Positions 1 to 64,000 of a stretch of DNA of 64,000 nt are shown one piece after another (position 1 is the stretch's first letter; every line of letters begins with the position of its first letter). The stretch is from Pholiota molesta (taxonomy: Eukaryota > Basidiomycota > Agaricomycetes > Agaricales > Strophariaceae): the NCBI GenBank assembly GCA_014925825.1, contig JACGCK010000133.1, positions 1-64,000 of the forward strand, given 5' to 3'. The position numbers and the translations under genes are program-made. The notes beneath the pieces are model-generated. The model saw only the letters and a program-made list of their open reading frames with translations. It did not search any database and was not told where the DNA came from.

Positions 1-709
1 TCGCAGAAAGACGATGATCTACCTTCAGGACGGTCAGGATAGGTTTGGTCACTGAGTTGATGATAATTCGGGATGACTATATGAGGTATGTGTCATTTTT
101 CTAGCTCGCAACCTCAAAGGAGAATGACCTACAAGGGAGGGGCATATCCCAGCGCTGCTGCATAGATGGACGGGAGTTGGCGTAGAAGCTTCTGGACCAT
201 GCGGTGTTATCCATGTTTGCAGACAAAAGACGAGAGGGCGTTATGGAGTAGTAATTTTGCTACAGCCCCACGTACGACCTAGCGCTTTAATATAAGGGCA
301 GTAGCACCCCAGCCTCATGGCAAAGCAACTATCGCTCCCGTTGTGCCACCCCCTAGGCGAACAAGTCATCTCTACGCATACAATGGAACGCGGCCACTCG
401 TTATTCCCAAATGCAGCGCTCTTGCCCATCCGCAACACGACTATCGGCTAGCCCCTAGGTGGTTTGACGTGCGCCGTGGTGCACACGCTTTGATCTGTGG
501 GCGCAGCCCTTGCGTTGGACCACATATCCTTATAATGGACTGGCCGTCGGGGGCTGTTGAATATAAAGAATCAGATCTTTTTCAGCGTCCCGGGTGCAAA
601 CTCCAAACATGGTTCGCGATTGTGCCACCGCTTAGAAGAGAGTAGCGAGGCGTGGGCGTGGGGATGCACGTTGTTTTCGGCGCGTCGGCGGCGGTGCGCT
701 TGGGTCTGT
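1..709. other. No gene seen
   Basis: Only short frames without domain features or plausible introns. I see no repeat shared with the rest of the window. Confidence 0.4.
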
Positions 710-2420
710 GAGCTTGCTCGTCTGATGTGACGCTCAGTAAAAACGCAAAATCCGATTGATGTCTGAGATAGGTACGGAAAAGTCTGATAGATGTCAAGAA
801 TGCGTTTTAGCTACACTAACTCTGACATATGAGCCGCAATTATGTCAGGTGGAAGTCGGGGAGTGATGGCTCAATAATTAGTGTTGATCCGGAAAAGAGT
901 CAGGTGCGGTCAGATAGTAGTCGAGTGCATATCCCATCGATGTCAAGGAAATGTCATATAAGAATTAAGTCAATCTCACACTTATTTTCTTTGTTAGCTG
1001 ATTCAATTTGGATTAATGTAGGGTTGAATAAACATTATATTAGTCCTCAAAGTAATGTAAGCTATGAAACAGCAAACAAGGTCTAATGTAAGTATAGTAA
1101 AAAATTCTATATATCTTTCAATGCCTTGTTACGACCCCGAGGAAGGTGCTACTTGAAGACATTAGACTACAGGCTCGGAAACATTGAATGCGCGATATTC
1201 GCACCTTGTCAAGACATGATTGCACCTCTGTTGAAAGATATTGGGCATTCAAGATGTCGGAAATGAGCTCTGTGAAGGGAAGAAGTGAGAAGACAAACAG
1301 AGAGGCAGAGATTCAAATTTCCGTACCTGAACTGGTAGGCTGGCAGCTGGCTCCCGATATGTCGTCTTTAGGCTATATACTTCGATTGTTCTTTCGTAAG
1401 TTTCTGGGAAGGATGGATGTTAGGCGCCAATTTCAATATTGAATCGAGTCAAGACTCGACGCGTACATTCATGCTACATTGAGCAGAAACCGAAGCTTCC
1501 GCAGCATCACAGATGAGTGAGCTGGCAATGCCCAAGGGTGCTAGCAACCTGAAAGGCTGTCCACGGGGCGGTCGTGTTGGGTCGAACTCTGGCCATGTCC
1601 GACGGTGACAGCGCCGAGCCCTCATCATTCGATCGCCCCGCCGAACGCCCACGGGCCACCGAGCACCGGATGTGGCGTCTGCACTGTCGTGTGTATCTGG
1701 TCCTGGCCGTCGACGTCCCGCAGCACCGAGCTCCCTGTATATAAATCTGTTGAAGACTTAGTCAGTAGAGATCCCAACTGAATGAAGCTTACATACCAGT
1801 TGTCCTTGAAGTCCTTGGCCCTTCAACTTGTGTTGTAAGATTGTACTTCAGAGGACTGCACGGCATTGGGGAGAGGTAGGCTGATAGGAGCTAGGAGCTC
1901 GACCGTATAAAGACACAACCATCGACCACGGTCCACAAGATGGGCGGCGGTACGGTGGGCGGCGGTAAGATGGGCATCGCGTGGCGCAGGCGGTGGGTTG
2001 ACGATGTGTGGCATAAGGTGTGGGTTGAGGATGTCGAGGAATCATTCAAGTCCATGGTCGTGGTAGAACTTAGAGAATTTTCCTAAGTTCAAAGTTGCAG
2101 CGAGCATTGTGCGTTGGAACTTGGAACTGAGAAATAAAGTGGGCACGTGCATATGAAAATGTCGACCTCGCTCTTACTTGATTTCTAGCTGATTTCAACC
2201 TAATTTCTACCTGACATCAAGTCCAATACAAATATCACTTGAATGTCAGAGAAGTTTGATGGATGCGGACTTTTTGTGGGGACCTGATACTACCTTGAAA
2301 TGACTCTGACAAGAAAGCGTTTTCGCGACTATGACACGACGTTTGCACGACATCAACCTGACTGCACCTGACTTGTCGTTTTTACTGAGTGTGACGCGTC
2401 TTATTCGCGAAGTTTCAATA
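710..2420. repeat. Possible imperfect inverted-repeat element
   Basis: CGTCTGATGTGACGCTCAGT with AAAAACG near 718-751 is partly inverted at 2385-2408 (CGTTTTTACTGAGTGTGACG). Both flanks are rich in short GATGTC / GACATC words. No target duplication was found and no protein domain lies between. A minus-strand stretch near 1450-1820 looks weakly exon-like but could not be assembled. Confidence 0.3.
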
Positions 2421-3454
2421 CAAAAGACATGTCGCGGACGACCATGAGTTATCCCTTGTTCAATTATCGGACTCTTTCCGGGAAACTACTCTGAATATCA
2501 CAAGGTTTTTGTGGGGTATGCGATGGGTTGTTAACCGACGCACATTTCACTGTGGAAAGCATACATAGGCAAGATAAAATCGTACCATAGAGAACAATTT
2601 AATGCCTAGTGTTGGAACAGTTTTTTTAATGCGTAACGTTGGCGCAATGCATAATGAGTACCAGTGTCAGGTCACAATAAGTATGAATAAAGACAACATC
2701 AATTGAGGAAATTTGCCCCAGGAGATTCCAAGTATCTATCTCGACGACGCATCCTGCGTTATCGCACGCAGTTCGGTTAGTCACCCGCGCGACTGAAATC
2801 GAGTGAAACCCATCCCCAGCTCCAGCGCGGCATTCAAAGGTGAGGAAAAAATGTATGTGGCCTCGGAGGTGAGCGATAAACAAAAAGATGACAAAGGCAG
2901 GAGAGTAAGAGGTAGGTACCGCCATGAACGAGAGTCTATGATATATTACGATTCCAACGTGTGCAGCATCCCAGATGCTCGCATAAAATCAAGCCAGGGC
3001 ATAAGCATGTCGATAGTACTAGCCAATGTTGTTATGCGTCTTGGAAGAGGACTATGATTAAGGCCCTTGATTTTCGTGGGTACGAGATCGAGGCTATATC
3101 GTAGATCTTTAAAGTGAGGGGAGATCGTCATCATCCACGAGAGGTCGAGTGATCAACTTACGTGCGGACGAGGGCTGAGCAAGATTCTGGAACCCGAACG
3201 AGACGCGAACGAAATTCTGAGAGGACGTGAGGAAGTTAATCTGAATCATAGCCGTTCGAGAGCAAGCACCATAAAGAAATCGACAGTAAACATCGTCTCG
3301 TGTGTCAGTGGTCGCCCACTGCTCTAACCCTTGCGTGGCGCCGCTCAACCGTTGCCAACACCTCCGCCACCATCGCCGATACCAGCATCCATATCCAGCG
3401 TCGGCATCCACTGTGCCCTTTGGCACAGGTAGTGACCCTCTCTACGCCATTACC
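2421..3454. other. No gene seen
   Basis: Short opposing frames only. The minus-strand piece at 3110-3300 may continue the coding-like fragment at 3.5-3.8 kb, but no splice chain could be confirmed. Confidence 0.35.
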
Positions 3455-3780
3455 ATCCGCCCGCACCCCAACCGTCGCCCGTTCCGCAGCGGGGTTCTCC
3501 GCGAACACCTTACCAATCGATACCAGTAGCACATGGATTCCCCTGCGCATCTATTTCATCCGTCGGCACGATCCAGACAGCGACGCCTTCAAGGAGAATG
3601 TGCGGGTTCCCGCGCGATGGGAGGGCGTGAATATACGCCAAAAGCGAGTAGCAGCACGTCCAGGGGTCGATGAAAGAAGGGTCGATGAAAGCAGGGATGA
3701 TGAACCGCCGAGAATCGTAGAGGCGTTGGGGTTTGAGGCCTAGAATTCGGGGATGCTTGCACCGGTGAGCGAATCGCCCA
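3455..3780 (-). pseudogene. Unrecognised coding-like fragment
   Basis: On the minus strand a frame of about 90 codons reads LYDSRRFIIPAFIDPSFIDP, then CCYSLLAYIHALPSRGNPHI and LLEGVAVWIVPTDEIDAQGN, ending at a possible donor (GATTGGTAAGG). The composition looks like real protein, but no family is recognised and no start or matching exons could be placed. The plus-strand frame over the same DNA is Arg/Ser/Thr-rich and looks like a shadow. Confidence 0.25.
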
Positions 3781-4284
3781 GTTTCGCTATGCTAATCATT
3801 TTGGGAAGGGGTGTGTTGGTTAGTATTTTGGGGGTAGATGTGAGGGGGTTGGGGTATTACATCTGTAGGTAGGATACCTGCATCCGGCCATCAATTGCCC
3901 ACCACTCCAGCGCAGGCGAGTGTCGGTCACCCGCAGATGGTAGCATAAATGCTCCTAGCGCTGAGACGGGGGAATTGTCCTCAGAGCAACCAGCACCCTA
4001 CGCATTCAAACGAGCGGCGTGTCTTCTTGGTTGACAGTTGTAATGTCGTGTTGGCGAATGTGCCAGTGCGAATTGTACTAAGCAGCACCTAACAGGTGCA
4101 AAACACTCCCTACATGTTATATGGTGTAGAGATATACGCTATAGAAGAAAGAATTAATGATGAAGTCATAATGGAGTTGGAATACCTACATGGTGGAGAC
4201 TCGGAGGAGTGAGGAGGAGTGACTAGTGAGGCCTTGAGGGGAATCCGAATGTGCGCGACGCGTTATGTCACATGTCACGTGTCT
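3781..4284. other. Intergenic, nothing recognised
   Basis: Includes a G-rich run (GTGAGGGGGTTGGGG). No frame of note. Confidence 0.4.
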
Positions 4285-4656
4285 CGATAAACACTAGTTG
4301 CGCTTCTTCCACGTACGGGTTTTCTTCAACTTCAACTACATCCCCAACCTGTTCTCAACGTTCAACATTCGACCCATTGCCGGGCCCATAACTGGACTCA
4401 GACGTTTTCTGGCTTACGAACAAGCTCACACGAGGCTTGTGTTGCTCTGGGCTCTCATGCGCAGCGCTCCAGTCGCCAGCGGCTCTGATGACGCTTATCG
4501 ATGGCCCGACGATGGCAGATCATCGATGGACACCGACCAAAAGCGCCCCGTAGGCGAACCCTGCCTCCGACAAACGACTTGAGCTCATGCCTGGGCTCGT
4601 CGTTTTCTATCTTCCTGTTGTTTAATATACTAACCACATCTCCAAGGATCTGAGTG
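4285..4656 (+). repeat. Dispersed repeat R1, plus-strand copy
   Basis: About 370 bp similar to the minus strand of 60712-61085. Shared runs include CTCATGCGCAGCGCTCCAGT, CGCCAGC/GGGCTCTGATGACG, ATCGATGGCCCGA, and TTCCTGTTGTTTAATATACT followed by CATCTCCAAGGATCTGAGTG. No protein is recognised. Confidence 0.6.
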
Positions 4657-4689
4657 GATGATTACGGCAGTGCATCTGTACGTCCTCGG

Positions 4690-6060
4690 CATGTACGAAC
4701 TCTTTACCATCAGCATGGTATGCTCATTCCTCCTGTATCAACATGGCCCCCCACCTGCACCCCTCGCGATCGTCTGCAGACGCCATTCGCCCGACCGGCA
4801 CCCGCCTCTCTGAGTCTCTGCTGCTGCCCGGATGCGATGCGCAGTCCGTATGTCGTCATGGAGTCAAGTTCATTGCCAACGCTGGGATATGAATGCGCAC
4901 GATGTGATCTGGGCTATTGACCTCGTATTTACGTGCGGTTCTCGTAGTTGAACACGGTGAGTGTATTCACTTTGGCCTTGCTTAGGCCCTCATTACGTTC
5001 ACATTGATCTCATTTGTTACTAGTTCCTGCCGGTTCGTTCACCGACCCCAGGTCCTGAGGTTCGCCCTCGACAGCCCGCCGATATTCCCAGAACTACGAT
5101 CCACTATGCCAATGCCATGGCATTCCGCTCATATCACGCACACCCCGCGGGATGCGAGAAACCCCCCAGCGCGAGGAACCGCAGTCAACCCATGTCATCG
5201 ACGTAGTACGCTTATTCCTCCACAGTCTGCCGGTATCAGCATGGCCCCTCATCTGCGCCCCCCTCGCCCGTTTGCAGACAACATTCGCCCGACCTGCACC
5301 CGCCTCTCCGCTGCTGCCCAGATGCACTGTCCGTATTTCGCCATGAAGTCAAGCTCATTGCCAATGCTTCATCGCTCTTCCACTCGCTGGACAGGCAGCC
5401 TTCGACGTCGGGTCTGCTTAGAGGGTTGACGACTTGGCCGTCTCTGGTATGAGCTCAAAAACGATGCATATACTCTCGAAGGTCTCCTGTGTATGTATGA
5501 GAGTTCTTTATGGTATCTCTTGCACTTAACAAGATTCTGGACGCTTTGGGAGCGCAGCCGTGCGCTTGGGCTGGGGATAGGAAAACATACGCGGTAATCT
5601 GTGAAGTTGACCTCGCATTCGCTCATGCTTCTCATAGTTGAACACAGTGAGTGTATTCAGTTGCGCTCCTGCAAGTTCGTTCACCGGCCGCAGGTCCTGA
5701 GGTCCGCCCTCGACAGCTTATGCCATGGCATTCCGTTTATATCACGCACACCCCGCGGGACGCGAGAAACCCCCAGCGCGAAGAACCACCAAGTCAGCCT
5801 CCAGCTCGTCACTCCTTGATCGTGTACCCACAAACGACCCTGGCCACCCGGCGCCGCTATCACCGCCAACACCAACACTGACACTCGGCATCGGGCTTAC
5901 CAGCTCTTCAGTACACGCGGTAGCCGCATGCACCCCATATACCATCTACGCGTGCAAAGACGCCGCATATGATGCAGCTTCTGCGGCGCGGAGATGCTTT
6001 GGGTGGGCGTCGGGGTCGGAAGTTGGCCTGCATGTTTGATGGGAGGCGATGGAACAGGCA
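4690..6060 (+). repeat. Degenerate tandem copies of the cassette upstream repeat
   Basis: Two or three imperfect direct copies. GCTCATTCCTCCTGTATCA (4718) and GCTTATTCCTCCACAGTCTG (5208) start similar blocks of about 160 bp. GTTCGTTCACCG, CCTGAGG and CATATCACGCACACCCCGCG recur near 5035-5150 and 5675-5760. The last copy ends in signature copy 1. No intact frame. Confidence 0.55.
5943..6018 (+). repeat. GC-rich cassette signature, copy 1
   Basis: A block of about 75 bp: ATCTACGCGTGCAAAGACGC, a variable stretch with ATGCAGCTTCTGCGG, then CGCGGAGATGCTTTGGG and a GC-rich end. The core can fold into an imperfect hairpin (GCGTCT...AGACGC in the best copies). Ten copies occur in the window on both strands. 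One frame (NAASAARRR) is open in most, but some copies differ by lengths not divisible by three, so coding is uncertain. Confidence 0.7.
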
Positions 6061-6499
6061 AGTAAGGTGTTCCACATGATACTGGTGATACCTCAATCCT
6101 GATTTTCAAAAAGCGTAGAGTTTTGTCTGCGACATTCGGCACTTGCTCCATCTGAGCTCTGGGTTGCGCTATCGCTCCCGCATAGTCCTCCCGCATCCCT
6201 CTGCAATTCGGCTAGGACGACGTCCTTTCGCCCATCTGCCGTGTGCATTCCTCTCTTCTGCATGTCGCACGTTTTGCAAGTGGTGGAAACGTGGCGGTTG
6301 GGCCTGAGTTACGGCGCATGCGTGGGCAGAGCGCCGTCGCCTCCACAACCGAATGTGCTGGACAGGGGTATTTCTGTGTTTTCACTGGCTTTCCGATCCC
6401 CTAAATGTCATTCTTTATGACACTGCCCCAGACCCTTCCTTTCAAATTTGGTGTTATATTTTTAATAATCACATTGTGTACGATCGTCGTCCTTTGATT

Positions 6500-6728
6500 T
6501 GGGTCCGCTTTAGAACAAGGACAGCCTCACCTGACCAGCGAGGCTTTGTCTGGCTTTTCGTGGGATGACAGTGACACTGCCCAAGAATGCGTAGCATATT
6601 TCGTGTCATGCTGGGGGCACATCTGGTCAATCGTTCTCCTTGCCCTTCCCTTACCGCCATGTCCTCAATAACGGAGACACACGACTGATGCTTTGAATGC
6701 GGTTTTCAGTAACTTGAGTATCACACAT
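6500..6728 (+). pseudogene. Remnant of the ancestral NACHT copy 1 promoter and first exon (left part)
   Basis: Similar to 15490-15740, the promoter and first exon of copy 2. Matching blocks are AGGACAGCCTCA, CGCCATGTCCTCA, CGATTTTCAGTAACTT-type sequence and ATCACCCATG (here ATCACACATG). A TGA follows soon after the remnant ATG at 6659, so it no longer codes. Similarity stops near 6728, where a segment with the present promoter and leader begins. Confidence 0.6.
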
Positions 6729-6976
6729 GTCAGTATGAATCGGACACAGCACGTATCGGCACAGCTGAGTAAGATTAAAATCGTCTCTATCATAATGCTA
6801 CATGGGAAAGACTCGTGGATGCAATGAGTTGGACCCAAATATGCACAGCACACGGGATGCTGTGCAATGCGCACGCAACGGGGTTACAACCGCAACGTAG
6901 CCTAATATAACAAGGCTCTGTCTTTCAACGTCCGATTCTTCCTCTCATTTTTTCCTCCATTCCATCACCTCAGAAA

Positions 6977-9898
6977 ATGACGACTCAGTACTTGTCGAAC
7001 GCGTCACACTTTAATATTGGCAACCTAACGATTTCGCATGTGCATGGAAACGCAGTGACCAATGGCCGCTCGGTAGAGTCCGAACGTCAGGGTGACAATC
7101 TTCACATCCAGTGAGACTCGTATATATCTAATCCGTGCAATCTTCCTAGTAAAAATCACAGAGCCTGGGGAGGTCCCTCGTAGAAATAATAGTACCGGCA
7201 GCTGGGAACGTCATGGTAATATTTAATTTTAATTTTTTTCGTGCGGCAAAGAACTTATATACATGTTCACAACCACACATTTAGGATTAACACGCTTGCT
7301 CGACAAGATTTCCGAAGGCGCTTTTCACGATGCCGCCGAGCGGGGCGATCCCCCGAGATGCCACCCCCATACTCGCGTCGCTATCCGAGCAGAAATCATG
7401 GACTGGGTCAATGCATCCGATGCCAGGCGCAAGTCCATCATGTGGATGTATGGCCCCGCAGGCTCTGGGAAGACGGCCATCGCACAAAGCATCGCTGAGG
7501 CATGCGAAAGGGCCGCATCCTTCTTCTTCTCTCGCACCGCCGCTGAGCGCAACGACACGAAACGTGTCATTGCGACCATCGCCTATCAGATCTCCCGCTT
7601 TCTCCCCCAATTCGAAGACGCCCTGCTCACCGCGATTGAATGGGATCCGACTATTTTCTCCCGCGCACTTGTCACGCAGATGCGGGTGCTCGTAGTAGAG
7701 CCTCTGAAAGCACTATCACCCTCGCCGCAGCCGATATTTGTGATCCTCGACGGATTGGATGAAGCCGGCCCCACACCCGAAGCCCAGGCGAATCTTCTGA
7801 ATGTTATAGGGAAAGCTACGGAGGAGCTGCGGCATATCCCCCTCATATTCCTCATCGCCAGTCGACCCGAATATGAAATCCGCGAAGCCTTCAATGGACA
7901 CCTCAGTCCGCTCATGAAATCACTGGTTCTGGATTATAACTACAAGCCAGATGACGATATCAGGCTGTATTTTTCTTCAACATTCGCAGAAATCCGTGAC
8001 AAACACATTCGATCGGGCACCCGGCTCCGACTTCCTTCCCCGTGGCCCTCTGAAAGGGAGGTTGATCGCCTCGTATCAAAGGCCTCCGGGCAGTTTATAT
8101 TCGCAGCTACGGTGTTGAAGTTTGTCGACTCTATTCGTCATCATCCAGCGGAACAACTTGATGTTATATTTAGCTTGTTGGCTGGAGGACATGCCAGTGA
8201 GACGCCATTTGCTTTACTTGATGTGCTCTATCACTACATCCTCTCCTCTGTGGCAGAACCTGCCAAAGTTCAACAGATATTGACAATGCTTGTGCTGAGC
8301 CTAAATCCAGACATCCCTTCCAATGTTGATCAAATCGAGGAATTTCTGGATTTTGACATCCGGAGAGTTCTAGTGGATATTCATGCTCTTGTTTATGTTC
8401 CACCAGCTGGCGAATTTGGATTGCTATGTTTTCATCATGCCTCTCTCTACGACTTCTTGATGGACCAATCACGATCTCATGACTTTTATATTGATGCTAG
8501 TCAGGGGCATATCAACTTGACTTGGCGTTGGTGGAAGGTCATTTCCAATAACCAATGTTCCAATCGACTTGATTTAAAGACTTGTTTACGCAATTTCCCA
8601 CATCATTTCTCAAAATCACCTGCTGGTATTGAATTACCGGACGATTTTGCCGGTTTCAATCTAAAGCAGCTTTTGGAGAAACAGTGTGGCATACAGTATC
8701 TATTTAGCTTACCTTGGGAAGCATTTTTTGAATGTGTGGAACAACAGGTTAGTCATTTACATTTCACTTATCAATGTATTACCTCTAACATCCACCCAAC
8801 GTAGGCTGGGGATAGACAAGACATTTCCCACAGAATGAAAGCTGAATTTGATGCGTTTTTCTTGGACTGCATTTCAAAGTATCCTCCCACTCTCCAGACT
8901 TACATTCCTACCGTTTTGGCCCTACAAGCCATGAATGGAGGATTAGGTGACATCATCCGCCTCTTACTTTGTGGATTCACTGAATCCATAATGGAGTGCA
9001 ACAATATTTTCAAACTCGACTCCACACTTTTGAATCTAGCCAGCAGAAATTTCATCATTGACACTGCTTTCTCCACTTTATTTCAGGATGAATGCCGTGC
9101 CAGAGAATACTATGTATGCGATAGAAGCTATTTGGCCCTGGCGAATCGGATCGTCGGAATTATTTTCCCCAAGTAAGTTCATTCAATATATCACACTGCA
9201 GTCACTCATCCCACTTAATAGGCCTGGAGAAGAAAAATGGCAAATCAAGTTCGAAGAGGCTTCTTTTGAACCTGATGAGCAGGTGCTTTACCTCGAAGAC
9301 GGTTCTTTATGTTTACGACTATATGGTCTATATGGTCTGGATTTCAATTGGTTCCTGGATATGCTCTGCAAAACACCTCAAGACTTGGATCTTGCAACAG
9401 TGCTGCGCGAATGCACACTCCAGTATGATGGACGCGATAAAAAGCTTAAGAAAGGATGGGAGAATATCGCTTACAGTAGCTTGGAATACATAAAGGTAAG
9501 CAAAATTAAAATGTACATATTCCACTGTTCATTAATTAGATTCGAACCGTTATCCCTGCCAGAGGTGTGGCATACCATATCTAAAGCACGTCCACCCTCC
9601 AGGCACCGACGAGTGCATGATTTGCGAAGAATGCGACGGCGCTTCTGTCGTCGTTGATTTGGACTGGCGGAATGACCCTCAGGCAGACGCCGCAGCATTT
9701 ATCCCGTCATCAGCACCGGAAGTTCCCTCGGGTGCCGGTGAAGTAGGCGACCATCCTAATGATTTGGACGAGGAGGATGTTATTGTTCCCATTGACCCAT
9801 ATACAGGACCAGGATTCGGCATTGGGTCGCCTCTTCGGATCTGTCGGGAATCCATCCTTGGCATTCTCTTTAAATTCGGAGGCATCATCAGTTGCTGA
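6977..9898 (+). CDS. NACHT-domain STAND NTPase (NLR-like), copy 1
   Basis: Predicted 851-aa NLR-type signalling NTPase. Exons 6977-7091, 7285-8747, 8805-9172, 9222-9495, 9563-9898; all junctions are GT-AG and in frame. Exon 1 is a 38-residue leader (SNASHFNIGNLTISH). Walker A GPAGSGKT is near residues 95-102, Walker B FVILDGLDE near 190-198, and a sensor-like LIASRPE near 229-235. A helical region follows, then a Cys/His cluster (CGIPYLKHVHPPG...CMICEEC). No WD40, ankyrin or TPR repeats are seen. Compared with copy 2, about 2 nt are missing near 9836-9845, so the protein ends early; the ancestral basic tail (QPKRKRG) persists in another frame up to 9992. Exon 1 and its promoter replace an older first exon whose remnants flank them. 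The NACHT call is firm; role in non-self recognition is inferred from the family. Confidence 0.9.
7175..7225 (+). pseudogene. Remnant of the ancestral NACHT copy 1 first exon (right part), now inside intron 1
   Basis: The stretch GCAGCTGGGAACGTCATGGT followed by AATATTT matches the end of exon 1 and the donor site of copy 2 (15749-15775). In copy 1 it lies in the intron after the new leader exon. With 6500-6728 it brackets about 450 bp of inserted DNA. Confidence 0.6.
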
Positions 9899-9992
9899 AC
9901 GTCCAACACAGCCAAAGCGGAAACGAGGAACACAAAATCCACCAGCCGCGCTGAGGAGCACGCGTTTCACAGTGAAGAAGACAGCATTTTAA

Positions 9993-11180
9993 CGACTGGG
10001 TCGTTCCTTCGGCGGCGAAGGGAGTCAGTGGTTGGATCGACACTCGATGCGGACTGGAAACGTAGGGGCTGCGGGCGGATGATAAGGCTGAATGTTTTAT
10101 AATGCGAAATATGTACTCTTTACAGCGGAGACTATCCAGCCATTCTCATGCAGTAATATATGACATGTCTTCTACAACTACGGTGTCGCGTACTCTATTA
10201 GTAGTCCTTGGGTCATGGGGAGAAAACCTGAGTCATATCCATTCGGCTAGGCGGAGATGCTCGCATCCGTGAAGGCGTTAAGCGTCGATGCTGTATGAAC
10301 AGTGGAAGTATACGGGTGAGGATGTATGAATGTCCACTTGCGTCGAAGCAAGATCACAGGCCCGGTACAGCTGCGCGATTGGTAGAAGTGTCAGATAACG
10401 TCTTTGAAATATCGCTTAATTCCTTGTGAGAGCCTGCACGGGAAAGAAAACACCTCAAATATGTCTATTCAGCCCGGCGAAGATGCACCCTTCTGTGGGA
10501 GCATTGACCCACTCGAGGAACGAACTAAACCCCGTCGTCATCTGAATAGACATGTACGTGAAAGCAAGATTAGGGGAACGTTAGAGAGCCGTCTGGCTGT
10601 TATTTTGTCGGAAAACCTCGGCAGACGCTTATTAGCAAGCAAGGAAAGTTCCAGCGAGGTTCAACGGATAGGCTTAGCCTATGAGAAAAACGAGTCGCGC
10701 TATAGATATACGCAGACAGAGGCAAGGATATTCGAGAGTGGGTAGCCAAAGTGGGCGCAAACGAAGACGCAGCAGAACCGGAAACGAGCGTGTCGTTGGA
10801 TTGAGACAAGGTAGGCGCAACACGCCAGCTGTGGCGATTTGCGTGCACGGCTATGAGGGAAAACCGCAGTTGCGAGAGAACGTTCCGGTAAGTGATAGAT
10901 CGAAGAAGCAATGCGTTCGTTGTGGAGGGGCACACGAACGAGGATTATGGGCCTGGTATGGGATACAGGCTTGCCCAGGCCGTAAAGATTGGGGAAGGAG
11001 ATAGTCAGGTTGGTTGCAGACATATTGTGTCGGAGGACAACGGGGTGATCCGGCGGCGGCAAGTTCGGCATCTAGTTCCCCACCCTACCGTCTTCGCGTA
11101 CAAATAATGCAGCTTATACGCAGCATATGCGGCGCGAAGACGCCTCAGGCGGGGGACGGGTTCGCGTTATGGGGCATTGA
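9993..11180 (+). repeat. 3' flank and spacer of NACHT copy 1 (third version of the duplicated flank)
   Basis: Aligns in pieces with 18586-19450: GATCGACACTCGATGCGGAC, CATGCAGTAATATA, GGCGGAGATGCTCGCATC, TTGCGTCGAAGCAAGAT and a block GAGTCGCGCTATAGATATAC. It is much more diverged than the arm A/B pair. No gene is evident. Confidence 0.6.
11091..11160 (+). repeat. Cassette signature, copy 2 (3' end of the NACHT copy 1 cassette)
   Basis: A diverged copy with CTTCGCGTACAAATAATGCA, then GCATATGCGGCGCGAAGACG. It closes the spacer that follows the first NACHT gene. Confidence 0.5.
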
Positions 11181-11989
11181 TATACAATCCGAAAGGTATA
11201 TTATTTTTTCCTGAGCTTTCATACTTGTGCGTCAGGCTGACGAAGTTCCTACGGTACCTAGCCCTCAGCCGCGGCCTTCTGGTTTTGAAACGCGTTCCTT
11301 CTACGATCTCCGTGTGAAGTTTTGTGCTCCTGGCTGTCGTTTTGATTTCGCTGTAAGTTGGGCGACAGGCCAGCCCGCAGAGGTTGAAGTCGCTGAAGAA
11401 CGGCCTGCATTCGAAGAGATTCACGGAGGACCAAATTGCGACATTGTAAACGGAACGACAGTTATCTTCGGGAATGCGCGTACGCTGCCGACAAGCTTGC
11501 TGGCAACAGACACTCTGTTGGAAGGGCGCTGCGTGTGCTCATGCTCATGATCTTGTTTACTGCTCGCCACCGATTGATAATCGTGTTCACTGTGCAACAA
11601 TATTTCGCACTTCAATGACCCTGTCGTCTAATACCACAACAATCCGGGACTACTTAGTCTGACATCGAAACCACAATTAAGAGAACACGTAGGTACGATT
11701 CCTGCCCCTTCTACAACGTTCGCGAAGAATTGGCGAGGGCGACGGCGTGCGGGTACAGGGGACTCAAGCAAGAGCTTCAAGGGCAGCATGAGTACGCGAG
11801 TAACGCCGCTGGGAATTTGTCTCTGGCTATGAGGATGTCTAAGGCTATGAGGGTGTCTAAACATACACAGAGAGTCAGATGGACTTTGGACGTTGGCCAT
11901 CGTAGATAGGATGAGCAGTTGGAGATTCGTCGCGGAGTCTGAATCAGACATCGTTTCTCACACGCACGAGCCAGTAATGTCAACGAGCC
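11181..11989. other. Intergenic, nothing recognised
   Basis: Frames of about 100 codons exist on both strands (11227-11550 plus), but none shows a domain, signal peptide or splice partner. Confidence 0.35.
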
Positions 11990-13350
11990 TCTTACCACAA
12001 CGCACTCCCAATGAACTTCAACGCTAGGATCTTGTCTGTATGTCCGTCGATCTATCGATCGTCCCTCTTTCTCTGACCCCCCACCCCGCAGACTCCTGGT
12101 CCCTATGCAGGCTACAATCTGATCCCTATCTACCACATGGAGCGTCTTGGAAGGATCTGGGTACCGAGTGAGTTCGTTGTCGGATTTCAGCTTTGTCAAA
12201 CGTGTTGACTCCATGGTGTAGGTTTGGAATCTGGGTGAATAAGCAAGAGCGGCTGCGCTAGGATGACAGCGACTCATTCCAAAAGGCACGATCGAAGAGG
12301 GTGTGGTGGGTAGTCTGGGTGGTTGGGGCACGACATCGATAGGTGGGGCGCGCAAGATGAGAAGCGGACATTATGAACGGATGAGCGGCCGCTGGAAAAG
12401 CGGCAAGAAGTACGTTTCCTTTCACTTCACTTTCCTGATTCCCACTGATACCAAAACCTGCCTGTTCTTTTGTATCGCACTCCCGTAGGAAATACGTGTT
12501 CGAGCTTTGTTCTACTTCCACACGAGTCTTCCAACGACGCGTGGACCTGCCTTGGACTGTCCACCAGAAGCTCTCACCACAACGCACCCTCTGGTGGCGT
12601 GAAATCCCAATAAACTTCAACGCTGGGATCTTGTCTGTATGTCCATCGATCTATCGGTCCAACCTCTTCCTCTGACGCCTGCTTCCACCACCCCGCAGAC
12701 TCCTGTTCCTATGCATGCTACATCTGCGCGTCGCGATTCCTATCTACCACACGGAGCGCCTTGGAAGGATCGTGATAACGAGTAAGTTTATTGTCTGCTT
12801 TTAGCTTTGTCAAACGTATTGACTTCATGGTGTAGGTGTGGAATCTGGGTGAATAAGCAGGAGCGGCTGCGCTAGGATGAAAGCGATCCGCCAAATAAGC
12901 ACGATCGAAAAGGACGCCGAATTTCAACCCAAAACCCGGGGTCCGGAGCAGGAGGTCCCAATCGTAGGAATAGGAATATATGGTCCTCTGGCGCGAGCAA
13001 GTAAGTAACTTATGCCATTGTTGCAACTTGCCCACCGCGTAACGGACTCCTCGTTTTCAGGCTGCGGCGCGCGGCGCGCGGCGTTTATGGGCACCAGTGT
13101 GTGTCGCACGCGCGACTTAGAGGGTCTAGTCACTAGTGGCTAGTCTGGGTGGTTGGGGGACGACTTCGATGGATGAGGCGCGCCAGATGAGAAGCGAACA
13201 CCCAGGACGGATGAGCGGCTGGAATGGCTTAGGGAAGGTGGGGTCATAGACTCAGCCGCAGGAAAGGCGCTAAGAAGTACGTTCCCTTTCAATTCACTTT
13301 CCTGTTTATCACTGGTTCAGACACTCGTCTCTTCGCTCATGCCATACTCT
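11990..13350. repeat. Direct duplication of a ~600-bp unit
   Basis: Unit 1 (about 11990-12575) and unit 2 (about 12577-13350) share ACTTCAACGCTAGGATCTTG, TGTCTGTATGTCC, CACCCCGCAGACTCCTG, CTTGGAAGGATC, AGCTTTGTCAAACGTGTTGA and GGAATCTGGGTGAATAAGCA. On the minus strand both read RLTKLKxDNxLTRYxDPSK, so decayed coding sequence is possible. Unit 2 carries an insertion of about 220 bp after the first half. Confidence 0.65.
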
Positions 13351-14539
13351 TGCAGGATATATGTCTTCTGGCCGCACCCCCGCCGCACCCCCACACGAGC
13401 CTACGAACGACGTGCAGACCTGCAGGACTCCCATCTCCTGATGCAGTGACCGTGTCAGGCAGAAAGAATCCTTCGCCACCGCTTCGAATATCAGGCTCTC
13501 TGAATCTGCACGGGCAACTTCGAACCCGGCATCAGTGAGCACATTCGTGACACTGAATGGATTCCGCCGTGCATGGCGCCTTTGGTGTTGTGTCTCTCTG
13601 TCTCTCTGTCTGAATATCGGCGAACCTCGCTTTTCTGTTTTCTCTAGCCTATTCCTTTGAGCGTAAAACATGGCTATATATGCACATTATTGTAGAGTAT
13701 ATGACCACGTCGCCGTCCCCGTTACCTCGCGCACTCAGTATCACCCCTCCCTTCCTCAGCTGGCACCGTGCACCGCCCGTCTTCAGCGCCGCACTCTACC
13801 GCCTGCGCGTACAAAGAATGCCGCATGTATTGCAGCATCCGCGGCGCGCAGGCGCTCGAGGTGGCGGACGCGCTCGGGAGTTATAGAACAATAACATGCA
13901 GTTCAAAGGGTACGCGACGTTTCTACTAGCTTTTGTGCTTACGCGTGGCATTAACATCCGTATGCGATCTAGTCGTCACGGAAATTCCGGCGCAGATGGA
14001 GTGGCGATGTCGCAGCGTTTGCCGCATTCCGCTGATTCACGTCCAGGATAACGGCAGTGCCGTCGCACGTTCCACGAACAACGCATACGGCGGTGCCTTA
14101 GGGAGAGAGGTGATCGAAATACGGTAGGCCACACCGCTAGCCGCTGATTACCGGCGGAAGACGGTCTGTGCGCCGCCATCGCGCCCAGTCCTATCACCCC
14201 CGCCGCGTACGGCGCCTTCAGCGTCAGTTCTCGTCCGCCGCCTACCTCCTAGCAGACCCGGAACATATGGTGTACCATCTAAGTTATGTGCTTGGTGTTA
14301 TGAATGGGCGCTACTTACCATTTAATTAGGACGCGGCGAGAAGGCAAGAGGTTGATCTTCGTCACCAGTAGGGCCGGAGCGTTCCCTGGCGAGGTCCATC
14401 CGTAGGCGTAAACGCTATGGGAAAGCGGCCATCCACAGGCAAGCGTGGCTGGCCTTGTGCTTGGTCAGGGGATAGAAACATGTAGGAGGCAATTGGGACG
14501 CTGAGATCGCATTCGCGCGCGGATCTCGTCGTTAACACG
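13351..14539. other. Degenerate intergenic DNA with signature copy 3
   Basis: Apart from the signature at 13.8 kb I see no supported gene. CTCTGTCTCTCTGTCTG near 13590 is a short simple repeat. Confidence 0.4.
13798..13878 (+). repeat. Cassette signature, copy 3
   Basis: CCGCCTGCGCGTACAAAGAA, then CGCATGTATTGCAGCATCCG and a diverged GC-rich end. It is isolated from any NACHT gene. Confidence 0.55.
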
Positions 14540-15658
14540 GTAAACGAATTTGCGTCGCCACTCATTCATATTTCCGTTTACCTCATTCATTTCTAGTTTC
14601 CCCCTGTTCGTTCACCAACTGCAGGTCTTCCTCCTCCTGAGTTCCGCATCGACACCGCATTCGACGGCTTCACGTCCGCCGACATCCGCGACATCTCAAT
14701 CAGCAGCGACGAAATTCCTTTCATAGTCGCGCACACCCCGCTGGGCGCGAAACACCCCACCACCGTGAAGAATCGCGACGTCAGATTCGGCTCGCCACTC
14801 GTTGATCGCGTAGCCACGAAGGACTCTTGCCATCCTCTGGGCTCCGCTTCACCGCCAACTCCAACATCAACTCCGGCGTCGAGGGTGTCGGTCTTTCAGT
14901 ACATGCGGTGGCCGCATGTACCCCCTTACCATACCATCTACGCGTACAAAGAACGCCGCATATAATGCAGCTTCTGCGGCGCGGAGATGCTTTGCGTGGG
15001 TGTACCGCCTCGGCAGTTAGCAGATGGGAGGCGATGTAACTGGGAGTAAGGCATTCCACATGATGTTGATGATTCCAGATGATACCTCAGTTGATCTCGT
15101 GTTTAAAGGCACGCAGCATTTGGTTTATGCTCCATCCAAGCTCTCTTGATGCTGCGTTGCGCTATCGCTTTCATGTCGGTTTTGAGATCAGGATCCGCGT
15201 CAAGAAATTCATCTCATAATCACCACATCCCTCTGCAAGTTGGCTACGATATCATTTCTTCGCCCTTCCAAGATGTGATTTCCTCTATATATCGCATAGT
15301 ACGCAAGCAGTAGAAATGTTTTGGTTGGACCTGCTGGGCAGCAGCGTGTAAGTACACGCGGGCACGGCGTCTGTAGTACATAAATAGGAAGGATATTTCG
15401 CTGCAGCAGCACAGCTTATTAACGACCATTTGCATGCTCGACCGTAACAATGTACAGGTCATGGGGCAAGCGTATACCGACCTTAGTTCCTATTTATAAT
15501 CCAGGACAGCCTCAACTGATCAGAGAGGCATTGCGTGAGAGGACACGACCCAAGTATGCACAGCGCATTCCATGACATGCTGTACACACAGCAAGTGGGA
15601 ACAAATAAAACCACCGTTTTGTGCGGGTCGTTTGTTCCCTTTGGCTTCACTTCCCGCC
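14540..15658 (+). repeat. Upstream repeat and promoter of NACHT copy 2
   Basis: Matches 5600-6660 ahead of copy 1: the block ending AGTTCGTTCACC-like, CGCACACCCCGC, the signature, GGTTGCGCTATCGCT, CATCCCTCTGCAA, and a promoter-proximal part with GGACAGCCTCAACTGATCAG and TGCACAGCGCATTC. CT-rich sequence precedes the ATG. Confidence 0.6.
14934..15010 (+). repeat. Cassette signature, copy 4 (upstream of NACHT copy 2)
   Basis: Close to copy 1, including the preceding TACATGCGGTGGCCGCATGT palindrome-like block. Together they mark the repeat that precedes both plus-strand NACHT genes. Confidence 0.65.
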
Positions 15659-18585
15659 ATGTCCTCATCAAGGGAGATCAACTACTTCCCTAATGCTTCG
15701 AACGCGATTTTCAGTAACTTCACCATCACCCATGCCTCTGGAAATACTGGCAGCTCGGAACGTCATGGTAATATTTTTCTCATACAGTAATAATTTATAA
15801 ACTCAATTCTAGTTAACGACTACACTTAGGATTAACACGCCTGCTCGACAACATTTCCAAAGGTGCTTTTCACGATGCCGCCGAGCGGGGCGATCCGCCG
15901 AAATGCCACCCCCATACTCGCGTCGCTATCAGAACCGAAATCATGGAATGGATCAGTGCGCCCGATGCAAGGCGGAAGTTTATCATCTGGATGTATGGCC
16001 CCGCAGGTTCTGGGAAGACGGCGATCGGACAGAGCATTGCTGAGGAGTGCAAGAAAAAGGGTCTCCTCGCCGCGTCCTTCTTCTTTTCCGGCACCGCCGC
16101 CGGGCGCAACGACACGACACGAGTAGTTGCGACCATTGCATATCAGATCTCCCGCTATCTTCCCCAGGTCCAGGATGATCTCTTCACTGCGATCGAGCGG
16201 GATCCGACTATCTTTTCCCGCGCGCTTGCCACGCAGATACAGGTGCTCGTAGTGGAGCCTCTGAAAGCGCTACCGCCCTTGCCGCAGCCGATATTTGTGA
16301 TCCTCGATGGATTGGATGAAGTTGGCCCCAGCGCCCAAGACCAGGCGAACCTCCTGCACATTATAGGGACAGCTACGGAGGGGCTGCGGCATATCCCCCT
16401 CGTATTCCTCATCGCCAGTCGACCCGAATACGAAATCCGCGAAGCCTTCAATGGACATCTCAGTCCGCTCACGCAATCGCTGGTACTTGATGATGATTAC
16501 GAGCCAGATAACGATATCAGGCTGTATCTCACTGCCACATTCGACAAAATCCTCGACGAACACGTCCGATTGGGTACCCGGTCCCGACTTCCTTCCCCGT
16601 GGCCCTCTGAAAGCGACGTTGATTGTCTCGTATCAAAGGCCTCCGGGCAGTTTATCTTTGCCGCTACGGTGTTGAAGTTTGTCGACTCTATTCGACATCA
16701 TCCGGCAGAACGACTTGATGTTATATTTAGCTTGTTGGCTGGAGGACATTCCAGCGAGACACCATTTGCTTTACTTGACGCGCTCTATCACTACATTCTC
16801 TCCTCTGCGGCAGAACCTGCCAAAGTTCAAAAGATATTGACATTGCTTGTGCTGAGCAATCGAGACTTTATGTTCAATGTTGATCAAATTGAGGAAATTC
16901 TGGATCTTGATGTCCGGAGAGTCCTGGTCGATATTCATGCTCTTGTTTCTGTTCCGTCACCCAGTGATGAAGCCGACGATGACACTGAGCTACGATTTCA
17001 TCACGCCTCTCTCTACGACTTCTTAATGGACCGATCGCGATCTCATGACTTTTATATTGAAGCTAGTCAGGGACATATCGACTTGACTTGGCATTGGTGG
17101 AAGATCATTTTCAATAATCAATATTCCACTCAGCTTCGTTTGCTCACGTGTTTACGCCATTTCATACATCATTGCTCGAAATCACCTCCTAGCATTGAAC
17201 TCGCAGATGATTTCGCCTATTTCGATCTAAAGAAGCTTTTGGAGAAACATTGTGGCTCAGGGGATCTGCTTGCCCCACCTTGGAAAGCTTTTTTTAAATG
17301 TGTCAAACAACAGGTTAGTCATTTAGATTCCATTCAGTATGACACATTACTTACGAGCATATTATATTATTACCTCTAACATCCACCCAACTTAGACTGG
17401 GGATCGAGAAGACATTTCCCTCAAAATGAAAGCTGAATTTGATGCCTTTATCATGGACTGCATTTCGAAGTACCCTCCAGCTCTCCAGACTTACATCCCT
17501 ACCATTTTGGCCCTACAACCCTTCGACAGAGAATCGGGTGACATCATCCGCCTTTTACTTTGTGGATCCATTGAATCCGTAACGGAGTCCGACAATATTT
17601 GCAAACTCGACTCTACACTTTTGAATCTGACTGACGCCAATAATTTCATCATTGATGCTGCTTTCTCCACTTTATTTCAGGATGAATCCCGGGCTGGAGA
17701 ATACTACGTATGCGATAGAAGCTATTTGGCCTTGGCAAATCAAATAATTGGAATTATTTTCCCCAAGTAAGTTGATTTAATATATAATGCTGCAGACACC
17801 CACCCCGCTTAATAGGCCTGGGGAAGACAGTAGGCAAATCAAGTTCGAAAAAGCTTTTCTCATCCCTAATGAACAGGTGCTTTCCCTCGAAGACGGTTCT
17901 TTACATTTACTATACGATCTGGATTTCTATTGGTTTTCGGATATGCTGCGCAAAACACCGCAAGACTTGGATCTTGCAACATTGCTGCGCGAACACGCGC
18001 TCCAATATGATGGACATGCTACAGAGTTTAAGCATGGACGAGACCGTATCGCTCGCTGTAGCTTGGAATATATTCAGGTAAGCAATATCGAAATATACAT
18101 TTTCCACTGTTCATCAATCAAATTTGTACCGTGGTTCCTTCCAGGAGTGTGGCATACCGTATCTGAAGCACGTCCACCCCCCAGACACCAACGAGTGCAT
18201 TATTTGCAAAGAATGCAAAGGCGCTTCCGTCGTCGTCGACTTGGACTGGCAGAATGACCCTCAGGCAGATGCCGCAGCATTTCTCCTGTCATCAGCACTG
18301 GAAGTTTCGTCACACGCTGGTGAAGTAGGCAGCCATTCTAATTACCTGACCAAGGCTCTACCGCGTCTACCCATCGTTCCTGTTGGCCCATATACAACGC
18401 CAGGAGCTAGTATTTCGCCACCCCGGCAGGTCTACGGGAATCCATCCTCGGCACTCTCTTCGAATTCAGAGGCATTGCCAATCGCTCAACCTCCAACACA
18501 GCCGAAGCGGAAACGAGGACAACAAAGTCCGCCATCCGATCTTAGGAGGAGCACGCGTTTGAAGGTGAAGAAGGCAGCATCTTAA
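15659..18585 (+). CDS. NACHT-domain STAND NTPase (NLR-like), copy 2, intact tail
   Basis: Predicted 888-aa paralogue of the 7-10 kb gene and the best preserved copy. Exons 15659-15767, 15830-17313, 17396-17766, 17816-18077, 18145-18585, all in frame with the same intron phases as copy 1. The leader (PNASNAIFSNFTITHASGN) differs from copy 1. Walker A GPAGSGKTAIGQS, Walker B FVILDGLDEVG and LIASRPEYEI are intact. The C-terminus has the Cys/His cluster (ECGIPYLKHVHPP...ECIICKEC), then a low-complexity linker and a basic tail with PKRKRG and RRSTRLKVKK, which resembles a nuclear-localisation signal. The start is the first ATG after a CT-rich leader. Both flanks are repeated around copy 1, so a multi-kb cassette was duplicated. 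No C-terminal repeat domain is visible. Confidence 0.92.
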
Positions 18586-21250
18586 CGACTAGGTCGTTCC
18601 TTCAGCGGCGAGGAGAGTCATTGGTCAGATCGACACTCGGTGCGGACTCGAAACACAGGCGCTTGGCAGGCGCCGCGGGCGGGCAGGTGGTAACTGAGTA
18701 TTTCGCGAGATATGTACACTTTATAGCGGTCTTTATACAGACATTTCCATGCAGTAATATAGAACACGTTTTCCAGAACAACGGCATTGCATGCTCCAGA
18801 CTCTAGTTCTAACATCCCTCGTTAGACGAGCAGTGTGAAGACGATATATTGTAGAGGCTACAGCCCACAACAGCAGCACATTGGCAGACATATCAGGCGA
18901 ACGGCCATGCCTTCGACGTGACGCTTAGAGCCTGGGCCAGGAAGATAACGCCACAGGGAAGTCTGATGAGCCCGGCGGAGACGCTCGCATCTGTGAGGGT
19001 GTTGGGCATCGACTTTGTACGGACAATGGACGTATATACGTGAGGAACTATTCACCGTCATTATCCGAGTGTGCAATTGCGTCGAAGCAAGATTCAAGCG
19101 ATTTAGAGACAAGTGAGCGGTGTCGGGGATATTCTCGGAAAGGTTTGCAGGACTGTAATCAGCAAGGACAGCCCAGCAGGATAAACAAAGAAAACAAGCC
19201 GCGCTATAGATCTATGCAGAAAGCGGCAGGTATATTGGGAGAAAGTAGCCGAACTATTGCAAACGAAGACCCAACAGCACGTAAATTTAGCACATTGCTG
19301 CACGAGCGTAGACAGGCGGAACACACCAGTCGTGGTAATGTGCGTTCGCATCCGAGAGGTCAGCCTGCTTCAGGGTGCAGGACGTCTTTCCCTGCCGAGG
19401 CCGTAAGATCTGGGGAGGGGGATGAACATGTGAGCTGTGTTGGGTGGCATTTAATTCAGTCGACATGCACACCTTTGTCCATGAATTTCCCTCCCAGTGA
19501 ACTCTCTACCATCTCTGTGGTATGCTTATTCCTCCACCGTCTGCAAGTGCGACATGGTCTCTCACCTTCACCCGCGGTTTTGCTGCTGCGGCAGCATAGT
19601 TCAAGTTAAGCTTGTCCTCGCAGGAAGATACCCCCGTTACCAACCCTTTACCCAACCTTTACCATGTCGGCAAGTTGCGCGAGCATTGCTGAGGAACTTC
19701 GCGCACTGGTTAGGCGTCAAGTCTCTATTTGTCGACTTTCAACTGGCGATCCTTCCAAAATCCCCATGTGAATTTTGGTGGACGCACTGCGGTGTTCACT
19801 GTTCAGGTCAAGTTCGGGCAAATGTGAACAGAGGGTGATTACCATCTCGGCAAATTCCGATCTGGCTCGCTATCCCACGACGTGGAAAAGCCTGCTTGTC
19901 TGCTGCTTGTACTTAGCCATCATGTACAGCCTCTGCGATGTACTTATGCCCCAGGATTAGCGCGACGGTCCCCCATCCTATTTGACTGGGGACCTCTATC
20001 GTCCTCCTCGTGCCTTATTTCACCACGGTCATGGCGCTCCTGCGAAACGCCCCTGCTGTAGACCTCGAAGTGCTCGTTGTCGCCTTACTTGTGTCTTCTG
20101 CACTGTTCCCTCACTCGCAGCTCCCTGGCACACTTTGGAGATGCCGTTCGTACCGCGCGCACAATCTCGCTGCCGCCATATGGACCGTGCATCTACATAT
20201 CCCCCCCCGGAGCCGAGTTTGCGATGAAATTTTACTGCCTTTTCAGTGGCTGGACAGGCGCCCTGTTGAGCGGACAGTGGACTGGAAGCATCTGGTGCTC
20301 GATGTAAGCTGAAAACACGTCTTCATGAGCGTCACTTACCATTTCTATCAGGATGCACTGAATATACCACGAAGTTATTGCTGCCCTCGCGCATCGCGCA
20401 CCTGCGCATTCGGAACTCAATTACTTATATCTGCAACGCTGGTATGACCAAATCGTGCCCTGAAGAGATTGGTCTATAGATGTGAGGGAGGGCAACCGTT
20501 TACTGGTAAGTATGGTTCTCATTTCGAGATATGCCAACCTGATAGGTCAAACGAATATCAGAAGAAATCAGCGCGCTTCCTGTGCTGACTGCGTCAGGGA
20601 GCTCTGTTGTTGCCCTTGTAGATATCCCGCGGAGCTATATCAAACCAGAGCGGATATTAGAGACGACGATGTATACCGCAAGTTGAGAGTTATCGCGCTT
20701 GGTCTGGGAGAGGTGTACGCACGAAGTAACGGATGGCAAAGTTGTATTCCCGTTCATGCTTCTGGGGGCTGAACACAGTGCGTACATCCTCGAAATGTTC
20801 TCGTCCTCATTCGCGCTGTCATCATTCGTTTCTAATTTCCTCTTGTTTTGTTGGTCATCCTTAGATCTGGGCCCGACTTCTTCACCCCCGTCGACGTCCC
20901 GGGAACTACAGGATGTTCGTTATCTTCTTCGCTCTTTATCGTCGCCATTCACGCCCTGCTAGTTGTAGCACGCCCCACCCAGCCCGGCAAAGCCTCCCTC
21001 GACTCATCACTCCATGATCGCTCTACTACGATCATGAACTACTCTAACACCCTTCCGCGCCACTAGCACCATCGCGCTCCAACCGCCAACACCCCTATCG
21101 GGCATCGGGCACCCCCGTCCTCCGCTGCCCGCGATGGCCGCCTGGGCCGCTTCCATACCATACCGTCTGTGCGTGCCAAGAGCGCTGCGGATAACGTAGC
21201 GTCTGCGGCGCGGAGACGCTTTGGGTTGGAGGCGGGGTTTGGAAGTCAAG
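18050..21250 (+). repeat. Segmental duplication arm A (inverted partner at 61.25-64.0 kb)
   Basis: From the NACHT 3' exons through the 3' flank (GACTAGGTCGTTCC), a spacer (CTATGCAGAAAGCGGC), the block CGCACCTGCGCATTCGGAACTCAAT and the 21.2-kb signature, this arm is matched in the same order on the minus strand at 64000-61250. No intact gene other than the NACHT end is seen. One stretch (AGCTCTGTTGTTGCCCTTGT then an ERIL..TTMYTAS frame) looks like decayed coding sequence of unknown kind. Confidence 0.75.
21160..21242 (+). repeat. Cassette signature, copy 5 (end of the NACHT copy 2 cassette)
   Basis: Nearly identical to the inverted copy at 61.3 kb through GCGGCGCGGAGACGCTTTGG and the following GGAGGCGGGG. 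Best hairpin of the set. Confidence 0.65.
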
Positions 21251-21331
21251 TTCGTGTGGGTGAATGCCATTTGCCGTATGCTAATGATATTTATTTACTT
21301 ATCAATGTACATAATGATAATTCATGTGTAT

Positions 21332-22604
21332 CTATTTAGCCCCGAATATGTCGTCGGCATAAATTGAAAAGGGCTCTCCCTGCTCGGAGACTCAGAGTTA
21401 ATATTATGCTTAAAAGGGCAAGGAGAATGATCACTTCGTCAGGTTTGTCGGACGGTTTCACCCGTTTCCAAAGGCCCTTGAACCCATCATCGCATCCAGA
21501 ATCTGGGTCTGGATATCAGCCCCCATCTGACTCAATATGATGCATCAGGGAGAAAGAATGACTCACCATGATTACGACCGCTGGCATAGGCCGCCGCCGC
21601 CACGATCTCAAGTAAGCGCTCTTTTACAACTGGAGCCGTTTCTGAGGAACTCAGCAGGTCTTCTATGGTGTACAAAAATTTGTATGTGGTGCATTCCGAG
21701 ATAAATGTAGACGAGGAGTTCCGAAGCAAAATTGCCCATAGCTGGTTTATATTTTTCTTGAATGCAGGTCGTCAAAATCGCACGTGAGAAAACCACGTAC
21801 TCGGGCTGCACCTAACTGCACTGAGGGCTCGCCGTACCTATGAAAGGGTCAACGTCGAACCAAGTCTCAATTAGTAAGGCCAAACGGCGTACTTGAGATC
21901 GCGCCGCAGAGCCTGAACGGCCTCTCTTGCATTGTTTTCGCTCGCAGACGCACGCTCGCAGACTTCGAGAAGGAGAGCCCCGTCTTTCGAAGCTGTGGCG
22001 ATGAGGTAGCCTGGAGAAGTCAACTAGGATGAATGATTGAGAGTGATACAGAAATGGGGCACACCGATTATGCCCGAGAGTTCGGCAAAACCATCGTCCT
22101 CTCTGCGGGCCTCTCGCCCGCCGCGCTCCTGATCCCTGCTCAAAACCCCCTGATCATGTGTCTCCTTATCCAGCCTCTTTCGCTCCTTCTCCTTGTCGCG
22201 GTCATTATGGCGGCCACCCCAGAATAATCTGCGCTTCTTCGTCTTCTCGGTCTCGTCGCTCTCGCACGGTAGATAATCCAGGCTCTGTGGGCCGCTCTCA
22301 GTGGAGGTGGAGCGCTGCTCCGAATGGAACGCGGGCAGGATGCCTTCAGAAGCGCGGGGTGGATCACCCCGCGTGGTAAAATTGTGGAAAGCGCCTCTGG
22401 AAATGTTGTCGAGAAGCATTCTGAAGCCTATCCCCCAATTAGATATGTATGAGTCCGAGTCTCGCTGAATGTGAAGTCTTGAAGATCGTCACCTTGACGT
22501 TCTGACTCTACCAAGCGGCCAACGGGCACTGCGTTTCCATTAGCATGCGAGGTCGTTAGGTTGTTGATATTAACATGCGATGCGTTGGAAAAGTCCTGAG
22601 CCAT
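21332..22604 (-). CDS. Chimeric protein: NACHT-type leader fused to a VHS-domain (LSB5-like) protein
   Basis: Seven-exon minus-strand gene, 308 aa: 22604-22493, 22427-22065, 22010-21893, 21837-21801, 21741-21567, 21508-21435, 21379-21332. Exon phases all close and it ends at TAG. Residues 1-60 match the NACHT leader: SNASHVNINNLTTSHANGN, then LLDNISRGAFHNFTTRGDPP. The sequence then switches to a charged linker (KERKRLDKETHDQ) and a helical domain of about 120 residues with VHS/ENTH features: ALLLEVCERAS, AREAVQALRRDLKYG, LWAILLRNSSSTF, VVKERLLEIV. After it come GFKGLWKRVKPSDKPDE and an acidic end. No P-loop is present. VHS proteins of the LSB5/GGA type act in endocytosis and ubiquitin-dependent sorting. 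I recognise the VHS part by motif only; the exon joins are strong because all seven exons fit. Confidence 0.78.
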
Positions 22605-22880
22605 TTGAGTCTGAGGTGGTGGAATGGGGGTGAAAAATGAGAGGAAGAACCGAGGGTTGAAATTTGGAAGGTAGAGCCCTGTTACTTAAATTAAACCACG
22701 TTGAGGTTGTAATCGTTGTGGGCGCACTGCGCGGCGTCTTGTGCTGTGCATATTTGGGACCCACTCATTACATTCCCATGCAGCGTTATGATAGAGATGA
22801 ATGATTACAACTGTACTCAGCGGTGCCGATATGTGCTGTGTTCCGTTCGACATGTCATTTTGCGCACCACTCTGACTTCT
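22605..22880 (-). promoter_or_regulatory. Promoter/5' UTR of the VHS chimera, homologous to the NACHT copy 1 promoter
   Basis: Read on the minus strand, this segment matches 6730-6976 almost throughout. Shared blocks include GGACACAGCACGTATCGGCA-type sequence, TCTCTATCATAA, CCAAATATGCACAGCAC, and a CT-rich stretch (CTTCCTCTCATTTTT) ending in CCACCTCAGA just before the ATG. It has no similarity of this length to the copy 2 promoter, so promoter and leader exon travel together. Confidence 0.65.
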
Positions 22881-23756
22881 TCATCCCACGATTTTAACAG
22901 TGTTCGTCGAGATTAAAGACCTGCGTGAGAGGATGTTGAGGGATGTGCATGCTCGCTCGCTCAGGGATTTACACCGCAATCAGCATCGCCACACCCACAC
23001 CCACAACACCCACAAGCCCGTTTTGGACACATCGTCTGTAAGCGAGATCAGTCTCAACCTCAACACAACCATGGTCCATCATCCTAATACAACCATTCTA
23101 TATGCTATCTCCATATCCACCGAAAATGGCTCAGTCCAAAACATGACATCGGATGCAAATGCACCAAAACTGCACCGTCGTGTCCCATCTCGTTGTTGCG
23201 TCGCGTCCTTGCTTTCACATCTTGTTCACGTCTCACGAGAAGTGGCATCTCCGTTCAAAAATTGTCAAAAGCTTTAAGTAGTGGCGAGGGCGAGTCATCG
23301 TGAGGCGGAGGCAGCCTCATAAGCGCAAGAAGTTGAAGAAGGAATATAAAGTTGTTATTGAGTTGTTAATAGCCATTTCGGCAAGTTCCGAGCATTACTC
23401 GTGCCAGCGACGAGTCGACAACGACTGCTCGCCTTCTACACTCATGTACAGTCACCTCGCCTTCATATACGGGCTCTACGATGCATACCCCAGCTCAAGC
23501 TCCTGGTACGCTTGTTTCACCATAGCCATACCGTTCATTGTACATAATCATTCGCACTCGCACTCAGGATAGATACGCCCTTCCCAGTGCAGGGAAAGCC
23601 AACGAAGCCGACGATTGCCCGTCTCCTGTAGACCTCCACGAATCCAACACCCCACATGGCGCAGCTGTCACTGCCGCTGACACCAACATCACTTCCTAGC
23701 GTTGCGCATCCACTACGCCCGCCGATGCAGTGGTCGCATGAGCTCACGCCGCGCTA
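22881..23756. other. Degenerate intergenic DNA
   Basis: CACACCCACACCCACAACAC near 22990 is simple-sequence. From about 23330 on, the DNA resembles the decayed cassette upstream repeat leading to signature copy 6. No intact gene. Confidence 0.4.
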
Positions 23757-23835
23757 TACCCTCTGCGCGTTCAAAGAACGCTGAAACAATGCAGCTTCTG
23801 CGGTGCGGAGATGCTTTGGCTACAGGCGAGGCTCG
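23757..23835 (+). repeat. Cassette signature, copy 6
   Basis: CTCTGCGCGTTCAAAGAACG, then a shortened spacer and GCGGTGCGGAGATGCTTTGG. It is preceded by the degenerate GCAGTGGTCGCATG block seen before other copies. Confidence 0.55.
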
Positions 23836-23915
23836 GATTGAGACGCCATGGTGTAATCAGGGGCGGTGGAATAACGAGGGTTCACAGAAGTGAGTCGTTT
23901 TGCGATTGATTTACA

Positions 23916-24472
23916 GTTGAGCTCTAGCGTCTGCACAGGCAGGAAGATCTGTCCTGATATCTGCTGGTCGTCGGTGCGCACGTTAGGGTTTTCAGGTTTT
24001 AAATCGGAATCCGCAATCCAATGAGGATCCATCCTACATTGGCGTCTGGATGACTAGTGAAATTGATGGATCATGGAACTCAGAGTATCGCATCAAGCGC
24101 CCGCCTGCGACTGGGAGCGCGGAAACGGAGAGAACGAGCAGTGAAAATATGCGACGCTCCTCCATCGCGCAACCCAAACTCGGGCCTTTATTCACGACGG
24201 CGTGCGCAGCGCAGTCGAAGTACTGGTACGCCTTGTCCCTTTTCTTCTGTGAGCACTGAGTTCGCTTCAGCAGCAGCAGCATCTTTTTACTTGCCTCGCC
24301 CAACTTGCGGCTGCAACTCGTATAGTCTTATTCTGTCAGGCGATGCTCAAGGGGTGAATTTTTATAGTTGAGCTCTAGCGTCTGCGCAGGCAGGAAGGTC
24401 TGTCCTGATATCTGCTGGTCGTCGGTGCGCACATTAAGGTTTTTCATGTTCTAAATCGAAATCCGCAATACT
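23916..24472 (+). repeat. Pair of 105-bp direct repeats around ~340 bp
   Basis: AGTTGAGCTCTAGCGTCTGC starts near-identical copies at 23917 and 24365, which run to the end of TCGGTGCGCAC and AATCGGAATCCGCAAT. The intervening DNA has no recognisable gene. The repeat ends lack the TG...CA of LTRs. Confidence 0.65.
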
Positions 24473-24771
24473 ATTGATACTTGTGGGTCGCGAACATCAC
24501 TTCGCAGGTGTGCAGCCTCATTCGTTTGACCCTACCTGCTCGTTAATGGCTTGTCGGCAGCTACATTCCCGACAAAAAAGCGTCTAGACTCTATCGATCT
24601 GTCATGATTAGGTTGGCTGATTCATTTATAATTAGCCCTCAGTACGTACCGCCCAGCGCTCAGCACTTACGAACATGCCGGAGGGCAGGCATATTTGAAC
24701 TCATCGCCCTGACACGTATTGATGTTGGCCCTTCGATCCTCTACTCTAGCATCTGAGACTTGAGTCTAGCA

Positions 24772-25685
24772 ATGGAGTCTTCGCCTTTACTTAATGTAAG
24801 AGCATAGAGACCTATCTATCTCGTGTTGGTGGTCTATATATTCACGATGTGTACTCTCTACAGAAGGGCAACCAGGCGCGTGTTCGTTCGTTCCAGGATT
24901 CGGACACTGCAAGGATTCACGAAATATACTTGCAAGCTATGGTCTACGGTCGTGAGTTTCTATGTCCTACTTTTTGTTCTCGTCATAAACGCCCTGTTAT
25001 GTACGCATCTAGTGAACTCCCCAGCGCACGTTGCCCTGAACAGCCAGCTCCGCAAACCTCTCGCCATCGCCTTGTACGTCATGTTCGCCGCCGGTCTCGT
25101 GCTCCTACCATATCCTCCGCCGGCGCGGATCGCGGGCGCCGTCCTCTCCATTACAACATTGGCGATGTTCATTGCGTGGAGACAGATCATCTGGTCAAAG
25201 TTCAAGACTTTCTGTCAGGAAGCCGTGAGGACAGACCTGGCGGATATCAAGAAACACTATGGAACGTCGCCGAGCGGATTCTGGGTCGCGGAAATTGCGG
25301 AGGGGAGTCTAGCGGGGACGATCATCGGGTGTGTTGGCCTAGGTGCGTGTTTGAAATTTCTGTGATGGTACACAGGTAGAACTGACAGACGCGTGCAGAT
25401 TCGACTGCGAATGAAGACCCCAGTACAGCCGAGCTACAACGTATGGTCGTAGACCCAATGTACCAGAATCACGGAGTGGGCAGGCTCTTGATGACAACTC
25501 TGGTCGAGCACGCGAAAGCCAGCGGTTTGTCGACGATATCGCTGTCTACGAGCATGTACCAACCTGGGGCAATGTGTATGTATGAGCGCTTTGGCTTTAT
25601 CAAGGGCAAACGGGTGTGGGTGACTGTCAAGTTCATATTCACTATAGACAAAGCGTATTTGCAGTTCTTCACTCTCAATCTATAA
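24772..25685 (+). CDS. Membrane-anchored GNAT N-acetyltransferase, camello/NAT8-like, tandem copy 1
   Basis: Predicted 242-aa acyl-CoA-dependent N-acetyltransferase. Exons 24772-24795, 24864-24951, 25013-25342, 25399-25685. A short N-terminus leads into VRSFQDSDTARIHEIY, the usual GNAT first strand/helix. A hydrophobic hairpin (IALYVMFAAGLVLL and AGAVLSITTLAMFIAW) gives two membrane segments, and the acetyl-CoA-binding motif A is RMVVDPMYQNHGVGRLLM, followed by MYERFGF. This order (GNAT start, TM hairpin, GNAT core) is that of the NAT8/camello group, usually in endomembranes. The 24-nt first exon is supported by the same structure in the neighbour at 26.0 kb. The substrate is unknown. Confidence 0.85.
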
Positions 25686-26042
25686 AGCGACTTCGAGACT
25701 CGAGAGGCCGGATGTTTGTAAAGAACATATATATTATCGATATTAACACTAAGCGTGTATTTTCCCTACAGCAATCAACCAATCGAACAAGCAATATTCA
25801 ATAATGGTTGAAGCCTGATGTTCTGAATGTTCCGCACCAGCGATCAGCGGGGTGTATTCTGGTGTATTTCCCAAGTATTTCCAACTGATTTCCAACGTGG
25901 AGAACACGCGTACAGCCGACCGCAGTCTTATAAGCGCTGTCAGCATTTGCGGCCCCGGGATTGCCGGAGATCGTTACCGCCAGTACTTAAAAACCCTTCG
26001 CCTTGACATAATCTTGCAAAAATTCCCCTTTTCCCATCAACA
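25686..26042 (+). promoter_or_regulatory. Intergenic promoter region between the two GNAT genes
   Basis: No frame. Contains GTGTATTTCCCAAGTATTTCC direct words and TACTTAAAAACCC, a possible TATA-like element about 55 bp before the copy 2 ATG. Confidence 0.3.
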
Positions 26043-26972
26043 ATGGGCTCTGTACCTTTACTTGATGTGAGAACGCCTGGTGACCATAAGCCTACTGCCG
26101 TTTTATACATTCACAACAACCGTTTTACTTTCAGAAGCGTGCTCAGGTCCACGTCCGTTTGTTTCAGGAATCCGACACGGGAAGAATTCATGAATTGTAT
26201 ATGCAATCTATGGTCTATGGCCGTGCGTATTTTCATGTTCTGCTTGCATCATGATTGACAGAGCATATACATCCAGCGAACTCACCCCCGAATATCGCAC
26301 TGAAGCAGCAGCCCCGCAACCCTTTCACAGTGAATCTATACTGCGCGTTCGGGCTGGGGCTTGCCCTCCTTTCGTATATGCCGTCGAATCGCATCCCGGG
26401 CGCGCTCCTCTTAATCATGGCCCTTGCTGTATTCTTCTCGACGAGGCTGATGATCTGGCGCGATTTCAAGCTGTTCAGCGAGGATAACGTGAGCACAGAC
26501 CTATCCGACATCAAGAATCATTACGGAACGAAACCGAGTGCGTTTTGGGTCGCCGAGATCACGGACGGGAGTATGGCAGGAAAGGGAACGGTCGTGGGGT
26601 GCGTTGGCTTAGGTGCGTGTCTGAAATCTCCATGGTCCCAGCGACATCAACTGAGATCGCGTACCGAGCTCAGAAGCCGCATTGGATGATGGTACCGCCA
26701 ATCTCAAACGAATGGCTGTCGACCCCGCGTACCAGAAACACGGAGTCGGCAGGGCCTTGATGACGACCCTGCTGGACCACGCCAAAGCAAGTGACATATC
26801 GACCATCTCGCTGTCGACGACCGTGTGCCATGTGGCCGCGATGAAGATGTACGAGCGCGTCGGCTTTACCAAGGGCGAATGGTTCTGGCACAACATAGGG
26901 TTCCCGTTCACCGTGCTGAAATTGCACGTCCAGAACTATCATTTGGATTTACGCAGCATGAACAAGGACTAG
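26043..26972 (+). CDS. Membrane-anchored GNAT N-acetyltransferase, camello/NAT8-like, tandem copy 2
   Basis: Predicted 248-aa tandem paralogue of the 24.8-kb gene, same strand, about 360 bp downstream. Exons 26043-26066, 26135-26222, 26277-26612, 26674-26972. The third exon could instead begin at 26262, also in frame, adding five residues. It has VRLFQESDTGRIHELY, a TM hairpin (YCAFGLGLALLSYM and GALLLIMALAVFF), motif A KRMAVDPAYQKHGVGRALM and MYERVGF. The first exon MGSVPLLD parallels MESSPLLN in copy 1. Protein motifs are better conserved than the introns, which suggests an older duplication with both copies still coding. Confidence 0.85.
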
Positions 26973-27668
26973 GCAATGTAGGCATCCGAAAAACGGCTTC
27001 ACGATCGTGGATGCGCATACGCGCAAGTCCAGACAGTGTTCGATTGCGCCTGGAACGCACTAAGGAATGGGACGTCAGGCCCCCTGTCGCCGCAAGTGCG
27101 CGGCCCATACCTTTGAGGCTACCCATATACATGCTTCCCCTTTCCCCAGAACACTACCGGCCAACCCACCCTTCACAACCCTACCGACCGCTCATCCAAT
27201 CACCTATATAAGGTCGCCCTTCCGCTCCCTGGCCTTACACCTCATCTTCTGGCTCTTACTCTCAATACCATCGTATGTTCCCCCTTGTCCTTCCCGAGCC
27301 TCGTAGCAATCCCTGGCGCTGAAATCCCAAGAGACAAAATTCATCGAGGTTTCCTAAACCACAGCAACGAGGCCAGCCACAGGTCTGACTGCCCCTTGTT
27401 CTAGTAAATTTCAAAAAGCTCTATACATAAATAAATACTTGCTCTCGTGTTACAATTGCCGTGAAGATAAAAAAATGAAAAGCAGCCCGGAAGGAAAAAA
27501 GAAGGCGAAATCCGAAGATTCCCGCTCATAGAAAGGTATTCAGCGCACAGAAAAATCTCAAACGACGCCCGCAGCAAATGTTCACACACCCCTGACCACG
27601 ATAAACCCCCCGTTGACCTCAGAGACGTCGGAGTGCCCGCCCCGACTCTGCATCAGTATCATCAACTT
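26973..27668. other. Intergenic, between GNAT copy 2 and the GLTP 3' end
   Basis: Genes converge here. CCTATATAAGGTCGCC at 27201 looks like a plus-strand TATA box followed by a CT-rich leader (CTCTTACTCTCAATACC), but no supported plus-strand gene follows before the GLTP exons. It may serve an unrecognised short transcript. Confidence 0.35.
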
Positions 27669-28758
27669 TCAAACGTGCCCGTATCCCCCGTCTGCAAGGA
27701 AGTGCCGCATCCGCTCTACAATCCGGTCCAGCCCCTCCAGCCAGCGCGCGAGCTCAGCATCGAGCTTCTCGCGCGACCCGCCCTGTGAGATACGGTCGTA
27801 GAAGTCGGAGCGCCGGGGGACAGCGCGGATCGCCACCTGTCAGGATGCATCCAGGGTCAGTCAGAAGTTGAACTGCGCGGGATGGGAATACGGGAAGCAA
27901 GGGGGAAGAGGGTACGCACAGAGACGACGGAGCGGATGATGAAGGTGTGGTGGTGGCGGAGGACCTCGTCGTACGAGCGCTTGAAGCAGATGTGGAGCTC
28001 GGAGGTGGTGTCCTTCTGCATGTGCTGCAATGCCCGGCAGGTGAACATCAGTCCTCTGCACGTTGAAGTGTGGTGCGGCAGAGTTAGATTAGATTACACC
28101 ACACAAAGTGTCGAATGGGAACGGAGATGGGAGGACGATAGGTTAAGAAGGAAAGACATGTTCAGCATGAATAAGTGTGATCGCGAAAGGATGTATTCGA
28201 CGCACCGAATGAGGCGCGTAAGAGATGGGGTGGCGTGCCTCGTGGGTTCCCCAATTTCCGACCGCACCAGCTCCTCGAGGGTGTTGGACTTCTCGCGTGT
28301 TGCTTCATACCGATGTCGAACGCCCTGTGTAGACGAACCGTTCGTCGGAATTTGAAGTACAGAGGGAATAAGACGAAACAGGCCGAGAAAGACATAGATT
28401 TAGATGTCAGCGTGGAGCAGAATCACAAAGAAAAGCGTACTGACCGCAATGTTTCCCTTGATATCAGACTGCACGAATCCAAACACTGACCCTGAGCCCA
28501 CTAGGTCTGTGCGAGGAGTAAATCATGTTTGTTAACGCCTGACGCCTCGAGCATAGAAGATCATTGAGTAGGAGCACCGCACCGAACAGCTGGAGAAGTC
28601 CATCCGACGCTTCGAGAAAAGATTCCGTCTCCACACCCTCGTCTGTAAACGGAACGTCCGCGAAAGACTAGCAAGAAACAAGCGCCTATGAGTGAGATGT
28701 TGCCACGTAACCACTTCGAGGTATGGCTCACCTTGACAGACTCGAAGTACGGGGCCAT
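27669..28758 (-). CDS. Glycolipid-transfer protein (GLTP/HET-C2 family)
   Basis: Six-exon minus-strand gene, 198 aa, the usual GLTP length: 28758-28732, 28667-28583, 28506-28445, 28324-28206, 28055-27920, 27836-27669; all phases close. Family landmarks: FESVKSFADVPFTDEGVET, FLEASDGLLQLFDLVGSG, FGFVQSDIKGNIAG, TLEELVRSE, RGLMFTCRALQHMQKD, HHHTFIIRSVVSVAIRAVP, then DFYDRI. GLTPs shuttle glycosphingolipids between membranes; the Podospora member HET-C is the incompatibility determinant sensed by NACHT-WD40 receptors. By eye, Asp52, Asn56 and His134 match the headgroup-binding Asp, Asn and His. However, the conserved Lys is Gly59, and the Trp normally in the LLWLxRGL motif is Arg95 (SLTRLIRGL). 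Normal glycolipid binding is therefore doubtful. Confidence 0.88.
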
Positions 28759-29424
28759 ATGCTAGCAAAGAGAGACGGCAGATGAGTTTGAGACAGAGGA
28801 GGCAATAACACGTTTAGGCCATGAGCTACATCCAAATCCGTTGCGGAGCAATGTGACGGAGACAAAAATGCCACAAGTTGTGGCGGTGCAGGATGGTGTT
28901 GCGCATCATCCCGAGGCATCGGTTTTTGCCGGTGAGCAGGCAGTGGACTATGTATGGAGGAGCTCAGTTCGAGGCGAGAGCGTTTTGTCGGTTGCAAGTC
29001 TTCGCAGGTCTTCGGTAAGTTTTGCAAGAGGCAACCGTAAAATTCGCATGGTGGCCAAGAACCTGCGTAGAGGCTATGTAGACGAGTATCGTTATCGCTT
29101 AAATTTCTGATGATCTGTTGTAATCATAATTACGAAGGAAGTGTTCTTCACTTTACTATGTACTTCAGTTACGATAGCCTTTCGCAATCGTTTGGCTTCA
29201 GTAGTATGTGTTTGTCGGGTTTGCCTAGAGAGTCGCCGCTTGAGCCCCTACAAATTTCAGGCGCATCGATTGCTTTGGAAATTTGGATTGATTGGCAGAC
29301 AGCAAAAGATGTGCCATAAGGCCGAGCAAACAACTGCGGAAATTCCATCAGACATAATTTCGCGGCCTGCCTCGGAAATTTACTGCAACGTATATATGCT
29401 AGAAGCTGAAATCGTATCTAGGGA
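28759..29424. other. Intergenic upstream of GLTP, left of the 797-bp element
   Basis: No gene supported. The minus-strand end should hold the GLTP promoter. Frames in 28841-29443 lack features. Confidence 0.35.
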
Positions 29425-29432
29425 GTTGAAAG

Positions 29433-30229
29433 AGGACCCCTGAAAGTACACCAAACCCACTGATCCCAAAATCGGATAAAATCTGAGAAATTTTTGCAAA
29501 ATGCCTCAGGGCTATTTCGAAAATATCGGATAGGAATTTGGTTTTTTGACCGAAATGCTACATCAGAAAGTTGGATAAATTTTGGCCATGAGATCGAGGC
29601 ATAAGCGCGGGTTTGGATAGAAATTGGCCTTCGGGGGGATTTAAACATCGGCACTCCAAAATATGTTGCAAGCTTCAAACAGTTAATATGCTACAAGGCC
29701 CTGGTCCTAATATATTCAATGAAACCAATATCCAAATTCATTCCAAATATTCCTTAGGGCCTTGTCACTCATCGTCACGTCAACAGAATTCCAAAAATAC
29801 AGAAACTCTTTGGAAACTCTGTCCCTCTCTGCCTATTGCTCAAATCTCGGTCCAAGAAGCAATGAAAACACTGTGGAAACGAACAAAAGTGACTTCTACT
29901 CAAGTTGGATCAGACGATGAGGGTGAAGATGTGAATAAGCCTTCTATACTCTGTTCTTCATCTCTTAATTTAGAATTTGAAGACTATTTGTTATGCTAAG
30001 CTTGTATTTTACAAGTCTATATGCTGTAAAATAGCGCTGCAGGCCAAAAACACGAAAATTTGAACCTTGCCCGCTATTTTGGATGCCTGAGCCGAAATTT
30101 GGATAAATTTTGCATTCTGGCGCTCCCTGGTGCAAAAATCGGATAATTTTTGGCAAATTTGGTTTGGATAAAAATTGCATTTTTTCATTTTTTTGGCATC
30201 AGCCATTTTGGTGAGCTTTCAGGGGTCCT
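29433..30229. mobile_element. Non-autonomous hAT-like element, 797 bp, with 8-bp target duplication
   Basis: Terminal inverted repeats begin AGGACCCCTGAAAG at both ends, with similarity continuing inward (TACACCAAACC versus CTCACCAAAAT). A perfect 8-bp direct repeat GTTGAAAG flanks it at 29425-29432 and 30230-30237. Eight-base duplications are typical of hAT transposons. The interior is AT-rich with no transposase frame, so it would depend on an enzyme in trans. Confidence 0.85.
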
Positions 30230-30237
30230 GTTGAAAG

Positions 30238-31605
30238 ACTAGTCGAAATGTGCTCGGGTCTGTTATCGTTATCGCTTATACTGTATAGCAGCGTCCACGA
30301 GGGTACATAGTGTGTTCCAAGTATACCAAGTCTGAATAGATACGTGAAACAGGCACTTATGGATCATAGGTGTTGCGATTACTCTATGGATTTATTGAGT
30401 TGAAGGACATGAAATCTTTTGTAATTCTACATTCTCGACCATCATAGTGCTGCGGCGAATGCGATGCAGATGCTGCGGAGAAGCCAAGGAGAAGCAGATG
30501 TATATGTACGTCGAATAATGGTATGTAGGTATGGATACGCCGTTGAGCTTCAACCCTCAGACGCTAGAAGTTCTTGTATACACCTACTGTTCTCTGTTGG
30601 TATCCATATCGACATATGTACTTACTGCGAAATCCTGGCCATGGGAACTTTCACTTTCGAGTCTTACTAAAGGGTTAATGGTTAATGACAGATAAGTAAA
30701 GGCAAAAAAAATGCTGATATATGATCAACATCAGTCAGAGAAAGTCCTCGGCGTATGTAACTACGCCTATACAATTGAACCGCTCCTAATCCATAGTACC
30801 TCTGGTAACCCATAATGCATAAATGCCCATAGCCCGTACCCTTTGGAATCCGACGCCGAATTGCTATTTTACACAAAACCTCTGATAACCCATAGGTCTG
30901 GCAGTCCACCGAGGGATATGGGTTAAGAGAGTTTCAACTGTGCTGTTTCTGTTCTCAGACTAGCACATTTGTCAGAGGATTCGGCATGTTATTACCCTGT
31001 TATTACCTCTTGAAAACGAGTACAGCCTCCTAGATCTGCATTGACACACGAATCGTTGTGAAAAAATCACACAGCTGGGGTTCGCTTTTGAGAGAAGGAA
31101 ATATATCTTGATTATCGTCGTCAACAATGACCTCTAAGTCAACCACACTATCCATGCCTCCTCACCCTCCTCCAACTCTCCAACATTGGGTGTTGGCTGG
31201 GAGGTCTAATATTAGATGCATTTTGCCGCGGCCGGCAGCGCCACATGATATGGGGATCGGCGATCGGCGGTATCGCCGGAGTCGACGTGGTTGTCCCAAG
31301 CAACAACTGCGATTCCTTCTCTTGCGACTGCAATGTGCGCCTTTCCATCCGGCTCAAAGGCGACCCAACTCTCCCGGATAACGTTACGTAGCAAGTCGAC
31401 GGAACCGGGGTGCACCTGACGCTAACACAAATAGTTCAGTGACATGAGAAAGTCAGTCAGTCTGATGCGGCGGCAGCCCAGTTTGTTCGCTGATTTTCCC
31501 ATCACTGGCGTGTAGTGAAACGGAACCAGCGTTTTGTGCGAAATAAGAAGCGAGGACCTCGCTGGAGCCTTACCTGTTCTTTCTCTGCACTGCTCGTCTA
31601 CCCGA
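30238..31605. other. Intergenic upstream of the Zn2Cys6 gene
   Basis: Frames on both strands near 31130-31650 lack domains. The plus-strand end presumably holds the regulator promoter. A minus-strand stretch reading SVDLLRNVIRESWVAFEPDG looks faintly coding but has no partner. Confidence 0.35.
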
Positions 31606-34600
31606 ATGCCCGCAGAACCCACCAAAGCCAAACTCAAGCGGCGCACAAGCAGGAAGGACCTTGAAGAGTATCGTTTTGATGGCAGTCATGGACGCGAGTT
31701 GGAGTTGAAGCGGAACAGAGGTTCGTTTTGCACAGATTTACTCGTCCATAAAGCCACATGGCATTCCGCTGATACCTTTATTCTCCTTCGACGCGCAGGA
31801 GAGGTACGTTCGGCTTCGATCTAACCGCTCTCCTTGCATCCCGATTCTGATATAAGATTGCGCACATGTCTATCAGGTTAGCTGTGCCGAGTGTCGAAGG
31901 TATGCGATCATCGCACTCTTATGCATGAACGTGGCACTTATTTCGCCGGAAGATTGAAGATAAAGTGCGACAAGCAGATTCCTTGTCAGTCTTGCCAGGT
32001 ATGTCATCTTTTGTTTCTCCGTTATTCCGAGAAGAAAGACGAACCATCCACAGAGGAGGGGGTGTGCGGCGCTATGTCCGAATGGTGAGTAATTACTATC
32101 TGTTACGTTGTGGTTGAGTTGAGTCCGAGTGCTCACTTTCTTCCAGGAAGTCTCGCGACTGGACAAGGAACGCGGTATATCTTCCTTTCCTTCTCTGATC
32201 CTTACATATCTCAAACCTGGATATGCCGCTTGACAGGTTTGTTTTGGCTGCCACAGAGCATCTTCACCGCCGCATCGCCAATCTCAGCGGACGCATACGC
32301 CTGCTCGAAGATGCATTGGCCCTCCTCCACGCCAAACACTCAACCGAGCCCCACCCACTGCTTCATGAAGATTTAATTCAAACCGATGAGCGCGATGGCG
32401 AAGTAGAAGGGGGTGGGGAGGATGTGGCTGGCCCGGTGGCGCAATCTGGAGATGTGTTGGATGCGTTCGGGACGTTATCTATCTCTGAGCATGGGATCTC
32501 GAGGTTTTTTGGACCTACAGGCGGGTCTGAGGTGCGCCGCACATAAAATGTTTGCTATCCGCTCGCTGCTGACGTGTCATCTCCCATTCAGAGTCTCCTG
32601 TTGGTACGTCCATCCCTGAAATTGTTGCTGAGCCAATAATAAGCCGTTTTTTACCAGGCCAACCTAGATTCCAACCACGCTTCGCCTGACGGGGGCCATA
32701 GCCCGGATTCCATGCCAGGCTCCAAGAGCCCGTCGACCATCGGCGACCTCTCCCTATTCTGCCAGTCGTTCCCATTCACGCCTATGGGCCAGCCGGCCGA
32801 CGTGCAAGAGCTCATCGAAAGCCACCTCCCGACCTACGAGCGCACGATCGCCCTCTGCGAGACGTACTTCGCGCAAGTCTCGTGGATATTCCGCGGCGTC
32901 ACGCGCATGCAGCTCATGGACGAGATGATCCCCGTCATCTACAAGCGGCCGCACGCCCCGCTTGACGAAGACTACAGCAGCCCGCATGATCTGGCGCTGC
33001 TGTTCGTGATCCTCGCGGTCGGGGCGCTCGTTGGGGAGGAGCCGTCGAATGCGCTCGGGGAGCATTTTCACCAGATTTCGCGGGCGGCGATCAGTCTGCA
33101 GCCGGTGTTGGAGAAACCCTCGATTGTGACGATCCAGGCGCTGCATTTGATGAGCATCTATAATGCGATGAGCGGGAGCGATTTGAAGAGCGAGACGAGT
33201 ATGGAGATGACCTGGTCGTTGATCACGCTTGCTTCGCATTTGTCGCAAACGGTATGTAATTGCCTTCTTCGTCATTTCGTTTTTTTCCTGTGGGGTATTC
33301 GTTGATCATTTTGTGTGTGCTTCGCTCTCTAGATTGGTCTCCGTAAGTTTTGCTCATGGCTCGCACGCCTACCTCCGTATCTTACAGCAGTCTCACGTCT
33401 TCATCGTCATTCCTTTTTATAGATCGTGATAGCGTTCACTGGGGATTGTCGGCGAAAATGGTGCAGCGCCGACGGATCCTTTTCTGGGACCTTTTCGTCG
33501 CAGATGTTTGGCAGGTATAACTCTACCGTTTATTTTTGTGAGATTCTCAGAGCTAAATAAAACATCTTAATCACACACACTCTGTAGAGTCTGAACACCG
33601 GTCGGCCGCCCTCATTTTCTCTCGCCTATATCGACTGCAAATATCCTCAATACAGCACCGAGGAAGGGGGATTAGGAGCAGCCTGTAAGCGTGCCTTTCT
33701 TGGGTTCACACATGGATTTCTCACTTCTGTTTAGTCGATGATTGGCAGTGTCGTTTCTCAGCAGAAATTGTCGCCGACGTGGCTGCTCGGACTTTGACAG
33801 CTGAGGCTCCTTCCTATACCACTATTATGGAGCTGGACCGCAAAGTCCGCGAGTTCTCGCTGCCAGCTGCGATCTCGAGCTCTTCAGACGACTTGGCTGC
33901 CTCGTTTCAGCGCTGCGTGCTGGATCACGCCCGGGAAACTAGTACGTCCTTCATCCGACTTCCTTGTCATTTGCTTGGAACTGATTTTCGACGCAGTTCT
34001 CATGTACATTCATCGGAGTTTCTTCGCGCAGGCGATCATCGAACACCCTGTTAATCCTCTGAAGAGCGTATATGCGCCGTCTTTTCTGGCTGCGTATCGT
34101 GCATCGTCGACGATCTTGAAATCTATCCGCGAGCAGTTCAATGTCTGGCCCAACTCGTGTTCTCGATTCTGGGTCATGTGGACGTTTGCTTTTTCGGCCG
34201 CGGTACGTCGATCTTGACTCTGCGGCTTACTAGGATGATCTTTGACGCTGAAGCGACGTGTAGGTGGTGTTTGGGACGGTGGTCACCCGGGGACCTCGTT
34301 CACCGCTCGCCCAATCTGCTATGGCTGAATTAGAGACGGCGATCATTCTTTTCTCCAAAGCCTCCGTATATAGTATTAGAGCGCTGAAAGCATTGGTACG
34401 CAACATCGAATTCCTGGCATGCCCGTGATTGATGCTCATTCGTCATCTCACAGCCCATCCTAACGAAGCTAGGCGAAAAGGCGCGTCATGCACTCGCTGC
34501 TGCTCAACATGATTCGTCAGCGGCTGAAGATGCCACGGGCTTGCTATGGAACATCAAGCAAGAAGATAAGAGCGATGACGAGTTGTCCATTTTCGCTGGG

Positions 34601-35536
34601 CATACTCGATTTGTCTCGGCGAAACGCAGCGAAGCGCCGACATCAGCGTCTTCGCAGACCTCGCGCTTCGAGCCAAGTCCTCCGCTCTATCCTGTCGTAC
34701 TCTCTCAAGCACCCCGAGCGAGCACGGAACGGTTGCCGGCAGATCCTGGACCTTCTATGCCGCAACAGCAACTTCCGCATCCTCTTTCACGCACACACTC
34801 CATTGTACCACCTTCGAATTATAATCATCAAGTGCAAAGCATCGCGCTCTCGAACTCCTCTTCGTCTTCGTCTAGTGGGGTTGCCGAATCGTGGCCTGCG
34901 CCTATCTCTATAGCCTCTCGCGAACAATATCTTGTGTCGCCAGCTGAACCGCGCCACTATCATAACCAATACGTGCCTTCCGAGCGAACGCACCAGCAGC
35001 CTTCGCCTACTGAATTACAGCCATCCAACTCGTCGTACGGATGGGCGCCCGACCACCACCAGCAGGCGCCGCTCCAGCAACAGCCTATGGCGTCGGGCTC
35101 TTCTATGCGTTTGTCCATGTACCAGCAGCATCAGCCGCAACAGACACACCAACGCACACAGCAAGCTCAGCCTGCACTCCAGCCCCAACAATACCATATC
35201 CACGCCGCCCACGGCGCTCCGGCTGAGCTTCAGCCCCCGCACCCGCATGCGCACTACGCGTCTCAGTATCCATCGCAGACAGGGCTGCCGGATAACGGGC
35301 CTTCAGCATCGAGCAGTCGGAGGCAGTCGATGAGTCAGAACGCACCATATCAGATGTACGATGGTACAGCGCCGATGTATCAGAACCAGCAGGCACCTCA
35401 ACCTCAGCAGTCGGGAGCGCCTCCGAATATGGATCTTGCCGATCTGGGTCTGGCGTCGCGGGATTCGAGACTGGATGAACGATGGGGTTCCTTTATGGCT
35501 GATTCGGGCCTGTTGGAAGATTTTAGACGCAGATGA
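31606..35536 (+). CDS. Zn2Cys6 fungal-specific transcription factor
   Basis: Predicted 991-aa nuclear regulator with 16 exons: 31606-31720, 31799-31803, 31877-31899, 31953-31998, 32054-32084, 32147-32174, 32237-32531, 32592-32603, 32658-33251, 33333-33342, 33423-33514, 33588-33684, 33735-33941, 33997-34202, 34264-34395, 34454-35536. The binuclear zinc cluster uses Cys 43, 46, 53, 59, 62 and 71 (CAECRRLKIKC, IPCQSCQRRGC). A heptad-like linker (EHLHRRIANLSGRIRLLEDA) follows. The fungal transcription-factor domain spans roughly 250-620 and has GLHRDSVHWGL and the hallmark NTGRPPSFSLAYIDCKYP. The C-terminus is rich in Gln, Pro and Ser. The 5-nt exon completes the zinc cluster in frame; the 12-nt exon is optional. 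Target genes cannot be told from the sequence. Confidence 0.9.
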
Positions 35537-36070
35537 TATTTTTATTTCGTGCGGAATTCTGGGTGGATTGCATATAAGCGTCCATGGTAGTGGTGTACTT
35601 TGTGGATACATCTTCGTTCATCTTTGCGTGACTTCAGTGCCTATTTGGTTCGCTAATTATGATCCTAAATTTACTGGCAAGTGTTCTACTAGACGTCAAA
35701 TAACAACTTTTACTGCTAGAAAATTGATATCGGAAGTCGAAATTGCGAAGCAATATCCACGGAGATAAATCTGGACCGTTTGGACTAGTCCTAGACGACA
35801 TTGAATCGACACAGATGGACGCGCGCGGCGCGTAAGTGAATACTTTGTCCACGTGTAACTGTATGGCATGTAGCGGTTCCGGGTGAAGGAGTGGCCGACC
35901 ACTCTTGTATTTGGCGGCTTGATAAGCAGTTCTCATTTCGATCCTACTTCTTTACACTCACGGCCAACCTACGACGATCTCGGGTATCAAGATTCAGAGG
36001 CATGCTTCAGAGTGTTTGCCTCTTTGTTCGTCAAGCTCAACGTCTGCTTTAAGCTCTAGATCTACGGACT
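35537..36070 (+). promoter_or_regulatory. Promoter region of F-box copy 1
   Basis: No supported gene. The last 60 bp (GTCAAGCTC...CTAGATCTACGG) parallel the region before F-box copy 2, and both have a GGC-rich box about 110-150 bp upstream (GTGTA.....GCC, CTTGATAAGCAGT versus CTATAAGCAGT). Confidence 0.4.
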
Positions 36071-37747
36071 ATGATGGAGTTGGCACAATTTGACCCACTC
36101 GTCAATACGAATTATATTCCCACCGACGAGGAAGTACTCCGAATCCAGGCCTTCCTCGCCGAACCCCTGCGAAAGCTGGGAGTGCTCGAAGATGGAATCA
36201 GTGCAGCAGAGCTTCACGTCCGCAACCTGCGTCAAGAGCGGGAAGACCTCTTGCAACAAATCGACAAATATCGCACATTAACGTCCCCTGTCCGTCGCCT
36301 TCCACCCGATGTCCTTAGGGAGATCTTTATCGCTTGTTTGCCAGACGACCGAAATCCTACTATGGGCTGCGACGAAGCGCCCGTCGTGCTCACCCGTGTC
36401 TGCGCCTCGTGGAGGAGCATTGCCATGAATGAAGCCCGTCTTTGGGCTGCCCTTCATATCCCTGTACCCAGGTCCGGCCCAGTATTTGATGCCTCATACG
36501 ACTTAACCACCGGCGAGCGAATCACTGTGATGGAAGTACTGGATACGCGCCTAGCAGCTGTTCGCGAATGGATAAAGCGATCCGGCTCGTTACCGCTCAG
36601 CTTCTCGTTGCACGAACACGATGTCTACCCCCCCTCCGATTACGCTGGATTGTTCCTTCGCTGTATTAGCGACTATCGAATGCGATGGAAGAGCATCTCA
36701 TTGGTTTGTGCGGCTACTTCCTTTTCCAAGATTCGAGAGATCCCTCCATCTGAGGTACCTCTCCTTGAAACATTATCCCTTCTTCTCTCTCGTCCCGATA
36801 GCGCCAATACAAAGGTTTTGAAGTGGAAAGACAGTCCCATCTTTTCCGCCTCCCGAATCCGAAGTGTATCGTTGTGTTCCTTAAATGCTCCAATATTCGA
36901 ATTCCCATTCCGTTGGTCGCAGCTGACCCATTTCTGCATCAAGAGTGATCAATGGAGTACCATCGCCGAGACGACAATCGATGACATTATTTCAATTCTA
37001 GACAATTGTTCAAACTTGGTGTCATGCGATATTCGTCTTGGCCATGGCAGTAATCCGCATCATCGTACCATGTTTCCACTTATTTCCCTTCCTCACTTAG
37101 AATCGTTGAAAATCTACGACACCATTCAAGTCGCAGCCTTCTTTTCCTCCTTAGTGATACCGAACCTTCGAAAGTTGGAATATTTGGCATACGAAAACTC
37201 TATGGTCGCCGCTGGCTCATCAGCCTTCTATAGCCTGTTGACTGCAGTAGGAAAAACTCTCGAGGAACTCGCCGTTACTCCAGGACCTCTGGAAATCGAC
37301 GATCCGGTTCAACTCCTTCGCCTATGTCCATCCTTAAAATCATTTTCCATCACGTCATCTTCCCTCGTTCCTCCTACATCCCATACCGACACCAAACCAG
37401 CGACGATATCTTCGTCGTTCTTGAAGATTCTGGACAACGTCCCGAACTTGGAAAATTTCGAATGTCATACGGTAGCTCACTTTTCCGACGAAGCGCTACT
37501 GGAATTTATCTTGCGTAAGCAGAGCGGCGGAAATGCGCAGCTGAAACCATTGAAGTCGGTATATGTCCTATTCAGACGTCGTCCCACGATCGACATTCCT
37601 TCCATACTGTCCCCACAGGTATTGGGCGGGCTGAAGTTGGAAATCAAATACCCGCCTCGAACATATAGAGGCCCCTTTTCGCTGTATGATGGTCTCCCTC
37701 CCGCAGTTAAACGGGACCCATACTCTTATTTCCAGTCTCCATTTTAA
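36071..37747 (+). CDS. F-box protein with C-terminal leucine-rich region, tandem copy 1
   Basis: Intronless 558-aa protein. Residues about 40-75 form a short coiled coil (AAELHVRNLRQEREDLLQQI), followed by an F-box-like motif (SPVRRLPPDVLREIFIACLP ... VLTRVCASWRSIAM). A long leucine-patterned region follows with repeats such as LPHLESLKIYD and LCPSLKSFSI. F-box proteins are usually substrate adaptors of SCF ubiquitin ligases; this coiled-coil-plus-F-box form is greatly expanded in Agaricomycetes. The start ATG is fixed by conservation of the sequence just upstream (CTAGATCTACGG) with the copy 2.5 kb downstream. The substrate is unknown. Confidence 0.88.
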   Translation: MMELAQFDPLVNTNYIPTDEEVLRIQAFLAEPLRKLGVLEDGISAAELHVRNLRQEREDLLQQIDKYRTLTSPVRRLPPDVLREIFIACLPDDRNPTMGCDEAPVVLTRVCASWRSIAMNEARLWAALHIPVPRSGPVFDASYDLTTGERITVMEVLDTRLAAVREWIKRSGSLPLSFSLHEHDVYPPSDYAGLFLRCISDYRMRWKSISLVCAATSFSKIREIPPSEVPLLETLSLLLSRPDSANTKVLKWKDSPIFSASRIRSVSLCSLNAPIFEFPFRWSQLTHFCIKSDQWSTIAETTIDDIISILDNCSNLVSCDIRLGHGSNPHHRTMFPLISLPHLESLKIYDTIQVAAFFSSLVIPNLRKLEYLAYENSMVAAGSSAFYSLLTAVGKTLEELAVTPGPLEIDDPVQLLRLCPSLKSFSITSSSLVPPTSHTDTKPATISSSFLKILDNVPNLENFECHTVAHFSDEALLEFILRKQSGGNAQLKPLKSVYVLFRRRPTIDIPSILSPQVLGGLKLEIKYPPRTYRGPFSLYDGLPPAVKRDPYSYFQSPF

Positions 37748-38634
37748 CAAAACGTAGGACGGCAGTTGCGATCATATTATCTATCGTGACTAGTACTTAG
37801 ATCTACATAGTATCTATCTTCTTTTCTCTCATTTACTTTCGCTTCCAGTGACCGACTGCTCCTCATGAAAGGAGTCTTGCAAAGAAAACTATTTGCTTCC
37901 TAGATACTGGGAGATAGGGAATAAGCTCACTAGCAATGTCATTCATAGGATCTGAAGACGAGTCAAATATCATCCTTAGAGTAGGCAACTACTCACTAAT
38001 CCTTGATCGTTACCCGCTTGTTATCTTCAGCATTCGGACTGAATATAGAAAGATATAGAAACATAGGGCGTGTAAATTTATGGCAACCAAACACATTTGG
38101 CTACGATCGCTTAACTGCCAAAGGAATTTTGCTTGACACTGGCAAGCCTTACCCGCTGACCATACAAGCACACTTCCCTACTGGTCGTATTGCATTCCAT
38201 GTCCTTCTGAGCACGGCTCCACGTTTGGCCAAATGATGAATACTTAGTGCAATTACCACTTTATTACGGTGCTATTTTCGTATACCCCCACCATTCCTCT
38301 ACTTATTTTTTTATTTTATTTTATTCTTTTTGGTTTGTCTTTGGTTCTCAAACTTCCAGCTGCCATGCGTCATTATTTATGTCGGCCCCTGCTCCCCCCC
38401 TTTGAGGTGCTCGTTCCTTTTGGGCGAAAGCGGCACTAAGCGATCATTCCTTTTGAAATAAATATGCTCTGTCAGATTTTGCCCACGTGTAGGCCTGCCA
38501 GCTCCTTCCATTCTGCGGCTCTATAAGCAGTACTGTGCCTTTATCAAGGTTCAGAAACATAGTTCGTGATTGTGGGTCGCTTTATTTTATCCAACTCAGT
38601 GTCTCCTTTATACTCCAGAATTCTAGATCTACGG
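37748..38634 (+). promoter_or_regulatory. Intergenic and promoter region between the F-box genes
   Basis: No gene. A T-rich tract (TTTTTTATTTTATTTTATTC, 38308) follows the 3' end. CTCTATAAGCAGT near 38519 is a TATA-like box shared with copy 1 (TTGATAAGCAGT at 35920). Confidence 0.4.
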
Positions 38635-40281
38635 ATGAAGATGGATTTCGCACAATTTGAGTCGCTCATCAATACGAATTATATTCCCACCGACGAAGAA
38701 GTACTCCGAATCCAGGCCTTCCTCGCAGAGCCCCTGCGAAAGCTGGGAGTGCTCGAAGATGGAATCAGCGCAGCAGAGCTTCACGTCCGCAACCTGCGTC
38801 GAGAGCGGGAAGAGCTCTTGCAGCGGATCGACAAATATCGCACATTGATATCCCCTGTCCGTCGCCTTCCACCCGATGTCCTTCGGGAGATCTATATCGC
38901 TTGTTTGCCAGACGACAGAAATCCTACTATGAGCTCCGACGAAGCGCCCGTCGTGCTCACCCGTGTCTGCGCCTCGTGGAGGAGCATCGCCATGAATACA
39001 CCCCGCCTTTGGGCTGCCCTTCATATCCCTGTACCCGGCCCAGAATCCAATGTCTCATACGACTCAACCACCGGCGAGCGAATCACTGTGACGGAAGTAA
39101 TGGATACGCGCCTAGCAGCTGTTCGTGAATGGATAAAGCGATCCGGCTCGTTACCGCTCAGCTTTTCATTGCATGAACATGAAGTTTACCCCCCCTCTGA
39201 TTACGCTGGAGTGTTCCTTCGCTGCATTAGCGAATATCGAACGCGATGGAAGAGCCTCTCGTTGGCTTGTGCCGCTACTTCCTTTGCTAAAATTCGAGAG
39301 ATCCCTCCATCTGAAATTCCTCTCCTTGAAACACTGTCGCTCCTTCTCTCTCGTACCGACGAATCCAACTTCACGGAAATCATCAAGTGGAAAGACAGTT
39401 CCATCTTTTCCGCCTCTCAAATCCGAAGTCTTTCCATATGTTCCCTAAATTCTCCAATATTTGAATTCCCATTCCGTTGGTCGCAGCTGACCCATTTCTG
39501 CACCCAGAGCGACCCATGGAACCCATACGCCGAGACGACCATTGACGATATAACTTCGATTCTAGAAAATTGCCCAAACTTGGTTTCATGCGATATTCGT
39601 CTTGGCCGCGGTATTAATCCGCATCAACGTACCATATTTCCGGTAATTTCCCTTCCCCGCTTGGAGTCATTGAACATATACGATGTCGGCGAAGCTGCGG
39701 CATTCTTTTCTTCTTTTCTGGCACCGAACCTCCGAAAGTTGCAATATTTGGCAGACGTAAGCTCGACAGTCGCCACCGGCTCATCAGCTTTCTATTGTCT
39801 GCTAAATGCAGTCGGAAAAACTCTACACGAACTCGCCGTTACTCGAGCAGCTCTGGAAACGGAAGATGCGGCCGAAATGCCTCGCCTTTGTCCGTCCCTG
39901 AAATCGTTTTCCATCGCGTCCAGCCGTCCCGGCAATTTGGCAAACATACCATCTTCCTCGTTCTTGAAGATTTTGGGAAACGTCTTGACCTTGGAGAGTT
40001 TCGAATGTCATACGGCAGCTCACTTCTCTGACGAGGCGCTCCTGGAATTCATCTTGCGTAAACAGAGCGGCGGAAATGCGCAGCTGAAGCCGTTGAAATC
40101 GGTATATGTCCTATTCCGACGTCGTCCCACGATCGACATTCCTTCCATACTGTCCCAACAGGTATTGGCCGGGCTGAAGTTGGATATCAGATACCCCCCT
40201 CGAACGTATAGAGGCCCCCTTTCACTATATGATGGTCTCCCTTCTGCAGCTAAAGAGGACCCATACTCATATACGTTCTGA
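38635..40281 (+). CDS. F-box protein with C-terminal leucine-rich region, tandem copy 2
   Basis: Intronless 548-aa tandem paralogue of the 36.1-kb gene, very similar through the coiled coil and F-box (RRLPPDVLREIYIACLPDD, VLTRVCASWRSIAMN). It is more divergent in the leucine-rich half and nearly identical again near the C-terminus (RRRPTIDIPSILSQQVLAGL). The ATG at 38635 is preferred because the promoter-proximal CTAGATCTACGG box is shared with copy 1; an in-frame stretch upstream has no ATG support. The concentration of changes in the putative substrate-binding part fits divergence of target range after duplication. Confidence 0.87.
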   Translation: MKMDFAQFESLINTNYIPTDEEVLRIQAFLAEPLRKLGVLEDGISAAELHVRNLRREREELLQRIDKYRTLISPVRRLPPDVLREIYIACLPDDRNPTMSSDEAPVVLTRVCASWRSIAMNTPRLWAALHIPVPGPESNVSYDSTTGERITVTEVMDTRLAAVREWIKRSGSLPLSFSLHEHEVYPPSDYAGVFLRCISEYRTRWKSLSLACAATSFAKIREIPPSEIPLLETLSLLLSRTDESNFTEIIKWKDSSIFSASQIRSLSICSLNSPIFEFPFRWSQLTHFCTQSDPWNPYAETTIDDITSILENCPNLVSCDIRLGRGINPHQRTIFPVISLPRLESLNIYDVGEAAAFFSSFLAPNLRKLQYLADVSSTVATGSSAFYCLLNAVGKTLHELAVTRAALETEDAAEMPRLCPSLKSFSIASSRPGNLANIPSSSFLKILGNVLTLESFECHTAAHFSDEALLEFILRKQSGGNAQLKPLKSVYVLFRRRPTIDIPSILSQQVLAGLKLDIRYPPRTYRGPLSLYDGLPSAAKEDPYSYTF

Positions 40282-40552
40282 CTAGGACTCAAGTTTACGT
40301 AGCATTTATCTTTTTGATCTTCTTTCCTGTTATTTACGTTTGCATTGCTTCGTAGCCACTGGGAAATTGCTGCAATTTTGTATGGAATAATCATTCATAG
40401 GATCGATAAGGGATCTCAAGGAAAATTATAATCCAGATAGCCACTTGCTTTTAAGTAGTTCGGACCAACTCTAGGTTAACGGTTCCAATCAGTCGGCCTG
40501 GGACGACTCAGAGATTCCCACTGTATAATAAACTAGAAACTGCGGTAAATAT

Positions 40553-40635
40553 GGCTACCTAGCGCAATGGTAGCGCGTTTGGCTTCGATTGCCTAACGGT
40601 ACCAAAAGGTTGCAGGTTCGAGTCCTGCGGTGGTC
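40553..40635 (+). tRNA. tRNA-Arg(TCG) with a 12-nt intron
   Basis: The cloverleaf is complete. The acceptor GGCTACC pairs with GGTGGTC with two G-U pairs. D stem GCGC, anticodon stem TTTGG/CCAAA, anticodon TCG at 40585-40587, T stem GCAGG/CCTGC with loop TTCGAGT. A 12-nt intron (TTGCCTAACGGT) sits after position 37, the normal site for nuclear tRNA introns. Confidence 0.88.
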
Positions 40636-40976
40636 ATAGGCATGCGTTTCAAGTCCTTTTTTCTTCTTTTTTCTCTCTTTCTTTTCGTACAGGTTAGCAT
40701 ACGATACTTACCGAAAAATCTCCGTGCTGTGTTATCTGCATTCTAGATAGAACGTTCATCATTATGTGAACAAACCGAAATTAATTCCTTGGTCCATCGA
40801 ATCCAAATTCCAGATTTTTGACGAAAATTATGCTATGTCTATGTATGCTACAATATGATACTCAAAGAGTCAAACTACCGATAGGACTAAACATAAATAT
40901 CGAGCCCGCACAACTCTCGTTACCCCAAGCCGCACGCGATCCTGTACGTCCCACCATCGAACCTCCAAGACCCTTC

Positions 40977-42637
40977 CTACGCTTTAAACACAGGCACATA
41001 CGCGAGCGGCGCCTTCGGGTACGCCCACCGATCCTCCCCAGGCAGTTCCGACGTCACCGCCGCGGACGAGCGCCCCGACGCCCCTGCCTCCCGTCCGTGC
41101 CCCTGCCCCTGCGCGCGCGGGGGCGCCCGCAGCCCACTGGCGCCCTCCTCCTCTTGAATCTCCCCGTACCCGCCCTCCTCCCCGGGGTACCCGCCGCCCC
41201 CGGGCCCGGAGTACGCGCGCGACCGGTGCCCCTGCGAGTCCGTGTACACGCTCACGCTCGGCGCGCTCGCGGTGGCGGTGGCGGCGGAGGGCACCGCGCC
41301 GCGGGCGCGCGCGTCGCGCACGGGGTACGCGCGCGCGGGCGAGTGCGCCGCCATCTCGCGGAGCGCGCCGTAGAACCGGCCGGGCGAGTGCTGCTGCTGC
41401 TGCTGCTGCGTGCCCTGCTGCTGGTGATCGCCGTCGCCGTTGACGGGGTTGGCAGAGGCGTAGTGCGATGCGCGGCCCGCCCCGACGCCAGCGCGGCCCG
41501 CGCCATCGCCGCGCATGGTCGGTGTGGACGACGCCGGGCTCGCGGGCGCCAGATCCGGGTTCGCCACGCGCAGGTCCTCGCCCTTCTCCTCGCCCTCGCC
41601 CTCCCCCTCCCCGTACGCGCGCCGCATGTCCCGCGGGGCGCCCCCCACCGGCGGGTCGTGCAGCGCCACCCCCCGTTGTCGGCCGTACTGTCCATGGCCA
41701 GCGCGGTCGGCGTCGGGCTCGGGCTCGGAGTAGGTCGAGCGCCGCGCGTGGTGGGCGGAGGCGCGGGCTCGGCGCGTGCAGCACCACCACAAGGCGATGA
41801 GGAGGAGGATGAGGAGGATGGCGCCGAGGATGGAGAGCCCGATGGCGAGCTTCGTTTTTTTCGATTTTGATTTTGACCCGGTGGCGGAAGAAGGGGTGGC
41901 GGTGGTGGAGTTGGCGGGCGGGACTGGGGTGAGCTGCGTCGGCGGCGTCGACGCGGCGTTCGGCGCGGTGTCGCCAGCAGCGAGCGTCGTATATCTAGCG
42001 GCCAAAGTCAATACCACTGCATAAGATAAAGAAAAAGCATACACGCACATCAGCGCGTCCACCAAGGCAAACGTCTGCCCTGGACCCACGGACACTGTCA
42101 GCGTATGCGTCCCATTCCTCAGCCCCACCGCCCGCGCCACCACCTGCGCCTTGACCGTCGCGGGCCCGCCGCCCGCTGTGTCCGGGCGCGTGTGGTCCAC
42201 GAGGTCGAGCAGGACCGCGGTGCCGTTGTCGAGCGTCACGGCGGTGTTGACGGCGTACGGCCAGCGCGCGGACAGGAAGTAGATCGCCACGCCTAACATA
42301 AGTAATTCATGAAAACGGACGTGGAACGGGGGTCAGTCACAGTGAGAGGATGATCAGATGCCGATAAGTCGCCGGGGAACGCACCTGTGAATGTGAACGT
42401 GGCGTTCGCAGCGGGATCGCTGGTCAGCATATGGTTGCCGCCGGAATCGAAGATCACGGTGCTCGAGTCGTTGATGCGGGCCCAGCTCGCGGCGGGCGCG
42501 TAGACGATCGACGGGTCCTGGTCGTCGACGGTGACGTTTTTGAGGGCGCGTGCATGGTCGACGCAAACGAGAAAGAAAAGCAGAAGAAGAAAAGAAACAC
42601 GAATAAAGACGTTAGATAGCAATGGTGGAGGAGGCAT
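40977..42637 (-). CDS. Signal-peptide, single-span membrane protein with Ser/Pro/Gln-rich cytoplasmic tail
   Basis: Predicted 504 aa; exons (minus) 42637-42385, 42292-42049, 41994-40977. The N-terminus MPPPPLLSNVFIRVSFLLLLFFLVCV is a signal peptide. The extracellular part of about 165 residues, with several N-glycosylation sequons (NVT, NDS, NAT, NGT), looks beta-rich and ends VGPGQTFALVDAL. A short Thr/Pro stalk precedes one membrane helix near 215-236 (IGLSILGAILLILLLIALWW) and a basic stop-transfer CCTRRAR. The tail is low-complexity with a CAG-type run coding QQQQQQ. This layout is common in Agaricomycetes for wall or stress-sensor-like proteins, but I recognise no named family. The second intron (41995-42048) lies in a readable frame; splicing it restores the expected IYTT after the beta domain. 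GC is much higher than around it. Confidence 0.75.
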
Positions 42638-43060
42638 CACAACGGAGCACAGGAGATGGGTTGAGGACAAAGAGCTGGAGGGTGGGTATTAAAGACGTTG
42701 ATGGCTGCGCGCCTCGTGCCCATCGAACCCAGCCGCCTCGTGACGGAGACCTGCAACTGGATGTACTTGAACACGCAGCGTTGCCTCGAGGAGCTTCGTT
42801 CGACCGGTCATTGTGCAAACACAGGGAAAGATTGAGTAAGAATAACTTTCGAAATGAAGCGTCTTTGCAAAACAGGATGCTGTGAAGGCGGTGTTTACGC
42901 TTGAATGAGTTGGCTGTACCCTCAAATGGGCGCTTGACAAACAATCGCATAGCAAAACTACATCCATACACGTCAGAAATACGCCCATGATCTTGTTTCT
43001 GCGAATGAAGTAACCATGTTAGAAGGTTTCGAAACATGAATAGTGTGCGCAGCGCACACC
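42638..43060. other. Intergenic, promoter of the membrane-protein gene
   Basis: No supported gene. Minus-strand frames crossing it join unrelated DNA. Confidence 0.35.
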
Positions 43061-43528
43061 TTAGTTCGCCTTCCTCTTCAAAGACCCTTGGCCCAGCCCT
43101 ACTCCAGCAAGGAAGCACATCCTCATCGTCGCACCGACATACACGAACCCGACACTGCCCCACACCATCGCATTCCACTCCCAAACACGCCAGAACACCG
43201 CGCTGCCGACCGGCGCCATCGTCACCAGATGCCCCATGTCCGCGACCAGGAGGCCCATCAGAAGCCTGCGCCACGTGAGCACGGAGTCCGTGGACGAGAG
43301 GACGAAGTGCTCGTTTAGCGCGAACAGGAGATACAGGTTGGCGAGCTGGAGCAGGGCCATGCTTGTTTGCGTGGGAAGGGGCGAGGCCGGGTAGGCGAGG
43401 CCGAGGGAGAGGTCCTTGAGGTAATCATCTGGCCTGAAGGCGGCGTAGTAGGCTCCCGCGAGCGCAGAAATGGGCTCGATATAGAGGAAGAAGAGGCGGT
43501 AGGGCCAGAAGGGGATGGTCGATGTCAT
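43061..43528 (-). CDS. DUF7704-type four-span membrane protein
   Basis: Intronless 155-aa protein with about four hydrophobic segments. It starts PFWPYRLFFLYIEPISALAG with AYYAAF next, the typical opening of a fungal family of small integral membrane proteins (DUF7704, recognised from memory). Later segments are LLQLANLYLLFALNEHFVL and LLMGLLVADMGHLVTMA. The length is normal for the family. The ATG overlaps the stop of an upstream open frame (ATGA at 43525-43528), probably by chance. Function unknown. Confidence 0.72.
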   Translation of the reverse strand: MTSTIPFWPYRLFFLYIEPISALAGAYYAAFRPDDYLKDLSLGLAYPASPLPTQTSMALLQLANLYLLFALNEHFVLSSTDSVLTWRRLLMGLLVADMGHLVTMAPVGSAVFWRVWEWNAMVWGSVGFVYVGATMRMCFLAGVGLGQGSLKRKAN

Positions 43529-43785
43529 TTGTCCAGAGCAGACCCGTGCATGTGGGAGTTGTTGGATGCCAACAAGTCGAGACCCACGGTCAGGTTATTT
43601 CTAGCCATAAGGGTATGTGGAGCACTCATAGCGTTATGGTCGATGAACGGGGTCGCAAAGTTGGCGTTCAAATTCAACATCTCCTCGGTCAGTGTTGTGT
43701 TCTGTTTGGCAAGTACCCGGCGGATCAGTGCCACTGTTTCCTCTGGTTTCTTGCTGGTTTCTGACACGGCACCGAAGACGCACAA
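43525..43785 (-). CDS. Unrecognised coding-like open frame, possible gene fragment
   Basis: 86-codon minus-strand frame with balanced composition, including ETVALIRRVLAKQNTTLTEE and FIDHNAMSAPHTLMARNNLT. It does not look like random translation, but I cannot place it in a family and see no clear upstream exon. It abuts the DUF7704 gene and may be a decayed neighbour. Low confidence. Confidence 0.25.
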   Translation of the reverse strand: MCVFGAVSETSKKPEETVALIRRVLAKQNTTLTEEMLNLNANFATPFIDHNAMSAPHTLMARNNLTVGLDLLASNNSHMHGSALDK

Positions 43786-44136
43786 CGGCTCTAGGCAGCG
43801 ATTTGGCAGCTATCGGAGGCATTTCCGCGTCCATGCATCATTCCTTCGGATAATCCTTGTAACGGTATTACTCAAGTACAAACTCTGGAGCGTCCTTTCC
43901 TAGTAAGTAGCTGCTCCGACGTTATCGACACATTCTTGGGCTTCTCATCGGTTTTCGCAAAATCAGTGTCCGCACTCAGACGTGAGCTTTGTAAACACCG
44001 CCTATTAGTAAGAGTCGCAGTTGCACTTACTTCTGAGATGTCGGGTACTTCCCCAACTTCAGGCTCGTCAGTTAGCTCTGAATCTAAAATTCAATATCAT
44101 ATCGCTGCTGCGGCAAGAGTATAATTTTAACATGGT

Positions 44137-45260
44137 TATAGAGAGAGCCCAGCGTAATGGGGCAGTCCGAAAATTTTTAAGAAACCGGACTGACCATCGT
44201 GGTTCAAGGAACATCCATGCTATTAATTCAAAGTGGTCGCTATTTACAGTCTCGTTATTATTAGAAGACCTACTTAATCTTCATTTTCTAACAATGGCAA
44301 CTAGTACTAGCTGCGCACTCAGTCAGTCGACCCACTATGAGCCTAACACATCAAGTCAAACAACTGGATTCAAATATTTCTGTACTTTACGTGAAATGCG
44401 AAGTTGATATTATAGTATCTATGTAGCTCACTCCGCTCCCCGAATTCCAACGAATAAGTGAAGCGTCTCTTGCAGAGCGCTGGATGAGAATGGCGATATA
44501 TACGGAGTGCCAGCTCTAGACATCCAGCTAAAATTAGAGATCGTCATACGCTTCGAGTCTATTTACGTCCGTAATTTTTTCAAATCATGTACAACAAGTT
44601 ACAACGGCCAGAGCACTTTCGCTGAACGGTGAATTACATCTGAGCTATATCTCACTCAGTAGCCGTCAACTTATCTATCATTCAATTTTTCTCCGTAGTT
44701 TTCCGTGCGCAGTTTAGCTGAGAAGGCTTACAAGTGCCGTAGGGAGAACTCAGCATATGGGGCAGTCGGGAAGGTCATAGTAAACCGGACTGACGTTGTG
44801 GGTTAAGAAACATCCATGTTTTAAAATTAGGGTTGGCGCTATTTAAAGTCTTTTTATTATTGGAAGACCTATGCTATGAACGGCGGCGGGTACTAGCCGC
44901 GCATCTATAATCTACTAATTTCTACTTCACCACGAACTTTGAGGGCGACTCAGAGTCGCAATAGTATACTTCATGTGAAGTGTAAGCCAACGAACCAATA
45001 AAGCATTTCTGGAAAAACGCTGCGTCAGAACGGCAAGATATACGCACTTCCAGCTCTAGAAATCCTGCTAAAATTAGGAGGATCGTCATATACTCTATTT
45101 ACGTCCGTAAAAACTTTCATACCAATCACACCAACGCAAAACACTTTCGCTGAACGGTGAGCTACAGTTTAGCTATATCTTGTTAAGTAGCCGTCAAACA
45201 GTTCCTTCAAAACTTCTCCGTAGTTTCCCGTGCGCAGTTTAGCTGAAAAAGCTACAGGCT
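44137..45260. repeat. AT-rich tandem repeat, two units of ~520-600 bp
   Basis: Unit 1 at 44137-44737 and unit 2 at 44738-45260 share ATGGGGCAGTC, AACCGGACTGAC, AACATCCATG, TTATTATTGGAAGACCTA-type sequence, CCAGCTCTAGA, CACTTTCGCTGAACGGTGA, and CCGTGCGCAGTTTAGCTGA. There is no long frame, and stops are frequent. It separates the DUF7704 and secreted-protein genes. Confidence 0.7.
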
Positions 45261-45536
45261 ACGTCCTATTTACATATCCAGCATCCCATGATCAATTCTG
45301 AGTTGAAGAGCCAATTCTGCCCGACATCCAGTGCCATTCGTATTTTGTAATTAACCGCGCATAGCGCTAGTACCATATCCAGCGAATGTGCTATTGCAAT
45401 GTAAAGCTTCACATGAGCAAACCAAAAGGTATTTAAGCAATGAACAATCTGCGATGAACTTCAGACTCCAGCTCAAGAATCGTCTCTTGCACAACCAAAA
45501 CCTTCTACCCAAAGCCTTCACCAACAAACACCCAAC

Positions 45537-46061
45537 ATGCAACTCAAACTCGCCACCCTCATCTCGCTCGCCGCCCTCGCCCCCGCCGCCCTCGCGCAGT
45601 CCATCAGCTACGAGGGCTTCGCGAGCACCGTCTCCTGCAGCGGCTCCGCCTTCGGCTGCACCGACGGCGGCAACGTCTGCTGCTCCCTCCCCACCGGCTT
45701 CGGCTTCTCCGCGCAGTTCAACGACCTCCCCTCCGGCGCGCAGGGCCAGGGGTACACCGGCAACGGCTGCTCCGACTTCCTCTTTTCCGTTTTTGGGTCG
45801 GGCGCGAATGCGTGCTGGAACGGCGGCGGCGCGCGCGCGACGAACCTCAACTGGTTCCACTCCCCGCAGGGGCGCCGCGCGGCCGTGCAGGCCCGCGCGG
45901 CGGCGGCGGAGTGCAGCGCGCCGGTGTACTTCAGGTACGACGTGGCGTCTGGGGCGGAGAGGACGATCAAGGTCCCCGCCGGTGAGGGCGCGGCGCAAGC
46001 CATTGCCGATTTGTACCTCGCGGGTAACTTGACCGCTCTTGCTGGGTACGAGGATTATTGA
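45537..46061 (+). CDS. Small secreted cysteine-containing protein
   Basis: Intronless 174-aa protein. MQLKLATLISLAALAPAALA is a clear signal peptide, with cleavage likely before QSISYEGF. The first 60 residues of the mature part hold five cysteines including a CC pair (VSCSGSAFGCTDGGNVCCSL), and three more occur later (NGCSDF, NACWNG, AECSAP). The C-terminal half is less constrained. GC is far above the flanking AT-rich DNA. After the stop, GTAAGA...TTTTTCAG (46064-46124) looks like a spliced 3' UTR intron. It resembles small secreted or effector-like proteins of basidiomycetes; no named family is recognised. Confidence 0.72.
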   Translation: MQLKLATLISLAALAPAALAQSISYEGFASTVSCSGSAFGCTDGGNVCCSLPTGFGFSAQFNDLPSGAQGQGYTGNGCSDFLFSVFGSGANACWNGGGARATNLNWFHSPQGRRAAVQARAAAAECSAPVYFRYDVASGAERTIKVPAGEGAAQAIADLYLAGNLTALAGYEDY

Positions 46062-46837
46062 ACGGTAAGAAAATTATTGTTCGCTGGTTAGACGCGTGTC
46101 TTACTTGCTTTTGCCTTTTTCAGGATGAAGTCTGAGCGAAGAGAGCCTCGGATGACCATTTACCAGCAGAACATTTATTTTCGTTACCGGAAATTGCAAG
46201 ATAATGTTATGTTAACTGGCTCTCTAGCGTTGGACGTATTGGGTTACTATTTGAATAGTTATTGTTTCTGATTCTTGTACAATTCTTTTTGGGGCGCGCC
46301 CAGTTTCTTTATTCTTTTGAAATGTAAATCTTGTTCTATCAAAATCCCCTACATCAGAAGTTTCCCCATTTGCTTTTTTCTACTTGTACAAGTAGATTCA
46401 AGTAGAAATAAGCGCAAAAGTAGGTCCTCAAAAAAGCCAGGTACCCACGGCCAAAAAGCAGCCGTATTTACGTCTTCTCCTCTCCCAAAAGGGGTAAGAA
46501 TCAGTTGCAAAAGCGCCAGCACAGTGAGCACTCCTTCGAAGTGTGTTTACCTATGTCTCTCTGAGAGCAGTAAAACACATTCTGAGTTGAAATAGTGCAG
46601 AAATTTTGAAAATATTTCTCGAATTTTTTTGTCCCGCTTGCCACAAGCAAAAAAGCAGGAAAAAGTAGACAAGCAAATCGTGAACTTCCTGATGTATTAT
46701 AGATTGAGAGCTGGTGAAGCATGACTCTGTCGCTGGCGAACTCGATATCGATGATGATTTCAAGGCGTGGTAGGACATCTCTTCGAAGCGATTCAAGTAC
46801 AAATATTTACATCCCTAACAGGACACCTAGTATACCA
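46062..46837. other. 3' region of the secreted-protein gene and spacer before the hAT element
   Basis: Contains the likely 3' UTR intron (46064-46124). The remainder is AT-rich with no gene. Confidence 0.4.
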
Positions 46838-46845
46838 CCATCAGG

Positions 46846-47875
46846 CAGTGATGTGCCGGTTAGCTAACAGAGGACCCCCGAAAGCCCACTGGAAGCTATG
46901 TTTTGGAATCCGGCCATAAATTGCCAAATTTTTGGAGCATTTTTTTCTGAAAGTGATTGCGTTTGAGCGGAAACGTTCAAAACGATAGGTAACTCGGCGT
47001 GGGAAAATCCATAATCCGGCCATTGGGCGAAACATACCTCTGAGGGGGCATTCGGGGGTCCTGCTAACAGTTAGCACAGTTAATAACAGTTACAAATGGT
47101 TAGAGAACCGTTATCGACCATCAATAACCGTAACCAACCTACCACATATAGTAATGTTCGCTGACAGAGCAGGCGCGCTCACGTCGCGGTCGATGGGCGT
47201 GCAGTCGCGCTCTAGGCGCACTGCTTGCGCGCTGCGCTACTATTGCACGAGGGGCAGAGTAAGAAGTACGAATAGCAAGTCAATAAAGATGTTTAGCGCG
47301 TCAAGAAAAAGAACAATGGTTACATCTTATTCTACAAATTAGTAGAGCAGTGAATCTAACACAATAAGTACATTGTGCAGCCTACAGCTTGCACGGAGCG
47401 CGACAGAGGGCGCTCGACGGGTCGCTACCATTCTTCATCGACCTTCAGCTTTATCCCTCGCACCGCGCGCGCGGTGTCAATGGCTCACGTTTGTCGCATC
47501 CGCATCTGTCCGCCCCTCCCATACAGTAACAGCACCGTCAGCGCTGCCGCCCAAGGGCGCTTGAGCGGCCACCGCCGTTCGTCTCTCGCGCCGCGCATGT
47601 GGTGGCAGCGGCTCACGCCTGTTACGTCTGCGTTTGTCTGCACCTCTCGCACCGGGGGCGACAAGTGCTCCAGCGGGCCCAACGCACGCCGCGCACTTGC
47701 TGCGCGCAGGCGTGCTGGCAGTGTGTTAGTTTTTCACACTGTCACAAGTTCCTGCTGACCCTGGACTCAACTTGTGGGAAAGTTAGCTAACGCATAACTG
47801 TTACTAACTGTTATTAACTGTAACTGTTATCGTAACCTTAACTGCCCAGTTATGGTTATGACGCGCACATCACTG
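46846..47875. mobile_element. Non-autonomous hAT element, 1030 bp, host of a nested element
   Basis: The ends are CAGTGATGTGC and its inverse GCACATCACTG, flanked by a perfect 8-bp repeat CCATCAGG at 46838-46845 and 47876-47883. CAGTG-type ends with 8-bp duplications are classical for hAT. Near both ends the sequence is built of short GTTAGCTAAC / TAACTGTTA motifs, as expected for subterminal transposase-binding repeats. No transposase domain is visible. Confidence 0.87.
46871..47062. mobile_element. Miniature element of the AGGACCCC family, 192 bp, nested in the hAT element
   Basis: The ends are AGGACCCCCGAAAG and CTTTC-like GCATTCGGGGGTCCT, with perfect 8-bp flanking repeats GCTAACAG at 46863-46870 and 47063-47070. 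The termini match those of the 797-bp element at 29.4 kb, so both belong to one family. It inserted into an already resident hAT element, which dates it as the younger insertion. Confidence 0.85.
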
Positions 47876-47883
47876 CCATCAGG

Positions 47884-48934
47884 AGGAATCGGAGTCGTGC
47901 ATGCCCAAAATAAGTAGTAGGAGATCCGACATTGTTATAGATAGCAATTTCCAAAATAAGACCTTCTGTTATATTAAATTCGCAACTCTTACCCGGCGTG
48001 TCATAAACTCTGGCTCTCAAAGCACCTGAACTAAACTGCCCGTTTTTATTTCATGTTCTCGGAATCGCTTTCTTCATTCCGTTGTTCAGTGCGTGGGACT
48101 GTAATTCCTTAGGTCGATTTCTGCTCTCGCGCGCAACTGCGCATGTGGGGATTGTCGACTGAAGCTCTCATTTCCGAGCTGCTCGGATCCTGCACGTCGC
48201 CTGATCAAGCTTGTTCTGCGGCTGTCCTCCAGCTATCCTTGGAGCTTTAGCTGGTATGGAATGATTTTCGAATTCTGGAAACTGATACATCTCGTTAAGC
48301 GTATAGATTTTCCAGAGCGCGTCTGTAACACGAGTTAAATTCGAACACGTCTGTGGCATCGTGTTGATTATCAGGAGATAATTGATGAGTACGCTGGCCA
48401 TCAGTCAGCCAACTACAGAGGTAATTGGAAGTATCTTCATCGCATAGCGTTATTGGTTAGCGGGATTGCGGCGGAACCGATGGCCTTATAGGTGACTTTA
48501 TCATCGCTTTCGAACCCAATTCATCCTGCAATGATTGGGCGGTGGAGAGCAAGTACAAGCTTCGGCGACTCGGAACCGTGCGACATCAAATCTCCGGCAC
48601 CTGTTCCTCAAGGACGCGGTTCCGAGAGATGACACGACGCAGTCTGTGTGGCCATGTTAGGACCTTTCACGAGGGGAAGGATTCAAAACTGATAAAACCA
48701 TCCCTCTCGCACGACCACTCCATCCTTCATCCCTTTACCGAAATCTACAACAAGCATCACCACATTCAACACCTTGTCTCGAAAGGAGCCTCAGGCTCCA
48801 ATACCGACACGCCGACACCGTCGCCCGTTCTCATCAAGGGTTTCTTGGGTACGTCGGCCGAAGGCAGATCACGTCTTCTTATTACGGCGCCTAATTGCAT
48901 CATTCCCCATACTTCCCCCTTCTCTAGATTAGAT
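47884..48934 (+). other. Intergenic, promoter/5' UTR of the DUF6699 gene
   Basis: The last 250 bp are pyrimidine-rich (CATCCTTCATCCCTTTACCG) and end TTCTCTAGATTAGAT before the ATG. No other gene is seen. Confidence 0.35.
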
Positions 48935-49705
48935 ATGCCCGGGCTCACCCAAACGCAATACGAAGGCGATGGTCAGCGGGATCATGCGCGCCTGAAGGAC
49001 AGGCGGTCTACGCAAAGCGGGCGCGCGGGAGCGCCTCGTGTTGCAGACAGTCGACATGACTCATACGCCGTCGCAGGCCATCGAGTGGCACAGACAACGG
49101 GATACGGAATTAACGAGCCGCAGTGGACTGAGGGCCCTCCGCCTCTCATATTCCGCCAGTCGCCTTACGCCCGGGTGCCGTTGCCACCCCTCGCATACGG
49201 TCGTCCAATCACGATCAACCCATTACTTTCCCCAGACGGTCCAGCCTCCCTCATCTGGACGATCTGTCAAAATCCCATCGGTGCTGCCTGCACGTCCGGT
49301 CTATCACACCGAGACCAGTATCACTGGAAATCTCTCCCCGCGACGAATGTTCCTAACATTATCTCACTCACCATCGTAGTCGAGCCCTTTCCAACGCCGA
49401 TTGTCGTTCTGCCTACAAAGGGTATAATCACTGTCTGGGACGTGCTCGCTGCGATATATAATGGTGTTCGTCGTGGCGCTACGGAGCTCTTCAATGCAGA
49501 TAGTCGGGTCTCTGAGCAAGTTATGTGGTCCGCTCCACCCGTTTCGAGTACGCTTTTCGTGCAACGTCCTACGTTGGGTGACGACGAGGTATGCTCCGTA
49601 GTTCGCTCATACATGGGCTTCCAAACACGCTGGGTCGGATTGACGCCCAGCCCGACGGATGTCGATGTCTGGATCTTGCGCACGAAACCTCTCGTCCTAC
49701 GTTAA
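48935..49705 (+). CDS. DUF6699-type protein
   Basis: Single-exon 256-aa reading. The N-terminal 110 residues are polar and probably disordered. The rest has the order of the fungal DUF6699 domain: LAYGRPITINPLLSPDG, then LIWTICQNP, a strand with ISLTIVVEPFPTPIVVLP, then GIITVWDVLAAIYNGVRR, and a C-terminal RWVGLTPSPTDVDVWILRTK. I chose the ATG at 48935 because the in-frame sequence upstream looks like 5' UTR; a longer frame reaches back to 48542. The biochemical role of the family is unknown. Confidence 0.68.
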   Translation: MPGLTQTQYEGDGQRDHARLKDRRSTQSGRAGAPRVADSRHDSYAVAGHRVAQTTGYGINEPQWTEGPPPLIFRQSPYARVPLPPLAYGRPITINPLLSPDGPASLIWTICQNPIGAACTSGLSHRDQYHWKSLPATNVPNIISLTIVVEPFPTPIVVLPTKGIITVWDVLAAIYNGVRRGATELFNADSRVSEQVMWSAPPVSSTLFVQRPTLGDDEVCSVVRSYMGFQTRWVGLTPSPTDVDVWILRTKPLVLR

Positions 49706-50409
49706 CTGAAGTGACGTACTCCTGTCGTGTCTATTCACGCTTCTCATGTCCTGGCAATTTGCCTCATCGATCGGAAGGTTCTGGGTAACCAGCGCCCTAG
49801 GACTGCGATCCCATATTTATCGGTTCGCCACCGACATCCAGCTCTGATATACTTCGACATATAGGGCGATGTACTCGGCGGATCGTCCGTCTCCAGTCCA
49901 TTCGCTGACTGTAAACACTCATCACATCTATTCCACATCCGGACAGCATCTGGACACATGGTCCAAGGGTTCTAAACAGGATTTTAGTAGATCGTAGTTG
50001 TTTCAACTCGTGCTCTCTAAGGGGCGCTCAAATTTCTTTAGAAGGTAGTCAGTCTTCTACCGTTAAAGTCAATAAGCTTTGTATGTATGTGTAATTACCT
50101 TATGCCAAAGATCGCAACCAATATCATTATGTGTTCTTGAACTTTCCATGTTATCTCATATTCCATCTCTGCGCACGCTTTCCAAAATAGTAGGTAAATA
50201 ACGAGTTGTTTATGATATTCTGACCGCGTCATCGAATGTGCTCATAAGAGACGTAAATATGAAGACCGAGATATTCCTTCAATTGTCTAGTGTATGGTAT
50301 GGCTCTTAAATTATTAGGAAAGGGCTGGGAGTGTACGGTCGACTCGTCTGTCCAAAGTGCATTATTCAATGGAACTGGGATGGGAGAACAAGACAAACAC
50401 CGCGATCAT
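49706..50409. other. Intergenic between the DUF6699 gene and tRNA-Leu
   Basis: No coding frame with features. It separates a protein gene from a Pol III gene. Confidence 0.35.
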
Positions 50410-50512
50410 GGCAATGTGGCCGAGTGGTCTAAGGCGCTGGAATTAGGCGAGGTTATACCTTCCATAGTTATATCCAGTCCGAAAGGGCGCGAGTTCGAAC
50501 CTCGCCGTTGTC
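50410..50512 (+). tRNA. tRNA-Leu(TAG) with an intron of about 24 nt
   Basis: The acceptor GGCAATG pairs with CGTTGTC. The D arm is TGGCCGAGTGGTCTAAGGC, the anticodon stem CTGGA/TCCAG with anticodon TAG, followed by an intron after position 37. A long class-II variable arm and T arm GCGAG/CTCGC with loop TTCGAAC complete it. Any open frame here is only a tRNA shadow. Confidence 0.87.
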
Positions 50513-51114
50513 AAGTTCTTATGTTTTGAGTGCTCGAAGTTTGTTTTTGGGGCCTGTCGAATTTCCCAAATCATCATCTAAGTCTTGTGACACTCTTATT
50601 ACTCAACATCTGCGTATTTACCTCGAACGAAGTATAAAAGTACATTGGAATCAGCAAGGCAGACGCGGATGTCAGGAATCGCCTCACTGAGCTTGCTAAA
50701 CGGAGTGTGCTTGGGCTTCGCAGTACTTCATGTACAACAACGTGCGTTGCATATTTTGATGCATCTCATGATGTTTTTTTGAAACCAATTTGACCGTAGA
50801 CATGCCAAATCACTTGTGAGCAACATGATCTCATCTCCGACTACGAGTTCTGCGCCATGTTCGAGGCAGATTTCACGATGTTACCTACAGGCAATTCAAG
50901 CAAAAGTAGCGGACGTCGTCAATGCATCATCACGCAAATCAATTGGACATGAAGATTGTCTACATAGGCAGTAGCCCTCAATAGATAAATACCCATTCCA
51001 TATAACACTCGATGAGACCTCTCCAAGGATTAATAATTTACATATATATCCTTAAAATCTTTAGCAGAATCAGTTTATTGTTGATAGCGTTGGCGAATAC
51101 ATCCCTGAGTTACG
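50513..51114. other. Intergenic between tRNA-Leu and the divergent NACHT gene
   Basis: AT-rich, no frame of note. The tRNA should terminate within GTTTTTGGGG-type T runs just downstream (50543). The rest is the 3' flank of the minus-strand NACHT gene. Confidence 0.35.
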
Positions 51115-53750
51115 TTAGGTCTTCTTCTTGAGACGTAAGCCAGGAGGAATTCCAGACGGAGCGACATTTCTGTCGGCTTCTGCCTTTGCCTCGCACCATA
51201 TACAAAGGTCGTAATCACGTCTGTGAATATGCTCTCCATGCGGGATATCATGTTTCTGGAGACGTATTGGAAAGAGACATTAGCACGAATGTATAGATTG
51301 AGAATTGAATGTTATGGCTGGACGAACCTTCATAAAATCTAAGCACTTGACCGCAAGCTTCGTTAATCTAGACTTCCATTGACCACGTCTTGACCCGGTC
51401 ATTACAAACCGATCGTTACGACTGAACTGGAGGGATGCTAACAATCCTCTCAGCGCCTGTTCGAGAACATCGACTCTTGCTGCCTTTGGGAGCACGCAGG
51501 AAAGTGTATCGAGGGCAGCGTCGCAGGATAGTGACCATTCACCATTCCGGCTATATGCGTAACATCAGCGAACGTCTTCGGTACTAGGGTTAAGTATTCT
51601 TACTCACTTTTTTACAAGGAAGTTGGCAAGCGTGCTCGCGAATTTTCCATACGTCATTTCGTTCACCAGATAGACGCCCGCGTGTTCAGGCTCAGTTGCA
51701 AAGCGACTCATTAGGATGTTCATATATGAATCTGACGACATCCAAAATATTAATCGGTCGCGAGAAAATGGCACATGTACTCCATGAACGTCCTCGATGA
51801 TGTCCAACATTCGTACCTCTCGATAGGTAGCCAAGGTTGCGAACATGGCACACAAGTCCTCCTGAATGACAGAGGCTGAACGTATTATAATCCCTACGAG
51901 GCAAGAGAAGAAAGTTCCCGCATGATAGCGGAGGAGCACCTGGAAGGGATCGTTGTCATGCTGAAACGGAATATGGAATGAGAATAATTAAATTTAAGAT
52001 GTTCACGTGGTTTCGTACCTCGTTATCGAGCCAGCGCATAAAATGATCCAACTCCTGCGCTAGTTCAGAGTATATTCGTGGAGCCACGGAGTCTTTTTGG
52101 CCGTCGATGTTACACACTGTGGACGTGAGATCAAGACCATACAGCGCATCCATAAGCTCTTCGGATAACTCGGAGCATCTTGAATGGTACAGCACTGAAT
52201 AAACTCGGTGAGCGGGAGCCAGCCTATTGTCTATCAACGAAACGCTCGTCAATTTTTTATACGTCGAGATATCTTTCGGACTCACTGGGTTCCTTGCTTA
52301 GGTTTCGGCTGATACATGTTGCAATTCTCGCGTGTGCCTTCTTATAGTCGATAAAGAACTTGCCAGAACGAGACTGATCGAATAGGTAGTCGGATAATGA
52401 GGCATGATGAAGGCGAAGCAAGCCCTCGGATTCGGGGACAAAAACAAGCGCATGAAGGTCGCCGAGAATGATAGAGATATCTCCTGGTCGATGTCCGAAG
52501 ATCGCCTCTACGGCCTGCAGTGAGAGATCAGAGATTTCCGGGAGGAGGTCAAGGGTGGAGTGTAGAATGACATAAGCAATGATTTCCAGCGCATTTGCGA
52601 TAAGATCATCGTCAATGGACTCGAGGATACCGCCGTATAGGGCATCTAACTCGGCAAATGGCGTGTTGTTTCCCGCTGGCGACAGTCCGATAATTATATC
52701 CAGCCGATCTAGAGGTCGATGGCGGGTCGAGTCGACAAATTTGATTACGGTCGACGCGTAAATAAACTGTCCCGAAGCTTTCTGTACAAGCAGTGTTAGA
52801 TGCGTCGTACTTGGCCACTGAGCCGGTATAAACCTCTTCGATGGGTGTTTGTATTTAATTTCGTCGAATTTATCGCGTAAAAATACTTTTATGTCTGCAT
52901 CTGGCTGATAGGACGCATCCAGCGCCAACCCTGATACCCGAAGCATATTGTTTCCAGTATGAAAAGAGTCACGAATGTCTTGTTCGGGGCGACTGGCGAT
53001 CAAAACGTAGACTGGAAGGTTGAATCGTTGGATAGAGTGTAGAAGCGCGTCAAGGATCGCCGAACGAGCATTTAGCCCCCCGCATTCATCCATTCCATCG
53101 ATGAGCATCAGCATAGGTACCCGTGTTCCTTTGATAGCCAACGAAGCGGCTTTGAGCGGTCGAACAATCAAGTATTCGACTTGTGTGGCAAGTGACAGGG
53201 AAAAGATAGTCGCATCGGAATTGATGGTGTTAAAGATATATTCGGCAGTCTCAGGGATAGAGAATATAAGCTGGTAGATGAGGGTTGGAATAAGATATGT
53301 CTTCTCGTTGCGCATGGGCACGGTGCGCGAAAAGAAAAAGCTAGCTGCTAAAATCCCGGCTGCCTGACATAGCTCTGCAATCGTTTGCGCAATCGCAGAT
53401 TTCCCTGATCCAGCAGGTCCATAGAGCCAAAGAAACAGCCTCTCGGTATTCGGATCCTTGATCCACTCCATAATCTCCTTCAGTATAGATTCGCGGGTCC
53501 TTGGATGGCATTTCGGGGCATCGTAGCGTTCCTCGGAATTGTGGAATGCACCAGGCGCAATATATCTGACGAGTTTGTCTAAGGCTATTACAAGGATCTT
53601 TAGGGCGAATTTTTGAAAGAAAGAGGGCCACATACCGAGCTGGCGTTGGTCCGCACCATTGATATGCGAATGGTAATGATCGTGATGATCGTGATGAACA
53701 GCAGTGAAAGTGCCCCCTTCGATGGTGATATCGTGAGCGTTGCTAAACAT
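51115..53750 (-). CDS. NACHT-domain STAND NTPase, divergent paralogue with His-rich leader
   Basis: Predicted 780-aa protein. Exons (minus) 53750-53636, 53584-52286, 52230-52019, 51960-51608, 51550-51328, 51255-51115; every junction closes in frame. The leader is MFSNAHDITIEGGTFTAV followed by a run rich in His and Asp (HHDHHDHYHSH). Walker A GPAGSGKSAIAQT lies near 94-106 and Walker B LMLIDGMDE about 100 residues later, then VLIASRPEQDI. The C-terminus carries a Cys/His module (HDIPHGEHIH...CIWCEAK) and a lysine-rich end (RLKKKT), the same plan as the other copies despite strong divergence. The first intron, 51 nt, is inferred from the phase-1 junction shared with copies 1 and 2; reading through it is also open. 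No WD40 or ankyrin repeats. Confidence 0.88.
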
Positions 53751-54179
53751 GATGAATGTCGATGAATGCTGGCGCTGATCCAGCACTTGGGATGTATTAA
53801 GAACACTGCGAGGACCCAACTGGAGTCAGGCGTTTTTGAGGCTACAACGAATGGTAAGTTGGTGGATGCGACGATGTTGTGTGCGGTGTTTGTGTTTGGT
53901 TGCGTTCTGACAGAAATTCGCACGCATGTCGACAAAATCCTTGCGCGTCCTTCCACGCGAACTTTGCTTGTGGCTTTTATGCGGTTTCGCTTGCATTGAA
54001 ATTTTTAAATTCAATCCTTTGCCAAAATTACAGCGTGAAACTCCATTAAATATATTGAAAACACCTATGAAATGAGTAACATTGCAACAGCGTAAATATC
54101 AGATGATCATACTTTTGTACTTACTACATGGAACGCACGAGGGTATCAATGAGATTATACAGAAGAGAAATATATGACA
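53751..54179 (-). promoter_or_regulatory. Promoter region of the divergent NACHT gene
   Basis: Lies between the NACHT start and the 3' end of the zinc-finger gene. No gene of its own. A minus-strand CT-rich block is lacking here, unlike the other NACHT promoters. Confidence 0.3.
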
Positions 54180-55237
54180 TTACATGGGATGTCCTTGACC
54201 ATTATCTGCCCTTAGAAACCCAAAGCGGTTGACATATGTCACGGGTTGCTCAAAGTCATGGGCCGCTATAAGATGGAGGCGTAGCGAATCCTTATAGCCA
54301 TAGATCCCGCCCGACTTGCTTTTCTTGCTCTTACAGTCCGGAACCGGACACACGAAGCACACCATGTGCGACATAATATGGCTCTCGAGGGTTTTTCGCA
54401 TCACTTTCGAGGCGCATCCGGGCCATGGACAATCCACTCTAACATCCTTCTGCTTCGAAGCGCATGTGCGCACAGGCCCGATCAGATGCGCCGTCTCCTT
54501 GTCGCGAATATGGATTTGGACGTCGTGAATACTGGACAATACGGACCCACACGGCCCATGGGATGCTGGAAGGCGACACATAACGCCGTTGGGAGAAATG
54601 GAATCAGTGAGCTGCAGGTGCTCCGTCGAAACGGGGGTCGAAGGAGTTGATGAATCCGTACGGATGGAGTCTTCAGAAGATGTGGCATCTTCCATGATCA
54701 CGTCTGTTTCTTCAAGAGTTCCTGGCGTTGGCTCAAGAGGTGCTGAAAGACTAGGCGAGCAGTCGGAATGGTAGTCGGGGTTGGCGTTCGCGGTGGCCGT
54801 AAACTTGTTGTCTTGACACGTTATAGGGTGGGATTCTTGGATGGGCGCCTCAGCACACAGCGGAGTCCCCCAACCCACGGAAAGCTCCGGTTCGCGCTCG
54901 AGCTCCACATCCGCGCCACCGAGGTCCAACTCATAGGTGGCATTGCGCGTGGGCGCAGGTATAATATCATCGTAGATAACTGCGCGTCGGAACTGCGCAG
55001 GTGCCTCAGCCCACAGTGCAGCCAGCGTACTTGGGTATGGCTCGGCCTCGCGTTCATGGGCAATGGCGCGTCGCAGTGCTTGGATCTCCCTCTCAATCTT
55101 CTCGTAAGGCTCGCGTTCGTCGTAAATAATGAAGTCCTCCACCGGGACTGATGCACTGAAAACAAAATATATGAGATGTACATTTTCTAAGAGGAAGAAT
55201 GAACGTACGGCAGAGGGAAGGCATTGAAGGTAAGCAT
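54180..55237 (-). CDS. C2H2-like zinc-finger protein
   Basis: Two exons (minus) 55237-55209 and 55155-54180, split by a 53-nt intron, give about 334 aa. The short first exon reads MLTFNAFPLP and joins in frame. The middle is acidic and rich in Ser/Thr/Pro. Near the C-terminus are two zinc-finger-like units: CPWPGC followed by HIMSH, and CPVPDC followed by HLIAAH with an expanded loop. A weaker unit with CRLPASHGPC precedes them. Nucleic-acid binding is likely, but the spacing is not classical, so protein or RNA binding is also possible. Confidence 0.68.
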
Positions 55238-55957
55238 TTCACCGAGGCAGAGCGGGAATATATGGTTTATCGCTGACAATGAGTTGGACAGCGTATATAT
55301 ACCGTTCACCTACAAGTTGTGGCCCCCAGCTTATCTAAGTGTGGCCCGAGAATTGCACAATTAGTGGCAATTTCCGGTGCTTTGGGGCCTCTCGAAGAGC
55401 TCGGAAGGCAACAGAAAGCAAGCAATAATATTTGTTGCATCAATACTGGACAAATGCGACCAGCACTAGGGTGTATGACGCCTCAAAAAAACTCGAGATG
55501 CGTGACGAAGAAGCGTCGCGTTTTCAACATTCATTCTCGCCAGAGTCCATTTACGTGCTCCCAGTCGCGCGTTTGATGCCACATTTCGAGCTTCCCAGAT
55601 GCATCACCCCAACGAGCCGCCATACAGATGCTGAGGATGGCCATCTATAGCGTCGGCGCTTCCACTAACATCGACTCCTCAAAAATATCTGAATTCGGTC
55701 TGAATCTCTCGCAGAATTTTGTGGACGGGTGTGCTACGCGATCGTCTCGACAGCGCAAACCCCTGGCCCTGTAACGAATGCGACAGCGAGCAGCGCAACC
55801 ACCGCCGAAAGCTCAGGCGGGACAAGACCCGAAGGTTTCAGACACCTCGGTGGATGGTTTTCTGAACATCAATATAGTATCGTCGATATCACGCAGAACG
55901 ACTTACCGTATATGCACCGTTTCCTATCCCACCGCCCCGATCGACATCGTCCAAACC

Positions 55958-56033
55958 CCGCCCACAGCCAAAGCGTCTGCGCGGCGCGGAAGCTACATTG
56001 ATGCGGCGTTCTTTGCACACGCAGACGGTACGG
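55958..56033 (-). repeat. Cassette signature, copy 7
   Basis: Minus-strand copy (plus reads AAAGCGTCTGCGCGGCGCGG, later GGCGTTCTTTGCACACGCAG). One base short in the middle relative to other copies. Confidence 0.55.
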
Positions 56034-56404
56034 TGTGGCGAGGGTCTGAGTGGTCGGTCACTATGGAGGGCGTAGTGGACGTCTGACGCTGGGGTATGAA
56101 TGCTGGTATTGGCAATGGAGGCTCAGGCGGAGGTGTTGGCGGCGGTGCAGCGGCGCCATGAAGGGTGTTAGAACAGTGGATGACCACGGACCGCACGAGA
56201 TGTGCTAGATTAGGGATGGGCCGTCCTTGTGGGCGGAGGGCATGTGGACGTCTATGAAACGCATGAACGCGAGTACGAAAGTTTCTGACAAGTCTCAGCC
56301 TTTTCGAATGTGAGCATATGTGAGATATCATCGATACCATGCAGAACGACTTACTGTATACGCATCCTTCCTATTTCAACACCCCCCGAGTCCAACATGA
56401 TCTG

Positions 56405-56485
56405 AGCCTCGCCTACAGCCCAAGCGTCTCCGCGCCGCAGAAGCTGCATTACTCGCGGCGTTCTTTGAACGCGCAGATGGTATAG
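56405..56485 (-). repeat. Cassette signature, copy 8
   Basis: Minus-strand copy (plus reads AAGCGTCTCCGCGCCGCAGA, later CGGCGTTCTTTGAACGCGCA). Confidence 0.55.
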
Positions 56486-57067
56486 TGAGGCGCGGGTCCT
56501 GGCTGGATGCAGTGGTAGCACCGTCGGCTGTTGCATCGGTGTCTGTGCTCACCACGGCCGCTCGCTCTTTCGTATACAACTTACTCCACCACTACGCAAG
56601 CGCGTGCTGATTTCGTCGGATGTGTTACGAGGTGGTGTTTTCTGGGCTGTCGATGCACGGTCGGTCTTCGTCTGCAAGGACAAGGACAAGGCTTTCCGAC
56701 GCTGTTGTTCAAATGGAAGGACACCGACCAGAAGTAGACATACATACAACGCCAGGGAGGGCATATGCAGAGTGCCCGATAACAGAACACCCCACGCGCC
56801 CGCACTATGCTCATCTATACTGCCTTCCAAGGCTACCCGCGTATGTTCAGCAAGAGAGCAAGAGCAGGGGCGATGCACGATCGAAGGAGTATCGATGGCG
56901 TCCTTCGTGCTTGCGCAGCACCGTCGATCGCGGGTTGCGGGATTGGAGAGCTGTTAGAGGATAGGTTCAGAGGAGAAATAGCCGGAAAGGATACGGAAAA
57001 AACGAATGGATGAGGACGTGGCGTACCTTTTGAATCGTATATCAATGTTGCGTGACACCCGAGCTTG

Positions 57068-57140
57068 ACTGCCACTTGAGGCGTCTGCGCGCCGCAGATG
57101 CTGTGATATATACTGCATTCCTTGTACACGCAGACGGTGG
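57068..57140 (-). repeat. Cassette signature, copy 9 (end of an orphan cassette)
   Basis: Minus-strand copy (plus reads GGCGTCTGCGCGCCGCAGAT). It lies at the expected distance from the orphan NACHT 3' flank at 58.3 kb. Confidence 0.55.
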
Positions 57141-58500
57141 AGTAGAAAATTCCATGGAGTCAACGTGTGCTGAGTTCGGGAGAGAAAGAAGGGAGAGTAC
57201 TGAAGCAAGGATGCGATAGGTTCTGGTCGCGGCCATGGCGATCAGGTAGATGCAGAGATGGCTTGTGCGTCCAAAAGACTCGAGGTGATAGGGGAACCGC
57301 GATCGCAAATTCCCTCGGTTGATGGCCAGCGTTCTCGGGTTCACCAGGATGACTAGACACTTAGAATACAGGACGATGTGATAGGAACGGTGACGACAGT
57401 CCAGGGGACGATGTTCAAGGGTTGGCCGACAAGAGTGGACGCTGAAGTCAACTAGAAGACCAACACTTTCATCGAGGTCGTAGATCCACTTATCCACACT
57501 TATCCACGAGCCCTGGCGCCACAGCCCAAGCCACTCTGTCGATTCATCAAGTGATTTGTCCAGATACACGCCATCATGCCGACCCAGCACGGTAATACGA
57601 AAAGGAGTGTCTGGGCAAGTGCGAGGGCAATGAGGGCGTCTACTGAGTCTAAAAAGGACGCTAAGTAGCGCTGATAGTGCTCGCTAATGCAACGCAAACT
57701 TACCGTGCACGAGGAGTTGATACTGGGCTCGAGTTCCTGGTGCATTTTGGTTTATACAAGTCGCGGTGAACGCCTAGGTACGAGCGCTTGAGTATCGTTT
57801 AGCCGACCTTCTAGCCAGGGAAGGCGATGGGTGGACAAGAGGTTTCGAATGGATTCCACGCGCATCTCGAGCGTCCGACTGCAAGAGGGAAGGGAAAGGG
57901 AAGGAGTTGATTGCTGGACAGCGCGCCTAACGCTAGATGCCGAACTTGCCGCGGCGGAGCATCCCGATAACCTCCGACACAATCACCTCGAATGTCTTGG
58001 GTCAACCACCACCAAGGCCAACCTCCCCAACGCCTTCCAGGAAAAGACGTCTTGAAGCTCAGACCCACCAACCCTGTCCCTCTATGATGAACCCACCGCC
58101 CCCCACAATCTGTCGCCCACTATATGTAGTTTGACCCCGGCTTCCTCGAAAACCAGCGGCCAATGCCCCGCTGATACGAGCTTCTTCGCTAGGCTGACTA
58201 GAGGCGTTCTCTCCCCAGCCCAGGCTCTATACCATTTCGAATGCGTGGCTGTTTGTCTGATGCGTTTACCAATGCGCAGCTCTTCTGGGCTACGCAATAC
58301 CTCGCCGACGCTGCTTGTGTAACGGGGGATGTTACGATTAGAGCGTGCGATACCGTCGTTCTGGAAATCATGTCCCATATTGCTACATGAGACTGCGGTG
58401 TACGTGTTTCGCATTCTAAAATATCCTGTTTTATCGTCATGTTTCGAGTCCGCATCGAGTTTCGAATCTACCAATGACTATTCGCCGGTGTGGGAACTGC
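57070..58500 (-). repeat. Orphan NACHT 3' flank and spacer, gene body missing
   Basis: In minus orientation, 58500-58240 matches the NACHT 3' flank (GAGTCCGCATCGAG on the plus strand; ATTGCTACATGAGACTG region). Next, 58060-57940 matches 10985-11070 (TTGTGTCGGAGG, GCGGCAAGTTCGGCATCTAG), and the signature ends it at 57.1 kb. No NACHT exon precedes it. A frame on the minus strand (57745-57042) has hydrophobic stretches but no recognisable family. Confidence 0.55.
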
Positions 58501-59884
58501 AAAAACAACTCTAATAGTCAGTAACGATCCAGACACCGAACTGTGGCCGCGGCTGCAGCTACAGGACTCTGGCGCAGCGGACTAACATGTCTTCATCCAC
58601 TGTAAACATCTGTAGTGACTGTGGACATATCCAGGATACCCGTCGCCACTTCCGCATTTGTCGATTGTTGGCTAGGAGTCGGTTTTGCGGTCGCTCGCAG
58701 CCTCTGCAACGGATACACGGGCAATTCGATGCTTATTCCAATGGGCCATAGGAAATGGATTGTGGACATGATTTGGTCCAGTAGAATAATATTTGATGTG
58801 CGAGAGTGTGCGTCGTGTGCGAGTCATGTCTCAGGATGTGCGTGGTGAGTGCCCAAATGTGCGTGCTGAGTGCGAAATGCGCTGTCCACTGGGTCATCTG
58901 GAATCTGAATCGAAACCAGCAGACGATGCTGCTGCGAACGCACAGCTGGGACAGTCTACCCCGCCTGTTACCGCGCCTACCTATTAACAGCAACTAGAGA
59001 GGGCCGAAGACGTACGTTCTGGAAGCGCCCAATATGCCACATTGTGCGCGACGCTTAAGCGCGCCGCTTCGCCCCTGCTCTGTTCTCCTCGTACCAAAAT
59101 ACTTTACTTCGACCACTTCAGATTCACTGTTCGCCGTCCATAGTTGTCTAGGCCGTTGACCAATTTAAGGAGCGGGGCACTTCTCCCGCCCTCCTATGTA
59201 CATATCTCGTGTCGAAGCGCACCGTGTCGCGTCCTGTTCGACTTGGATCCGTGTGCCTCAATATACCTCGTGCATATCTTAATTCGTCGTTGAGGCGCTC
59301 ATCGGCTTAGCATGCTCTGAATTAGACACTAACCCGGATATGACATGCCCGCTGGTCGCTTCAGAACGTCTACCTTGTAAGCTATGGAAGATATCTGCAT
59401 CTTGAAGGGTTCCAATGGAAAGTATTACATATTCGTGGGCGGACAGGAAGAATTGTAGGGTGATTACGTTTAATGTTAACGTTGATAATCAAAAGAAGGG
59501 GTTTCAACCATATGATATAGATGAGCCGTATATGTATTTGTGGACTGCCTAAATCATGGAGTATAGTCGATGGTAGTACGGTTGTCGAGATCAGAGATAA
59601 GTTACAGAGTTCCCATAAATGATGAGGATTGAGGATTTTAGATTGAATGACTGCTTCACTATTTTATTACTCAATGGTGGTCGATATATCAGAACGTTCG
59701 AGGACTCGCGACAGGTGAGATAGAACATGCCCTCACTGTCTGGCAAATTAGGCTCAACACCGACATCTTCGACGTTCCACATAGAATGGGCGTGCAATTA
59801 ATCTCCTTCCCTGCGAGGCGAGAACCTATATAATATGCCTACTTCTTCCTAAGATATACTTATCCCAGTTCCACCAAACTAAGC
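58501..59884. other. Intergenic, promoter of the secreted protein
   Basis: 58790-58880 has short repeats of GTGCGTG/GAGTGC words. CCTATATAATATGCC at 59826 is a good TATA box about 60 bp before the secreted-protein ATG, followed by a short AC-rich leader. Confidence 0.4.
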
Positions 59885-60584
59885 ATGCACAAAAACCTTG
59901 CAACCATCGTTGCTACTTTCTTTTCATTGGCTGTCGTCACCTCCGCCTCCGCCCTCCCTCATTTAGGGTCGGGGTCGCAACCACCAAAGACCTTGGGGAG
60001 GGTCTTCATCGGGTACAACGGCTTCAGCGGGGACCCCCGCCCGCCGCAAGCCAGCACCGGCGGCGAACTAGGCGCCGTATTCTACATCGCCGATGCAAGT
60101 CCACCACCGCACTTCTAACGCCTCCCGTCTCCACCTAACCGCCTCCCTCCCACAGGCCGTCGACCTCGCGAAATTCTTCGCGAACGGCGCGAACCACGCG
60201 AAGGACACCGTCTGCCTCATCCACGCCGACGCGACGGAGTGGGCCCGCGTGCCCAAGACCTGGGTGCCCGCGAGCGTCCTCGCGGGGGGCGGCGCCGCGG
60301 TCAACAAGTTCGCGCCCGGCGCGGTGGTCTTCGCGCCGCACACCAACGCCGGGCTCCCTGCGGGCGCGCTGGCCCACGTGTACCAGTTAGGCATCCGTCA
60401 GGCACAGATTGCGCGGCTCCTCCTCACCACGGATTGTCGCCATAAGAGCACGTTCCCGGATAACCAGCACCAGACGCTGGACTATCCGAGCCTGAATGCG
60501 CAGTGGAATATCCAGCCGGCGTTCGGGCTGTGGGAGGAATGGCGCGAGGTGCTGATGCGGTTGGTGATGGCGCCTACTATGTAG
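59885..60584 (+). CDS. Secreted protein, possible ADP-ribosyltransferase-like fold
   Basis: Two exons, 59885-60094 and 60156-60584, 212 aa. The intron begins GCAAGT and ends CCACAG, a GC-AG intron; there is no better GT donor. The N-terminus is a signal peptide (FFSLAVVTSASA). Downstream the order IGYNGFSG, STGGELGAVFYIAD and DLAKFFANGANH recalls ADP-ribosyltransferase-like secreted proteins of basidiomycetes, in which a Gly-Gly-Glu-Leu-Gly segment precedes a Phe-Tyr strand. Catalytic residues cannot be assigned with confidence, so a structural relative without activity is possible. One Cys pair (VCLIHAD, TTDCRH) could form a disulfide. It stands alone, with high GC. Activity and target are unknown. 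Confidence 0.6.
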
Positions 60585-60711
60585 GAGAGCAGGGGACTCG
60601 TACCTACTTGTCCAGGTTGGAATAGCTGTAGCAATGTGGGGGATGACTGATGGCGCGCTTCGCATAGTCAAAGTAAGATCATTGTACCACTGTGGCGCCG
60701 CCCTAGCCATC

Positions 60712-61085
60712 CACTCAGATCCTTGGAGAGGGGCAAGATGTGGTCAGTATATTGAACAACAGGAAGATAACAAACGACGAGCCCAGGGATGAGCTGCAGT
60801 TGTTTGTTGAAGGTAGGACTGACCTACGGGCGCTTTTGGGCGGCGTAGATCTGTGCCCATCATCGGGCCATCGATAAGCGTCATCAGAGCCCCTGGCGAC
60901 TGGAGCGCCGCGCATGAGAACCCAGAGCAAAATAAGCCTCGTATGAGCTTGTTCTGTGTGCCAGAGGACGCTGAGTCTAGCCATGGACCCGGTGACGAGT
61001 ACTACGTCGAATGCGAAGATGTCGTTGAAGTTGCTGTTGAAGAACACGCGTGCAGGGAAGCGCGACTTGAGTTTATCCACGTGAC
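60712..61085 (-). repeat. Dispersed repeat R1, minus-strand copy
   Basis: Inverted relative to the 4.3-kb copy. Both begin next to a CACGTG-containing stretch and end in CCAAGGATCTGAGTGGATG. Open frames across it (IFLLFNILTT) are shared with the other copy but interrupted there. Confidence 0.6.
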
Positions 61086-61317
61086 ATGTGACACAACGCG
61101 AATCGCGCACATTCCCTCTCCACCATCTATTCCTTCTTCATTATGTAATAGGACGGCATCATCTCTGGCGTCGGTCGACGAAGAATAGCTTTTCCATGTA
61201 TAGGAATATAGACGCCATCGTAATTATGTAGAACGACCTACCTTAGAGCCCATTGCAACAGCAATGTGATCCTCCTATCTCAGTTACTCCAAATACGACA
61301 CGTAAATCGCCTTCCGA

Positions 61318-61402
61318 GCCCCGCCTCCAACCCAAAGCGTCTCCGCGCCGCAGACGCTGCGTTATCCGCAGCGCTCTTTTCACGCGCAGACGGTATGGTA
61401 TG
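61318..61402 (-). repeat. Cassette signature, copy 10 (end of the NACHT copy 3 cassette)
   Basis: Minus-strand partner of the 21.2-kb copy; more than 60 consecutive aligned bases differ only at scattered sites. Confidence 0.65.
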
Positions 61403-63693
61403 GAAGCGACCCACGCGGCCATCGCGTGCAGCGAAGCACGTACCGCCGAAAGGTGCGCGGTAGATAATGAGATAATGACCATGGAGTGATGAGCGTGGCA
61501 GATCTGCCCAGGCTGGGCGAGGCGTATCGCATCTAGTGGGATACGAATGTCTATGATAAACGACGTGAAGAAGGCAATGAACCTCCCATGGCTGCTCGTG
61601 GCATGATTTCGGGGACATTGGCAGAGGTGAAGCAGAAGCAGTCGTGTTCAGAACCAAGGGTGAAAAATGAAACAGGGAAAAAATCTGAAATGAACGGTGA
61701 CAACGCGAATGAGGGAGAGAAATTTTCGAAGATGTACACACCGGGTTTAGCGCGAGCGGGAACACGGCCTTGCTGTACGTTACTTCGTGCATACCCCTCT
61801 CTCAGACCAAGCGTGAGAGTCCTCTTATCCTTACGAAAACTTGCGGTATACATCGTCGTCTTCAATATCCGTTCCTGGTTGATATATGTCCCCGGGATCT
61901 CCACAAGGGCAACAACAGAGCTCCCTGACGCAGGCAGCACAGGAAGCGCGCTGATTGGTTTTTTCTGATATTCGTTTGACCTATCATGTTGGTATAAGTA
62001 TCTCGAGATGAGAACCACACTTACCAGCAAAGGCTCGCCCTCCCTCGCATCTATAGATAGATCTCTTCAGAGCACGATTTGGTCCTACCAACGTTGTAGA
62101 TATAAGTGATTGAGTTCCGAATGCGCAGGTGCGCGATGCGCGAGGGCAGCGATAACTTCGTATATATTCACTGCATCATAATAAAAACGGTAAGCGACGC
62201 TCATAAAGACGAGTTTTCAACTCACATTCAGTACCGTAGCATCTTCGGATGGGAGCAAGAGAACTGCGAGTTGGAACAAGTGCAGAGACAGATAGGGCGG
62301 TGACTACAGCAGGCGCGGTTCGCAGGAGGGCCATGAACGACGAGCGTCGTGGATTAACATGAGAGAGGGCGAGAGGTTCCCAGGTGGACAGGATGGGGGA
62401 CCATCGCACTAAGCCTGAGGCATGCGTCGCAGTACATGGCGGCGACAAGCAGGCTGTTCCACGTCAGATGGTGGGATAGCAAGCCAGTTCGGAACTTGCC
62501 GAGATGGTAACCAACTCACATCTAATTCCTGAGAGAACACCTGGAGAACACGCTTAACTATGCTGCTGGCAGCTGCGGCAGCAAACTCGCAGGTGCAAGT
62601 GAGGGACCATGTCAATACTTGCAGCAGGCTATGGAAGAATTGAGCGCATCACGGGGATGGTAGAGAGCTCACGCGCAGGTCAAGCGCAGGTTCCAGTGAG
62701 TCAGGGAGGGCGATGCGTAGACAAAGGTGTGCATGTCAACTACGACCCAGAACAGACCCAGAAGCACAGCCAACCTGATCATTCCCTTACCTTGAGAGGA
62801 AAGCCGACACACTGCGACGAATGAATTCGCCGCCCCCTACGATGTGTTGCCTGGAACATTCTCTGAGCCACACAACTGGTATATTCCGCCTGTCATCTCT
62901 GTATCCACCGAAATGCTCGTGTTGAGGTTACACGCTGCCGGGTCTTTACTTGCAAGACTTCGGCCACTCTGGCGTCCAATATGCCTTCCTCTGAGGCTCT
63001 TTCTGCATAATTCCTGTTGGGATTTCCTTATCGATAACCGTCCTGCTAAGCTTTCGGAGAATTTCCCCAGCACTGCTTACTACTTAGACACTGGTACCGC
63101 GATAGGGGACAGTTCCTCTCACATGTATATTTCCACTGTTTATATAGCGCTGACGCCAAAGGCCTTCACGGATGCTAGCATCTCCACCGAGCCGAAAGGA
63201 CTTGTTTGAGAATTTTTTCCTTTAAGGCCCACGGCTCTCGCAATGAATGTAGGGTGATGTTGAAGGCGTGGCTGTTCGCCTGATAAACCTGATGTCGCCA
63301 CTGCTTGTCAAACGAAGGATATTACTACTGGAACACGCGACACCGTCCTTCTGGAGAAATTGCCTATATTACTGCATGAGAATGGCTGGATAACGACCGC
63401 TACATACTGTACATATTTCGCATTATCAAATATCAGCCTGTTATCACCTGCCTGCCTGCCTACATTTCGCGTCAGCATCGAGTGTCGATCTAACCGATGA
63501 CTCCCCTAGCCACTGAAGGAACGACCTAGTCATCAAGACGCTGCCTTCTCCCAAGTTCGGCTGGCGGACTTTGTGATTCTCGTTTCCGCTTCAGCTTTTT
63601 TGGAGATTCACCGACTGACGATGCCTCTGGTTCCGAAGAAAGTGTCGGGGATGGAGTCCTATTGACCTGCGGAGGTGGCGAAACGCTGGAACC

Positions 63694-64000
63694 TCATCTT
63701 GTATATAGGTTAACAGGAACGACGGTGCGCACCTCCTCATCTGGGTCACCGGAATAGTCGTCAAATGCCGCGGCGTCTGCCTGAGGGTCATTCGGCCATT
63801 CCAAGTCAACGACGACGGAAGCGCCGTTGGGGCATTCTTTGCAAATAATGCATTCGTTGGTGCCTGGAGGGTGTACGTGCTTTAGAAACGGTATGCCGCA
63901 CCTCTGGGAGGGATCATGGTTCTAATTTAATTAATGAACGTATATTTCGATATTGCTTACCTGAATATATTCCAAGCTATACTGAGCGATACTGTATCGT
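63694..64000 (-). CDS. NACHT gene copy 3, 3' end only (runs off the window), tail cut by a stop codon
   Basis: Two minus-strand exons, 64000-63961 (partial) and 63903-63694, match the last two exons of copies 1 and 2: SLEYIQ before the intron, then CGIPFLKHVHPPGTN and ECIICKEC, then ASVVVDLEWPNDPQADAA. TGA at 63694-63696 ends the frame. Beyond it the same frame continues with a recognisable basic tail (KKLKRKRESQ) up to the ancestral TAG at 63526-63528. So the tail is lost by nonsense rather than frameshift. Whether the NACHT body is intact cannot be judged because it lies outside the window. Confidence 0.8.

Follow-up and report, generated by a model that had tools for sequence, protein, structure and literature searches.

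In the mushroom Pholiota molesta, the 5′ end of a leader-NACHT receptor gene is joined in frame, at the DNA level, to a gene for an LSB5/TOM1-like VHS-GAT adaptor, and that this fusion is real is practically beyond doubt. The fusion gene lies at positions 22604–21332 of the minus strand of contig JACGCK010000133.1 (hereafter C39), whose first 64,000 nucleotides form the window that was analysed. We describe below the structure of the gene, the origin of its two halves and of the junction, its second copy and other carriers, and the signs of selection on it, and then compare the functions that its product might have.

Gene structure and gene models

The preliminary description of this DNA, made from the letters alone, had proposed seven exons closing in frame over 927 nt. 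The rebuilt coordinates agree: the open reading frame consists of 308 codons plus a stop, distributed over seven exons, and all six introns have GT...AG ends. The features of the gene and of its surroundings are the following.

6980–8759, plus strand: neighbouring leader-NACHT gene, leader at 6986; Pfam NACHT/NPHP3_N
15682–17379, plus strand: neighbouring leader-NACHT gene, weaker leader match at 15686; Pfam NACHT/NPHP3_N
22605–22841, minus strand: sequence ahead of the gene, presumably promoter and 5′ UTR, with homologues in front of leader-NACHT genes
22493–22604, minus strand: exon 1, NACHT-type leader MAQDFSNASHVNINNLTTSHANGNAVPVGRLVESERQ; its homologues precede NACHT frames
22428–22492, minus strand: intron 1, NACHT-type; 65 nt in C39, 57 nt in the copy on contig C90
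22427–22065, minus strand: exon 2 as a whole, from the rebuilt exon model
22366–22427, minus strand: 5′ part of exon 2, NACHT linker GFRMLLDNISRGAFHNFTTRG, about 21 codons, matching receptor linkers
22357–22365, minus strand: fusion point GATCCACCC (Asp-Pro-Pro); in the alignments parental homology begins at 22365
22065–22356, minus strand: 3′ part of exon 2, charged linker from the parental VHS-GAT gene, by homology to contig C7
21567–22010, minus strand: VHS domain, exons 3–5 (22010–21893, 21837–21801, 21741–21567) with introns 3 and 4
21435–21508, minus strand: exon 6, DPDSGCDDGFKGLWKRVKPSDKPDE, post-VHS parental tail; 65 of 74 bases identical to C7
21380–21434, minus strand: intron 6, splice sites present (coding in the NCBI model, where it gives the hydrophobic VIILLALLSIILTL)
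21332–21379, minus strand: exon 7 (uncertain), reading GEPFSIYADDIFGAK up to the stop codon; homology to the parent fading, 25 of 45 bases
20300–21257, minus strand: 3′ flank, repeated module of non-parental origin, matching mostly the cluster contigs C90, C39 and C100

The NCBI model of the gene (BJ912DRAFT_1047229, a hypothetical protein of 325 aa, called P0001 here) is identical to the rebuilt one through exon 6; it then reads through intron 6 and ends in a different C-terminus. Exon 7 is uncertain for this reason. Since intron 6 has splice sites and a matching intron in the parental gene, while the NCBI model reads through it, both C-termini (308 and 325 aa) are possible. Within P0001, intron 6 (21434–21380, minus strand) is open and contains a stretch whose best 19-residue hydropathy is 2.38, starting from residue 294, so that its retention would give a protein end resembling a tail anchor.

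At the 3′ end, the homology to the parent fades in exon 7 and the repeated cluster module begins at 21257. This module of about 1 kb is found in both orientations at C90:197 kb, C90:122 kb, C39:61–62 kb and other sites, with 65–90% identity over varying lengths; the 95-aa frame in it matches nothing in Pfam. An Rfam scan of positions 20000–24500 gave zero matches.

The receptor-type 5′ half

The segment 22841–22438, which runs from the upstream region through exon 1 into intron 1 and includes most of the latter, matches sites on C90, C39 and C100, mostly at 70–75% identity. When the upstream region is compared on its own with those of 11 paralogues, eight align at 69–74% over 230–252 nt, two more share 175 and 50 nt, and the one on contig C593 shares nothing; the upstream region that the fusion has in common with leader-NACHT genes amounts to approximately 235 bp. 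By tblastn, 11 genes have the leader in front of a NACHT frame, one of them at position 6986 of the window, and a weaker leader is present at 15686. The preliminary description had recognized a NACHT-type leader, linker and promoter in this gene; these matches to the window genes and to the paralogue upstream regions support the leader, the linker and an upstream region that is presumed to be the promoter.

Probing the whole genome with the leader yields 18 matches (E ≤ 0.1), two of which are the fusion and its C90 copy. All 16 others have a match to the linker probe on the same strand, at most 200 bases downstream, and the 11 of these 16 loci that were examined all read as NACHT genes. The linker probe alone has at least 150 matches in the genome (150 of 172 candidates were scored), which suggests, at the level of sequence, that the family of P. 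molesta NACHT genes carrying the receptor linker is very large. Among the receptor genes compared, those at C90:112 kb and C90:284 kb are closest to the fusion in intron 1 and linker. The former has just 50 bases of upstream region in common with the fusion, so that both are candidate donors at most.

The fusion thus contains the leader and linker of the local receptor family, and shares with the leader-NACHT (NPHP3_N) receptors of the cluster everything from the upstream region through the leader exon and intron 1 to the Asp-Pro-Pro of the linker, but it has neither the P-loop NTPase nor the receptor body. A Pfam search of P0001 with E values up to 1 returned VHS alone and no NACHT or NB-ARC NTPase; likewise, a tblastn search with a NACHT query matched only the linker of the fusion (22416–22318) and no NTPase.

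The leader itself has diverged from those of the receptors, which typically read F-S-N-A-S-x-F-x-I-x-N-L-T-I-S-H-V-x-G-N. Position 18 is Ile in all 12 receptor leaders compared (a set that includes near-identical pairs from different contigs) and Thr in both alleles of the fusion; position 21 is Val or Ile in 11 of the 12 (Ala in the 15.7-kb gene) and Ala in both alleles. Five hydrophobic residues are left in the fusion leader, versus 6–9 in the receptor leaders, so the hydrophobic positions of the local leaders have not been kept.

Several other loci deserve mention. In the leader-NACHT gene at C90:284 kb (L047), the frame breaks at the Asp-Pro-Pro codons, the very place where the fusion was joined, and in the one at C90:209 kb (L042) the tblastn NACHT match is split over two frames, so that it is probably a broken copy. 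Two very similar leader-NACHT genes, at C39:66 kb (L045) and C90:117 kb (L046), are on opposite strands while the fusion region is collinear, and it may be that the receptor cluster is rearranged between haplotypes. In the window, 52332–53576 (minus strand) is a NACHT gene of another subfamily, approximately 43% identical to the 15.8-kb NACHT, and 24808–26969 (plus strand) contains two adjacent GNAT acetyltransferase matches (25386–25682 and 26655–26969), with an open frame that contains hydrophobic stretches ahead of each (24808–25362 and 26255–26686).

The VHS half and its parental gene

The VHS domain proposed in the preliminary description is recognized by Pfam (PF00790) with 42.9–45.2 bits, depending on the piece given, the cut-off being 29.8 bits, and the predicted structure of the fusion has a confident VHS fold. 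From 22365 to 21394, the DNA of the fusion is 81% identical to C7:78330–79291 and C95:50627–51590, which establishes that an LSB5-like parental gene is present elsewhere in the genome; in exon 2 past the junction, 243 of 299 bases are identical to C7. The parental protein (C7) starts with MKLFARKK, so the receptor-type leader is not native to the ordinary LSB5-like gene, and a spliced stretch of it scores 53.3 bits for VHS and 39.4 bits for GAT. No GAT domain was found by Pfam either in the protein encoded by exons 2 to 7 or in P0001.

The fusion and the VHS-GAT adaptor thus have in common the VHS domain, the charged linker that precedes it, the GFKGLWKRVKP tail and the intron positions. The fusion differs from its parent in that it lacks the first 164 residues and the GAT domain, has a leader and upstream sequence of the receptor type, and changes far more quickly.

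A search of the genome with the Pfam VHS profile gave nine exon-sized matches on six contigs, which include neither the fusion nor the C7/C95 parent. The short exons were probably lost in this first look; a protein query did find both.

In STAM1, W26 is a main ubiquitin contact according to PMC6659632. The residue aligned with W26 is Gly in the C39 allele and Trp in the C90 allele; the ubiquitin-contact Leu of helix 2 is present in both. That C39 no longer has the Trp may reflect decay. The structure alignment (A1) comprised 12 of the 14 proteins retained in the first protein search described below, P0002 and P0012 being excluded.

The junction

The receptor linkers mostly read GATCC or GACCC, followed by C or T and CC. 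At the junction, the parent on C7 has CTCGATCCACCCCGC and the fusion GGTGATCCACCCCGC, and the nine bases GATCCACCC are the same in both. In the C7 parent, 164 residues precede the Asp-Pro-Pro encoded there. The crossover thus lies in this short stretch, which receptor linker and parent share from a GATCC block at 22365 on and which both read, in one and the same frame, as Asp-Pro-Pro. Since the parental introns 2–6 are retained, the copy was made from DNA and not from mRNA.

The second haplotype and other carriers

The fusion is present on a second contig. Positions 19945–27326 of C39 are collinear with 126667–133570 of C90 over approximately 7 kb; the alignment falls into two blocks, one 92% and the other 94% identical. 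The C90 copy has the same seven exon lengths and the same GT/AG ends.

A first protein search, with 14 proteins retained from 3,535 candidates, revealed by eye receptor-type sequence in P0001 and in the metagenomic protein P0002. With P0002 as the query, a second search retained five of 206 candidate proteins: P0002, P0001, P0015, P0016 and P0017. In P0002 and P0015, both from metagenomes, the NACHT linker meets the parental linker at the same junction; both are seen as protein sequence around the junction and in a small part of the VHS domain. Upstream, P0016 and P0017 continue as the unfused parent type. The identity of P0015 to the two alleles (0.88 and 0.91) compares with 0.90 from allele to allele, and it may come from another strain, as far as such identities indicate; P0002 is more distant (0.82 and 0.85). 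The open frames of P0002 and P0015 are weak support for a maintained frame, because a protein database contains open frames only. A search with the leader alone gave four candidates, of which only P0001 itself passed, and is therefore uninformative about other species.

The occurrence of the junction on both haplotype contigs and in two metagenomic proteins refutes an artefact of assembly or gene modelling as far as the junction is concerned, and such an artefact, for which speaks nothing more than the difference between gene models in exon 7 and the C-terminus, is extremely improbable.

Age, frame and selection

The synonymous divergence between fusion and parent (dS 0.41–0.45) far exceeds that between alleles (0.037 for the fusion, 0.076 for the parent); judged by these values, the fusion is old, not young. 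Its frame has nevertheless been kept. All four exonic indels relative to C7 are multiples of three, against none of the seven intronic ones (Fisher p = 0.003), and there is no stop in 233 gap-free aligned codons at approximately 19% divergence from the parent. If substitutions were randomly placed, the probability of finding no stop would be 0.013, 0.032 or 0.095, depending on whether 100, 75 or 50% of the 133 substitutions occurred on the fusion branch. The indel pattern and the absence of stops over such a long time argue against the idea that the gene is a drifting by-product, that is, an old duplication-fusion that has remained open by chance, is perhaps transcribed via its inherited upstream region, and has no selected function.

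Several other observations are consistent with precisely that idea. The dN/dS between fusion and parent is 0.35–0.41, and the estimate for the fusion branch, assuming an even split of dS and a value of 0.02–0.1 on the parent branch, is 0.59–0.80. The exons are no better conserved than the introns (577 of 697 bases identical to the parent, versus 222 of 265). In the VHS domain and tail, 29 positions differ between C90 and the parent; by comparison with six outgroup proteins, 14 of these changes are clearly on the side of the fusion, one is on the side of the parent and 14 are ambiguous. One allele has lost the conserved Trp, and the leader has lost hydrophobic residues.

Past the junction, the ratio of nonsynonymous to synonymous differences between alleles is 13:6 in the fusion and 1:12 in the parent (p = 0.0009). 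Codons 62–90 hold ten of the nonsynonymous and four of the synonymous changes; the remainder is 3:2 (p = 0.04). This cluster suggested gene conversion from the parent into the C90 allele, which we rejected: at codons 71, 75, 77, 79 and 80, C90 is identical to P0002, P0015 and the parent, so that C39 is the changed copy there, the other codons of the cluster being mixed.

In terms of what can be read from the alignments, the frame has been kept, and the constraint on the protein is weak at most and may be absent. We lean slightly towards the view that the fusion makes a selected protein.

Possible functions of the fusion product

The tentative reading that we put forward is that the product acts as a decoy or competitor of the parental VHS-GAT adaptor; we give the by-product the same, equally tentative, standing, and it explains the weak constraint equally well. 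The receptor-type upstream region would drive the transcription of a VHS-only protein, which, without GAT, could not perform the full job of the adaptor. This protein might soak up a partner or ubiquitinated cargo of the parental adaptor, or it might present an expendable VHS surface to some factor by which the adaptor is attacked or exploited; its activity would be in step with the expression of the NLR cluster. The missing GAT domain, the receptor-type upstream region and the retained fold are best accommodated by a decoy or competitor, and a VHS fold that is kept while a ubiquitin-contact residue is lost (in C39) suits a decoy.

In plant NLRs, integrated decoys consist of a host domain joined to receptor-derived sequence. 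The fusion has no receptor body and would be at most a detached decoy.

Another parallel comes from the NRC networks of plants, where a VHS-GAT protein is tied to NLR output. PMC8412950 reports that NbTOL9a, an ENTH/VHS-GAT protein, negatively modulates the cell death mediated by NRC2 and NRC3, seemingly without direct contact between TOL9a and the NRCs, and PMC13240173 describes a Phytophthora effector that binds the ENTH domain of NbTOL9a. The domain fold is the same as that of the VHS domain of the fusion, but NbTOL9a is a full-length host protein from another kingdom, with no receptor leader. The parallel is a cross-kingdom analogy, and the decoyed factor in P. molesta is hypothetical. We consider it improbable, though worth stating, that the gene is a detached immune decoy of mushrooms: a receptor promoter and leader placed on the VHS domain of an ESCRT-type adaptor, kept and fast-evolving, losing ubiquitin binding and intercepting factors that attack or exploit the adaptor, as an independent parallel to the TOL9a-NRC link of plants.

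The leader might also couple the VHS protein to the receptors. If it were an amyloid-like NLR motif, it could allow the protein to co-assemble with the cluster's receptors, in the way that effectors of fungal NLR-amyloid systems do. PMC9815663, in its account of these motifs, describes an Agaricomycete N-terminal group, usually at the very terminus, with three hydrophobic residues and a final G[DN]. Judged from that wording and not from a profile, the leaders of the local receptors suggest a resemblance to this group (NLR05/08/22/29/44), and the fusion lies in the same cluster with a related upstream region. Against this, positions 18 (Thr) and 21 (Ala) of the fusion leader are changed and its hydrophobics reduced, and the same account places the effector-side motifs C-terminally, in HeLo, MLKL-like or PNP_UDP proteins. 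We regard this coupling as unlikely. The preliminary description had proposed that, if the gene is expressed, the signalling or targeting segment of a receptor now sits on an endocytic or ubiquitin-sorting protein, which stands in part: the leader and the VHS domain are there. With GAT absent, however, "endocytic protein" overstates what remains, and with the leader hydrophobics altered and selection weak, the leader is at most a putative signalling segment.

Slightly more doubtful still is that the product is a dominant-negative regulator, whose VHS part would disturb an endosomal route holding receptor-driven cell death in check, the gene then being a feedback element and not a decoy for an attacker. 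The effects of silencing and overexpression of NbTOL9a, as given in PMC8412950, agree with its acting negatively on NRC2/NRC3 cell death, and the C90 allele has the Trp. Against this, the C39 allele lacks it, and the literature cited here shows no such route in fungi.

Relation to known systems and significance

A search of the open-access literature by title or start of abstract found no publication that describes a leader-VHS fusion. In Fibularhizoctonia, according to a single sentence of PMC9815663, there are NACHT proteins that also have a VHS annotation; compared by this description, they combine an N-terminal amyloid-like motif with a VHS annotation, but they have kept the NACHT domain, unlike the fusion. 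Gene fusions and truncated receptors are already known as kinds, and it is the combination of leader and VHS that would be new.

For this fusion one can point to a receptor-type source, a parental gene, the place of joining and two alleles, so that its history is readable. The interest of the gene comes chiefly from plants, in which NLR immunity is modulated by the VHS-GAT protein TOL9a. An active product would link a VHS-GAT trafficking adaptor to the biology of fungal NLRs, a connection that the literature cited demonstrates for plants alone. With an inactive product, the gene would be a clean example of how long the frame of a fusion survives where constraint is weak and the receptor cluster around it changes fast.
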